Shown: positions 1-42,005 of the stretch, one piece after another | How the letters are laid out: each line of letters opens with the position of its first letter | Position numbering within the stretch: position 1 is the stretch's first letter | Source of the DNA: a virus | Virus record (IMG/VR): IMGVR_UViG_3300036893_000059 | Location: 1 to 42,005 of that record | Reading direction: 5' to 3' (one strand) | Length of the DNA stretch: 42,005 nucleotides | Program-made: the position numbers and the translations under genes | Notes under the pieces: model-generated | What the model was told of the DNA's origin: nothing | What the model saw: the letters and a program-made list of their open reading frames with translations, nothing else | The model's database searches: none

Positions 1-63
1 ACTGGGCCCCAGAATGCTCAGCGGAATCCAAAACCGCCGGGCCACGATCCGTTCGGCCTGTAA
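1..63 (+). CDS. 3' fragment of the ERF annealing protein (duplicate of window end)
   Basis: This is the C-terminal tail of the ERF-family gene, whose complete copy is at 41435-41941; its TAA stop is at 61-63. It is a partial gene only because the circular genome was opened here. It is not a separate gene. Confidence 0.9.
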   Translation, partial: TGPQNAQRNPKPPGHDPFGL

Positions 64-127
64 CTGGAGAACCATGAAGACGATCACACTGACGGTGACG
101 AGGGAAGACATCAGGAACGGGGTACAA
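1..127. repeat. Terminal direct repeat, left copy (contig closure)
   Basis: Bases 1-127 are identical to 41879-42005. The natural reading is assembly overlap of a circular or circularly permuted genome of 41,878 bp, since 127 is a common assembler k-mer length. It contains the last 63 bases of the ERF gene (full copy at 41435-41941) and the first 54 bases of the small gene starting at 74. A true 127-bp terminal repeat of a linear virion genome is possible but less likely. Confidence 0.95.
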
Positions 128-343
128 TACAACTCGTACTCGTGTCCCGTTGCTCTGGCATTGGGACGGGCCTATCATGGCTCGCCAGGGGCCGCCAATG
201 TCGGTTACACTGAATTCTCCCTGTCGGATGGGAAAGAATGGTGTAAGGCACCCGTATGGCTGTCGAGGTTCATGCATGGGTTTGACAAGGGGGAGAAGGT
301 CCGTCCGTTCAAGCGGGTACTGCGACTGCGGCCCGTGAAATAA
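74..343 (+). CDS. Small accessory protein, VTxEDI paralogue family, member 1
   Basis: 89 aa. ATG at 74 is chosen because CTGGAGAACC lies just upstream and because the protein then begins like its paralogues (MKTITLTVTREDIRNG). It belongs to a family encoded several times in this genome (35324, 35647, 36757, 37089, probably 36372): an N-terminal strand ending VT.EDI..G, a CPVA.AL-type helix, then F...FD.G..V.PF..-L near the C-terminus, all visible here. Function is unknown; there is no catalytic motif, membrane segment or metal site. It sits between ERF and the DnaB-like helicase in a tightly spaced early operon. Similar small proteins are, from memory, common in environmental phages without an assigned role. 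Confidence 0.85.
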   Translation: MKTITLTVTREDIRNGVQYNSYSCPVALALGRAYHGSPGAANVGYTEFSLSDGKEWCKAPVWLSRFMHGFDKGEKVRPFKRVLRLRPVK

Positions 344-352
344 GGGAGACCA

Positions 353-1162
353 ATGAGACTCGGTGAAGGTCTACAGGAATACATTGAACACGGGGCGACC
401 GATGTATACTATCCATCCGGGCTCAAGGCCCTCGACGATCTCATTCTTGGAGCAATCGCTGGTGAACTCACCCTTGTCGCCGGAGCACCCAATGGCGGAA
501 AGTCCGTGCTCGTTCTACAATGGCTGTTGCACAATGCTGCCCGAGGAATCCCTGCCGCGGTGGTCAGCCTTGAGATGTCCCGATTTGGTCTCGGGCAGCG
601 TCTTCTGTCTGGGCTGGCCGGAGTTCCTATCAGCCGGCTCCGCAAGCGGGACTTTCGGGACGGGGAGCAGGAACGACTTCGTGCTGCCGCAGGAAAGCTG
701 GCAGCCCTGGAAGTCGAAGTTTGTGAAGCTGGAGGATGGAAGAGTGATACCATTGGACAAGGCATCACTGCTCTGGCCAAAGCTGGTGCAAAGCTCGTCG
801 CAGTGGACTACCTCCAGATGATCGGCGGCAAAAGCGGATCGAGGAATACCGATGTCGGCGAAGCTTGCCGGAACTGCAAAGAGGCCGCGAAGGAAGCGAA
901 CGTCGCCGTGCTCCTGGTGTCGTCGCTCAATCGGGCCAGTGCATATCGAGAGACGCGGAAGCCGCGTCTATCTGACCTACGGGACAGCGGAGATATCGAA
1001 TATGCCTGCGACACCATATGTGCAATTACGAACCCTGACGAAGGGGACGAGTTCAGCGACACCCGGCTGGCCGAAATTCACGTTCTGAAACTACGTAACG
1101 GCCAGTTGGGAATCGCCGCGGCCAAGATCGTAAAGAGTCGTTCTCGCTTTCTGGACCTTTAA
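353..1162 (+). CDS. DnaB-type replicative helicase, C-terminal domain only
   Basis: 269 aa RecA-fold ATPase. Walker A is GAPNGGKS near residue 44-51, followed by the DnaB-typical VVSLEMS segment; Walker B is LVAVDYLQMI near residue 147; then LLVSSLNR (motif H3) and a SGDIE..CD segment of the DnaB C-terminal domain. Full DnaB proteins are about 450 aa with an N-terminal primase-interaction domain; here that domain is absent, as in several phage helicases. The likely role is hexameric unwinding at the fork with the family A polymerase at 38391. GGGAGACC precedes the ATG. No primase is recognisable elsewhere in the genome. Confidence 0.88.
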   Translation: MRLGEGLQEYIEHGATDVYYPSGLKALDDLILGAIAGELTLVAGAPNGGKSVLVLQWLLHNAARGIPAAVVSLEMSRFGLGQRLLSGLAGVPISRLRKRDFRDGEQERLRAAAGKLAALEVEVCEAGGWKSDTIGQGITALAKAGAKLVAVDYLQMIGGKSGSRNTDVGEACRNCKEAAKEANVAVLLVSSLNRASAYRETRKPRLSDLRDSGDIEYACDTICAITNPDEGDEFSDTRLAEIHVLKLRNGQLGIAAAKIVKSRSRFLDL

Positions 1163-1173
1163 CCTGGAGAAAC

Positions 1174-1593
1174 ATGCCCGTGAAACCTAAGGCATACCTC
1201 AGCGGCCCGATGTCGCTGCGGCCCCACTTCAACCGTACCGAGTTCAACCGGGCCCACAACTGGGCCGAGACGCACGGGTTCGACGTGATCGATCCACACC
1301 AGATCGACCTGCAAAATGGGTTCGATTCCCGCGACGACGAGCATCGTTTCGGCGATTACTTCACGCTGCTGCCCCCGGAGCAGCGGCAGGTCGAACAAGA
1401 CAAGATCGTTCGGCGGGACATCGCACTTATCATGGGCCTCAAGGCCGAGAACCACGATACCGTCCTGGCCCTGTGGGACTGGAAGGAGTCAAAGGGTGCC
1501 CGTGCCGAGATCGCCCTGGCCGTCTGGCGGGGTATCCCGGTCGGTGTCCTCAATCGTGAGATCGATGCGGTCGTGGAGGTCATCACACAATGA
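1174..1593 (+). CDS. DUF4406 protein (nucleoside 2-deoxyribosyltransferase-like fold)
   Basis: 139 aa. It starts with the hallmark YLSGPMS near residue 9, and has a central D.VLAL.DW..SKGAR.E..LAVW.GIPV pattern near residues 95-125, the usual DUF4406 signature related to nucleoside 2-deoxyribosyltransferases. Expected role: handling of nucleosides or nucleotides, though the reaction is unproven for this family. A strong CTGGAGAAAC precedes the ATG. It overlaps the next gene by four bases (ATGA). With the diphosphohydrolase-like protein at 2013 it suggests a nucleotide-metabolism cluster. Confidence 0.8.
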   Translation: MPVKPKAYLSGPMSLRPHFNRTEFNRAHNWAETHGFDVIDPHQIDLQNGFDSRDDEHRFGDYFTLLPPEQRQVEQDKIVRRDIALIMGLKAENHDTVLALWDWKESKGARAEIALAVWRGIPVGVLNREIDAVVEVITQ

Positions 1594-1793
1594 ACTCCTA
1601 CCACGGCCAGGATCGCCGGCTGGGGGACGCGGATCGTCGCAAGTCCACGTTCGGACTGCGGGTCTTCTATAAGTTTGGCGGGCCCAATGCTCGCCGCGTA
1701 GCCTGGGGCCGGCGGATGCCAGCCGACTATCACCGGGCCATGGATGCGAACTTTCCAGCATTCACTGAGGAGCCGAAGGGGGCGAACCAATGA
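1590..1793 (+). CDS. Small hypothetical protein
   Basis: 67 aa, not recognised. Basic in the first half (DRRLGDADRRKSTFGLR) with an aromatic and Gly-rich middle. ATGA overlaps at both ends place it in one translation-coupled string with its neighbours, which is the main support for it being a gene. Confidence 0.6.
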   Translation: MNSYHGQDRRLGDADRRKSTFGLRVFYKFGGPNARRVAWGRRMPADYHRAMDANFPAFTEEPKGANQ

Positions 1794-2011
1794 TGCAATG
1801 GCTCTGCATCTTTCTGGCCTACGTACTCCCGCCTCCGTTCAGCCTGTATGAACTGTGGCGGTTCGTCCGGTACAAGTTCACGAGGCCAGTGGACCGGAGA
1901 ACCGGGAGATTGGATCGGAGAATAGTCAACGACACGAGAGACCTCCACGTCCGTCGTCAGGCCGTTCACGGCCGACGGTCAGGTGATGATGCCCGTAAAC
2001 TTTGGAGATAG
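1790..2011 (+). CDS. Small protein with an N-terminal membrane segment
   Basis: 73 aa. The first about 25 residues are hydrophobic (QWLCIFLAYVLPPPFSLYEL), then a strongly basic tail rich in Arg. It is probably membrane-attached with a cytoplasmic basic tail. ATGA overlap with the previous gene; the next start is two bases after its stop. Function unknown; the second half is low complexity and could be under weak constraint. Confidence 0.5.
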   Translation: MMQWLCIFLAYVLPPPFSLYELWRFVRYKFTRPVDRRTGRLDRRIVNDTRDLHVRRQAVHGRRSGDDARKLWR

Positions 2012-2012
2012 T

Positions 2013-2678
2013 ATGTCGAGTGAAACTACCAAGCAACAGTTCAGCACGGGTGCCCAGCGGGACAGTCAGGACGGCAAGCTCCGTTTTGATCTCCTCTCGA
2101 CTCATGCTCTCCGCCGCACGACACAGATTCTGACGGACGGGGCAACACGATACGGGGACCGGAACTGGGAAGCTGGGTTCCCGTTCAGCCGTTGCCTTGC
2201 GTCCGCCTGGCGGCACTTCATTTCCTACATCGAGGGGGACACGAAAGAGGACCACCTCTCCCAACTGGCCTGCAATATCATGTTCCTCCAGCACTTTGAG
2301 GAAAAGATTAAGGCTGGCAACCTGGACCCGAAGCTGGATGACCGGGAGAATCCCTGCATCTTTGGCAGGCAGTATAAAGCTGCACCGCCCGCACCGGTGG
2401 AACATGTGTGGAACAACGACGATGATTGCATCGCGGATGCCCCGGAGAATCCGCCTGCACCGGCGAAGTATCTGTGGAAAAATGCTGACGGTGTCTTTTG
2501 CGAAGTGCCCGTTTCCCAGACTCTGGTCCCAGGAACTGTGCTGTACTCCAACCTGAGAACCGGTCCGAAGGATCGGCGGGAGACTCGGACAGGATGGGAC
2601 ATTGGCGAACGGCCGTCCGGGGAAACGTACAAGCGGCTCTCTCGCTGCCCATATGGCCGCCGAAAGGGGGAGCGATGA
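2013..2678 (+). CDS. dATP/dGTP diphosphohydrolase-like protein (MazG-type all-alpha NTP pyrophosphatase)
   Basis: 221 aa. ATG at 2013 is preferred over upstream in-frame ATGs because TTGGAGATAGT lies directly before it. Residues about 15-110 match the phage dATP/dGTP diphosphohydrolase N-terminal domain: DGKLRFDLL, then GA.RYGDRNWE.G, then SAWRHF..Y..GD..EDHLSQLACN, which carries the E/D-rich metal-binding helix (EDHL..LACN). The family hydrolyses deoxypurine triphosphates to monophosphates. The C-terminal half (about 120-221) is Pro-rich with two VW/LWxN repeats and is not recognised. It overlaps the next gene by ATGA. Confidence 0.78.
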   Translation: MSSETTKQQFSTGAQRDSQDGKLRFDLLSTHALRRTTQILTDGATRYGDRNWEAGFPFSRCLASAWRHFISYIEGDTKEDHLSQLACNIMFLQHFEEKIKAGNLDPKLDDRENPCIFGRQYKAAPPAPVEHVWNNDDDCIADAPENPPAPAKYLWKNADGVFCEVPVSQTLVPGTVLYSNLRTGPKDRRETRTGWDIGERPSGETYKRLSRCPYGRRKGER

Positions 2679-3121
2679 ACAGTTCTGAAAAGGAAGTCCT
2701 TGAGACTGCCGAGCGGTTGGGCATCGTCCTGTGGCCGATGGAACCTCCGATGAGGTGCATCGGGATGAAAGGCAAATGTGTCGCGTTCATCCGGGCCGGC
2801 CAGGGGCCGTTCGACTTCGTGGGGATCGGGCCGTGGGGAAAGCTGGTAGCAATCGAGGTCAAGGAGAACAGGGCCACCAAGAAACGGCTGCCCTTGATTG
2901 GGAAAGGTAAGCGGGGAACTGGGCTACAGCATCACCAGCTTGCCGCACTGCGGGCCGTGTATAATGCAAACGGCATCCCGCTTGTTCTCTGGAAGAACGG
3001 CGAGGAATGGTTTCGATTCACCGCCCAGGACCTGAACGTGGGAGAGGACATTAAGAGCCTCGTGCCATACTGGCCGGCCAGCCTTGGTCATCATTTGATA
3101 GAGGTATTTCGCCGTGAATAA
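2675..3121 (+). CDS. RecU-like Holliday-junction resolvase
   Basis: 148 aa. ATG at 2675 overlaps the previous stop as ATGA, with GGGGGAG as ribosome binding site. The pattern fits the PD-(D/E)XK RecU family: FDFVGIG at about residue 47 (the acidic D), AIEVKE at about 61 (E-x-K), then GLQHHQLAALRAVYNANGIP, the characteristic RecU segment with Q-H and the following hydrophobic strand (LVLWKNG). It would cut four-way junctions left by recombination-dependent replication before packaging. The bacterial family is about 170-200 aa, so this is a compact phage form. Confidence 0.72.
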   Translation: MNSSEKEVLETAERLGIVLWPMEPPMRCIGMKGKCVAFIRAGQGPFDFVGIGPWGKLVAIEVKENRATKKRLPLIGKGKRGTGLQHHQLAALRAVYNANGIPLVLWKNGEEWFRFTAQDLNVGEDIKSLVPYWPASLGHHLIEVFRRE

Positions 3122-3626
3122 CTACACCATCTCCCTCACTCATGACGAGATTGCCATGGCCGCTTCTGTTGGTGTAGCCCGCCGGGTGGACTCGCTCCGC
3201 CTCGGTCTGGCCGACGAGGCCGCCAAGTACCGCACCGATCTCTGGGACCTGGACATCAGCGGGGCCCTGGCCGAGCTTGCGTTCTGCAAGTTTGCCGGCT
3301 GCTATTGGCCCACGACCCTGAGGAACTACAAGGGTGCCGATGCCCTGAACGTGGACGTGAAGCTCTCCCGCCAGGAAGAGCCCCACCTGATTGGCCGTCA
3401 CAACCCGCCGCGGGACGGCACACTCGCGGCCAGTCGCATCTACGTCCTGGTTCTACCCGGCCCCAACCATTCGGTGGACTGGATCATGGCCGGCTGGAGC
3501 AATGCAATGACCCTGTACCTGGAGAGCAACAGGAAACAGTTCGGTGTGCGGTCGGTGTGCTACGCGATACCCCGGGAGAATCTCTTCTCCATGGACACGT
3601 TCCCGTTCGCGGCCTGTGCCAAATAA
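3114..3626 (+). CDS. Hypothetical protein, possible PD-(D/E)XK nuclease fold
   Basis: 170 aa, GTG start at 3114 overlapping the RecU-like gene by 8 bases. Residues 45-56 (SGALAELAFCKF) followed by DALNVDVKLSR and later strands (IYVLVLPG, WIMAGW) follow the order helix with E, strand D...DxK, strand, strand seen in restriction-endonuclease-like folds. This is inference; a nuclease role is plausible next to RecU, but it could be a structural relic. It is the last gene of the plus arm, facing the converging late operon across a terminator. Confidence 0.6.
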   Translation: MNNYTISLTHDEIAMAASVGVARRVDSLRLGLADEAAKYRTDLWDLDISGALAELAFCKFAGCYWPTTLRNYKGADALNVDVKLSRQEEPHLIGRHNPPRDGTLAASRIYVLVLPGPNHSVDWIMAGWSNAMTLYLESNRKQFGVRSVCYAIPRENLFSMDTFPFAACAK

Positions 3627-3653
3627 AAAGCCCCCGGGTATAGACCCGAGGGC
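3621..3653 (-). terminator. Intrinsic terminator at the end of the late (minus) arm
   Basis: A ten-step stem (3630-3639 with 3644-3653, one C/A mismatch, ATAG loop) is followed on the minus strand by TTTTTATTT (plus 3621-3629). It lies between the convergent ends of the plus arm (stop at 3626) and the minus arm (stop at 3680). Confidence 0.85.
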
Positions 3654-3679
3654 GAAGTACAAGAGGATGTCAGCGGGAC

Positions 3680-4099
3680 CTAGGCCAGCTTGGAGGCCGC
3701 TGCCGCTGCTCCCACGACGGTTGCGGCAGTCTTGATGACCGCGGCCTCGGTCGGGAATGCGGCCTCGGCGGCCGGTGCTAGGGCCGACACGACCTCGCTG
3801 GCCGTGGACGCACCCGACTGGGCCTTGCTGACCGTGCTGGCACCGACGTAATGCCCGAGCAGGGTAATGCCGGCCCCGGCGATCGCACCAATCAGGATGC
3901 CCCAAGGCCCTCCGATTGTTCCGCCGAGTGACCCGCCGGTCTCAGCACCGGTGATGATCGCGGCCGGAGTAATGGCCGGCTGTGACGTAGCAACGGCCGG
4001 GACCAGACTCGGCTGGCTGGTGGCAGTGCTATTAACCGCGGTGCAGGCCACGGCCACGAGGCCCATGGCAGCCAACAGAACGAACATGATTCGACGCAT
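3680..4099 (-). CDS. Putative lipoprotein with a Gly-zipper membrane segment
   Basis: 139 aa. N-terminal signal (MRRIMFVLLAAMGLVAVAC) ends in a lipobox-like VAVAC, so Cys19 may be lipidated. Residues about 53-85 are Gly-rich and hydrophobic (GGSLGGTIGG then ILIGAIAGAGITLLGHYVGA), resembling glycine-zipper segments. The C-terminus is Ala-rich and helical. AGGAGG lies 6 bases before the ATG. As the last late gene, next to a holin-like gene, a role in lysis (spanin-like) or envelope disturbance is a reasonable guess but not shown. Confidence 0.7.
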   Translation of the reverse strand: MRRIMFVLLAAMGLVAVACTAVNSTATSQPSLVPAVATSQPAITPAAIITGAETGGSLGGTIGGPWGILIGAIAGAGITLLGHYVGASTVSKAQSGASTASEVVSALAPAAEAAFPTEAAVIKTAATVVGAAAAASKLA

Positions 4100-4108
4100 A
4101 CGAACCTC

Positions 4109-4354
4109 CTAGTGTTTGAATAGACTGCCAAGGTATCCCACCGCACCAGCGATGACGGACGCGACAGCCGTGATTCTGAATTGACTCTTCTCGATCGTTT
4201 CGAGCCGGGCCGCTTGATCTGACAGGGCGGCGGCCTGTTTCGTTTGTGCCTCCACGAGAGGCTTGATCTCGGCCCTCAAGGTGTCCACCATCGGGGTGAT
4301 CACGAGTTTCTTGAAGGCTTCCACTTCTTCCAGGTTGTTAAGGTTGAGAGGCAT
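4109..4354 (-). CDS. Holin/XhlA-like coiled-coil plus membrane protein
   Basis: 81 aa from ATG 4354, which overlaps the preceding stop as TGATG (a GTG at 4357 is the alternative). Residues 8-55 form an amphipathic helix with heptad spacing (VEAFKKLV, VDTLRAEIKPLVEAQ, LSDQAARLETIEKS). Residues 57-78 are one membrane segment (FRITAVASVIAGAVGYLGSLF) with a short KH tail. This is the architecture of XhlA/haemolysin-type holin-associated proteins. It probably acts in lysis. Confidence 0.62.
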   Translation of the reverse strand: MPLNLNNLEEVEAFKKLVITPMVDTLRAEIKPLVEAQTKQAAALSDQAARLETIEKSQFRITAVASVIAGAVGYLGSLFKH

Positions 4355-7300
4355 CACTTCACTCCATTCAACTCTTCCAGCATCTTGAGCCGGTCGGGGG
4401 CCCGCTTGTCATGGGCCAACTCGCGAACGAGCAGGGGCAACAATGCTGCCTGCTCTTCCTTGTTCCCGGCCCTCCATACTTCCATGCGGCCCCTCCAGTC
4501 CTGTATCGCGAGAACGTCCTTCTGTAGTCCCCGCAGATAGTATGACTGGCCCTTCGGTACGGTCCCGTCTTCAATAGCCTGGTCGAGGGAGTTGGCCCCA
4601 AAGGTCACTGCCTTGCCAGGCTTCTTCGTTGGTTCATTTCCCGTCGGTGCCGGTGTGGCGGCCTTCTCCTGGGAGTCCAACCAGTCCTGGGCCTTCTGGC
4701 GAGCCGGGCTGTAGTCCAGGGACTTGCGGGCCGGCACGGCCAACTGGGTGAAGGCCGCGGCCTGGCCCGGAGTCGCACCCCGCTTCTCTAGTTCAGCAAA
4801 CGTTGAAGCAGTGAAGGGGGAAGCTCCCCCGAGAATGTGGGCAGCGACCGCGGCACTGTTGGCCCAGTGATTTGCATCCGGGCTCGGGTCCCAAATCTGG
4901 TGGCCATAGAAGTCCTTGTTGTTGAAGGCTTCCATCGCCAGGGTGATGACTGGATTGGCCTTGTGCAGCAGGGTAGTGGCAGGGGCCGACCCAAGCTTCT
5001 GTACCTCGCTGGCCTCCGACCGAGTGTCGGCCCGGATATCGTTCCCATCCTTGTCCTTGATCCCGGTCTTGGGATAGAGCCAGTCCTTCCAGTCCTGGGG
5101 CCAGGCTCCGGTGAGTGTGTGCTGCACCAGCCCGTTGATAGCGGCGGCCGTAATGGTGCCAGTGATCGCGTAGGTCAACGCATGGGCCGGCCCCACTTGG
5201 GTTCCGCGGCCGAGCCGGACGATATCCTGCATCGCCCGGTAGGTTGTCTCCAGCGGCCCCGCGGTCCAGCCCGGGGCACGGAGGAGGGCCTGGGCCAGTT
5301 GCTTCATCCCCTTGTCGGTGTAGTCGGTCTCCATGAGGCGGTGGCCGAATCGTGCATCCAGGTTCTTCCGTGATTCGTATCCCATCTGCCGCAGGTCCGC
5401 ATCGGTGGTCTCGGGGCCGGCCGACTCCAGGTTGGTCTTGGCCATCTGGATCGCGGCAGCGAACTTCAAGTTCGGAATGAGAGTCCGATTCAACAGGTGA
5501 CTCGTTGCATCGGCCAGTGCCGGCGGAACCTGGAAGCCCGCAAGGATAGTGTTTCCCTCGCGAAGGTTCCGCACCATCTTGTCAACGAACGATTCACCGA
5601 AGCCCTTGAGAGTAGACTGGCCCGTCGGGATCGGCGGCTGCACGTCCATCTTCTTGAGCATGTCAATGACCGGGGCCATCTCGGGAGTGACCTTGGATGG
5701 GTCCGCGAGGCCCTTGAGATACACATCGTTCTGGGCCAGGTTGAACGAATCGGCCATGCGTCGGCCGATCCCACCGAGGCCCTCGCCATTGATCGCGGCC
5801 TGCACGGCCCCCGTCATGGACTGATTGATCGACCGGCCGATGGACGTGACCGCATGGAGGAACGACATGGCCGTGTTGGCCTGGGTCATGAGGCCACCGA
5901 CTCGCGACATCCCCTTGAGGGCGGCACTCATGGCGGACTGCCCCTTGGCGGGCAGGTACTGCTCCAGCAGGGTCGCATTGGCCTTGTTGGTGTACCACTT
6001 CTGGGCCTCGCCCTCCTGGGTATCGGGGGCCTTGTAGACCCGGCCGAGCAGCGGGTTCGCCTCGACCATTCCCGGCGGTACGGTATCCTTCGGCCCGTAG
6101 GCCACGAGGGTTCCCATGTCGTGGAGAGCCTGGAGTTGGTCATGGACATTGATTGCCCGGGACTTGTTCACCATGTCCATTCTGGCCTGGGTCACGGGGT
6201 TGTCAGAGAGCGGCTCGAACCCCATGGCCCTTCGTTCTTCCCAGTTGGGAATCTTGCGGGTCTTGCTGAACCCGAGATTGCCCGACATGTTCGACTGGAG
6301 CCACTTCTGGAGATTGGCCTGGGCCGTGGGGTCGTCTGGATTCTTCGCGGCCCCGGACATGTAATCCGCGATGTAGCCCTTGCTGATGTCCCGGCTATCG
6401 AGTTCGTGGAACTGATGATCGTTGATAGCCCGGATCGTATTGGATATGGTTTGCAGGTCAGCATTGGGCTGTGGCAGGCCGGCCTCATGGCGGTCCACGA
6501 AGTCCTGTCGCTCTTCGTCTGAAAGCGAGGCCATGTACCGCTCGCCGGGCTCCAGCATACTCGCTACCTGAAAGCGGCCGACCGCGTTCTTCCCCTGAAG
6601 CTCGGTGAGGTTGTGGACCGTGGGGACGGCAGACTTTGCGTGCCACCCGATAGCGGCGAGCTTGGGGGCGATTCCGTCCTTAAAGTCCTGGGTCTTCTTC
6701 GCCAGGTTCTCGCCGATCTCTTCTCCGGTCCGCTTCAACATCTCGGGCGGAGTGAGACCACCTTCCTCGTTGGCAGCCAGGTTGGCGGCCAGGTTGGCAA
6801 TGTGCTTCGCCCCAGTGGCTGCAACGGACGAAAAGAAATCCGGCTCTGCCTTAGTCTGCACAGGGGGTACGGAATTGGTCCCAGGTGCAGACAGTCTTGC
6901 GGCCTGCTCCAGGGTCAGCCTCTGTCCGTCCGGCAGGATGACGGCCTTGATATGTTCCGGCGACACACCGTCCTGGCCAGGAGAGTTCACGTCCACCGCG
7001 TTGACCCCACCGTCCGAGACACCAGACTTCACACCGGACAGTTCATAGAGGACGGGAGTACCGCGAGCACCCTTGCCCGCGTATGCAGCGGCCGTGGTCG
7101 CCGACCGAGTGGGGCCAATCTGTTCCGCGTCCACACGTCCCGAGAGGGCCGAGGGGACGATCCCGTTCTTGGCGATTGTCCCCGCATCCTGGAGGATACC
7201 GCCGTGAACGATCGTACCGGGATCGAAGGTCTGGGCCCTGATGCCTTGCTTCTCCTGGACGTAGGCCGGGTCCGACTGTCCGGTATACTTGCCGGAAAAC

Positions 7301-8799
7301 TTGACGGCCTGGTCAGGGGCCGATCCATTATTTCCACTTTCGGGGGAAACTGGAATTGATTGATTGGCCGGGCCGGCGGGTTTCTGCAAAGCTTCGGGGC
7401 TCTCGGGGAACGGAACATACGGCTTGGCAGCTTCCTGCATCCGGCCCTTGAGTTCCTGAAGTTGGGGCAGGCCCATGTTCTGCCGCAGGGTCTGTTCATG
7501 TGCAGCAGCGGCCTGGCGAATCTCGTCATGCTCCGACGGGATCGGCTTCTGGGGAAGCTCCGGCCCGGCCGCCTTGACAACCTGGTTCAGTTCCTCCAGG
7601 TCGGCCGCTTGCCGCCGTGGGGCCCCAAGGTTCTGGGCCTGCTCGTTGGCGGCCTGGAGTTGGTTGCTTACCTGTTGCTTCTGCTGTGCGACTTGCTGCT
7701 CGTGCATCGGTTCGGCCACCGCATGGCCGACTCCGCCGCCGACGAACTCACCGAGTATCCGGCCCGCTGATTCGTCCCAATCGAGGTTCTTCTTTCCAGA
7801 GAGCCAATCACCCACGAGGCCCGCGTAGTGCTGGACCTCGGCGATCGGGACCTGGAGTGTTCCCGCCTGCACCGCACGGCCAAGCGAGCGGGCAATGGCC
7901 GGCACGAGGGCATCGCCCTCTTGTCTTGCGAATGCCTTCACGGCCGCAAGGGCACCCGGCTTGGTGAGGTTCTCGGTCGTGAGATGACCCGCTGCCCAAC
8001 CGATTACACCCTGGGTCAGTGCGTCCCCAAGCTCGGCCCCGGTGCTGATCTGTTCCCCGCTGGAACGACGGAGGGCCGTGTCGATGCGGGACTCCGCGGC
8101 CGACTGGAGGCCCATGAGGGCCGGGGCCACCGGGGCAACGGCCATGGCAGCGGCGGCCTGCGGAACCATACCGAGTGCCTGTCCTGCGGCCCGGCCGAGG
8201 CCAGAGGCAATACCGGAGGCCGCCGAGCCACCCGCAAAGTTGAGGGCCTGCTCGCCCTGGACCGTGGACCGGGGATCCAAGAGGCCCTGGACTATCCGCT
8301 GCGGGGCAGCCATACCGCGGAGCATTTCGGGAGCCGCGGCCAGTGCAAAGTTCTGAGCGGCCGAGTTCGTCTGTGCCGACTGCTGTTGAATCGCTTGCTG
8401 TTCCGCCTGAGAGTTGGGATCGAGATTCGTGGTCTGTGCGGCCGGCTGAAACCCACCATTGGCCCCCATGGTCTTGGGCCCGTACTGCTGATTGGCCGCG
8501 TACTGGATCGCGTACTTCTCGCTCTCGGTCATGGGATTGCCACCACGGGCATTCTGGGCCGCGATCATTTCATCGGCCTTCTGGTGCCAATCGGGTCTCT
8601 GCATGACCTGGCTCAGTGGAATCCCCTGGGACTGGCCCATTATCTGGCTCAGTGGAATCCCCTCCTGGGACTGGCCCATTATCTGGCTCAGCGGAACCCC
8701 CTGGGATTGTCCCATGATCTGACTCAATGGAATCCCGGCCGATGGGGCCTGGTCTCCCATGACTTGACTGAGCGGAATACCTTGTGGCATCTGGGACAT
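4354..8799 (-). CDS. 1481-aa internal/ejected virion protein with ADP-ribosyltransferase-like segment
   Basis: Very large late protein. Residues 7-62 hold five tandem copies of G-I/V-PLSQ-I/V-MGQSQ. Residues about 65-200 are Gln/Ala-rich. Residues about 200-330 have hydrophobic Ala/Gly helices, then a Gln-rich coiled coil. Residues about 515-630 resemble an ADP-ribosyltransferase fold: VHGGILQDAGTIAKNGI, then TRSATTAAAYAGKG, PVLYEL and PEHIKAVILP. The C-terminal 700 residues have the look of podovirus internal proteins (PKTGIKDKDGNDIR, then KANP..TLAMEAFNNKDFYG). Such proteins enter the host with the DNA. It follows the 283-aa gene by 7 bases with GGTGACTA before the ATG. Function of the ART-like segment is inferred only. 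Confidence 0.82.
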   Translation of the reverse strand: MSQMPQGIPLSQVMGDQAPSAGIPLSQIMGQSQGVPLSQIMGQSQEGIPLSQIMGQSQGIPLSQVMQRPDWHQKADEMIAAQNARGGNPMTESEKYAIQYAANQQYGPKTMGANGGFQPAAQTTNLDPNSQAEQQAIQQQSAQTNSAAQNFALAAAPEMLRGMAAPQRIVQGLLDPRSTVQGEQALNFAGGSAASGIASGLGRAAGQALGMVPQAAAAMAVAPVAPALMGLQSAAESRIDTALRRSSGEQISTGAELGDALTQGVIGWAAGHLTTENLTKPGALAAVKAFARQEGDALVPAIARSLGRAVQAGTLQVPIAEVQHYAGLVGDWLSGKKNLDWDESAGRILGEFVGGGVGHAVAEPMHEQQVAQQKQQVSNQLQAANEQAQNLGAPRRQAADLEELNQVVKAAGPELPQKPIPSEHDEIRQAAAAHEQTLRQNMGLPQLQELKGRMQEAAKPYVPFPESPEALQKPAGPANQSIPVSPESGNNGSAPDQAVKFSGKYTGQSDPAYVQEKQGIRAQTFDPGTIVHGGILQDAGTIAKNGIVPSALSGRVDAEQIGPTRSATTAAAYAGKGARGTPVLYELSGVKSGVSDGGVNAVDVNSPGQDGVSPEHIKAVILPDGQRLTLEQAARLSAPGTNSVPPVQTKAEPDFFSSVAATGAKHIANLAANLAANEEGGLTPPEMLKRTGEEIGENLAKKTQDFKDGIAPKLAAIGWHAKSAVPTVHNLTELQGKNAVGRFQVASMLEPGERYMASLSDEERQDFVDRHEAGLPQPNADLQTISNTIRAINDHQFHELDSRDISKGYIADYMSGAAKNPDDPTAQANLQKWLQSNMSGNLGFSKTRKIPNWEERRAMGFEPLSDNPVTQARMDMVNKSRAINVHDQLQALHDMGTLVAYGPKDTVPPGMVEANPLLGRVYKAPDTQEGEAQKWYTNKANATLLEQYLPAKGQSAMSAALKGMSRVGGLMTQANTAMSFLHAVTSIGRSINQSMTGAVQAAINGEGLGGIGRRMADSFNLAQNDVYLKGLADPSKVTPEMAPVIDMLKKMDVQPPIPTGQSTLKGFGESFVDKMVRNLREGNTILAGFQVPPALADATSHLLNRTLIPNLKFAAAIQMAKTNLESAGPETTDADLRQMGYESRKNLDARFGHRLMETDYTDKGMKQLAQALLRAPGWTAGPLETTYRAMQDIVRLGRGTQVGPAHALTYAITGTITAAAINGLVQHTLTGAWPQDWKDWLYPKTGIKDKDGNDIRADTRSEASEVQKLGSAPATTLLHKANPVITLAMEAFNNKDFYGHQIWDPSPDANHWANSAAVAAHILGGASPFTASTFAELEKRGATPGQAAAFTQLAVPARKSLDYSPARQKAQDWLDSQEKAATPAPTGNEPTKKPGKAVTFGANSLDQAIEDGTVPKGQSYYLRGLQKDVLAIQDWRGRMEVWRAGNKEEQAALLPLLVRELAHDKRAPDRLKMLEELNGVK
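8613..8781 (-). repeat. Tandem repeat encoding five IPLSQ(I/V)MGQSQ units
   Basis: Five 36-45 base units at the 5' end of the 1481-aa gene. The middle three are nearly identical in DNA (CTGGCTCAGTGGAAT... on the plus strand); the outer ones have diverged. They could vary in number by slippage and may form a repeated docking motif. Confidence 0.9.
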
Positions 8800-8806
8800 T
8801 AGTCAC

Positions 8807-9658
8807 CTAGGATGGTTGAACCATCGGGGAGAACCCGATCACCTTGTAGGATTTTCCGTCGGGGCCCTGGATAGTCTGGCCCATGTTGTAGGATTTTCCG
8901 TCGGGGCCCTGGATAGTCTGGCCCATGGAATTAGGGCCCGGGGCCCCCTTGTTGACATCCGGGGTCTGACCATTCGTCCAGCCAGGTCCGGCCTGCCCAC
9001 CAGCGGACTGTACCTTCTTCTGGGTAAGGTACTGCTGGACAAGAGATTCCTGCTGATCCGCCAACTTATCGTACTGTGCGGCCTGGTCATTCTGGCCATT
9101 GGCCCGGGCCGTCTCTGCCTCGTGGCGAAGACTCTGGGCCTGGGTGATGGAACTCTTGACGTGTTCCTTCGTATCTGCATCCACGTCATTCATTCCCAGG
9201 TTCTGGAAGATTTGTTGGACCCGGGCATCGTTCACCTTCTCCTGGGCGGTGGCCTTCTGGGTATTCGTGTCCGCGTTCTGTTGTGCCGCCCCGGCCCGCG
9301 TGGCAGACGAGTCGGCCGATTCCTGCCGGGCCGATGTCATACCTTGCCGGTATGCCCCCAACTGGGCCAGGTTCTCCTGGTGGTACTGCTGCTGGGCAAT
9401 CATTTGTGCGGCCGACAGTTCCCGCTGGGCCGCGATCGATTGGCCCTGGAGGTTCTGGCCCCGAGCTTCAAGGGCGGCCTGAATCTCGCTCGCGTGTTTC
9501 TGTTGCTGCAACGCAGCGGCCTGTTGCAGTGCCTGCTGCATCCTGAAAATATCTTCCTGCCCGGTCTGTTGACCAGCTACCGTACCCTGTGCGGAACCTG
9601 CCTGCTGTGCAGCACCCATGCTGGCAGAGATCGGGGCATATGAAACGTCGAACGGCAT
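8807..9658 (-). CDS. Gln/Ala-rich internal virion protein
   Basis: 283 aa. Residues 40-190 are Gln/Ala-rich helix with little aromatic content (QQALQQAAALQQQKHASEIQ, RANGQNDQAAQYDKLADQQ), like coiled-coil proteins of podovirus ejection complexes. The C-terminus carries two copies of MGQTIQGPDGKSY. GAGTTCTC precedes the ATG at 9658. It is one of four consecutive internal-protein genes. Not recognised by family. Confidence 0.75.
   Translation of the reverse strand: MPFDVSYAPISASMGAAQQAGSAQGTVAGQQTGQEDIFRMQQALQQAAALQQQKHASEIQAALEARGQNLQGQSIAAQRELSAAQMIAQQQYHQENLAQLGAYRQGMTSARQESADSSATRAGAAQQNADTNTQKATAQEKVNDARVQQIFQNLGMNDVDADTKEHVKSSITQAQSLRHEAETARANGQNDQAAQYDKLADQQESLVQQYLTQKKVQSAGGQAGPGWTNGQTPDVNKGAPGPNSMGQTIQGPDGKSYNMGQTIQGPDGKSYKVIGFSPMVQPS
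8843..8926 (-). repeat. 42-base direct repeat x2 (MGQTIQGPDGKSY)
   Basis: Two 14-codon units at the 3' end of the 283-aa gene, identical in DNA except at the last codon (N/K). They lie 62 bases from the repeat tract at the start of the next gene. Confidence 0.92.
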
Positions 9659-9667
9659 GAGAACTCC

Positions 9668-10456
9668 TTATGCGTAGGCGGCCCCAGTGGCGGCCGTGTT
9701 GATTGGATTGCCCCAGGCATCGACCGGCTGATTGCCGCCGTAGGATACCTGGATGTTCGGATCGACCGGGACGTAGGAACCGTCACCGCCGGAGACCGGG
9801 CCGTTCATCGGGGCCGCCATGGCCTGCTGATTGCTGTTCCCCCCGCCTCCTCCACCACCCAGGCCCGTGACCATCTGGTTCATTCCCCCGGCTCCGCCGC
9901 CTCCACCCACTCCGCCGCCAGACTGGCCTCCGCCACCTCCTCCACCACCGCCCGCAAGCTGGCCCGCGTAGCTCCCGTAGGACGGAGCAGGCTGGACTGC
10001 CTTCTGGATAGCCCCAGGGGCCGCAGGAGAGGCGATCGGGGCCGAGGGGCCCGAGGGCATGGTCGAGCCGAAGGACTGATTGTGGGGCATCAGAGAGGCC
10101 CCTATCGACCCGGGAAGGGAAGCCATGCTGGCCCCCATGGAACCGAGGCTGGACGTTATGGCCGAGAACTGGTTCCCCAGGGCTGCACTGATTTGGGCAC
10201 CCAGATTAACCGGGGCCGTGTAGGGCTGGGTCGGCATCTGGGGGCCCTGGATGCCGGTCGAGGCTCCCGCACCAGATTGGGCAAAGGCCCCGACGTTGGT
10301 ATTGGCCGCCACGTTCCCGGCCGAGCCCGGATCGGGAGTTCCCTGGGCCGGCTGGCCCGGTGCTCCCGCGGTAGGTGCCTGCTGCATCTGAGGCCCCTGG
10401 GACTGGGCCTGCATCGCCGCGAGGATTGGCATCATGGCCGCAGGGATTTGGCTCAT
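9668..10456 (-). CDS. Gly/Ala/Pro-rich internal virion protein
   Basis: 262 aa, low complexity: Gln/Pro/Ala start, a middle with several poly-Gly runs around residues 165-215 (GGGGGGGGQSGGGVGGGGG), then a C-terminus with Pro-Asn-Gly (DPNIQVSYGGNQPVDAWGNP). No catalytic motif. ATG at 10456 overlaps the stop of the preceding gene as ATGA. Probably a particle-internal or tail-tip protein, judged from position and composition. Confidence 0.72.
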   Translation of the reverse strand: MSQIPAAMMPILAAMQAQSQGPQMQQAPTAGAPGQPAQGTPDPGSAGNVAANTNVGAFAQSGAGASTGIQGPQMPTQPYTAPVNLGAQISAALGNQFSAITSSLGSMGASMASLPGSIGASLMPHNQSFGSTMPSGPSAPIASPAAPGAIQKAVQPAPSYGSYAGQLAGGGGGGGGGQSGGGVGGGGGAGGMNQMVTGLGGGGGGGNSNQQAMAAPMNGPVSGGDGSYVPVDPNIQVSYGGNQPVDAWGNPINTAATGAAYA

Positions 10457-11493
10457 TGTGTCACCGGTTGGTTCATCAACTGCTCGATGCTCATGTTGGA
10501 ATAGTCGGGTTGGCTGTTGATCGGGACCAGGTTCCCGCTCGCATCATAGGTGTAGCCGCCCGGGGGAAGGGCCGGCGAAGCCTGGGCCGCCGGAGCCGCT
10601 GGACCCGCGGGGCTCATCTTGTTCTGGCCGCCCATGGCCTGCTGGATCGCGGACATGATCATTGCCTGCAACTGGGAGTTCTGTTGCGGACTCGTTGGCT
10701 GCCCGAAGTTGGGGACACCGCCGGAACCCTGATTCGTGAGGAAGGACGGGGTCGAGGCATTTAGGGCATTCTGAATCGTGGCCTGATTTTGCATCCCATT
10801 GGCCTGCTGGATGCCGGCCGCCTGGGCCTTCTGCTGTGCCTGTGCCGCGGCCTGTTGCTGCTGGAGTTGGTAGGCTGCCATCACGTTGGGCTGTTGCTGT
10901 TGCAACTGGCCCATGAGATTGGCAATCTGGTTCGCCCCACCAGTTTGAAGCTGGCTCAGGTCCAGTTGCAGACCCGAGGCACGGTTGGCGGCCTGGTTCA
11001 TCACGTCGGTCGCTGCCTGGTTGTACTGCATCTGGGGAAGGGCCTGCATCGTGTTTGCGATCGTCGTGTTACCGAGCCCGCGGGAGACGGCCGATTGTTG
11101 CTGCTGCCCCAGGTTCTGTTGCAGTTGGAGCCCCAGTTGGCCCATCTGGTACTGACCATACTGGCCCGACGTGGCCAGTGCATTGTTGATCGATCCCTCG
11201 GCCGAGTTGTATCCGCCGGCCAGTTGGTTCAGGGCATTCTGGTACTGAGTGAGGTTGGCCTGGTTCGCGGCATTGGCGGCCGTGGTCGTGGCCGGCAGAA
11301 TCCCCTGCTGATTGTAGACGTTCATGTTCGGGGGAGTCGGAGCGGCCGGGGCCTGGAACTGCATCGTACCCGGCTGAGAGTACGGCTGGGCCGAGATGCC
11401 AGCCCCCGCGGCGAGGGGCTGAGCCGTAGGACGCATGGCATCCTGAATCGATCCGACTGCATTGGGTGTGGCACCGACGGCTGGTCCGGGCAT
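10453..11493 (-). CDS. Gln/Asn/Ala-rich internal virion protein
   Basis: 346 aa. Residues 55-260 are dominated by Gln, Asn and Ala with weak heptads (QYQNALNQLAGGYNSAEGS, LGLQLQQNLGQQQQSAVSR, QLQQQQAAAQAQQKAQAAG). It resembles podovirus ejection or injection proteins that form helical bundles. ATG 11493 has TAGGAGTTACG upstream. It starts the three-gene internal protein set. No family recognised beyond composition. Confidence 0.75.
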   Translation of the reverse strand: MPGPAVGATPNAVGSIQDAMRPTAQPLAAGAGISAQPYSQPGTMQFQAPAAPTPPNMNVYNQQGILPATTTAANAANQANLTQYQNALNQLAGGYNSAEGSINNALATSGQYGQYQMGQLGLQLQQNLGQQQQSAVSRGLGNTTIANTMQALPQMQYNQAATDVMNQAANRASGLQLDLSQLQTGGANQIANLMGQLQQQQPNVMAAYQLQQQQAAAQAQQKAQAAGIQQANGMQNQATIQNALNASTPSFLTNQGSGGVPNFGQPTSPQQNSQLQAMIMSAIQQAMGGQNKMSPAGPAAPAAQASPALPPGGYTYDASGNLVPINSQPDYSNMSIEQLMNQPVTQ

Positions 11494-11501
11494 CGTAACT
11501 C

Positions 11502-12047
11502 CTATTGAAGAACTTCAATTTCAAAGAATGGCATCGACACAACGTCGCTGCTCGATGCGGTACTCCAGGTGGCATACAGGTCCAGAACCAGACTCGGGGT
11601 AAGGTCGATCGTACCCGGGCCGCCCTGAACTGATTTCGTTTGCCCACCGCCGGCCGATATAAGTATGGCCTGGGTCGAGGCATCGATTCCGGCCGAGTAC
11701 GATATCAGCAGGGCCTCGATTTCAACCGGTGTTGAAGTGAGGCCGCCGACCGGAAGGGCCGCCAGGGATGCGATTACCGTTGACCCCAGGCGGAGATCGA
11801 TCGTCAAGGTAGAGCCAATGGCGGCCGTGACCGTGAGATATCCAGTCACCCGCATAACGCGGTCCACCTGACTGAGGAACCCCGCACTCAGGGTGGCCGT
11901 GATTCCAAGGGCCGTGGGGGTCATTGTATTCGTGACAGACACCGCCGACTGGCCAAAGAGAGCACCCTGGCCGAGAATGGCCGTCTCGGGGGCCACGTTC
12001 TGAATACCAAGGCCAAAGATTCCAGTTCCAGAGATTGATTGACTCAC
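11502..12047 (-). CDS. Minor structural protein, paralogue of its upstream neighbour
   Basis: 181 aa, beta-rich, Ser/Thr/Ala/Leu, almost no charged residues. Its C-terminus (IDLTPSLVLDLYATWSTASS then FFEIEVL) aligns with the end of the 12044-12751 protein (IDLTKTWAFDLWAQWSTASP then FFVEAVL), and the central AGFLSQVDRVMRVTGYLTVTA aligns with GGYLGFVNRTIRMSAYLSITA. The two are therefore tandem duplicates. Likely a jelly-roll-like fibre or decoration domain; receptor binding is a guess. ATGA overlap with the preceding stop. Confidence 0.8.
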   Translation of the reverse strand: MSQSISGTGIFGLGIQNVAPETAILGQGALFGQSAVSVTNTMTPTALGITATLSAGFLSQVDRVMRVTGYLTVTAAIGSTLTIDLRLGSTVIASLAALPVGGLTSTPVEIEALLISYSAGIDASTQAILISAGGGQTKSVQGGPGTIDLTPSLVLDLYATWSTASSSDVVSMPFFEIEVLQ

Positions 12048-12751
12048 AGCACGGCCTCCACAAAGAACGAGTTAAGGGTCACACTGTTAGCCGGGGATGC
12101 GGTAGACCACTGGGCCCACAGGTCAAAGGCCCAGGTTTTGGTGAGATCAATCGGGGTAAGGTAGACGATAGACGAGTTCAGGATTGATCCAAGAGTAAGA
12201 GACGAGCCGTTAATTTGGCCCGATGTTCCGCCCAGAGCCGTGGACATCAGACAGTTAAGAACCAGGGTAGTACCCGACATTCCACTGACCGGCAAGTTCA
12301 GGAGTTGGTTCGTTACATTGGAACCCAATTGGTATCGCAGTGAGAGAGTGGCCCCGATCGTGGCCGTGATCGACAGGTAGGCCGACATGCGGATTGTGCG
12401 GTTGACAAATCCGAGATACCCACCGACGAACATGAGGCCCGTTCCAAAGGAAGTATTGGCGGTCGTGTTAGTGATGGGCGGGCGGCCAGCACCGGCCGAC
12501 AAAGTCAGGCCGAGAACGGCCGTCTGTTGCATCGCACCGTTCTGGTACGGTATCGCCTCGAACACGTCGATGTCCTCGCGGTACACGACATTGCCAAGTG
12601 TCTGGGTAAATGCCTGGCCCGCGGGGATAACCCGGATTCCATTGAAGTACCCCTGGTCAATGAGGGTCTTCATCTTCTGGAAGTTGCGGCGAATCCGAAC
12701 CGGCTCGGCAGCATTCTGATCGATCTGGAGTCCAGAGGGAGCACTGCTCAT
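12044..12751 (-). CDS. Minor tail/fibre protein, paralogue of 11502-12047
   Basis: 235 aa from ATG 12751, which overlaps the nozzle-gene stop as ATGA (an upstream ATG would run inside that gene). Residues 1-60 (charged, RIRRNFQKMKTLIDQGYFNG) look like a particle-attachment segment that its paralogue lacks. Residues 75-235 form the beta-rich domain shared with the next gene. The position after the tail nozzle fits a tail appendage. Confidence 0.78.
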   Translation of the reverse strand: MSSAPSGLQIDQNAAEPVRIRRNFQKMKTLIDQGYFNGIRVIPAGQAFTQTLGNVVYREDIDVFEAIPYQNGAMQQTAVLGLTLSAGAGRPPITNTTANTSFGTGLMFVGGYLGFVNRTIRMSAYLSITATIGATLSLRYQLGSNVTNQLLNLPVSGMSGTTLVLNCLMSTALGGTSGQINGSSLTLGSILNSSIVYLTPIDLTKTWAFDLWAQWSTASPANSVTLNSFFVEAVL

Positions 12752-15700
12752 CGTTGCACTCCTCCGCCCTCGACCGTGAGGACGATGTGTTCCAGGGCCC
12801 AATAGGTGTCGATCGTGCCATTCGAGATCGTGAGACTGAACCAGCCCCCGCGTAGACGTTGCCGCCGGGTCGTCTGCCACCCGTAGAGGGAACCCACGAC
12901 ACCGGACGTAAAGCGGCGAGAGGGCAATCCATCGGTGACTTCGTAGGCGGACTTCCCACCATTGAGAGTCCAGCCCATGCTGAACTTGGAACCACTGTCG
13001 CCGTACTGTGGCTCGCCCGTTGTGAAGTCAACCTTCGTCACGACCGCATCGCCGATCGGCCCGGCTGGCAGAAAGGGCCCGAGGGTCAGCGACGACACTA
13101 TGGCGACTCCATCGTCATCCAGATAGGAATCTCCGAGTTGTCGAACAAACCCGTCCCAACACCCAAGGCGAATCTTGTTGTTCGTCGGGCTGTTCCCGTT
13201 CCACATAATGGCATGGGTCGGGCCGCAGTTCAGGGGGAACACCTGTGGCCACAGGCCGCCATTGCGAAGATCGTACCAGAGATGGGTGGGGTTCGTGCTA
13301 TCGTTCGTCGGGGTCACGAACACATAGAGCCCGGTGTGAACATGGTCGAACACCAGGGTCATGAAGTTGGCCGAGGAATCGATTGCCTGGAAGTAGGCAT
13401 CGTAGGTCGTGGCCGTGAGGTTCTGCGGAATTCCGCCGGCCTGAATTGAGAACAGGCCCCGGGTCCCGAGGAAATAGATGATGCCCTGGGGAGAGCGGCA
13501 CCAGGCATTTTGCCCCAGAACCCCGATGCTGGAGGACACGAGATCGATTGATCCGCCCGCGGCCGGGTCGCCCTTAATGGCCCACATATTGTGGGTCGAT
13601 CCCACGAGCATGATGTCATCGGTGAACGTCATCAGTGCCGTGACCGGCTCGCCAATGAGACCGGCCTGGGACGAGTTGCCCGCAAAGGCCGCGGCCGGAT
13701 CGATAGCCGCGTAGTTGAAGTCCGTCGGGACCGAGATTCTCGACATGAAGAAGTTCTGCGGATCGGAACGACAGCCGCTCAGGACCAGCCGGCCCCGCCA
13801 GGTTATGGCAATCGTGCAGTTCTGGGGGGCCTCGCCGACCGTGGCCACGAGGGGGCCGAAGACGTTGGAGACCGGATTGAAGGTCCAGACAATGTTCCCG
13901 TCCGCGATGTACACGATGCCGTTCAGGGTCGTGATGGACGGAGTAATCATGGTACTGATGGGCGGAACAGAGAGCGGCCCTTGACCGTTCGCCAGGGCCA
14001 GGGTGCCCGAGTCAACCGCGTAGTACAGGTTCCCGCCGGCAATGGCGATCGTGTATGCCTGGACCGTCGCGGATGCACCCGAGTTGGCAATCGCGGCTGT
14101 AGAGTTAGTGACCTGGAAGCCGCCGACCGAGTAGGTGTTCGAGGCCGATCCGCTAACTTGGTTGTACTGGAGGAACCCGAATCCACTGATGGTCCCGCCG
14201 AGATTGTTCACGAGCAGGCCCGTTCCCCCGGTGAAGACTCCCCCGAACAGAATCCCCACGAGACTGCCGGCTGTAGTACCGGACAACTGCATCCCGATCT
14301 GGTACGAAGTTCCCGCAACGTAACCCGGAATCGCATAGGATGACAGGAGGGTAGTGACTCCGTTACCGGCACCGCCGGAGAGAGTGGTCCGCTGGAAAAG
14401 CTGCACGACACCCGAGCCGGTCAACTGGACATACAGGGCATTGAGGGCACTCGTGGCCGTGGCACCCGTGAAGAACCCGGCCACATTACTCGGGTCCGTC
14501 GAACTATTCGAGACCGAGCCCTTCACGATGTAGCTTGTTCCGAGATTCGGCAGCGGGCTGTACAGCGAGACCGCGGCCTCCTTGGCAGAAGTTGTTACGG
14601 ACCAATTGAACCCGCCGTCGTTCGTCACCTGAGCAACCGGGCTAGTGGCCGGGGTACTGTTCGTGGACTGATTTATAGCATCGACCAGGGCCAGAGTGTT
14701 GGCAATATTGATTGAGGTCTTGTACCAGCTTTTGGGGGCCGTCGTGGTCCCCATCTGGTTTCCTTCTGCAAAGAAGAACTCCTGGTCCCACACGGGCCGG
14801 CTGGTGACAGTGGGGCGGCTGACCTGGGCCGTCCCGACTCCTCCGTTCACCAACGAGGCCCCAACCGCCAGGCCGGCCCCTGGAGTCACTCCACTCGGGA
14901 TTGCTACCGCGGTCCCAATCAACTGATTGTTCAGGGTCATCTGGAGGGTCGTGGTCGTGACATAGATGCCGATCCTCATGATGCCGCTCTGCCCCGTTAG
15001 GGCCGATCCGTTCCAGGGAATCGTCGTGGTTGTGAGGGAAGAGTCAACTCCGGCTACTGACTTGTACAGGCCGAGCCCTCCGGTCGAGTCCACCTGGACG
15101 AAAACAAAATTACTGCCCGTGGGGGCCGTGGTCGGACAACCCAGGGCCAGGCCGGCGAACAGGTTCGTGCTCGCGGAACCCACGAGGCCCAGGTTCACAC
15201 CGACGGACGCATGGAACGTGGTGCCAACCACGAGGGGCGAGGACAACACGGACATGAAGGCATAGCCGTTTCCGAGACTGCCTCCGTTGTACGCATAACC
15301 GGCGGCCCGGACTCCGTCGAGGGAATTATTGTATCCCCAGAGGGCAGCCTGTGGGGATCGATAGGCCCCGGTCGGCCAGAGGGCAGCACCGAGGTCTCCC
15401 GACGTGGCAGCGGCCCATGTCTGCCACTTGGAGGAACTCGCCGAGGATAGTGTCTCCAGGGGGCCACCGGTATTGAGGATCGTGTAGTTGAACAGGTCCT
15501 GAATGAACGTGTCAGTCGTGAGGGCCGTGGTCGGATCGAGGGCCACGTCCACCTGGGCCAGGGTCTGCACTGGCCCACCGCCGGCCATCTGGAACCCACC
15601 GTTGGTCTTGGCCAGGCCCGATCGCTGTCCCATTCTCAATCGGTCCCACTTGTCATATGGCATGACGTTGGAAGCATTCCAGCACGTCTCAGGAAGGAGA

Positions 15701-15798
15701 GTCGAGCCTAGACCCTGGCTGACTCCATTCTGGATGGACCTTGCGAAGTTGCGGTTTACTCCGCCCTTCGGAACCGGGATGACAAAAGGGGAGCCCAT
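12748..15798 (-). CDS. Tail nozzle-like beta-propeller protein with a large lectin-like insertion
   Basis: 1016 aa. The ends resemble podovirus nozzle proteins (T7 gp12 type): N-terminal GGVNRNFARS..NG then LPETCWNASNVMPYDKWDRLRMG; and from about residue 690 WRGRLVLSGCRSDPQNFFMSR, VPTDFNYAA, LMTFTDDIMLVGSTHNMWAI, GTRGLFSIQ, the typical propeller strands. Between about 100 and 600 lies a long Ser/Thr/Gly/Val-rich stretch with repeated strand patterns suggestive of two LamG/concanavalin-type domains (SVLSSPLVVGTTFHASVGVN; GTSYQIGMQLSGTTAGSLVG). The ATG lies directly after a terminator hairpin and the nearest AGGG is about 11 bases upstream, so initiation looks weak. Confidence 0.75.
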   Translation of the reverse strand: MGSPFVIPVPKGGVNRNFARSIQNGVSQGLGSTLLPETCWNASNVMPYDKWDRLRMGQRSGLAKTNGGFQMAGGGPVQTLAQVDVALDPTTALTTDTFIQDLFNYTILNTGGPLETLSSASSSKWQTWAAATSGDLGAALWPTGAYRSPQAALWGYNNSLDGVRAAGYAYNGGSLGNGYAFMSVLSSPLVVGTTFHASVGVNLGLVGSASTNLFAGLALGCPTTAPTGSNFVFVQVDSTGGLGLYKSVAGVDSSLTTTTIPWNGSALTGQSGIMRIGIYVTTTTLQMTLNNQLIGTAVAIPSGVTPGAGLAVGASLVNGGVGTAQVSRPTVTSRPVWDQEFFFAEGNQMGTTTAPKSWYKTSINIANTLALVDAINQSTNSTPATSPVAQVTNDGGFNWSVTTSAKEAAVSLYSPLPNLGTSYIVKGSVSNSSTDPSNVAGFFTGATATSALNALYVQLTGSGVVQLFQRTTLSGGAGNGVTTLLSSYAIPGYVAGTSYQIGMQLSGTTAGSLVGILFGGVFTGGTGLLVNNLGGTISGFGFLQYNQVSGSASNTYSVGGFQVTNSTAAIANSGASATVQAYTIAIAGGNLYYAVDSGTLALANGQGPLSVPPISTMITPSITTLNGIVYIADGNIVWTFNPVSNVFGPLVATVGEAPQNCTIAITWRGRLVLSGCRSDPQNFFMSRISVPTDFNYAAIDPAAAFAGNSSQAGLIGEPVTALMTFTDDIMLVGSTHNMWAIKGDPAAGGSIDLVSSSIGVLGQNAWCRSPQGIIYFLGTRGLFSIQAGGIPQNLTATTYDAYFQAIDSSANFMTLVFDHVHTGLYVFVTPTNDSTNPTHLWYDLRNGGLWPQVFPLNCGPTHAIMWNGNSPTNNKIRLGCWDGFVRQLGDSYLDDDGVAIVSSLTLGPFLPAGPIGDAVVTKVDFTTGEPQYGDSGSKFSMGWTLNGGKSAYEVTDGLPSRRFTSGVVGSLYGWQTTRRQRLRGGWFSLTISNGTIDTYWALEHIVLTVEGGGVQR

Positions 15799-15839
15799 AT
15801 AAAAGAAGGCCCTGCCGAACAGTTAGATCGGAGGGCCTT
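15799..15839 (-). terminator. Intrinsic terminator in front of the nozzle gene
   Basis: Perfect 8-bp stem 15806-15813 with 15832-15839, extended by CCGA/TCGG around a one-base bulge; minus-strand tail CTTTTAT runs straight into the ATG at 15798. It ends the unit finishing with the 15863-16525 gene. Confidence 0.85.
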
Positions 15840-15862
15840 TGATCGGAACCTTTCGGTGAGAG

Positions 15863-16525
15863 TTATCGAGCCGAGCCGTCAGTGAACACCAGGTTCGACC
15901 GGTAGACCAGGCCGAAATCATAGATGTTGACCGCGTCCGTGGAGCCCGTGGTCGCCGTGATGTTGATCGTGAGAACGTCGCCCGGGATCAGGGTGTTGCC
16001 ACTGAGGGAGACGATTAGGGTACTCGCATGGGCCGTCGATGTCGGGACAACCGCGGAAGTGCCGATCGTACCGAGCACTGCACTGAGAGCATAGCCGCCA
16101 CCATTCACACCCTTGGTCGGATCATATACGGGGGACCGCTTGTAATAGACGGTCGCACTGAACGTGTCAGTGAGATCGGTGGTGCCCCCGGTCTCGGCCA
16201 GGATGTGGAGTTCCAGGAAGTCCGAGGCATTATCGTAGTCCGGCGGGACCTGCCAGGTAAAGCTTCCGCCCGCGGTTCCATTGGCCGCGATCGAGACCAC
16301 GATTGCGTTCGACTCGGAGTTCTTAATGGACGGAGTCGTGCCGGCGGTCAAGGTAAGGCCAGCCGAAGTCTTGAGAGAGGCGATGCTGAACGAGGTCTTC
16401 TTCTTGAAGCCGTCGCCACCGCCGTAGCCGACCTTCGTGGTCGAGGCCGTGGTCGTGACCTTGTTCATGGAACGATCGCCCGTCGGGATCGTCTGTAGTT
16501 CGCGAAGTGTCTGGGTCGGGTTCAT
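15863..16525 (-). CDS. Structural protein, beta-rich
   Basis: 220 aa. Residues 1-40 are polar and basic, the rest Thr/Ser/Val/Ala-rich strands (ASTLIVSLSGNTLIPGD, VLTINITATTGST, VNIYDFGLVYRSNLVF). TAGGAGTCC precedes the ATG. The last gene before a terminator. Possibly a head decoration or tail-attachment protein; no family recognised. Confidence 0.65.
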   Translation of the reverse strand: MNPTQTLRELQTIPTGDRSMNKVTTTASTTKVGYGGGDGFKKKTSFSIASLKTSAGLTLTAGTTPSIKNSESNAIVVSIAANGTAGGSFTWQVPPDYDNASDFLELHILAETGGTTDLTDTFSATVYYKRSPVYDPTKGVNGGGYALSAVLGTIGTSAVVPTSTAHASTLIVSLSGNTLIPGDVLTINITATTGSTDAVNIYDFGLVYRSNLVFTDGSAR

Positions 16526-16532
16526 TGGACTC

Positions 16533-16736
16533 CTAGGAAGGTTCTTGGGCCGGGGTTACATCGTCCGGGCCGTGGTACTGTTGGCCCTCGGTGAAGGTTC
16601 GCAGTAATGCAAGGCGGAGACGTTTTCTTCGCCAGCGATACCAGGCCGAGCGAATCTTTTCGATCACAACCCACACCATAAGACACACAAAGGCTCCCCA
16701 GGCATACCAGAGAGTTGTGTGGATGAAGTGGGTCAC
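16533..16736 (-). CDS. Small single-span membrane protein
   Basis: 67 aa. One membrane segment at residues 6-26 (HTTLWYAWGAFVCLMVWVVIE) then a strongly basic stretch (KIRSAWYRWRRKRLRLALLR) and a polar tail. ATGA overlap with the adaptor stop. Candidate pinholin or i-spanin-like protein by architecture, though it lies far from the other lysis candidates at 3680-4354. Confidence 0.62.
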   Translation of the reverse strand: MTHFIHTTLWYAWGAFVCLMVWVVIEKIRSAWYRWRRKRLRLALLRTFTEGQQYHGPDDVTPAQEPS

Positions 16737-17776
16737 GGGATTCTCACGTTGTTGTAGGTCGAGGCCGAATAGTAGTTGAGCGGTCGTCCGCCCATCCCCA
16801 CTCGTTCCTCACTTCGATCACCATAGGGCGACACATGCTTGTGGGATGCCCGTGCGTCAAGGTCCATGCTCTGCTTCAATATGGCCTGGAAGAACTGCTC
16901 CCTCTCGCCGGCCTTGTCATTCATCATCCGTTCCGCTTCGGCGATACAGGCGGCCAGGATGGTAAGATCGTGTTGGAAGCCGGCAACGGAACGATCGGTG
17001 TTACTGGAGAAGGCCGAAGGCCACCGCTTGTAAACACAGGTCAGTGTGTTGGCATTTGACGGGGCAGGCCAGAACAGAACTTCCCAGCGGCTCGCTGGGA
17101 CGGAGGAGTTAGTGGCCGGCACGGGGCGGAATGCACAGTTGCTGACGGTTCCTGCCGTATTGGCTCCGGCCCGCAACTCCCGGATCGTGACTTCATCAAC
17201 GGTGTTGACCGTAAGCCGAGGACCGCCAATATTGTATGTGAAGGGAGTAAGGACATCGCCGTAGAAATCCGAAGGCATGAAGTACCGCCACGGCTGTCCG
17301 AAGACATTGGGCGGCGAGGCCATCAGGGAATAGGAATCGCCAACTTGAGGCGTCTCAACAAAAGTCCCCGTGATCGTAACTTGGCCGGTGCCAGAGTTGA
17401 ACGAACTCACATACTGTTCGTCCAGGCTGGAGTCGGCATGAGTGATGGTCAGGCCCCAGCCAGCGGAAATCGACGTATTGCCAATCAGGGACGTATCGGT
17501 GAAAGTATTGGAGGTCCCAGCAGTGCAGATGCCAGTCAGAGCAAGGGCCGACAACGTGACCGAAGTTGGAACATTCAGAAAGTTCCATCGTGGGTTCGCC
17601 TGTAGGAACCGCATGTAGCCCTGGTTGACCAATCGCTGCACCAGGTCTGCATCGTAGGTATTGACCGGGACGGCCGCGGCAGAAGTGCCGGCCGCACCCG
17701 TGTACGCATTACCGAGATATTCGGCAACGCGAATCTGGTAATCCTGATACGTCAGCGACAGTGATGGATCGGCCAT
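16733..17776 (-). CDS. Head-tail adaptor/connector-like protein
   Basis: 347 aa. Begins LTYQDYQIRVAEYLG, followed by ADLVQRLVNQGYMRFLQANPRWNFL, a helix-loop pattern typical of podovirus adaptor proteins below the portal. A beta insertion follows (residues 70-140), then PWRYFMPSDFYGDVL and a helical C-terminus (AACIAEAERMMNDKAGEREQFF). Position between capsid and nozzle genes agrees. Family assignment is by pattern only. Confidence 0.68.
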   Translation of the reverse strand: MADPSLSLTYQDYQIRVAEYLGNAYTGAAGTSAAAVPVNTYDADLVQRLVNQGYMRFLQANPRWNFLNVPTSVTLSALALTGICTAGTSNTFTDTSLIGNTSISAGWGLTITHADSSLDEQYVSSFNSGTGQVTITGTFVETPQVGDSYSLMASPPNVFGQPWRYFMPSDFYGDVLTPFTYNIGGPRLTVNTVDEVTIRELRAGANTAGTVSNCAFRPVPATNSSVPASRWEVLFWPAPSNANTLTCVYKRWPSAFSSNTDRSVAGFQHDLTILAACIAEAERMMNDKAGEREQFFQAILKQSMDLDARASHKHVSPYGDRSEERVGMGGRPLNYYSASTYNNVRIP

Positions 17777-17779
17777 GGT

Positions 17780-18160
17780 TTATCCGCCAGTGAAGCTCTT
17801 CGTATCATCGGTCATCATCGGATTCGTTGCGGTCGCGTATCCCGCTATGGCCGCCAGCATGTTCGTCGCTATCGTTCCGCACTGGGTCGCGGTCGTCGTG
17901 GGTGTGATAACCGCAGCGGCCTTGACAGAATTGATTGGAAAGGCGGGCTGAGTCGAGCCACCGCCCGGCCCGATACCGCCATTGGCCGGTGAACCGCTGA
18001 ACCAGAAATCTCGCACCCAAAAGCCTTGGCCAGAACTCGCAAGGACGACGTTGATTGAGGCATACTGAGTCGCCTGGTATTCGTTGTAGATGACGTTCAG
18101 TTGATTGACCAGGCCCTGGAGCAGGTCCGCTAGATAAGGTTGAGACGGCACAAAATACAA
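17780..18160 (-). CDS. Hypothetical structural protein
   Basis: 126 aa with a TTG start at 18160 (GGGGTG a few bases upstream); GTG at 18151 is the alternative. Residues 1-30 are helical (YLADLLQGLVNQLNVIYNEY), the rest Gly/Ala/Thr-rich with no motif. It overlaps the preceding gene by 31 bases and ends 3 bases before the adaptor gene. Probably a minor head or connector protein by position. Confidence 0.6.
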   Translation of the reverse strand: MYFVPSQPYLADLLQGLVNQLNVIYNEYQATQYASINVVLASSGQGFWVRDFWFSGSPANGGIGPGGGSTQPAFPINSVKAAAVITPTTTATQCGTIATNMLAAIAGYATATNPMMTDDTKSFTGG

Positions 18161-18366
18161 AACACACCCCGCTTTATCAACCGGGCCAGCCGGCCTGGTG
18201 GCAGGCGGTCCAATGTCTTTTGAATCCTCAGGTGCCGCTTAATCCACGGTCGGTGCTGCGACCAGGAGTATTCTCCTAGCCGGTTCATTTCATTGGCCCA
18301 TGGATCGTCGATCATCTGGACTGGGCGGCCCGGTTGTTCGTGATCGGACCAAAATATCTTGTGCAT
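18130..18366 (-). CDS. Small basic hypothetical protein
   Basis: 78 aa, rich in Trp, His, Arg (HRPWIKRHLRIQKTLDRLPPGRLARLIKRG). Upstream GGGG is a weak binding site. The long overlap with the next gene is unusual; codon content still looks coding. Not recognised. Confidence 0.5.
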   Translation of the reverse strand: MHKIFWSDHEQPGRPVQMIDDPWANEMNRLGEYSWSQHRPWIKRHLRIQKTLDRLPPGRLARLIKRGVFCILCRLNLI

Positions 18367-18384
18367 CGTACCCCGGGGTAAAGA

Positions 18385-18603
18385 CTAGATTCTCTGGGAC
18401 TTCGTCATCTTCCCCTGATTCATGGACGAGAGCTTCGGGCCCTTTGGCTCAGCAACGAACCCCTTGGCCCCGGGAGTCGGACGATCGAATCCGGGCCGCG
18501 GCCGACGTTCTTTCAGGGTGGGCAGTTGCAGCGACTGACCGCAAGTGGGACAGAGTCCCGGGGTCCGAACATGAGTACCAGTGGCGGTGTCAAATCGGCT
18601 CAT
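18385..18603 (-). CDS. Small protein with one CPxCG pair
   Basis: 72 aa. A single LCPTCGQSL near residue 18 could be half of a zinc site formed in a dimer. The rest is Pro/Lys-rich (RPRPGFDRPTPGAKGF). Its ATG overlaps the previous stop as TAATG. Function unknown. Confidence 0.62.
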   Translation of the reverse strand: MSRFDTATGTHVRTPGLCPTCGQSLQLPTLKERRPRPGFDRPTPGAKGFVAEPKGPKLSSMNQGKMTKSQRI

Positions 18604-18950
18604 TAGTGACTCATTGCGTTGAACTTCTTCGCACCGTATTTCTTACGGCCGATCGAGGCCGCAAGGGCCCCGGGATTGGTCACACCCTTCTGGTGGGCCA
18701 GCTTCCCCTTGAGGGCCGCGAAGCGACCTCCACCGCCCGGTTTCATTGACTTCCCGTGCATTCCATGGGCCATTGAGCCGATGCCCTTGCCCGCAACGGG
18801 TGCCTCTTCGGCCATGGCCTCGCCGTCTTCCTGCTCCGGCGGCTGGCCCTGCGGACCCTTACCGGCCCGTTTCTTCGGGCGGTACGTTTGGGTTGCCGTA
18901 TCGTAGGAATGACCCATGGCCTTACTGATCGGGCCGCAATTCTTTGCCAT
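18603..18950 (-). CDS. Small basic, Gly/Lys-rich protein
   Basis: 115 aa from ATG 18950 (GAGAGAT upstream; the upstream in-frame ATG at 18962 lies in the terminator tail). Contains GPISKAMGHSYD, an acidic spot, a His/Gly/Met stretch and a C-terminal segment GVTNPGALAASIGRKKYGAKKFNAM. The last segment resembles short conserved tails of small phage proteins located behind capsid genes. Role unknown. Confidence 0.65.
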   Translation of the reverse strand: MAKNCGPISKAMGHSYDTATQTYRPKKRAGKGPQGQPPEQEDGEAMAEEAPVAGKGIGSMAHGMHGKSMKPGGGGRFAALKGKLAHQKGVTNPGALAASIGRKKYGAKKFNAMSH

Positions 18951-18960
18951 GTTATCTCTC

Positions 18961-18992
18961 AATAAAAACAGCCCGGATTTCGGTCCGGGCTG
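18961..18992 (-). terminator. Intrinsic terminator after the capsid genes
   Basis: Perfect 9-bp stem 18969-18977 with 18984-18992, six-base loop, minus-strand tail TTTTTATT. It ends 10 bases before the next ATG (18950). Confidence 0.93.
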
Positions 18993-19037
18993 CCCTTGGA
19001 GGGCTGACCTGGCCCGGAGGCCGAAGTCAGTGGGGGT

Positions 19038-19607
19038 TTAGAGGAACTTGGCCAGAACCTTGGCCGGAGCCGAGGCCGTGGTTCCACTCGTCGGGCCGGT
19101 CTGCATGACGATCGCTGCCATCTGGGCAATGCCCTGGACAGTGGTCGTGCTGGTGTAGCCCGCGACGGTGTGGAAGAGGCCGAAGGTGTTCGACGGAGTG
19201 GACTCGTCCGGCTGGACGATATCACCCTTGGCCGCATTGTTGTAGTTGATCTGGATGTTGGCAACGCGGCTCTTGACCGCAGAAATCAGAGTCACAAAGT
19301 TCGGCCCGGTGATGCCGGAACTATCGGGTGCGACTACGCCAGCAAGCTGACAGGTGTTCAGGCCACCCGAGCCAGTCGAGCCGTTGGCATTCACGTCATA
19401 GACGCGGAAGCCACGGAGGTTCTCGTTACCGGTCGTGGTCAGCGAGGACGAGCCCGGATCGACGGACGGGTCCCACGAGTCAACCACGGGGGCATTCGTG
19501 TCATCGAGGTCATAGTACAGCGGAGTGCCTTCCAGGACGGTGGCAGTACCGGCATACCAGTGCCGCTGTCCGATTACGTCCTGTTGGCCTGCATATTGTG
19601 CGAGCAT
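19038..19607 (-). CDS. Probable capsid decoration/minor capsid protein
   Basis: 189 aa, Thr/Ser/Gly/Ala-rich and beta-prone, with few charges. It follows the major capsid gene by 43 bases and ends at a strong terminator, as abundant head decoration proteins often do. There is a SGTTASAPAKVLAKFL C-terminus. No family recognised; the call rests on position and composition. Confidence 0.55.
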   Translation of the reverse strand: MLAQYAGQQDVIGQRHWYAGTATVLEGTPLYYDLDDTNAPVVDSWDPSVDPGSSSLTTTGNENLRGFRVYDVNANGSTGSGGLNTCQLAGVVAPDSSGITGPNFVTLISAVKSRVANIQINYNNAAKGDIVQPDESTPSNTFGLFHTVAGYTSTTTVQGIAQMAAIVMQTGPTSGTTASAPAKVLAKFL

Positions 19608-19650
19608 TGAAAATCCTCAGAAAGAGTGACCAGAACTTCTGACGGGCCAC

Positions 19651-20757
19651 TTAGGCCGCGAGGGCCTGGTGCAGAACGAATCCCTGTTCGCGAACGTTCT
19701 TGCTGAACAGTTGGAACGAGCAGTCCACGAAGGTCGTGATAACGTTGTGCTGTTCCACGTCCATCATCGGATCGCTCTCACGCATCCAGTCACCGCTCAG
19801 GGTGATCGGGAAGAACTTGTCATGATTGACCCCGTAGACCGCATTCGAGGTGTCGCTGTCCAACGGGGGAGCATACAGGACCGGCACCCGCTTGAAGGTC
19901 GTCACACCATGGTACGGATCGAGGTCCTTACCGATGTCTTCGTTGGCCTTCGTCGCCAGGTCCTCGTAGTTCGTGAGGGTGGCCAGGTTCATGTAGATGC
20001 GGTACTTGCTGCTCGGGCCCTCTTTCAGGTCCTTGATGATCATCGGGCTCTTGAACTTCGTGGCATGGAAAGCTTTCCGCATGAGGCGGACGAAGTTCTG
20101 GTCGATCGCGGTAAACACGTCGGCCCAGTTTCGCCAGAGGCTGTTGGCGGTCGGGTCGATGCCGCCCTTACCGGTCAGGGTCTGGGTGCCGAGATTGAAC
20201 AACACTCGACGGCCGCAGAACGTACCCGGGATGTCGATCGTGGCCGAATAGCCCGAGCCGGCCGCGGGGACGACCTTCGAGAACCAGTAGGCCAGGCCGT
20301 AGGGATTCAGGTCGTCGCTGGAGCTATCGGGAGCCAGCCAGCAGCGATTTTCCAGGAGGTCCGCCAGGGTACGCATTGCGTCCACTCGGCGGCTTTCCAG
20401 GAGCTTGATGTACATCGCGGGCTTGCGGTTTCGCAGGGCCTCACGACGTTCGATCGAGTATGCCGATTGGGTCTGGCACCAGGGGGCAGTGATGCGGGAC
20501 TGCACGTCACCGACGTTATTGCCGACCTTCTGGTACAGACGAACGAACTGGGCATTGCCCGAAGACGAGAGCAGGATGTTGCGGACGATCGAGGTACCAC
20601 TGTCCTCTTCGATCTTTTCCTTGGCAAACCACTCGTTGATGACGTTGTACTGTTGATACTTCAGTGCAATATCAAATTCCATCTTCGGCAGATTCTCCAA
20701 CGTAGTACGTTGAAGATCAACCAGGTCGCTGTTTGAAATTCCACCAGAAACGGGCAT
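19651..20757 (-). CDS. Major capsid protein
   Basis: 368 aa. Gene order portal, scaffold, this gene, small decoration-like gene marks it as the main capsid protein. The sequence is a mixed alpha/beta protein with a long N-terminal helical part (LQRTTLENLPKMEFDIALKY, EWFAKEKIEEDSGTSIV), an ERREALRNRKPAMYIKLLESRRVDAMRTLADLLENRCW segment (split here only by the residue limit of quoting elsewhere: helices around residues 105-145) and a C-terminal strand set. It fits HK97-fold capsid proteins of podoviruses in size; no maturation protease is visible. Confidence 0.82.
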   Translation of the reverse strand: MPVSGGISNSDLVDLQRTTLENLPKMEFDIALKYQQYNVINEWFAKEKIEEDSGTSIVRNILLSSSGNAQFVRLYQKVGNNVGDVQSRITAPWCQTQSAYSIERREALRNRKPAMYIKLLESRRVDAMRTLADLLENRCWLAPDSSSDDLNPYGLAYWFSKVVPAAGSGYSATIDIPGTFCGRRVLFNLGTQTLTGKGGIDPTANSLWRNWADVFTAIDQNFVRLMRKAFHATKFKSPMIIKDLKEGPSSKYRIYMNLATLTNYEDLATKANEDIGKDLDPYHGVTTFKRVPVLYAPPLDSDTSNAVYGVNHDKFFPITLSGDWMRESDPMMDVEQHNVITTFVDCSFQLFSKNVREQGFVLHQALAA

Positions 20758-20847
20758 GGTTCACTCCATTGAAATACGCACCGGTTCCACCGGCGGTTGG
20801 ACTGGAGCGGGGGGGCCATCCTTGGCCGCCCACCGCATAAGTCCAGG

Positions 20848-21897
20848 TCAGTCAGCTTGGTCAAGGCCGATTTCGTCCGCTTTAATACGGAAGGCGGCCT
20901 CAGCTTTGGCAGTTGCAGAAGACGGGTGAGGAGCGGGACGGCGAGTCGTTGGGCGGGCAGTCAGGCCCTTGACCCGCTTCAGAACGGCGGTCCGAACGGC
21001 GGCCCGTTCAGACTTGCGAATCGAGTTCGCGGCGACAATGAGATGGGCCTTGTTGAGGGCCTCGCTCACGGTCATATTGCGGCCCTGCATGAGTTCGCCC
21101 GCTCGAATCGAGTCGGCGAGTCCGGCCAGGGTTTGCCGTGCCTGTCCCTGGGCGAGATTGACGGCCTTGCCGCCATACACGTCAGGGAACTTCTCGGACA
21201 GTCCGTTGATTGCGGCCGTTGCTTCCTCGCGGATTGCGTTCTGTTTTGCAACGAGGTATTCGGCCTTGAGGCCGCTCACTTCTTCGGTGAGTTGGCCGTA
21301 GAGTTCGGCGGTAGCCTTGAGGGCCTCGGCAACGTCGTTACCGTTGGCCTGGGCGAATCTCCCGTACACGTCGGGCTGGAGAAGCTTTTGGAGGGCAGTC
21401 TCGACCTTCCGGGCGGCCGTTGCCGTAGCCGCGGGGGCAGGCTGTGCCACCTGGGGTCGGACGGCCGCATAGTTGTTCAGGAGATTGCGGAAGGTCCGCT
21501 CGGCCTGTTCGGGGGCGGCCTTGGCAAAGTTCTCGATATCTTCGTCAGACCAGCCAAACTGTTGTGCGGCGAAGACGAGATTGGGGTCGAGCTTGGACGC
21601 GGCCGACTCTTCCTCTTCCGGGGCAGCTTCGCCACCGGCCTCGGGATCGTCGAGTTCGGTTTCTCCGGTCGGGGCCGGCTCTTCCTTGGCCTGCTCTCCC
21701 CCCGGGAGTTCCTCGTTGTCCTCGCTCTCAACGTCGTTCTCGTCCTCGGCAACCTGGCGAGCCTGGCGGTCGCTGCGGGTTCCACTGCCCGGGTCTTCGG
21801 TCCCCATCACCTCGTTGAACTTGTCCTCAATGGCGGCCGGAACCTCGATATCGCGGGTGTCAACGGACGAATTGTTTACGTCGGTCTCGGTAGGCAT
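20848..21897 (-). CDS. Scaffold-like protein
   Basis: 349 aa from ATG 21897 (TTGGAGAC upstream; the longer frame would run through the promoter). Residues 20-110 are strongly acidic and Pro/Glu-rich (EDENDVESEDNEELPGGEQ). The middle is Ala/Gln-rich helix (FAKAAPEQAERTFRNLLNNY, VETALQKLLQPDVYGRFAQ). The C-terminus is basic. An acidic, helical, low-aromatic protein between portal and capsid genes is the usual scaffold. Confidence 0.75.
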   Translation of the reverse strand: MPTETDVNNSSVDTRDIEVPAAIEDKFNEVMGTEDPGSGTRSDRQARQVAEDENDVESEDNEELPGGEQAKEEPAPTGETELDDPEAGGEAAPEEEESAASKLDPNLVFAAQQFGWSDEDIENFAKAAPEQAERTFRNLLNNYAAVRPQVAQPAPAATATAARKVETALQKLLQPDVYGRFAQANGNDVAEALKATAELYGQLTEEVSGLKAEYLVAKQNAIREEATAAINGLSEKFPDVYGGKAVNLAQGQARQTLAGLADSIRAGELMQGRNMTVSEALNKAHLIVAANSIRKSERAAVRTAVLKRVKGLTARPTTRRPAPHPSSATAKAEAAFRIKADEIGLDQAD

Positions 21898-21936
21898 TAT
21901 GTCTCCAAGGATGTGCGGGGCAAGTCCCCTATATAC

Positions 21937-21965
21937 AGTGTACCCGAAAACCCCTTCCAAGTCAA
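21937..21965 (-). promoter_or_regulatory. sigma70-like promoter for scaffold-capsid unit
   Basis: On the minus strand TTGACT, a 17-base spacer, then TACACT, about 40 bases upstream of the scaffold ATG. A second AT-rich box (TATATAG) follows. The capsid genes can thus be transcribed strongly from inside the late arm. Confidence 0.72.
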
Positions 21966-21988
21966 GTAGGAGTGGAAATTTTTTCCGA

Positions 21989-22330
21989 TCAATCCGATCG
22001 GCAGTGGAAGCCGTTCTTCTTCATCCATTTCTTCTTCTCGGCCCGATTCTTGAAGATCATCTGGCCCTGGTCGTTGTAAGTCCCGTCAGGATCATTCTTT
22101 CTGGCCTCGGCCACCTGACTTGGGTGCACCCCAAGGGCATCGCTCACCAGCCCACGTTTATGGATGGGGATGTCGAGGTCCGGGCCGATGATCGTGTTGG
22201 GCATGACGATCTGGCGAACCATGTCCGCATAACAATGAGCACAGACACAGGGATCATCGCGGCCCGAGATGGTCCGCCGGATGTCCTCCTGGTGTCCACA
22301 AGTGGGACACTCAAATGGATAGGTCGGCAT
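21989..22330 (-). CDS. FmdB-type zinc-ribbon protein
   Basis: 113 aa from ATG 22330 (GGAGGGAAAGAAAC upstream). Starts MPTYPFECPTCGHQEDI, with a second pair CVCAHCYADM near residue 28-33: the two CxxC knuckles and the YxFxC start are the putative regulatory (FmdB) zinc ribbon. The C-terminal half is basic (NRAEKKKWMKKNGFH). In phages such proteins often lie near portal or capsid genes; role unknown. It overlaps its upstream neighbour by 20 bases. Confidence 0.78.
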   Translation of the reverse strand: MPTYPFECPTCGHQEDIRRTISGRDDPCVCAHCYADMVRQIVMPNTIIGPDLDIPIHKRGLVSDALGVHPSQVAEARKNDPDGTYNDQGQMIFKNRAEKKKWMKKNGFHCRSD

Positions 22331-22496
22331 GTTTCTTTCCCTCCTCCAGGGTCTTCTCAATGAACTTTATCGCATCGGCTGCCCGGCGACAGCGGTACAT
22401 GACGTACCGATCGGCCGGCCACAGGACGGCCCACTGTTCGTCCTGGAAGACGATTTCATAGCCGTGATACAGATGGGACGTGACTATCTGACTCAT
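22311..22496 (-). CDS. Small hypothetical protein
   Basis: 61 aa, alpha/beta pattern: HGYEIVFQDEQWAVLWPA then RAADAIKFIEKTLEEGKK. ATGA overlap with the portal stop, and its end overlaps the zinc-ribbon gene. It looks like a small folded domain; not recognised. Confidence 0.62.
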   Translation of the reverse strand: MSQIVTSHLYHGYEIVFQDEQWAVLWPADRYVMYRCRRAADAIKFIEKTLEEGKKHADLSI

Positions 22497-24415
22497 GCTG
22501 GGCCGCCTTGCTGCGAGGCCGTGTTGGCCTGCTGGTTGACCGATTGCTTTGGAAGCTTTGGCCCCCTGGCCGCGGGCTGGGGAGCATGGGCCTGTCGGGC
22601 CTTATTCTGTTGCAGATGCGGCCCAGGGTTCGAGGGGCCCATCGCCTGCGGGACCGGCTGCCCCGGCTGGCCGGCCGGGATTCCCATTGGGGGCGGCGGG
22701 GTGCCGGCACCGGCCTGCCCCGGGTTGCCGGTCTCCAGTGATGCCCGCCACTGTTGCCATGCTTGAAACGCGGGGCCATTCATGAACTCGTTGGCCTCTT
22801 CGATCCCGAGCTTCTCGGCCATGGTCCGCAAGGCCACGTCCGCATTGAAGGACGGCCCGAGCAGTTGAGCGGCCTGGGCGATAGCGGGTAGGACGTTGGT
22901 GAAATACTGCATCGTTGACTGCAACTGTGCATTCGGGTCCGGCCGGGCCATGGAGTACGGCTGGACTTTCAGGTTGTAGTCGAGCCACTCGCCTTCCTGT
23001 TCCCCGCCGGTCAGTGCCACCTGGGTGAGTTCCCGGTTCACTCCGCCGGTCAGCACGTCAAAGTGGACGGCCTCTTTCGTCAGCGGCATATGAATCAGGG
23101 GGTCCGTGTGAAGGTAAAAGGCGAGGTCGCCGACAATCTCTTCAACAAAGTTGTATACCTGTCGTTGCATATCTGCAAGACGGACGGAGGTATTGGCCGA
23201 CTGGAGTTCTGCCTGAGTAGCCGTTGGAGTATTCGTTCCCTGGCCAGACAGAAGGTCGATGTTTCCAGCGATGTCCGAGAACTGTTTCTTGACATAGTCC
23301 ATCCACTGGTAGCTTTCAGCCCCCGTGCCCCCGTATGTTACTTCCTTGATCTGGTTCACGTCTGCAACGAAAACGGACTCTCCATCGTCGGCCTCGGCCA
23401 GTTTGGCCGCATCCTCGACGACCTCGCCGGTGTATGCGAGCACCCGCTTGTTACGTTCGGCCTGTCGCATCATCTTCCGGGCGATACGAGAGCCAGCAGT
23501 GGCCATATCGTACCAGATGCCCACTGGTGCAACCGGAAGCACATGCTGGCTGAGGCTAGAGTAGCCGAGCATATGATAAGGGCCGCGGGCAGGCCCATCA
23601 TATTCAGCAACACGCAGAAACTCGTCGTGAGTAGCATTCTGGGTAAACGGCATGGTGACGAGGAGCTTTTGCTTCGGCAGGTAGACTTCAATGAGATCAT
23701 GGTACGACTCGATCGATCCGTCAATCTGTTGCTGCACGTCGAGGGTTTGCAGGGCCTCGACGGAGCCGTTCTTGTTGGTGGACGAGTAGGTAAGCGGCAG
23801 GCCCTTAATCAGGTCCTCGTCATACAGGCCGGACTCCAGGAGTTCCTCCTCGGTGGCCCGGAAGCGGTTGCCCACCATGACCTGTTCGTCCCAGTCCCGG
23901 GCCATGGGGTCCAGGATCATATCGTCCGGGTCAACACGCATCACGTACGGCTGGCCAACCTGCATGTCCTCGTCCTCGTCGATGCTCACGAACTCCGCGG
24001 ACGAACCGATGCCGGTCTTGACGAAGCCGGCCATGAACAGGGAATCGAGACAGACCTTGCGAAGTGTGCCCGTGAGGTTGATCCGTTTCACCAGGACATT
24101 CAGGGCCAGTTCCATCAGGTCCGCATACTGCCGATAAGCGACCACGTCGGTCTTGACCGTGAGGCGGGGCGACTGGAAGACGAGGTTGGGGAGAAGGGCC
24201 GTGACACCCGAGTAGATCATGTTGATCGGGGTGGACTTCCGCTCTTCGCGGTCGGCTGGCAAGAGCCGGCGGAAATATGCACCCGCATAGAATGCGAGGG
24301 CCCGAGCCCGGAACTCGCGGGTGTTGTTCGTCCGATCGAAAGCATAGCTGACCAGCTTGCTTAGCTTCTTCGGGTCCAGAAGGGCATTCTGGTCTATCGT
24401 GTCTTTCTTTGCCAT
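22493..24415 (-). CDS. Portal protein
   Basis: 640 aa. Podovirus portal features: N-terminal helices with FYAGAYFRRLLP..REERKSTPINMIYSGVTALLPNLV, a PYVMRVDPDDMILDPMARDWDE segment as seen in P22-like portals, an ADVNQIKEV..GGTGAESYQWMDYVKKQFSDIAGN stem region (described here by position, about 335-375), TNTPTATQAE, and a long Gln/Pro/Gly-rich C-terminus (570-640). It would form the dodecameric DNA channel and terminase dock. The gene opens its own unit behind a terminator. Confidence 0.85.
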   Translation of the reverse strand: MAKKDTIDQNALLDPKKLSKLVSYAFDRTNNTREFRARALAFYAGAYFRRLLPADREERKSTPINMIYSGVTALLPNLVFQSPRLTVKTDVVAYRQYADLMELALNVLVKRINLTGTLRKVCLDSLFMAGFVKTGIGSSAEFVSIDEDEDMQVGQPYVMRVDPDDMILDPMARDWDEQVMVGNRFRATEEELLESGLYDEDLIKGLPLTYSSTNKNGSVEALQTLDVQQQIDGSIESYHDLIEVYLPKQKLLVTMPFTQNATHDEFLRVAEYDGPARGPYHMLGYSSLSQHVLPVAPVGIWYDMATAGSRIARKMMRQAERNKRVLAYTGEVVEDAAKLAEADDGESVFVADVNQIKEVTYGGTGAESYQWMDYVKKQFSDIAGNIDLLSGQGTNTPTATQAELQSANTSVRLADMQRQVYNFVEEIVGDLAFYLHTDPLIHMPLTKEAVHFDVLTGGVNRELTQVALTGGEQEGEWLDYNLKVQPYSMARPDPNAQLQSTMQYFTNVLPAIAQAAQLLGPSFNADVALRTMAEKLGIEEANEFMNGPAFQAWQQWRASLETGNPGQAGAGTPPPPMGIPAGQPGQPVPQAMGPSNPGPHLQQNKARQAHAPQPAARGPKLPKQSVNQQANTASQQGGPA

Positions 24416-24435
24416 GGAGTCTTCCTAGGACCAAC

Positions 24436-24481
24436 ACAAAAAGGTTCTCTGACTAGGCCAGAACAGCCCAGTCAGAGAACC
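24436..24481 (-). terminator. Intrinsic terminator in front of the portal gene
   Basis: Perfect 12-bp stem 24443-24454 with 24470-24481, 15-base loop, minus-strand tail TTTTTGTG. It ends the unit finishing with the SSB-like gene; the portal ATG is 21 bases beyond the tail. Confidence 0.93.
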
Positions 24482-24548
24482 GGAAGGGAATATTTGGAGT
24501 CCGTTATCGTGGGGCTCCTGTCCACGGCCCTTGTCTGGAGACTGGGCA

Positions 24549-24830
24549 TTAAAACGGGATGTCGCCGAGTTCGTCTTTCTTGGCGGCCGGGGCGGTCCAG
24601 CCGGCGGCGTCGGGCCGGCGGCCAGGGAGCGACTTGGTCTTGAACTCGTCCGCCGGAGTCGCCTTGAGCGAGTAGAACTTGCCCTTCTGGCCCTCCTTGA
24701 GCCAGGCAGCAATGCGGTACTCCTTGCCGTCGATGTTGAGCGGCCCGGAGAGTTGGGGAGCCTTCTCGTTGTCGCTCTCGTTCTTGAACAGGGCCCCGGT
24801 GTTCGTGCGATCGTATGCTTGTTCAGCCAT
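24549..24830 (-). CDS. SSB-like small protein with acidic DELGDIPF tail
   Basis: 93 aa. Begins with TGALFKNES, then a strand set GPLNIDGKEYRIAAWLKEGQKGKFYSLKA, and ends DELGDIPF. The tail is like the acidic D.IPF tip by which bacterial SSBs recruit partner proteins. The body resembles a small phage OB-like family (GxLFKN...GKEYxIxAWxK...GKFxSL). It may bind single-stranded DNA for the replication or recombination set, yet it lies in the late arm. GGAGGACTGACAG precedes the ATG. Confidence 0.65.
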   Translation of the reverse strand: MAEQAYDRTNTGALFKNESDNEKAPQLSGPLNIDGKEYRIAAWLKEGQKGKFYSLKATPADEFKTKSLPGRRPDAAGWTAPAAKKDELGDIPF

Positions 24831-24859
24831 CTGTCAGTCCTCCAAAAGGTTGTTCGTTT

Positions 24860-26296
24860 CTACCTAAAGCTTACCATGTTTCGGCCAGGAGTCAACTCTT
24901 CATCCAAAAAATTCCTCCAGTCACTCACGAGGCCCGGGACTTCCATTCGGTGCAGCCGCGGTGTGCGGCAACTCGTTCCCCCCGGGTCGGACTCGACCAG
25001 CATTGGCAGCTTCTTAGACTCGGCGATTGCCAGGGCTGGCCCGTGGTTTCCGATGAAGAACGGGGCCCCGCCGATGAAGTTGGCCAGGTCCCACATATCG
25101 AACGTGCGGCCCCAGATGGGCCCGGCCTCTGGAAACTCCTTATAGAAATCGAGATAATCAGATTCGAGCCCCAGGAACCGGAACTGGATTCCCTTCAGCC
25201 GCATATACTCCATGATCTCGGCCCAGGGGAAGAAGACATTGTGATAGCGGGCCGTGCGGGAGATCGCTACATACCTATGGTCAACCGATTCGGTATGCAG
25301 CCACGGTGTATTTATGTCGGCCGGGTCCAGGCCCAACGTCGCTGCGGCCTGGGTCTGGAGGTTGCGGAAAGGAGACCGGCGGAGATGGTTCTTCAACGCG
25401 AACCCATCCAGGGCCAGGATGTCCCGGTGCGGAAGAGGGGAGTACGCTACCCGTTTGATTGATGGTTGCATCGCCAGGAGTGGACGGATACTGTCCACCC
25501 GAGCCGGGTCCATCCCGTGGGACCCCTCGTACCAATGGGGAAACAGAATCAGAGTCGTCTGTTGTCCCGTCTCGTAGAAATGTCTGTTGATCGGCTCAAG
25601 GGCATACACTATGTCCCCGAAGTCGCCGGGGCTGTTCAGGACTCGCGAGTCTTTCTTCCATTTGTCGATCTCGCGGTTCGTGATCGTTTCCAGGCTGTCC
25701 GTAGCGGTGGCAATCCGGGCCACCCGGGCCTTCTCCTCGCCGTCTCCGCCCGGTGTTGGGGTCGTGCCGGCCAGGTGCAGAACTGCATCGCCTGGGTCGA
25801 ACACGTTGGGAGTCGAGTTGAACAGACCATGGGGAACTTCCTGGCCGAAATCTTCGGCCATCAACTGGAGAACGGTCTGCTCGTGGAACTTGTGCGGCGG
25901 ATGGTCATAGCGGGCATTCCACACGGCATCCAGGACGGTATTGGTATCGGGCCCGGGGAAGAAGGCCAGGACACCAGAGTTCAGGCCGTTCTCGTCGGAG
26001 GCATAAAGGAACCCCTCGCGGCAAGTGGCCGACATGATCGCTTCGTCCAGGGCCTCGGGGCAGTAGATCACCACGTCGGCATCGAGCCAGAGAACCACGT
26101 CAGCACCGTCCAGGAACTCGGCCAGGATCGCCGGGGCCTTCATGTACCCGATTGGGCAGTCCAGGTCCTTCGTGTCCTCCACCTTGGACGAATGAATCTC
26201 CCAGCCCCGCTCAATGAGGTACTCATGGGTAGGACGACAGAGCTTGTAGCACTCTTCAAACTCGGCCGTGAACTGAGTCAGAATCACTTTCTTCAT
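24860..26296 (-). CDS. Two-domain glycosyltransferase
   Basis: 478 aa from ATG 26296 (GGAGGGATTAGCA upstream). Residues 1-210 look like a GT-A transferase: MKKVILTQFT start, FLDGADVVLWLDADVVI (DxD at 72-74), LNSGVLAFF at about 106, EQTVLQ. Residues about 245-478 look like a GT-B/GT9-type domain: SPGDFGDIVYALEPINRHF (the N-terminal loop), then IGGAPFFIGNHGPALAIAESKKLP, as in ADP-heptose-type transferases. It may glycosylate virion proteins or modify host surface sugars. Its 3' end may hold a promoter for the next gene. Confidence 0.75.
   Translation of the reverse strand: MKKVILTQFTAEFEECYKLCRPTHEYLIERGWEIHSSKVEDTKDLDCPIGYMKAPAILAEFLDGADVVLWLDADVVIYCPEALDEAIMSATCREGFLYASDENGLNSGVLAFFPGPDTNTVLDAVWNARYDHPPHKFHEQTVLQLMAEDFGQEVPHGLFNSTPNVFDPGDAVLHLAGTTPTPGGDGEEKARVARIATATDSLETITNREIDKWKKDSRVLNSPGDFGDIVYALEPINRHFYETGQQTTLILFPHWYEGSHGMDPARVDSIRPLLAMQPSIKRVAYSPLPHRDILALDGFALKNHLRRSPFRNLQTQAAATLGLDPADINTPWLHTESVDHRYVAISRTARYHNVFFPWAEIMEYMRLKGIQFRFLGLESDYLDFYKEFPEAGPIWGRTFDMWDLANFIGGAPFFIGNHGPALAIAESKKLPMLVESDPGGTSCRTPRLHRMEVPGLVSDWRNFLDEELTPGRNMVSFR
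24868..24895 (-). promoter_or_regulatory. Possible promoter for the SSB-like gene
   Basis: Minus strand TTGACT, 16-base spacer, TAAGCT, within and just after the end of the glycosyltransferase gene. The -10 box is poor, so this is weak. Confidence 0.4.
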
Positions 26297-26298
26297 TG

Positions 26299-26370
26299 CT
26301 AATCCCTCCACAGGATAATCATACCACAAATCCAGGCCCCCACAAACGCAGCGAGAATTATATTTTCCAT
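26299..26370 (-). CDS. Possible 23-aa membrane peptide
   Basis: Reads MENIILAAFVGAWICGMIILW then Arg-Asp and TAG, a single membrane span. It ends two bases before the glycosyltransferase ATG. AAGGA abuts the ATG with no spacer, so translation is doubtful. It could be a small toxin-like or lysis-related peptide, or chance. Confidence 0.3.
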   Translation of the reverse strand: MENIILAAFVGAWICGMIILWRD

Positions 26371-26505
26371 TCCTTCACGATCCCCGGCCGCAGGTCATAC
26401 GGCCTCTTCCTTCGGCCACCATCACCCGGCCCTCCGTCCCGGCGACGTTTCTCCTCACCGGAATACGGCTCCAGGTAGTTCTGGCGGCGGTGGTGGACGC
26501 GGCGG

Positions 26506-27105
26506 TTAGTTTGCCTGAAGGAACTCGAAGATGTTTCCGGTGGTGTCATAGTCTTCCTCCGAGCGGGAATGGTCGTCGGCGGGACTAACCGAAGATGAAC
26601 TGACCGGAGCGGGATCGTAATCGTCCGGGTCGTCGCCATCGTCGATCTTAGCCCGTGCGTTCCCGTTTGTGAAGTCAGACGGTTTGATGTCGCGATCCGG
26701 CTCGCACCAGACACTGGCCGGTGAGTAGTAGACCTCGGGGAAGCCATGCAGGACGTAATGGGCCGGATTGCAGCAGAGAAGCACGACCATGCGACCGGGG
26801 TACTTGGCCTCCTCGATTGCTATGAGGTTCTGCACCAGGCCGATCGCGGGTACACTGCCGGGTTGGTCAAGCACGATCCAGTTACCGCGGACCTGGTCGC
26901 CGCCGTGGCATAGGACAGCCACGACGTTGTGAAAGCGGCGGCCAACCTCTTTCTCCCAGAGCGGTGCGTACTTGGCCAGAGATGGATCGAGACAGTCCAC
27001 CACGACATCGGGGGCCGTGGGGATGACTGGCTTGGGGCCGGGCAGTAAGATTGCGGCACCGAGCACAATTGCTACGATGATCCAAAAATTGACGACAACT
27101 TTCAT
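26506..27105 (-). CDS. Membrane-anchored protein with caspase/CHAT-like His/Cys pattern
   Basis: 199 aa. An N-terminal signal anchor (VVVNFWIIVAIVLGAAILLP) is followed by a compact domain (35-150) and an acidic, Ser/Asp-rich tail. In the domain, strand VVAVLCHGGD ends in His, then WIVLDQPG, a helix (VQNLIAIEEAKYPG), strand MVVLLCCNPA ends in Cys-Cys, later YYSPASVW. Strand-His-Gly ... strand-Cys is the order of the catalytic dyad in caspase-fold peptidases. Family membership is inferred from pattern only. ATGA overlap with the terL stop. Confidence 0.72.
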   Translation of the reverse strand: MKVVVNFWIIVAIVLGAAILLPGPKPVIPTAPDVVVDCLDPSLAKYAPLWEKEVGRRFHNVVAVLCHGGDQVRGNWIVLDQPGSVPAIGLVQNLIAIEEAKYPGRMVVLLCCNPAHYVLHGFPEVYYSPASVWCEPDRDIKPSDFTNGNARAKIDDGDDPDDYDPAPVSSSSVSPADDHSRSEEDYDTTGNIFEFLQAN

Positions 27106-28979
27106 TCGTTCTCCCGTTCTCGTTTCTTTTGTTCGTAGGCTTTCCGCCGGCCGGCGAACGTCTTCGGGTCCATCCGGGACGCATCGGCTTCCCGGTTCTT
27201 TGGCAAGTTGGTGCCACCAATCAGGGTCAGTGCGTCCGCGATAACGTGGTCGCCATGGAGGGCAGAGGCTTCGCCCTCTTCGGTCTCGCCCGGGTCCAGC
27301 CGACCCTTCGAGTCATAGCTGTAGTACAGGGCCTCCTGCATCCCTTCGTCACAGGGATTGACCAGGCGACCCGTCGTCAGAGCATCTCGGTACTGCCCCA
27401 GCAGGAGTTCCTTGGTCTCTCGACTGCTATGCCATCCCCACTTCTTGGTTACACGTCGGGTCCGTTCGTCTTCCACGGTCTGGTAATACAATCCCGGGCA
27501 ACCCAGTCCCACCAGTTTCCGACAGAAGATGACACCGGGACCATTAACCTCAGGAACGATGATGGCGGGCCTAAGACCGCCGAACCATATGGAGGCCCAT
27601 GCGGCATGGACAGCGAAATCCTCAGGGCTGGTAAATACGTCCCACCACTTGGCCACAATACGTCCAGAGAAATGATCCCGGACACTAAGCACTGAGGCGG
27701 AAGAACCGGAACCAGCGGAGATATCGCAGCCAAATATGTAGTATGTATCCTGTGGAGGTCTGGGTCCAGGTTGAACGGTTCCGGCTCGGTCAGTATAAGA
27801 ACCGGGTCGGAACCAGAATCGCCAAGCTCCGTGGCCGGGATTTCCCACAAGGCGTACGAGAGAGTGCCGTCTCTCCCGAATGCCCCTCTGACGTTGCTCT
27901 TCATTCATGTCCTCCACTACCAGGTTGCCGACCTCTAGTGGTTCGACGCAGTGCTTTGATCGGAGAAGCTCGATAGTTCCAGGGTCAAAGAATTGCCCCC
28001 CGGCCCCGTCATCGTCCATGTCGAGGTTGCGAGCAATATCCGTTTTTGAACGTCGCCGGCACTGAAGCTCGTACCATGGATTTGTCCACCGCGGAGTGCT
28101 CCCATCGCCAGCGGTAAGAGTTGCTCCACGTCCCTTATCTGGATGTCTCCACCAGGGAAGGACCGAAACAATACCCCGTCGCCGGCCGGAATCCATATCC
28201 CGGCGGATGTGACGGAAGGCCGTGTTGGGGCCCTGTGGTGTGCTATTGAAGATTCGGCAAGCGGTAGTGTCCGCAGTCGAGCGATCAATCTCCGCACCAT
28301 TAGGGATACGGGCGAATTCGTCCAGCAACGTTGCAGTTCTACGCGAAGCCTGGCCAGCGGATTCATTGGTTGATTCCCCCTCTATCGTGCAGCCGTTGTC
28401 CAGGTTCTCCAGGTGACACTTCAGGTCTCGCATCCCGCGGGGCCGCATCCACTCGGGCAGCCACTTGAGGATGTATCGGCACTTCTCGAACAGGCTGTCT
28501 GGATCGCCGCGGCGGTCCACGAGGGCTTCCTTGCGGCTCAGCATCAGGAACCCGGAACGGGGCACGAACAGCCAACTGTGCATGAACTTTATGACGACCA
28601 GCCAGGAGGCCCCCATGTCGCGGGATTTCCGAATTAGCACGTCCGTTCCGGTCGCGATTCCACGGTCTATATCCGCGAGGCATTCGTCCTGGCACTTCCA
28701 GGTTATGAACGGCTGATGGGTCGCTTCGCCGACGACCGAGACTTCCCGGGCCTGTTCATCGACTTGCTTCTGGTGGAAGGTCCAGACCGCGAGATTGATC
28801 CAGTACAGCAGGTCGTTGGCACTGGCAGAACGAATCGCGGAACGTGCAATATTGCTGGTCTTGGCTCGATTGAGGACATCCCGCCGCCAGATAAGGTTGA
28901 GGTCCTTACGTTTCGGGATAACGAGGCCCTGTGGGCTCGTCATCGTATCGCCGTATTGAACCAGGTCCGGGTGGCCCAC
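27102..28979 (-). CDS. terL: Terminase large subunit
   Basis: 625 aa, GTG start at 28979, two bases after the previous stop with GGGGG six bases upstream; an ATG at 28943 is the alternative. ATPase domain: Walker A-like RKSRDMGASW at 117-126, Walker B TATLLDEFAR with D220-E221, and coupling motif FNSTPQGPNT near 248. Nuclease domain: YIFGCDISAGSGSSAS near 410 (first catalytic Asp), AIIVPEVNGPG, and a late HGDHVIADALTL Asp. It cuts and pumps DNA into the prohead through the portal (22493). The Walker A has Met where many have Gly-x-Gly, as in other TerL proteins. Confidence 0.92.
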   Translation of the reverse strand: MGHPDLVQYGDTMTSPQGLVIPKRKDLNLIWRRDVLNRAKTSNIARSAIRSASANDLLYWINLAVWTFHQKQVDEQAREVSVVGEATHQPFITWKCQDECLADIDRGIATGTDVLIRKSRDMGASWLVVIKFMHSWLFVPRSGFLMLSRKEALVDRRGDPDSLFEKCRYILKWLPEWMRPRGMRDLKCHLENLDNGCTIEGESTNESAGQASRRTATLLDEFARIPNGAEIDRSTADTTACRIFNSTPQGPNTAFRHIRRDMDSGRRRGIVSVLPWWRHPDKGRGATLTAGDGSTPRWTNPWYELQCRRRSKTDIARNLDMDDDGAGGQFFDPGTIELLRSKHCVEPLEVGNLVVEDMNEEQRQRGIRERRHSLVRLVGNPGHGAWRFWFRPGSYTDRAGTVQPGPRPPQDTYYIFGCDISAGSGSSASVLSVRDHFSGRIVAKWWDVFTSPEDFAVHAAWASIWFGGLRPAIIVPEVNGPGVIFCRKLVGLGCPGLYYQTVEDERTRRVTKKWGWHSSRETKELLLGQYRDALTTGRLVNPCDEGMQEALYYSYDSKGRLDPGETEEGEASALHGDHVIADALTLIGGTNLPKNREADASRMDPKTFAGRRKAYEQKKRERENE

Positions 28980-28981
28980 TA

Positions 28982-29395
28982 TCAGCCCCCATTCACGATC
29001 CGGCCGGTTATTGTCACATAGACCGCCTCGCTCGCGGTGCTCGTGACGACCCGCGGAGTCCCGACGTTGGATGCAGCGACCGGCAAGCCGGTGAACTCAA
29101 AGTCGGGCAGACCGAGGTTCCCGTAGGCCGCATTGACCGATTGGAACTTGGCCACTTCCTCGCCGGCATCGTAGCTGCCGTTACCATTTTTATCCAGATA
29201 CAGGACCGTCAGGCCGCCCTTCGGACTCGACGTGTTGAAGCTCACGTTGTCCATGATGATCCGGTCGCCGACCAACAGAGTGATCGCGGCCTGGTTCGAG
29301 TCGAGCAAGGTGAGGGCCTGGTCTCCTGCCGTGGTGGACGAGAGAACTGTGCAGGAGAAATACTTCCCGACCGGGAACTGATTGTCAAATGGCAT
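28982..29395 (-). CDS. Ca-loop surface protein, paralogue 4
   Basis: 137 aa from ATG 29395 (AAGGATAATCAC upstream). Shares with the three genes before it: QFPVGKYF start, LLDSNQAAITLLVGDRIIMD, then LYLDKNGNGSYDAGEEVAKF and a C-terminal Y-V-TITGRIVNGG. The DKNGNGSYDAGEE loop is calcium-loop-like (D at 1, 3 or 5, E at 12). Likely a beta-sandwich outer protein. It is the last of a four-gene tandem array. Confidence 0.82.
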   Translation of the reverse strand: MPFDNQFPVGKYFSCTVLSSTTAGDQALTLLDSNQAAITLLVGDRIIMDNVSFNTSSPKGGLTVLYLDKNGNGSYDAGEEVAKFQSVNAAYGNLGLPDFEFTGLPVAASNVGTPRVVTSTASEAVYVTITGRIVNGG

Positions 29396-29399
29396 GTGA

Positions 29400-29807
29400 T
29401 TATCCTTGGGTGAGGCGACCGGACATGGTGATATAGCAGGGTGTGCTGTTCGTCCCCTCGACGGCCCGCAACAGGCCGACCCCGGACGCAACCGTTCCTA
29501 ACACGACTCCAGTGAAGGTCCCATGAGGAACCGAGGCGACCTGGTTCGCGGCCAGGTCAAATATGATAAGTTCTTCCCCAGCATCGTACGTTCCGTTTCC
29601 GTTCTTGTCGATGTAGATCGTGAGCACCTGGGCCGTTGCCCCGTTGGTAACGATCAACGAGTCCACGACGATTCGGTACCCAACATACAGGGACATGCTG
29701 ATGGGATTCTGGTTCGCGTCCCGCAGAGTAAACGCGGTATCGGCCGTGGTCGTCAACTCAAGGACTGACTGGACAAAGTTCCCAAAAACAAAGTTGCTGT
29801 TCGCCAT
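29400..29807 (-). CDS. Ca-loop surface protein, paralogue 3
   Basis: 135 aa. NFVFGNFV start, LRDANQNPISMSLYVGYRIVVDS, IYIDKNGNGTYDAGEELIIFD, PHGTFTG, C-terminal CYITMSGRLTQG. These blocks align along the whole length with 28982, 29811 and both ends of 30204. 3 bases separate it from the gene before. Particle-surface role inferred from the company of a Gly-rich fibre-like paralogue. Confidence 0.82.
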   Translation of the reverse strand: MANSNFVFGNFVQSVLELTTTADTAFTLRDANQNPISMSLYVGYRIVVDSLIVTNGATAQVLTIYIDKNGNGTYDAGEELIIFDLAANQVASVPHGTFTGVVLGTVASGVGLLRAVEGTNSTPCYITMSGRLTQG

Positions 29808-29810
29808 ACG

Positions 29811-30200
29811 TCATCCCTGAATGATTCGCCCGAACATGCTGAGTATGACCCCTGGCGAGCCCACGGTCTGGACCGTTCGTAAGAGGCCCTTGTATCCCCC
29901 GTCAGATGGACAACCCGAGAAGAGGCCGTGATCCATCCCGTCGTTCTCGGTGGTGGTTCCGTTTGAGAAAATCCCTATTTCCTCGCCGGCATCGTATGAC
30001 TGGTTCCCGTTTATGTCGATGTACAGGATGGTCGTGCCCGCGGAGAGCCCCATTGAGAGCCCGTATCCGTCCACGATTACCCGGTATCCAGCGGGCAGAG
30101 AAATCTGGGTCTGCTGTGTACTCAGCATTGCAACCGGGGCATCAGGGCCGGGGTTGACCACGGCCTGCCAAAACACACCGTACGGGAATTGGTTTGGCAT
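29811..30200 (-). CDS. Ca-loop surface protein, paralogue 2
   Basis: 129 aa. QFPYGVFWQAVV start, LSTQQTQISLPAGYRVIVDGYGLS, LYIDINGNQSYDAGEEIGIF, DHGLFSGCPSDGG, C-terminal GVILSMFGRIIQG. Three bases separate it from the gene before. Compared with its sisters the loop has Gln where they have Gly (NGNQSYD). Confidence 0.82.
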   Translation of the reverse strand: MPNQFPYGVFWQAVVNPGPDAPVAMLSTQQTQISLPAGYRVIVDGYGLSMGLSAGTTILYIDINGNQSYDAGEEIGIFSNGTTTENDGMDHGLFSGCPSDGGYKGLLRTVQTVGSPGVILSMFGRIIQG

Positions 30201-30203
30201 GGG

Positions 30204-31331
30204 CTACCCGTTGAAAATATGGCCCGAGACTACGATATAGGCCGTCTCGTTTATCATCGGGACAATGCCCAATTTTCCGACGTTTGCCCCATCTGACGCA
30301 ACACCAGTGAAGCAGCAATGATCCATCTCAAATGTGGCCGAGCCGTCCACGAGGGCCCCCACAATCTCTTCCCCGGGATCGTATGCCCCGTTCCCATTTG
30401 CGTCTATGAACAGGGTGACGGCCGCCGGAGTAGCCGCTTGGGTGTAAACGTAGACCAACGTTGCTTGTCCTCCAGCACCTGCACCGCCGGATGCCCCCAG
30501 GCCACCGCCGCCTCCACCTCCACCGGGAGCTACCCCTGGGGAGCCCGCGGATGCCGAAGCTCCGCCGTTTCCTCCGTTACCGCCGGATATATCGGGAACG
30601 TTGTAGGCCCCGCGGCCTCCGGTTCCGCCCGTACCTGGAGTGACCCCGCTGGCATTGGTCCCGTTACCTCCAGCACCGGCCGAGTTTATCGCGCCGTCAC
30701 CCGCTGCCGCTCCGCCGCCGCCGGCACCGGCCGTTCCATCGCCTGTTCCGCCGCCATTGTGAAGGCCCGAGTGGGCCACAGAATTTAGCGGGAGCCATCC
30801 GGCCGGAGAATATGAACCGCACGTTGTCCCACTACCCGCGGTGATTGTCCAGGTTGTTCCGTTATCGTCGGGGCCAAATGAAGAGGCGGCACCGTTATTT
30901 CCCGATGCACCGCCCGCACCGACCGTGACCGTGTAGCTGGACCCGGGGGTAATCGCCACGGTTCCGGCACCAGCGACCGCATATAGTTCGCCCCAGAACG
31001 CACCGGCACCTCCATTACCACCGTTGGGCTGACCACCATTTCCGCCGGCCCAGAGATCGCAGGACCAGGTGGCCAGGTCGATTGTGGCAGGACAGGTCCA
31101 GGTGTTGGTGCCGGTACTTGTGAAGGTGGTCGTGGCCGTGGTAGAGGAACCGGCCGCACCGAAGCCAGAGATGGAAACGGAGTCCACCACGACCCGCTGT
31201 CCTGCCAAGAGTGTGATGGGATTTTGATTCGAGTCCAGGAGGGCCGGAAACAGAACGGGATGGGACCCTGCGGTTCCGGTCTGTTTGACCGCAAACTGAA
31301 AGGGAATTCCATCTGGGAAGAACTGGTTCAT
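30204..31331 (-). CDS. Ca-loop surface protein, paralogue 1, with inserted Gly-rich domain
   Basis: 375 aa. The ends match the three smaller paralogues (LLDSNQNPITLLAGQRVVVDS near 31; LFIDANGNGAYDPGEEIVGAL near 310; DHCCFTGVASDG; AYIVVSGHIFNG). Between residues about 65 and 300 lies an inserted domain: TFTSTGTNTWTCPATIDLATW, then Gly-rich motifs ending in GGGGGGGGLGASGGAGAGG. Such poly-Gly domains occur at fibre tips (S16 gp38-like polyglycine sandwiches) and in phage Gly-rich tail proteins, so host binding is a fair guess. ATGA overlap with the gene before. Confidence 0.82.
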   Translation of the reverse strand: MNQFFPDGIPFQFAVKQTGTAGSHPVLFPALLDSNQNPITLLAGQRVVVDSVSISGFGAAGSSTTATTTFTSTGTNTWTCPATIDLATWSCDLWAGGNGGQPNGGNGGAGAFWGELYAVAGAGTVAITPGSSYTVTVGAGGASGNNGAASSFGPDDNGTTWTITAGSGTTCGSYSPAGWLPLNSVAHSGLHNGGGTGDGTAGAGGGGAAAGDGAINSAGAGGNGTNASGVTPGTGGTGGRGAYNVPDISGGNGGNGGASASAGSPGVAPGGGGGGGGLGASGGAGAGGQATLVYVYTQAATPAAVTLFIDANGNGAYDPGEEIVGALVDGSATFEMDHCCFTGVASDGANVGKLGIVPMINETAYIVVSGHIFNG

Positions 31332-31855
31332 GGCTTCGGGCCCTGTGCAAACTGATTGAGGAGCTTGGTCGTCTGTTCGTCCAGTTGATCGTCGATTGAA
31401 CTCTCCTGGGTCGAGACGGTCTGGCCCCGCGAAGGCTTGCCGGCTACGCGGTCGAAGATCATCTCAAGGGCCGTTGCGTCTTTCTTCACCGCGGCCTGAA
31501 CGAGAATCCTGACCACCTTCTCCAGGTTGGTCATTGGAGTCTCAGAGTCCTGGGCCGGCTCGGCGAGTACCTGGAACAGAAGCTTCCGAAAGCCAGCCTC
31601 GCTCACCTCTACTGGCTTGAGTTCTCGGTCGCCACTATCAGGCTTTCCAGGTCCTGACTCTCCGAACAACGAGGGCCGCGGCCCGGTCGTGATTCCTTCG
31701 GGGCCTGTACCAGGTAGCCCGATCGTTCCATCTCCCTCAGCAGTTCTCGGCGATGACGGGAGCAGAACCTTTCGGACTTGTGAAACGTCGGTTGCCCGCA
31801 CCGCTCGCATGACAGGCTCATTCGGCTCTCCCAATTTCTTGAAGGGTCTGGCCAT
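31328..31855 (-). CDS. Probable small terminase subunit
   Basis: 175 aa from ATG 31855 (GAGAGA upstream). The recognisable part is the last 70 residues: MTNLEKVVRILVQAAVKKD, ATALEMIFDRVAGKPSRG, the pattern of small-terminase or DUF5681-like proteins, followed by a polar tail. The first about 80 residues share their DNA with the zinc-ribbon frame 31609-31821. Either both frames are used or the true start is later (GTG near 31600, giving about 92 aa). It lies three genes above terL with the four surface paralogues between. Confidence 0.6.
   Translation of the reverse strand: MARPFKKLGEPNEPVMRAVRATDVSQVRKVLLPSSPRTAEGDGTIGLPGTGPEGITTGPRPSLFGESGPGKPDSGDRELKPVEVSEAGFRKLLFQVLAEPAQDSETPMTNLEKVVRILVQAAVKKDATALEMIFDRVAGKPSRGQTVSTQESSIDDQLDEQTTKLLNQFAQGPKP
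31609..31821 (-). CDS. Zinc-ribbon protein overlapping the small terminase gene
   Basis: 70 aa in another frame. GGGAGAGCCGA is a very good ribosome binding site for ATG 31821. The protein begins MSLSCERCGQPTFHKSERFC, then SRHRRELLREMERSGYL: CxxC plus a later Cys/His pair (ERFCSRH) is a convincing zinc site followed by a basic helix. Such CERC..RFCS..HR proteins are frequent small phage genes. Entirely inside the 31328-31855 frame. Confidence 0.65.
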   Translation of the reverse strand: MSLSCERCGQPTFHKSERFCSRHRRELLREMERSGYLVQAPKESRPGRGPRCSESQDLESLIVATENSSQ

Positions 31856-31856
31856 G

Positions 31857-32042
31857 TTAGAAATCTCTCGCCCGGTTTACAGCCGGGGAGAGATGGTCCC
31901 CGATTAGCCCCGAGGTTGGACACCTGTTGAAATTGTCAGGCTCAACGGCCCACCGGGTAGTGATCTGCCTTCCCTTCTCGGCCGGCAATCCACGGAGGAG
32001 CGGCCAGAGTTCAGCGGGGGAGATCGTATAGTCCCGGTACAC
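31857..32042 (-). CDS. Small hypothetical protein
   Basis: 61 aa if the GTG at 32042 is the start; the start is uncertain because the open frame continues upstream into the previous gene without a good site. Reads YRDYTISPAELWPLLRGLP, then ITTRWAVEPDNFNRC. Looks coding by composition, no family. Preceded by a promoter-like pair. Confidence 0.45.
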   Translation of the reverse strand: MYRDYTISPAELWPLLRGLPAEKGRQITTRWAVEPDNFNRCPTSGLIGDHLSPAVNRARDF

Positions 32043-32044
32043 TA

Positions 32045-32072
32045 AGGGTACAACACTGCGGGGAAAAGTCAA
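32045..32072 (-). promoter_or_regulatory. Promoter-like pair overlapping a stop codon
   Basis: Minus strand TTGACT, 16-base spacer, TACCCT. The TGA of the -35 box is the stop of the 32069-32293 gene, the same arrangement as three plus-strand promoters. Confidence 0.5.
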
Positions 32073-32293
32073 GCGGGAATCCAGCCGCGAGAATCCCGCG
32101 GCGGCTCTTCTTCTGCGGCGATCTCCTTGATCGCCACGTCCCAATGGGCCTGGTAATCTGCGTAGCTGTCCCGATGCCAGTTCTTCAGCATCCGATTGCG
32201 GACCTTCTGATAGTACCGGGCATAGTCCTTCTGTTTGGCCTTCTGCTCATCGTACTTGGCTGCCTTCTCCTCCTGGGTCAATTCCGTGCTCAT
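32069..32293 (-). CDS. Small charged hypothetical protein, first gene of the late arm
   Basis: 74 aa from ATG 32293 (AGAGAGG upstream). MSTELTQEEKAAKYDEQKAKQKDY is a highly charged helix, then RNRMLKNWHRDSYADYQAHWD and an acidic stretch. Could be a DNA-binding or coiled-coil protein; not recognised. Confidence 0.62.
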   Translation of the reverse strand: MSTELTQEEKAAKYDEQKAKQKDYARYYQKVRNRMLKNWHRDSYADYQAHWDVAIKEIAAEEEPPRDSRGWIPA

Positions 32294-32568
32294 TAGAGCC
32301 TCTCTGGGCCTCAAGGACCCCTCTAGGGTACTGTCGAGGGCCTCGGGGATGAAAACCCCTGGGAAGGCCCTTTCCGGCCCGGCAATGGCCTGCCTCATTC
32401 TGGGCCTGCCACACGGGGACGGTTAGCTGAAAAAATACTCCCCTTAAAGCCAGTCCGTAGATATGTAACTCATGAAACGAACACGAGTTACACACCTACT
32501 GGACCTCTACGGCTGGGGTCTTATCGTAGGAGCCACGTCGAGAGAGACAGCCCTCGAATCTGTTTTAC
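32294..32568 (-). other. Long untranslated leader of the late arm
   Basis: About 275 bases between the promoter at 32572-32600 and the first late ATG, with no convincing gene on either strand. It contains a perfect inverted repeat TGTAACTC/GAGTTACA (32464-32471, 32485-32492) and a GGGCC...GGCCC imperfect stem near 32330-32375. A place for operator or antitermination control. Confidence 0.5.
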
Positions 32569-32571
32569 CTA

Positions 32572-32600
32572 ATTGTACCACAGAAATCGTCAAAAATCAA
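32572..32600 (-). promoter_or_regulatory. sigma70-like promoter of the late arm
   Basis: Minus strand TTGATT, 17-base spacer, TACAAT, in the divergent gap. Good match with ideal spacing and AT-rich surroundings. Confidence 0.72.
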
Positions 32601-32843
32601 ATGGACGGAAATGGATAGTTGGAAGTGCCGGCGGAGCCTCGGCTTATATATTCAGGTTCGTCCATATCTTTCAGTCCAGAGTGAAAGTTCGTTTGGCCTC
32701 GATCTGGCCCCCGAGGCCCTCCTGTGAAGGGTACACCGATTGGGCCCCGCGGTCAAGGGAGGCCGTACAGGCGTTTACCCCGGCCTATTTATCCAAATCT
32801 TGCGGGCCCTTGTTTCTTCCATGTTCGGTGGTAGCATATAGGT
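32601..32843. other. Divergent intergenic region, plus side
   Basis: About 240 bases between the late promoter and the RNase H gene with no supported gene. The open frame from 32573 on the plus strand lacks a binding site and runs into RNase H in another frame. Holds the weak plus promoter at 32810-32837. Confidence 0.5.
32810..32837 (+). promoter_or_regulatory. Weak promoter directly before RNase H
   Basis: TTGTTT, 16-base spacer, TAGCAT. The ATG at 32844 lies seven bases beyond the -10 box, so the transcript would start at or next to the ATG. Confidence 0.45.
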
Positions 32844-33518
32844 ATGATGAAACTACCTCTGCCTCAAACGGTGACTGGAATACTCCGTTGCGATGGCTCT
32901 CCATCGACTCAGGCCGGCAGGCCGGGCGGTGCTGGCTGGACTCTGGCCCTCGTGGCCCCTGGAGGGAAAGAGATTCCCCTGGCCAGTGAGGGATATCAAC
33001 TCGGCCCCGTTACCAACAATCAGGCCGAGTATGCGGCCCTCAATCGCGGGATGATGTTCGCCCTGCGGCTGGGCATCTTCTCGCTCAGGGTCCGCTCGGA
33101 TTCCCAGGTGCTCGTCAAACAGATGCAGGGCCTCTACAGCATCCGCAATGCGGAACTCTCGGTCTATCGCGAGACAGCCAAGGCTCGTGCGTTCATCTTC
33201 AACCATATCGAGTATGCCCACATACCGCGGGAAGAGAACGAGGTGGCCGATCAACTGAGCCGGGACATCAGCCCGTACGATGGACCCGATGCCACTGAGA
33301 AGCCCTGGTGGCCTACCTTGGTCCGCTCGTTTCCCACGTCGTCATATCGCCACAAGCTCTTCTGGTCGAAGCTACTCGGAGTCAGCCTGGCATGGGTCTC
33401 GGCCGTGCTGGAGAATGAGTACAGGCAGGACAGTGACTGGTCGAGCCTGAGGCTACACTGGGAGATCGAGAGAAGTGAGGGGGACAAGGCATACGATGAG
33501 CATCAGTGGTCATTCTAG
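32844..33518 (+). CDS. Ribonuclease HI-like protein with C-terminal extension
   Basis: 224 aa. RNase H residues in order: CDGS (Asp in strand 1, about residue 17), TNNQAEYAAL (Glu, about 61), RVRSDSQVLVKQM (Asp, about 84), HIPREENEVADQLSR (His and last Asp, about 127-134). The catalytic D-E-D-D set is complete. Residues 145-224 are an extra helical part with WWPTLV and SWxxLRLHWEIER, absent from standard 155-aa enzymes. It would remove RNA from RNA-DNA hybrids, for instance primers or R-loops at the nearby putative origin. No ribosome binding site: possibly leaderless; the second ATG at 32847 is an alternative. Confidence 0.85.
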   Translation: MMKLPLPQTVTGILRCDGSPSTQAGRPGGAGWTLALVAPGGKEIPLASEGYQLGPVTNNQAEYAALNRGMMFALRLGIFSLRVRSDSQVLVKQMQGLYSIRNAELSVYRETAKARAFIFNHIEYAHIPREENEVADQLSRDISPYDGPDATEKPWWPTLVRSFPTSSYRHKLFWSKLLGVSLAWVSAVLENEYRQDSDWSSLRLHWEIERSEGDKAYDEHQWSF

Positions 33519-33541
33519 GGGTTATCGGAAATCTGGTGTGT

Positions 33542-33718
33542 ATGAAGGGGCTAGAGACTTTTACTAAGACTCTTCGGCCGGGTGGGTCGTACCGGCTGGG
33601 TCCGATAGCCTGGCCGTCCGATAAGCCGAGAGACGGGCAAGGACGACCGATAAGGGACGGTCTGATAACGAGGCTGCCAGAATGGCAGGGAATCGTGCAG
33701 AATGCAATGAATCCCTAG
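33542..33718 (+). CDS. Doubtful 58-aa frame
   Basis: MKGLETFTKTLRPGGSYRLG start, then IAWPSDKPRDGQGRPIRDGL. No ribosome binding site and full of DNA repeats in the same stretch; likely not a gene, listed because nothing else covers it. Confidence 0.25.
   Translation: MKGLETFTKTLRPGGSYRLGPIAWPSDKPRDGQGRPIRDGLITRLPEWQGIVQNAMNP
33674..33688. promoter_or_regulatory. Palindrome copy 1 (CTGCCA-GAA-TGGCAG)
   Basis: Perfect 6-bp arms with 3-base spacer, operator-like, directly after the heptamer repeats. Confidence 0.5.
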
Positions 33719-33784
33719 TGGGTTGGTGGGGAATGGGACGAAATGTCCGGCCGTCTTTCTCTTCCCCGACAATCTGTCGTCCCT

Positions 33785-33799
33785 CTGCCATCTTGGCAG
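33785..33799. promoter_or_regulatory. Palindrome copy 2 (CTGCCA-TCT-TGGCAG)
   Basis: Same arms as copy 1, 111 bases away, 36 bases upstream of the -35 box at 33835. Confidence 0.5.
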
Positions 33800-33834
33800 T
33801 CTCGCCCGTCTATCTTAGTTGCCACGATTTTTGT

Positions 33835-33863
33835 TTGCTTTCCCACCGATCGTGCTGTACAAT
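33835..33863 (+). promoter_or_regulatory. sigma70-like promoter
   Basis: TTGCTT, 17-base spacer, TACAAT, 50 bases before the ATG at 33914. Confidence 0.65.
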
Positions 33864-33913
33864 CTCGGCAGTTCAGCATGAGCTGGGCAGAACGATACAG
33901 AACAGGAGAGACA

Positions 33914-34228
33914 ATGATTACGATCATCGTAGGAATCGGCAAGGACAAAAACGGCCTTGCCATTGAGATTTCCGATATCAACGCGGACATTCTCTGCCAT
34001 AAGGTGTTGGCAAGACATTTTGCCGGATGGACATTGATACAATCGGAGGGAGGCTGGACAAACCCGGCCGATGGCAAGCTAAACGTTGAGAGGGGACGTA
34101 CGGTTCTTCTCGCCCGTGGCAACAATGACTTTGCCGCATTTAATGTGGCACAGGAACTACGCGACACCTTTTCCCAATCTTGTGTTGCAATCGATTGGGG
34201 CCTCGGTGGGCCGCTTGAATTTGTCTAG
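33914..34228 (+). CDS. Hypothetical early protein
   Basis: 104 aa from ATG 33914 (AGGAGAGACA upstream). Alpha/beta: ITIIVGIG, ISDINADILCHKVLARHF, GGWTNPADGKLNVERGRTVLLARG, FAAFNVAQELRDTFSQSCVAIDWGLG. The GGW..pdGkl..E pattern followed by a helix and a C-terminal cVaidW strand recurs, from memory, in small phage proteins of unknown function. Own promoter, own binding site. Confidence 0.75.
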   Translation: MITIIVGIGKDKNGLAIEISDINADILCHKVLARHFAGWTLIQSEGGWTNPADGKLNVERGRTVLLARGNNDFAAFNVAQELRDTFSQSCVAIDWGLGGPLEFV

Positions 34229-34281
34229 TCCCGATTGGATTTCCGCAAGGGTGAGCAAACGTACGGAAATCCTATCGTAAC

Positions 34282-34310
34282 TTGACAGTAGGTCAATCGT
34301 AAGTTAGAGT
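34282..34310 (+). promoter_or_regulatory. sigma70-like promoter with inverted repeat
   Basis: TTGACA, 17-base spacer, TAGAGT. TTGAC...GTCAA forms an inverted repeat over the -35 region, and ATCGTAA occurs on both sides. ATG at 34317 follows the -10 box by six bases. Confidence 0.65.
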
Positions 34311-34316
34311 GTAACC

Positions 34317-34880
34317 ATGAACGGTGAAGCAAACATCTTGTCTGTCTTCAATCTGGCCACTGCGGCGGAGATTGCGGCCGGTCTGGACTGGTATCAGCGG
34401 GCCGGGAATGAATCGGCCAAGCTTCACAAGCAAGGGGCCGCTATCGTGGCCGCTCTCTCACCCGGTCTAAGGTGGGAGCGAAACATTGAGGCGGCCCGTC
34501 GCGTAGTTCATGGCGAGCCCCTAGACGGTCTGGGCATACGTTGGTACGATGGAGTCCGCAAGGCTCAACGTATCCTCGCCGGCGAGAGTCCGCTTACGGT
34601 TCTTCGCGGCGAGAAAGTCTCGGCATTCTGGCATTGTTTGGAGAACCCAGACAATCGATGTTTTGTTTGCGTTGATGGTCATGCGTACGGAATCTGGAAA
34701 GGAAAGAGAATCCCACTGGATAAGGTGCCGAAGGGATTCCCGTACCATACGATCGCCCATGCGTACATCTGTGCTGCCGATCGGCTGGGGATTATCCCTT
34801 GCCAACTACAAGCCATTACATGGTGTACTTGGCGGCGGATTCATGGTGTAGAGAACGGGGGGATAGGCCATGTTAAGTGA
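34317..34880 (+). CDS. DUF7178-like protein (helix-hairpin-helix glycosylase-like pattern)
   Basis: 187 aa. Pattern of a widespread phage family: NILSVFNLATAAEIAAGLDWY, AAIVAALSPGLRWERNIEAA, KAQRILAGESP, LRGEKVSAFWHCLENPDN, VCVDGHAYGIW. The SPG..WERN and KV.AF...L..P segments recall helix-hairpin-helix base-excision or endonuclease III-like folds, which is inference; family number from memory. Probably acts on DNA or nucleotides early in infection. No Shine-Dalgarno sequence and ATG at the predicted transcript start: likely leaderless. Confidence 0.78.
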   Translation: MNGEANILSVFNLATAAEIAAGLDWYQRAGNESAKLHKQGAAIVAALSPGLRWERNIEAARRVVHGEPLDGLGIRWYDGVRKAQRILAGESPLTVLRGEKVSAFWHCLENPDNRCFVCVDGHAYGIWKGKRIPLDKVPKGFPYHTIAHAYICAADRLGIIPCQLQAITWCTWRRIHGVENGGIGHVK

Positions 34881-34956
34881 ACGGTTCTACCATTGCCAAG
34901 GGTATATCATCGTCCGCACCGATGAGAACGGCGAGGACGAAAAGATTGAGACTTGA
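34870..34956 (+). CDS. Possible 28-aa peptide
   Basis: ATG 34870 overlaps the end of the previous gene; GGGGGGATA lies 7 bases upstream. Reads MLSERFYHCQGYIIVRT then an acidic tail. Its TGA stop lies inside the -35 box of the next promoter. Confidence 0.5.
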   Translation: MLSERFYHCQGYIIVRTDENGEDEKIET

Positions 34957-34981
34957 CGACAAGTGAATTGCGGTGTATAGT
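34953..34981 (+). promoter_or_regulatory. Strong sigma70-like promoter of the structured leader
   Basis: TTGACG, 17-base spacer, TATAGT. Predicted start near 34988, immediately before the left arm of the 21-base inverted repeat. The -35 box contains the stop codon of the 28-aa frame. Confidence 0.78.
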
Positions 34982-34987
34982 AAGTCA

Positions 34988-35123
34988 GTTCGATAGTTAA
35001 AGTCTGGGGCCGCCAGGTTCGATTCCTGAAGTTCTTAGGCTAGCTTGGGACTGTCTGGGTTCTTCAGAGCGGGACTTAAGCTCCCCCACCATGAAGAGGC
35101 CGGCCCCAGACTTTTACTATCGG
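34988..35123 (+). ncRNA. Structured leader RNA closed by a 21-bp stem, with a T-arm-like hairpin
   Basis: 34991-35011 pairs with 35102-35122 in 20 of 21 positions; a T-G and a T-A pair outside may extend the stem into the GGAGGA binding site (35122-35127) of the next gene. Inside: CAGG-TTCGATT-CCTG (35014-35028), a perfect tRNA T-arm-like hairpin; CTGAAG/CTTCAG; GAGC/GCTC. From predicted start to binding site the RNA forms one closed unit of about 135 bases. Could be a riboswitch-like leader, an independent small RNA or a tRNA-like decoy. No complete tRNA can be drawn. Confidence 0.55.
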
Positions 35124-35132
35124 AGGAAATTC

Positions 35133-35327
35133 GTGAAGCAATATAGACGTAAGTTCGCCGATCTACCAATCGGATCGTTCTTCCAGACTCCCTACGGGGA
35201 ATCGACATGGGAGAAGATATCGGCCCGGGCGATCCGGGATTGCAACACTCTGGACCGATTGTCCGGTGTGCGGGCCGATGTTCCAGTGCAAGCTTTTGGC
35301 CAGAAGGCCAGAGGGAGTTCAAAATGA
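35133..35327 (+). CDS. Small conserved-type phage protein (FxDLPxGSFF)
   Basis: 64 aa, GTG start at 35133 because CGGAGGAAATTC is a perfect site; ATG at 35091 lies in the leader stem. Reads KFADLPIGSFFQTP, STWEKISARAI: the pattern F.dLp.Gs.F......W.Kis.r.A recurs in small phage proteins of unknown role. ATGA overlap with the next gene. Confidence 0.72.
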   Translation: MKQYRRKFADLPIGSFFQTPYGESTWEKISARAIRDCNTLDRLSGVRADVPVQAFGQKARGSSK

Positions 35328-35584
35328 AGCGAGGAACTAAGATTACCGTTACGCAAGAGGACATTGATAGGGGTGCTCGAAACAGCCTCACCGATTGCCC
35401 GGTCGCACGGGCGGTCAACCGGATTTTTTCCGGTGCTGTAGTTAACACCCAGGATATTGAAGTAAGTAACGGCCGCATGGAACGAACGTTTCAGTGGGCC
35501 CCCGTACGGGTCCAACAGTTCGTGAGGCGGTTCGACAAGGCAAAGCCGGTCAAGCCGTTCTCGTTCTTTCTGCGGCCGGTCTAG
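35324..35584 (+). CDS. VTxEDI paralogue family, member 2
   Basis: 86 aa. MKRGTKITVTQEDIDRGARN, then DCPVARAVNRIF, a strand, and VRQFVRRFDKAKPVKPFSF with an LRPV end. Closest to member 1 (74-343): the same CPVA helix, FD.G/A..VKPF block and LRPV C-terminus. GGGAGTTC upstream. Function unknown. Confidence 0.85.
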   Translation: MKRGTKITVTQEDIDRGARNSLTDCPVARAVNRIFSGAVVNTQDIEVSNGRMERTFQWAPVRVQQFVRRFDKAKPVKPFSFFLRPV

Positions 35585-35602
35585 ATGTTCACTTCGATTC
35601 CC

Positions 35603-35631
35603 TTGCCAACAGGGGGATCGTAGGGTATATC
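35603..35631 (+). promoter_or_regulatory. Promoter-like pair
   Basis: TTGCCA, 17-base spacer, TATATC, followed by TTACTGGAGG. Moderate -35. Confidence 0.55.
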
Positions 35632-35646
35632 TTACTGGAGGAAAAC

Positions 35647-35949
35647 ATGGAACAGACACCGAAGAAGACACTGGTATTTTCCGTTACGCAGGAAGACCTG
35701 GATGCTGGGCCGTTTGCAGACGACCCCAGTTCTGGTTACGTTCGGAGCCCGCTCTATCGGGCGATATTCCGGGCACTGGGCCTGAAAGAAGACCCCACGA
35801 ACCACCAGACGTACCCTCAATCGTACGGGGTGGAAGTTCCCGGTGGCAGGTACTTCGGTTCGATCCGATATTACCGGTTCATGCACAACCTGTATCGTGG
35901 CCGGAAGAACAAGCCGACTACGTTTCGACTGCAGCTGGAACGGCCCTGA
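35647..35949 (+). CDS. VTxEDI paralogue family, member 3
   Basis: 100 aa. KTLVFSVTQEDLDAG start, then YVRSPLYRAIFRALG in place of the CPVA helix, GSIRYYRFMHNLYRG, KPTTFRLQLE. Shares with member 4 the block GSIRY.RF...L..G...KPT.FRL. Site ACTGGAGGAAAAC. Confidence 0.82.
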   Translation: MEQTPKKTLVFSVTQEDLDAGPFADDPSSGYVRSPLYRAIFRALGLKEDPTNHQTYPQSYGVEVPGGRYFGSIRYYRFMHNLYRGRKNKPTTFRLQLERP

Positions 35950-35982
35950 GGGGCCTTCGTATGGCAATTTACTGGAGGAAAC

Positions 35983-36186
35983 ATGGGAGACCTTACGGGC
36001 GACATTATCGCTTTTGAAGAGGGTGAGCTTGGGCTCACTGAGACAATCGATCTCTTCGCCCGCTTGGTGAAGAGCGGGCTCGCTTGGACACTACAAGGTT
36101 CGTATGGCCGTGCGGCCATGAACCTGATCAAGCAGGGGTTCATTTCCCGGGACGGAAACGTGCTCGGTTATCCCGGAGAGGAGTAG
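35983..36186 (+). CDS. DUF7417-like small protein
   Basis: 67 aa. IAFEEGELGLTETIDLFARLVKSGLAWTLQGSYGRAAMNLIKQGFI: the pattern yE.GeL...Eti.LF..Lv.sGlaW.LQGsYGR.A..Li..G is a common phage small protein family (name from memory). Site ACTGGAGGAAAC, almost the same as for 35647 and 37089. Function unknown. Confidence 0.8.
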   Translation: MGDLTGDIIAFEEGELGLTETIDLFARLVKSGLAWTLQGSYGRAAMNLIKQGFISRDGNVLGYPGEE

Positions 36187-36189
36187 CAC

Positions 36190-36375
36190 ATGACGCGGAA
36201 AGATCACATTCTCATTGCCTGGGCCCTTGACGAATCACGTCATGCGACCCTGGCAGGACAGCCCGGCTTTCAGGCTTGCTTTGAATGTATCCGGGAATTC
36301 ATCGCGGACGCATTGGCATGGAACAATGGCCAGTTTGACCGCGATTGGTTCATCCGGGCGACGGAGGGAAAATGA
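36190..36375 (+). CDS. Small hypothetical protein
   Basis: 61 aa. MTRKDHILIAWALDESRH, then ECIREFIADALAWNNGQFDRDWFIRA. The last part (N..FDRD.F..A) is typical of many short phage proteins from early regions. Starts three bases after the previous stop; ATGA overlap with the next gene. Confidence 0.75.
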   Translation: MTRKDHILIAWALDESRHATLAGQPGFQACFECIREFIADALAWNNGQFDRDWFIRATEGK

Positions 36376-36716
36376 AGGTCAAGATAACACCGTTTCACGT
36401 CTGCAAGTCCTACTGGCGGGCCGATGGGTGCTATCGTACTCCACTGGGCCAGGCCCTGATGGAAAACGATCAAGACCTGTTCATCCTGGCCGTGGGCGAC
36501 GATGGGACGTTTATCTCGGTGTCCCCCAGCTTCGGCCGGACGTATCGATACAAGGCATCGGCCAACTACCTGCCATATTGGCAGCAATGGTTCGCCTGGG
36601 CGAGGACAACGAACGAGCCATCTTCATCGGATTTTGGCCCCAACATGCCAACCGACGAGATCGAGGTTGAACTGTTTCCGCTCAAGGCAGGGACGAACGA
36701 GATCGAACCCGCTTGA
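36372..36716 (+). CDS. Probable divergent VTxEDI family member
   Basis: 114 aa from ATG 36372 (ATGA overlap, GGAGGG upstream). MKVKITPFHVCKSYWRADGCYRTPLGQALM keeps the layout of members 3 and 4 (strand, spacer, helix RxPLxxAx), followed by a longer middle and an EVELF end strand. Lower similarity, so membership is an inference. Its TGA lies in the next -35 box. Confidence 0.72.
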   Translation: MKVKITPFHVCKSYWRADGCYRTPLGQALMENDQDLFILAVGDDGTFISVSPSFGRTYRYKASANYLPYWQQWFAWARTTNEPSSSDFGPNMPTDEIEVELFPLKAGTNEIEPA

Positions 36717-36741
36717 CGGTGGGGCGATTGTAGTGTATCCT
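36713..36741 (+). promoter_or_regulatory. sigma70-like promoter overlapping a stop codon
   Basis: TTGACG, 17-base spacer, TATCCT; the stop TGA of the previous gene is within the -35 box. CTGGAGGGTTT follows before ATG 36757. Confidence 0.68.
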
Positions 36742-36756
36742 TACCCTGGAGGGTTT

Positions 36757-37002
36757 ATGGCAAAAGAGACAATCGTGATCGATGTGACCCAGGCGGACAT
36801 TGAAATCGGCGGCTGGCGGCCCCGCGGGCCTTTGGTCCAGGCTATCTTGCGGGTTTTTCCTAGTGGGTATCCCCAGAGTGACGGTGTAAGTGACGGGGAC
36901 TCCATGGTATCCGGCTCCATCCGTTACAAGCGATTCTGCCGCCGGCTGGATAAGGGACTGTCCGTCAAGCCGACCAAGTTTCGCCTGACCCGCGAAGTCT
37001 GA
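36757..37002 (+). CDS. VTxEDI paralogue family, member 4
   Basis: 81 aa. ETIVIDVTQADIEIGGW, RGPLVQAILRVFPSGYP, GSIRYKRFCRRLDKGLSVKPTKFRLTREV. It bridges the subgroups: LDKGLSVKP as in members 1 and 2, GSIRY.RF and FRL as in member 3. Own promoter and site. Confidence 0.85.
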   Translation: MAKETIVIDVTQADIEIGGWRPRGPLVQAILRVFPSGYPQSDGVSDGDSMVSGSIRYKRFCRRLDKGLSVKPTKFRLTREV

Positions 37003-37011
37003 GGATCAATT

Positions 37012-37067
37012 GGAAGGGTACGCCGGCCGAAAGGCAGCGGGCGATCTCGCTAACGGGCGGCCCTTCC
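37012..37067 (+). ncRNA. Structured intergenic element, copy A
   Basis: Outer stem GGAAGGG (37012-37018) with CCCTTCC (37061-37067). Inside: GCC-GAAA-GGC (37026-37035, GNRA loop) and AGCGGG-CGAT-CTCGCT (37036-37051). TATAGTTTCTC follows, then AGGAGGAAAC and the ATG at 37089. Copy B lies at 37815-37873. May act as an attenuator or a protein-binding leader. Confidence 0.5.
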
Positions 37068-37088
37068 TATAGTTTCTCAGGAGGAAAC

Positions 37089-37796
37089 ATGAAGTATGAA
37101 AAACTAATTCCCATCGAGGTCGTGGTGACACAGAAGCACCTCGATGAGGGATACCACAGCAACCCGGGAAAACTTGGTGCTTTTCAACACGACCCAGTTG
37201 CCCTGGCCCTGGTGGATGCTGGCATTCACGAGGCCCGTGTGGAACTCTCTACGTTTTATCGGGCCACGTTCCCGGACGCAGTGTACAAACTTCCCGAGAA
37301 GGCACAGAGAATCGTGTTGGCCTACCTGGACGGTCGCACAGTGAGGGTGCCCCAGAAATTCACGGTCCGGGTGCCGGAGTCCTGGCGGGATGCACCAGCA
37401 CCAGCACCGGAGTTTCCCGTGCCGGACGGATTCCAGCAGAAGATTCTCACGGCCATTGAGGGCCTGAAGAAAAGGCTGGAAGAGCGGGAGCCCCAGGAGA
37501 AATGGTACCTGGACCGCCGCGGCGGGGTTGCATCAAGACGGAAGAGCCAGTGTGGCACTCCCATGCTTGGCCAGCGGCATCATCGAGGCCGGCGGAAGTC
37601 TGATCTCGATCTTTACAAGACCTTACCCGTCTCCCCGCCACGAGAAAAGGAGCCCCAGAAGAAGTGGTACCAAGATCGTCGGGGTGGAGTCGCATCAAGG
37701 CGGAAGAGCCAGTGTGGCACTCCCGCCCGGCTCCGGCGGTGGGGCCGTTGCCGGCGGAAATATGACAGAGAGCTTATCGTCACCTTGCCCGCCTGA
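37089..37796 (+). CDS. VTxEDI family member 5 fused to two 47-residue cationic repeats
   Basis: 235 aa. Residues 1-100 match the family: IPIEVVVTQKHLDEG, DPVALALVDAG, a strand part, LDGRTVRVPQKFTVRV. After a Pro/Ala linker and short helix (FQQKILTAIEGLKKRLEER) come two repeats of 47 residues (about 134-180, 188-234): EPQxKWYxDRRGG then VASRRKSQCGTP, xxxxRxxRxRRKxDxxL..TLP. Strong positive charge and a conserved Cys suggest nucleic acid binding; not recognised. Site AGGAGGAAAC. Confidence 0.82.
   Translation: MKYEKLIPIEVVVTQKHLDEGYHSNPGKLGAFQHDPVALALVDAGIHEARVELSTFYRATFPDAVYKLPEKAQRIVLAYLDGRTVRVPQKFTVRVPESWRDAPAPAPEFPVPDGFQQKILTAIEGLKKRLEEREPQEKWYLDRRGGVASRRKSQCGTPMLGQRHHRGRRKSDLDLYKTLPVSPPREKEPQKKWYQDRRGGVASRRKSQCGTPARLRRWGRCRRKYDRELIVTLPA
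37488..37628 (+). repeat. 141-base coding repeat, unit 1
   Basis: First of two units of equal length (47 codons) in the gene 37089-37796; 33 of 47 residues are identical with unit 2. Confidence 0.85.
37650..37790 (+). repeat. 141-base coding repeat, unit 2
   Basis: Second unit, 21 bases after unit 1. In the conserved core most differences from unit 1 are silent third-base changes. Confidence 0.85.
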
Positions 37797-37814
37797 CCGC
37801 GTTGAAGACCAATT

Positions 37815-37873
37815 GGAAGGGCCAGGCCGGTGCCGGAAGGCGGCGGGTGGCACCGCTGACTACCGGCCCTTCC
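37815..37873 (+). ncRNA. Structured intergenic element, copy B
   Basis: Outer stem GGAAGGGCC (37815-37823) with GGCCCTTCC (37865-37873). Inside: GCC-GGAA-GGC (37032-position equivalent at 37832-37841, GNRA loop) and GGCGG/CCGCT (37842-37846, 37853-37857). CAATTGG before and TATAGTT after are shared with copy A. Lies between the stop at 37796 and the ATG at 37904. Confidence 0.5.
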
Positions 37874-37903
37874 TATAGTTCTTCACAAGAAAGGAAGTGA
37901 TCG

Positions 37904-38239
37904 ATGTTTGGAAACTACGGATACGGACCGTACCAGGGCGGACAGACCCTGAAACAGATCAAGGATGCCGAATTGGCTGAGGCCAAGGCGAACGGCTCCG
38001 TCCCGCCGCGGCCGTTCGGGCTTGTGGGCACGAACCTCACGGGCCCCTTCGACCCGCTTGGGCCCGATACTGATGAGAGCCAGGACGGGACGGAGCCGGC
38101 CGTGACAGTTCCCGCCGCGACGGACAAGGTGACAGAGGCCGATCGCAACCTGCTCGAATCTCTCGGGCTCCCTCGCGACGGTTCGGACCCTGACCCGCAG
38201 GGCCTGCCCCAGACGCACGATGATGCGTTCGGGAAGTGA
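37904..38239 (+). CDS. Hypothetical acidic protein
   Basis: 111 aa. Aromatic Gly-rich start (MFGNYGYGPYQGG), a short helix (TLKQIKDAELAEAKANG), then Pro/Asp-rich disordered sequence with VTEADRNLLESLGLPRDG near the end. No family. AAAGGAAGTGATCG precedes the ATG. Precedes the polymerase leader. Confidence 0.7.
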   Translation: MFGNYGYGPYQGGQTLKQIKDAELAEAKANGSVPPRPFGLVGTNLTGPFDPLGPDTDESQDGTEPAVTVPAATDKVTEADRNLLESLGLPRDGSDPDPQGLPQTHDDAFGK

Positions 38240-38246
38240 TGTTCGT

Positions 38247-38389
38247 GGAGAGAGCGGCAAGTAGCGACGGACTTGCAACCGTGATATCGGGCCGCTGTGA
38301 ATACGCAAAGGGCGACAGTTAAGCCTGTCTAGGTGCCCCCGATCCAAGGGGCGGAATAAACAGACCGAGGGTCAAACCCTCCTCTCTCC
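38247..38389 (+). ncRNA. Multi-helix RNA fold ending one base before the DNA polymerase ATG
   Basis: Closing stem GGAGAGAG (38247-38254) with CTCTCTCC (38382-38389), perfect. Inside: hairpin GCAAGT/ACTTGC (38257-38262, 38271-38276) whose loop ACGG (38267-38270) can pair with CCGT (38279-38282) as a pseudoknot; CTGT/ACAG (38295-38298, 38360-38363); GGGC-GACAG ... CTGTC ... GCCC (38310-38338); CCCC/GGGG (38337-38351); GAGGG-TCAAA-CCCTC (38367-38381), which abuts the closing stem. No purine-rich binding site precedes ATG 38391; the only one (GGAGAGAG) is the paired 5' arm. Not a known class that I can name. Confidence 0.55.
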
Positions 38390-38390
38390 T

Positions 38391-40286
38391 ATGAATCAAC
38401 TCATTGTCATCGACTTTGAAACGTACTGGGACAAGACGTACAGCCTACGTCGCAAGAATTGCCCCATCCCGAATTACGTTCTGGATCACCGGTTCAAAGT
38501 CCTGATGGTTGGACTGGGCGAGCTTGACGCGGCTGGCAAGTGGGCCACGTTCCTCCTGGCCCCTGAGCGGCTGCCGGAACTCAAGGCCAAGCTGGAATCG
38601 TCCGTGGTAATCGGCCACAACCTGGCCTTCGATGCGTTCGTTCTGAAGCATAGGTATGGGATTGTTCCGCGGGGCTACATCGATACCCTCGGTATGGCCA
38701 ACGCGGTCCTGGGCCCAAAGGCGGCCACGGGACAGAAGAATGACCTGGGCGAGTTGGCCAAGCGGTTGGGCCTGGGCGAGGAGAAGGGTGATCTCAAGTT
38801 CATGTGTGGTGTCAGTGATCCCACTATGGAACAGACGGCCCAACTCGCCGAGTACCTGGCCCACGATATCAGCATCACCTGCCGCCTGTTCGATTACCTG
38901 CGGCCCCGCTTCTCTGCATCCGGCCGTGCCGAGTACCAGATAATGGACCGGACGATCCAGGCATTCGTGACGAACCCGGCCACGGTGGACATCGATAAGG
39001 CTAAGGAAGCCGCGGCAAAGATCGAGGCCCGCCGCTGTCACTATGAGACCGAGGCCGGCCTGGACCGGAAGGTGCTGTCGTCCAATCTGCAATTCGTGGC
39101 AGCCCTGGCCGAGAAGCTAAAGGCCCATGGCCTGGAAGTGCCAACTAAGAAATCGCCCCGGTCGGGTAAGGAAATCCCGGCCCTGGCAAAGAATGATGAT
39201 GCGTTCAAGGCCCTATCCACCAAGGGGCCAGCCGATGTTCAGAAGCTCGTTCGGGCCCGCCTGCGGTTCCGCAGTCTTACCGTGGCCAAGGCCCGCATTA
39301 ACAAGATGACCGCGGCCCCGGCCGGGAAGCTGCATCCGTTCCTGGTCTATCATGGTGCCCACACGGGCCGATGGGCCGGCGGTGGAGGCTTCCAGTGGCA
39401 GAACCTCACGGACCCGGATCGGCTCAAGGAGCCAGAGGAAAAGTATGTTGCCGAAGTCACACGGGACTGCATCACGGCAGGCCCTGGCCGCGTGTTTATA
39501 TCAGCGGACTACGCGGCAATTGAGGCTCGCGTTCTTGCGTGGGCTGCTGGAGAGGCACAACTGGCAGAAGCTTTCCGTCAGGGATCGGACGTGTATTCTC
39601 TCTTCGCTTCGGCCTTACTTGGACGGGAGGTCCGCAAGCCTACGGCTAAGGAGCCCCTGGCCGACTGTGCCCGTTTGAAGGCCGACCGCCAGCTTGGCAA
39701 GGCCGCGATCCTGGGCCTGGGCTATGGGATGGGGGCCAAGAAATTCTCCCTCCAGTCCCGCATCGATAGGGAACTGGCCGAGAAGTCGGTCACGTTATAC
39801 CGCGGGAAGTACCGCTCGATCGTGGCCTTCTGGGCCAACGTGGATCGGGCCTTCAAGAATGTGCTTATGGGCGAGAACGGCACGACAGAGACCGTCTGGC
39901 CCTGTACGTTCTTCAAGGGCAGCGACTCGGCCGTGGGGATAAAGCTTCCGTCCGGCCGCGTCCTGCGGTATCGGAACGTTCGGCACCTGGGCAAAGACCT
40001 GGTGTGGGGCAACAAGAAACGTCTGTACGGCGGCAGCATCACCGAGAACATCGTGCAGGCCATTGCCCGGGACATCATGCGAGAAGCTATTCTGGACTTG
40101 AACCCATCGGGGGGTGCCTTCGATATGCACTTCTTCGCATCGGTGCATGACAGCATATACTGCACCGTCCCAAGGGAGTTTAGCGAACTGGCATACGGGA
40201 TTCTGGCCTCTTCCATGACCACGGTGCCGGCCTGGGCTACTGGCCTTCCCTTGTCCATCGAAGGCCATACTTCGGAGACTTTCTAA
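38391..40286 (+). CDS. Family A DNA polymerase with 3'-5' exonuclease
   Basis: 631 aa. Exonuclease: IVIDFET (D8, E10), IGHNLAFDAF (N77, D81), EYLAHD (Y155, D159), complete. Polymerase: HTGRWAGGGGFQWQNL near 325, motif A ISADYAAIEARVLAW (D373), motif B GKAAILGLGYGMG (K437), motif C VHDSIY (D587). The residue equal to Phe762 of E. coli Pol I is Leu441. Replicates the genome with the DnaB-like helicase. It starts directly behind the structured leader with no ribosome binding site; one base separates its stop from the next ATG. Confidence 0.95.
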   Translation: MNQLIVIDFETYWDKTYSLRRKNCPIPNYVLDHRFKVLMVGLGELDAAGKWATFLLAPERLPELKAKLESSVVIGHNLAFDAFVLKHRYGIVPRGYIDTLGMANAVLGPKAATGQKNDLGELAKRLGLGEEKGDLKFMCGVSDPTMEQTAQLAEYLAHDISITCRLFDYLRPRFSASGRAEYQIMDRTIQAFVTNPATVDIDKAKEAAAKIEARRCHYETEAGLDRKVLSSNLQFVAALAEKLKAHGLEVPTKKSPRSGKEIPALAKNDDAFKALSTKGPADVQKLVRARLRFRSLTVAKARINKMTAAPAGKLHPFLVYHGAHTGRWAGGGGFQWQNLTDPDRLKEPEEKYVAEVTRDCITAGPGRVFISADYAAIEARVLAWAAGEAQLAEAFRQGSDVYSLFASALLGREVRKPTAKEPLADCARLKADRQLGKAAILGLGYGMGAKKFSLQSRIDRELAEKSVTLYRGKYRSIVAFWANVDRAFKNVLMGENGTTETVWPCTFFKGSDSAVGIKLPSGRVLRYRNVRHLGKDLVWGNKKRLYGGSITENIVQAIARDIMREAILDLNPSGGAFDMHFFASVHDSIYCTVPREFSELAYGILASSMTTVPAWATGLPLSIEGHTSETF

Positions 40287-41393
40287 ATGAAACAGTTCAC
40301 CATCCGTGCCAGCAAGATGCCGGCCTTCTTCCAGTGTCCCCAGTCCGTCATGAACACGGACGGCATCATCGAGGCCGGCAGCGACAAGACCCGGGCCAAT
40401 GAAGGTACACTGATCCACGAACTGGCTGCAAAGCACCTGCGGGGCGAGGTCGTGCCGGACATCGAGAACTACTTTCACCTGTTCCCGCCCGAGGATCAGG
40501 CCCGGCTCGCGGCCCTCTATTCCACGTTGCTGGAATACCTGCCGGAGTTGCAGAAGGCAATGGACGATCCGCAGGTGGAGACCGAGATCAAGGCCCGGTT
40601 CTCGCTCCAGAACATCGAACTGGAACTGACGGGCCATGCAGATGTCATTCAGTACCGCGACGATTCTGCCTGGCTCGTGGACTTCAAGACCGGTGCCGGG
40701 CGGGACAATGACCAGCAGATGAATGCCTACGCGGCGATCCTGTTCGGTGCTGCCGGCCAGCCCGAGAAATACAAGGTCGTGACTGTCCTACTCTACCTGG
40801 ATACAGGCGAGACCGTGCGGACCGTCCATACACCGGACTCTATTCGGCTCTGGTTGGCCCAGGTCTACGAGCGGCTCAGTCGCATCCAGTACAGTCCCGG
40901 GGCCGGCTGCATGTACTGCCCCCTCTTCCATGGCTGCAAGGTCGGTAACGGCTACGCCGCGGCTGCCCTGGCCGCCGTACTCGGCCAGCCCGAGTTGTCC
41001 AAGATACCCGAGGGCCCCGAGCGGGCCGCGGCCTACGTGAAGATGAAACTGGCCAAGCGGGTAACGGACAACGCGGACCAGTTGCTGAACATGTACGTTA
41101 AGGCCAACGGCCCCTGGGACTTGGGCGACGGCACTCAGCTTGTGCAGAAGAAGGTCTCGAAGAGGATCGTGGACGGCCGAAAGGGATGGGCAGTGTTTGA
41201 AGAAATGATCGGGCTCAAGGCCCTGCTCAAGTACGTCAGCATCGATTTTCATGCGATCCTTCGCAACGTGTACGAACGGGCCCCGATCGGATCGAAGCAA
41301 CGGCTCAAGGCAGAACTGGAGACCTCGTTGCAACAGAAGGGGGCCGTGCGGTCCTACTTCCAGACAGCGGTGCAGCGGGTCAAGAAAGCTTGA
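40287..41393 (+). CDS. Cas4/RecB-like PD-(D/E)XK exonuclease with cysteine cluster
   Basis: 368 aa. Nuclease core: LTGHADVIQYRDDSAWLVDFKTG (Asp, D-x-K) near 113-135, preceded by GTLIHELAAKHL and followed by DQQMNAYAAIL (Q..Y motif). Cysteine at FFQC (residue 16-17) and the trio GCMYCPLFHGCK (about 210-221) are placed as the 4Fe-4S ligands of Cas4/AddB nucleases. Probably 5'-3' resection that supplies single strands for ERF. Directly follows the polymerase gene. The C-terminal 130 residues are not recognised. Confidence 0.85.
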   Translation: MKQFTIRASKMPAFFQCPQSVMNTDGIIEAGSDKTRANEGTLIHELAAKHLRGEVVPDIENYFHLFPPEDQARLAALYSTLLEYLPELQKAMDDPQVETEIKARFSLQNIELELTGHADVIQYRDDSAWLVDFKTGAGRDNDQQMNAYAAILFGAAGQPEKYKVVTVLLYLDTGETVRTVHTPDSIRLWLAQVYERLSRIQYSPGAGCMYCPLFHGCKVGNGYAAAALAAVLGQPELSKIPEGPERAAAYVKMKLAKRVTDNADQLLNMYVKANGPWDLGDGTQLVQKKVSKRIVDGRKGWAVFEEMIGLKALLKYVSIDFHAILRNVYERAPIGSKQRLKAELETSLQQKGAVRSYFQTAVQRVKKA

Positions 41394-41417
41394 CAGGCTA
41401 CAATTCTGGCGTATCAT
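41390..41417 (+). promoter_or_regulatory. sigma70-like promoter overlapping a stop codon
   Basis: TTGACA, 16-base spacer, TATCAT; the stop TGA of the nuclease gene is inside the -35 box. ACAGGAGGAACAGT follows before ATG 41435. Confidence 0.72.
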
Positions 41418-41434
41418 TATACAGGAGGAACAGT

Positions 41435-41941
41435 ATGCAAAACGTAGGTCTCTATGCGGGTGTCCCCGATTCCGCGGCCGAGGAAACTCCCTCGGTTGCC
41501 GCTCCCCCTATTTACGCGGCCCTTCTGGCCGTCCAGGGCGAACTCTCGTCCGTGGCCCGCGACTCCGTGAACCCGCACTTCAACAAATCCTACGCGAGCC
41601 TCGGGGCCGTGTTGGACGTGGTGCGGCCCGTGTTGCAGAAGAACGGTCTCGTCTTGATTCAGGCCCCGGCGGTCGGTGATACCAGTGAGCTTCGCCTGGA
41701 GACCTTTGTCATCCACGCGGTCAGCGGTACGAAATTCACCTTCGAGGCCAAGATTCCCCTCGGGAAGCAAGACCCGCAGGGCTGGGCCTCGGCCTTGACG
41801 TATGCCCGGCGGTACGTACTCCTGTCAATCTTCGGGCTCAAGACGGCCGACGATGACGCGGAGAGTGCGGTCGTTCCGACTGGGCCCCAGAATGCTCAGC
41901 GGAATCCAAAACCGCCGGGCCACGATCCGTTCGGCCTGTAA
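41435..41941 (+). CDS. ERF-family single-strand annealing protein
   Basis: 168 aa from ATG 41435 (AGGAGGAACAGT). ERF hallmarks: IYAALLAVQGELSSVARDS, FNKSYASLGAVLDVVRPVLQKNGL, and PQGWASALTYARRYVLLSIFGL. Anneals complementary single strands in recombination-dependent replication. The C-terminus is Pro/Asn-rich, then DPFGL, which is SSB-tail-like. Its end lies in the duplicated closure segment. Confidence 0.9.
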   Translation: MQNVGLYAGVPDSAAEETPSVAAPPIYAALLAVQGELSSVARDSVNPHFNKSYASLGAVLDVVRPVLQKNGLVLIQAPAVGDTSELRLETFVIHAVSGTKFTFEAKIPLGKQDPQGWASALTYARRYVLLSIFGLKTADDDAESAVVPTGPQNAQRNPKPPGHDPFGL

Positions 41942-42005
41942 CTGGAGAACCATGAAGACGATCACACTGACGGTGACGAGGGAAGACATCAGGAACGGGG
42001 TACAA
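41879..42005. repeat. Terminal direct repeat, right copy
   Basis: Identical to 1-127. Marks where the circular genome closes. Confidence 0.95.
41952..42005 (+). CDS. 5' fragment of the small gene at 74 (duplicate)
   Basis: First 18 codons of VTxEDI member 1, cut by the window end; the complete copy is at 74-343. Confidence 0.9.
   Translation, partial: MKTITLTVTREDIRNGVQ

Follow-up and report, generated by a model that had tools for sequence, protein, structure and literature searches.

In the virus record IMGVR_UViG_3300036893_000059, the start codon of the DNA polymerase gene is predicted to lie within a 13-bp RNA helix whose partner strand follows directly on the stop codon of the preceding gene. 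The window, i.e. the stretch of DNA that was analysed, is the entire virus record of 42,005 bases. The reading we favour, tentatively and at somewhat less than even probability, is that this fold is a translational-coupling element of the RNA-unfolding type. The computed evidence comprises the pairing, its rarity under shuffling, the certain start of the polymerase gene, the missing Shine-Dalgarno (SD) sequence and the predicted release of the start by ribosome occupancy. The features of the locus are compiled in Table 1.

Table 1. Features at the polymerase start and related intercistronic RNAs in the same phage.
Feature	Position	Strand	Description
Upstream ORF	37904..38239	+	111 aa, no family; strong SD AAAGGAAGTGA; stop TGA 38237-38239
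SD-like stretch GGGAAGTGAT	38231..38240	+	partial complement of the 16S 3' end, found by eye; overlaps the upstream stop codon
Closing helix, 5' strand	38241..38254	+	GUUCGU-GGAGAGAG, from pair probabilities; 2-3 nt past the upstream stop
Hairpin 1	38257..38276	+	6 bp, loop AGCGACGG; P ~0.95
Central part	38278..38334	+	two near-equal alternative folds, P 0.35 vs 0.6
Hairpin GCCCC/GGGGC	38335..38352	+	P ~0.97
Hairpin GAGGGU-CAA-ACCCUC	38367..38381	+	stacked directly onto the closing helix; P ~1.0
Closing helix, 3' strand	38382..38396	+	CUCUCUCC-(U bulge)-AUGAAU, from pair probabilities; holds the start codon; 2/1000 shuffles
Family A DNA polymerase with 3'-5' exonuclease	38391..40286	+	631 aa (Pfam); start certain from sequence comparison
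Element A	34991-35122		very stable closed multi-branch RNA; 22-position helix with one mismatch
B1	37000-37079		intercistronic RNA, paralogue of B2; imperfect closing helix of ~20 positions
B2	37803-37885		intercistronic RNA, paralogue of B1; imperfect closing helix of ~20 positions

By sequence comparison, the polymerase start at 38391 is certain, since homologue alignments begin at residue 1 (MNQLIVIDFETY) and no earlier start is present in frame; it is the only standard start codon upstream of the exonuclease motif DFET, which occupies residues 8-11. The objection raised in the initial annotation of this DNA, that the real start might lie elsewhere, therefore fails.

The initial annotation had described a structured RNA closed by a perfect 8-bp stem, with the ATG following after a single base. 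This is indeed what we see: GGAGAGAG (38247-38254) pairs with CTCTCTCC (38382-38389), and U38390 alone separates the stem from the ATG at 38391. Energy folding, suggested there as a check, bears out the fold as a prediction. The 145-nt stretch has a minimum free energy of -58.5 kcal/mol (z -3.5), and not one of 200 shuffles reached a value as low. Stability alone is not exceptional, since an equal or lower z occurs in 18 of the 1164 same-size windows of the genome, and a GC-corrected comparison finds ~2.9% of the windows to be as stable as the focal fold. From the at least five internal helices claimed, three hairpins emerge as robust (38257-62/38271-76, 38335-39/38348-52 and 38367-72/38376-81; P ~0.9 or more for most pairs), whereas the stretch 38278-38334 is ambiguous between two alternatives. 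The suggested loop-to-3' pseudoknot (ACGG/CCGU) is unlikely because it leaves no more than 2 nt (AA, 38277-38278) to bridge a 6-bp stem. In an H-type pseudoknot loop 3 spans stem 1; judged by geometry and sequence only, the 2 nt available for the 6-bp stem make this pairing sterically improbable.

When the RNA was folded together with its flanking sequence, it became apparent that the closing stem extends through the start codon, which had been overlooked in the initial annotation. Past the bulged U38390, UUCGU (38242-38246) pairs with AUGAA (38391-38395; P 0.95, 0.99, 0.99, 0.98 and 0.77) through the pairs U38246-A38391, G38245-U38392, C38244-G38393, U38243-A38394 and U38242-A38395, and the resulting predicted 13-bp helix encloses the start codon. 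The pair probability of the AUG is 0.95-0.99 across several sequence contexts and at least 0.92 at 20-50 °C; under another energy set the pairing is weaker (~0.75-0.84). In dinucleotide shuffles, confined to the 151-nt spacer, the AUG was paired as strongly with the stop-proximal stretch in 2 of 1000 cases, and the overall pairing of positions -15..+12 was reached by none of 1000 spacer shuffles. Opening the region -15..+12 of the polymerase start costs 15.4 kcal/mol, the third highest value among 39 starts. According to the folding model, the downstream start is thus sequestered in RNA structure, which is a hallmark of RNA-unfolding coupling.

The claim that the polymerase ATG lacks a usable ribosome-binding site also stands, as the predicted anti-SD pairing is zero. 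Only one other start among the 48 tested, a doubtful TTG, shares this value, and all other early starts on this strand show some pairing with the 16S tail, usually with GGAGG. With the fold looped out, 11 nt would separate the stretch GGGAAGTGAT at 38231..38240 from the AUG. The initial annotation had further proposed that polymerase synthesis may depend on the fold. Such a dependence is plausible, and better supported than its author could know, because the AUG itself is paired. The ribosome-recruiting role that was offered as one form of it is disfavoured, since the fold hides the start and no free SD lies nearby.

In the proposed coupling, the SD-less polymerase AUG would by default be locked in the 13-bp helix by the strand directly after the upstream stop, and the multi-helix body would juxtapose the two helix strands, which are ~145 nt apart. 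A ribosome terminating on the upstream gene would cover roughly 38222-38250, strip off the 5' strand of the helix and thereby free the AUG. When the segment 38222-38250 was treated as held by a ribosome, the cost of opening -15..+12 fell from 16.6 to 9.4 kcal/mol (computed in a slightly wider context than the value above), which is a mid-range value for the starts of this genome; for the AUG by itself, constrained folding gave a decrease from 3.6 to 0.6 kcal/mol. By geometry and constrained folding only, an upstream ribosome is predicted to reach and disrupt the structure that hides the start, as coupling of this type demands. Lacking an SD, the opened start must initiate weakly; polymerase output would be low and tied to translation of the upstream gene. 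We infer that the helix forms in the cell, blocks initiation and is opened by the upstream ribosome.

Coupling by RNA unfolding is an established model (PMC12548453), and the coat-replicase pair of MS2 is its classical case (PMC9894550). As in MS2 and in rpmI-rplT of E. coli, the downstream start is hidden by a pairing that upstream-gene ribosomes would undo, and in MS2 the hidden gene likewise encodes a polymerase. In contrast to both systems, the partner strand at the focal locus lies just past the stop codon and not within the upstream gene, the start is devoid of an SD, and a 130-nt multi-helix body is situated between the strands on the mRNA of a DNA phage. It counts against coupling that the compact body is far larger than sequestration requires. 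Structure just past an upstream stop can moreover reduce coupling, according to Chemla et al. as cited in PMC12548453, which also speaks against our reading.

A search for relatives of the RNA gave the following picture. With the Rfam 15 covariance models, neither gathering nor relaxed thresholds yielded anything credible, and there was no match on the + strand and only weak ones on the - strand; a weak twister match on the latter was rejected. The tRNA and tmRNA models (ARAGORN, Rfam) made no call at default or gathering thresholds, and relaxed ARAGORN settings gave chance-like matches only. No RNA relatives were detected by DNA patterns in viral contigs or by blastn in phages and plasmids, nor by the covariance search recommended in the initial annotation, for which a single-sequence model was run on 66 related loci (0.8 Mb). 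A 21-base exact match in an Acidobacteria MAG was dismissed as chance, for it falls inside the coding sequence of a ParA-like protein and is limited to hairpin 1. None of 13 relatives in which a spacer precedes the polymerase gene showed the start-to-stop pairing, and a terminase scan across bacterial genomes revealed no prophage relative. Since there is one sequence only and no RNA homologue was found, covariation support is lacking, and this is the main weakness of the case for coupling. The failure to find RNA relatives is itself weak evidence, as the collections perhaps miss near relatives of the record.

A loss of the pairing in homologous phages that keep the gene had been named as an observation that would speak against a functional fold. 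In part, this is what we see: relatives at 34-41% identity do keep the gene without the RNA, but they are too distant, and their gene is mostly placed directly against its upstream neighbour; this marks the element as lineage-specific rather than non-functional. Most distant homologues have a polymerase start that lies within the end of the upstream gene (often by a 4-nt overlap) or directly after it, commonly without an SD. Such overlap or abutment is the usual layout for coupling and counts in its favour. Coupling would then be the usual arrangement for this gene, and the fold would preserve it across the spacer in this phage. The two nearest phages by polymerase (40-41%) are L150 and G007. 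L150 has TAG-CC-ATG at the polymerase start. In G007 the spacer measures ~62 nt and carries the promoter-like TTGCGG-17-TATACT; since the polymerase GTG stands only 5 nt after it (L141:7610-7642), the polymerase mRNA of this phage may be leaderless. Judged by eye from the sequence, the upstream gene in G007 resembles a thioredoxin-reductase-type flavoprotein, as in L150.

Other closed multi-branch RNAs, B1, B2 and element A, are found between genes of the same operon. A comparison of B1 with B2 revealed a compensatory change (G-C to A-U) as well as conserved mismatches, and the B1 helix extends from the upstream TGA itself to immediately before the next SD. Element A, just downstream of a promoter-like sequence (34953-34981), has a z of -4.6 with flanks and ~-6.9 when trimmed. 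Unlike the focal element, all three leave the next AUG outside the helix, and they could serve as RNase III sites or stabilise the mRNA. Element A also holds a perfect T-loop-like hairpin (CAGG-TTCGATT-CCTG), with no tRNA called. Elsewhere in the genome, a promoter-like TTGACA-17-TAGAGT (34282-34310) lies only 6 nt upstream of the ATG that opens a DUF7178 gene (34317), for which a leaderless mRNA is predicted. The region 35325-37002 contains several small paralogous ORFs with a common V-T-Q-E-D-I-like start, some with a sigma-70-like promoter upstream, and the ORF 37089-37796 includes a 76-nt direct repeat (37487-37562 and 37649-37724, 86% identical).

Because the RNA body exceeds the needs of sequestration, it could also be an operator, i.e. 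the binding site of a ligand or protein, most simply of the polymerase itself, that would stabilise or open the AUG helix. The presence of several stable hairpins and of two near-equal central folds in the leader of a DNA polymerase gene would suit this role, and gene 43 of T4 and RB69 has a comparable autogenous operator, a structured leader that immediately precedes the DNA polymerase gene of a phage. The T4 gp43, however, is a family B polymerase and binds one small hairpin of 16-18 nt, whereas the focal RNA of ~145 nt precedes a family A gene. Furthermore, there is no Rfam family match and no relative in which an aptamer core could be tested. We consider such an operator unlikely; its precedent is that of T4 and RB69, with T4 gp43 repressing its own mRNA (PMC3014915). 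The absence of any function, the fold being either a spacer of a GC-rich phage that folds well by chance or the remnant of an inserted RNA, appears rather improbable. It would account for the 18 of 1164 windows that fold as well and for an RNA that occurs in no relative found, but not for the specific pairing between start region and stop-proximal sequence, which shuffles almost never reach, nor for the sole early start without an SD.

A processing signal is quite improbable, although several features recall the ends of a tRNA. Here, the structured RNA would be excised by RNase P/RNase Z or RNase III and leave a leaderless polymerase mRNA beginning at the AUG. The 8-bp stem is acceptor-like and is followed by two linker bases and a hairpin loop with the D-loop pattern A-R..GG-A, the linker-less stacked hairpin can be read as 4 bp with the 7-nt loop GUCAAAC (6/7 to TTCRANY; 11/50000 inner shuffles), and U38390, immediately 5' of the AUG, takes the discriminator position. 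In addition, gene 34317 and the polymerase of G007 look leaderless. Yet the tRNA motif was picked after the sequence had been seen, neither ARAGORN nor Rfam calls a tRNA or tmRNA, T54, U8 and a CCA are missing, and the pairing of the AUG itself is left unexplained. The same pairing has demoted to a very doubtful rival the notion of a split ribosome-binding site, in which a looped-out fold would bring the SD-like GGGAAGUGAU at the upstream stop, which is indeed present at 38231-38240, to ~11 nt from the AUG. In such a site the AUG is single-stranded outside the bridging structure, whereas here its pair probability is 0.95-0.99; in addition, a single nucleotide separates the 8-bp stem from the AUG, and part of the SD-like stretch is itself paired. 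Likewise, in T4 genes 25 and 38 an intercistronic structure separates the start codon from an SD-like stretch upstream; there, the structure between SD and AUG aids initiation, whereas the focal AUG is within the helix.

Switches similar to the proposed coupling element are known, but the focal fold is unusually elaborate and is seen in one uncultured phage from one metagenomic record. A bolder version, which we hold to be rather unlikely, is a dedicated stop-to-start RNA bridge, where a compact multi-helix RNA would put the post-stop region onto an SD-less start and gate the polymerase by ribosome arrival, possibly also by a ligand or protein on the body; closed multi-branch RNAs occupy at least two further intercistronic gaps of the same phage. 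If coupling by RNA unfolding holds true, a tailed DNA phage would gate its replicative polymerase as the RNA phage MS2 gates its replicase, albeit with an SD-less start, and the locus would provide a compact case of a terminating ribosome passing control across a structured spacer.
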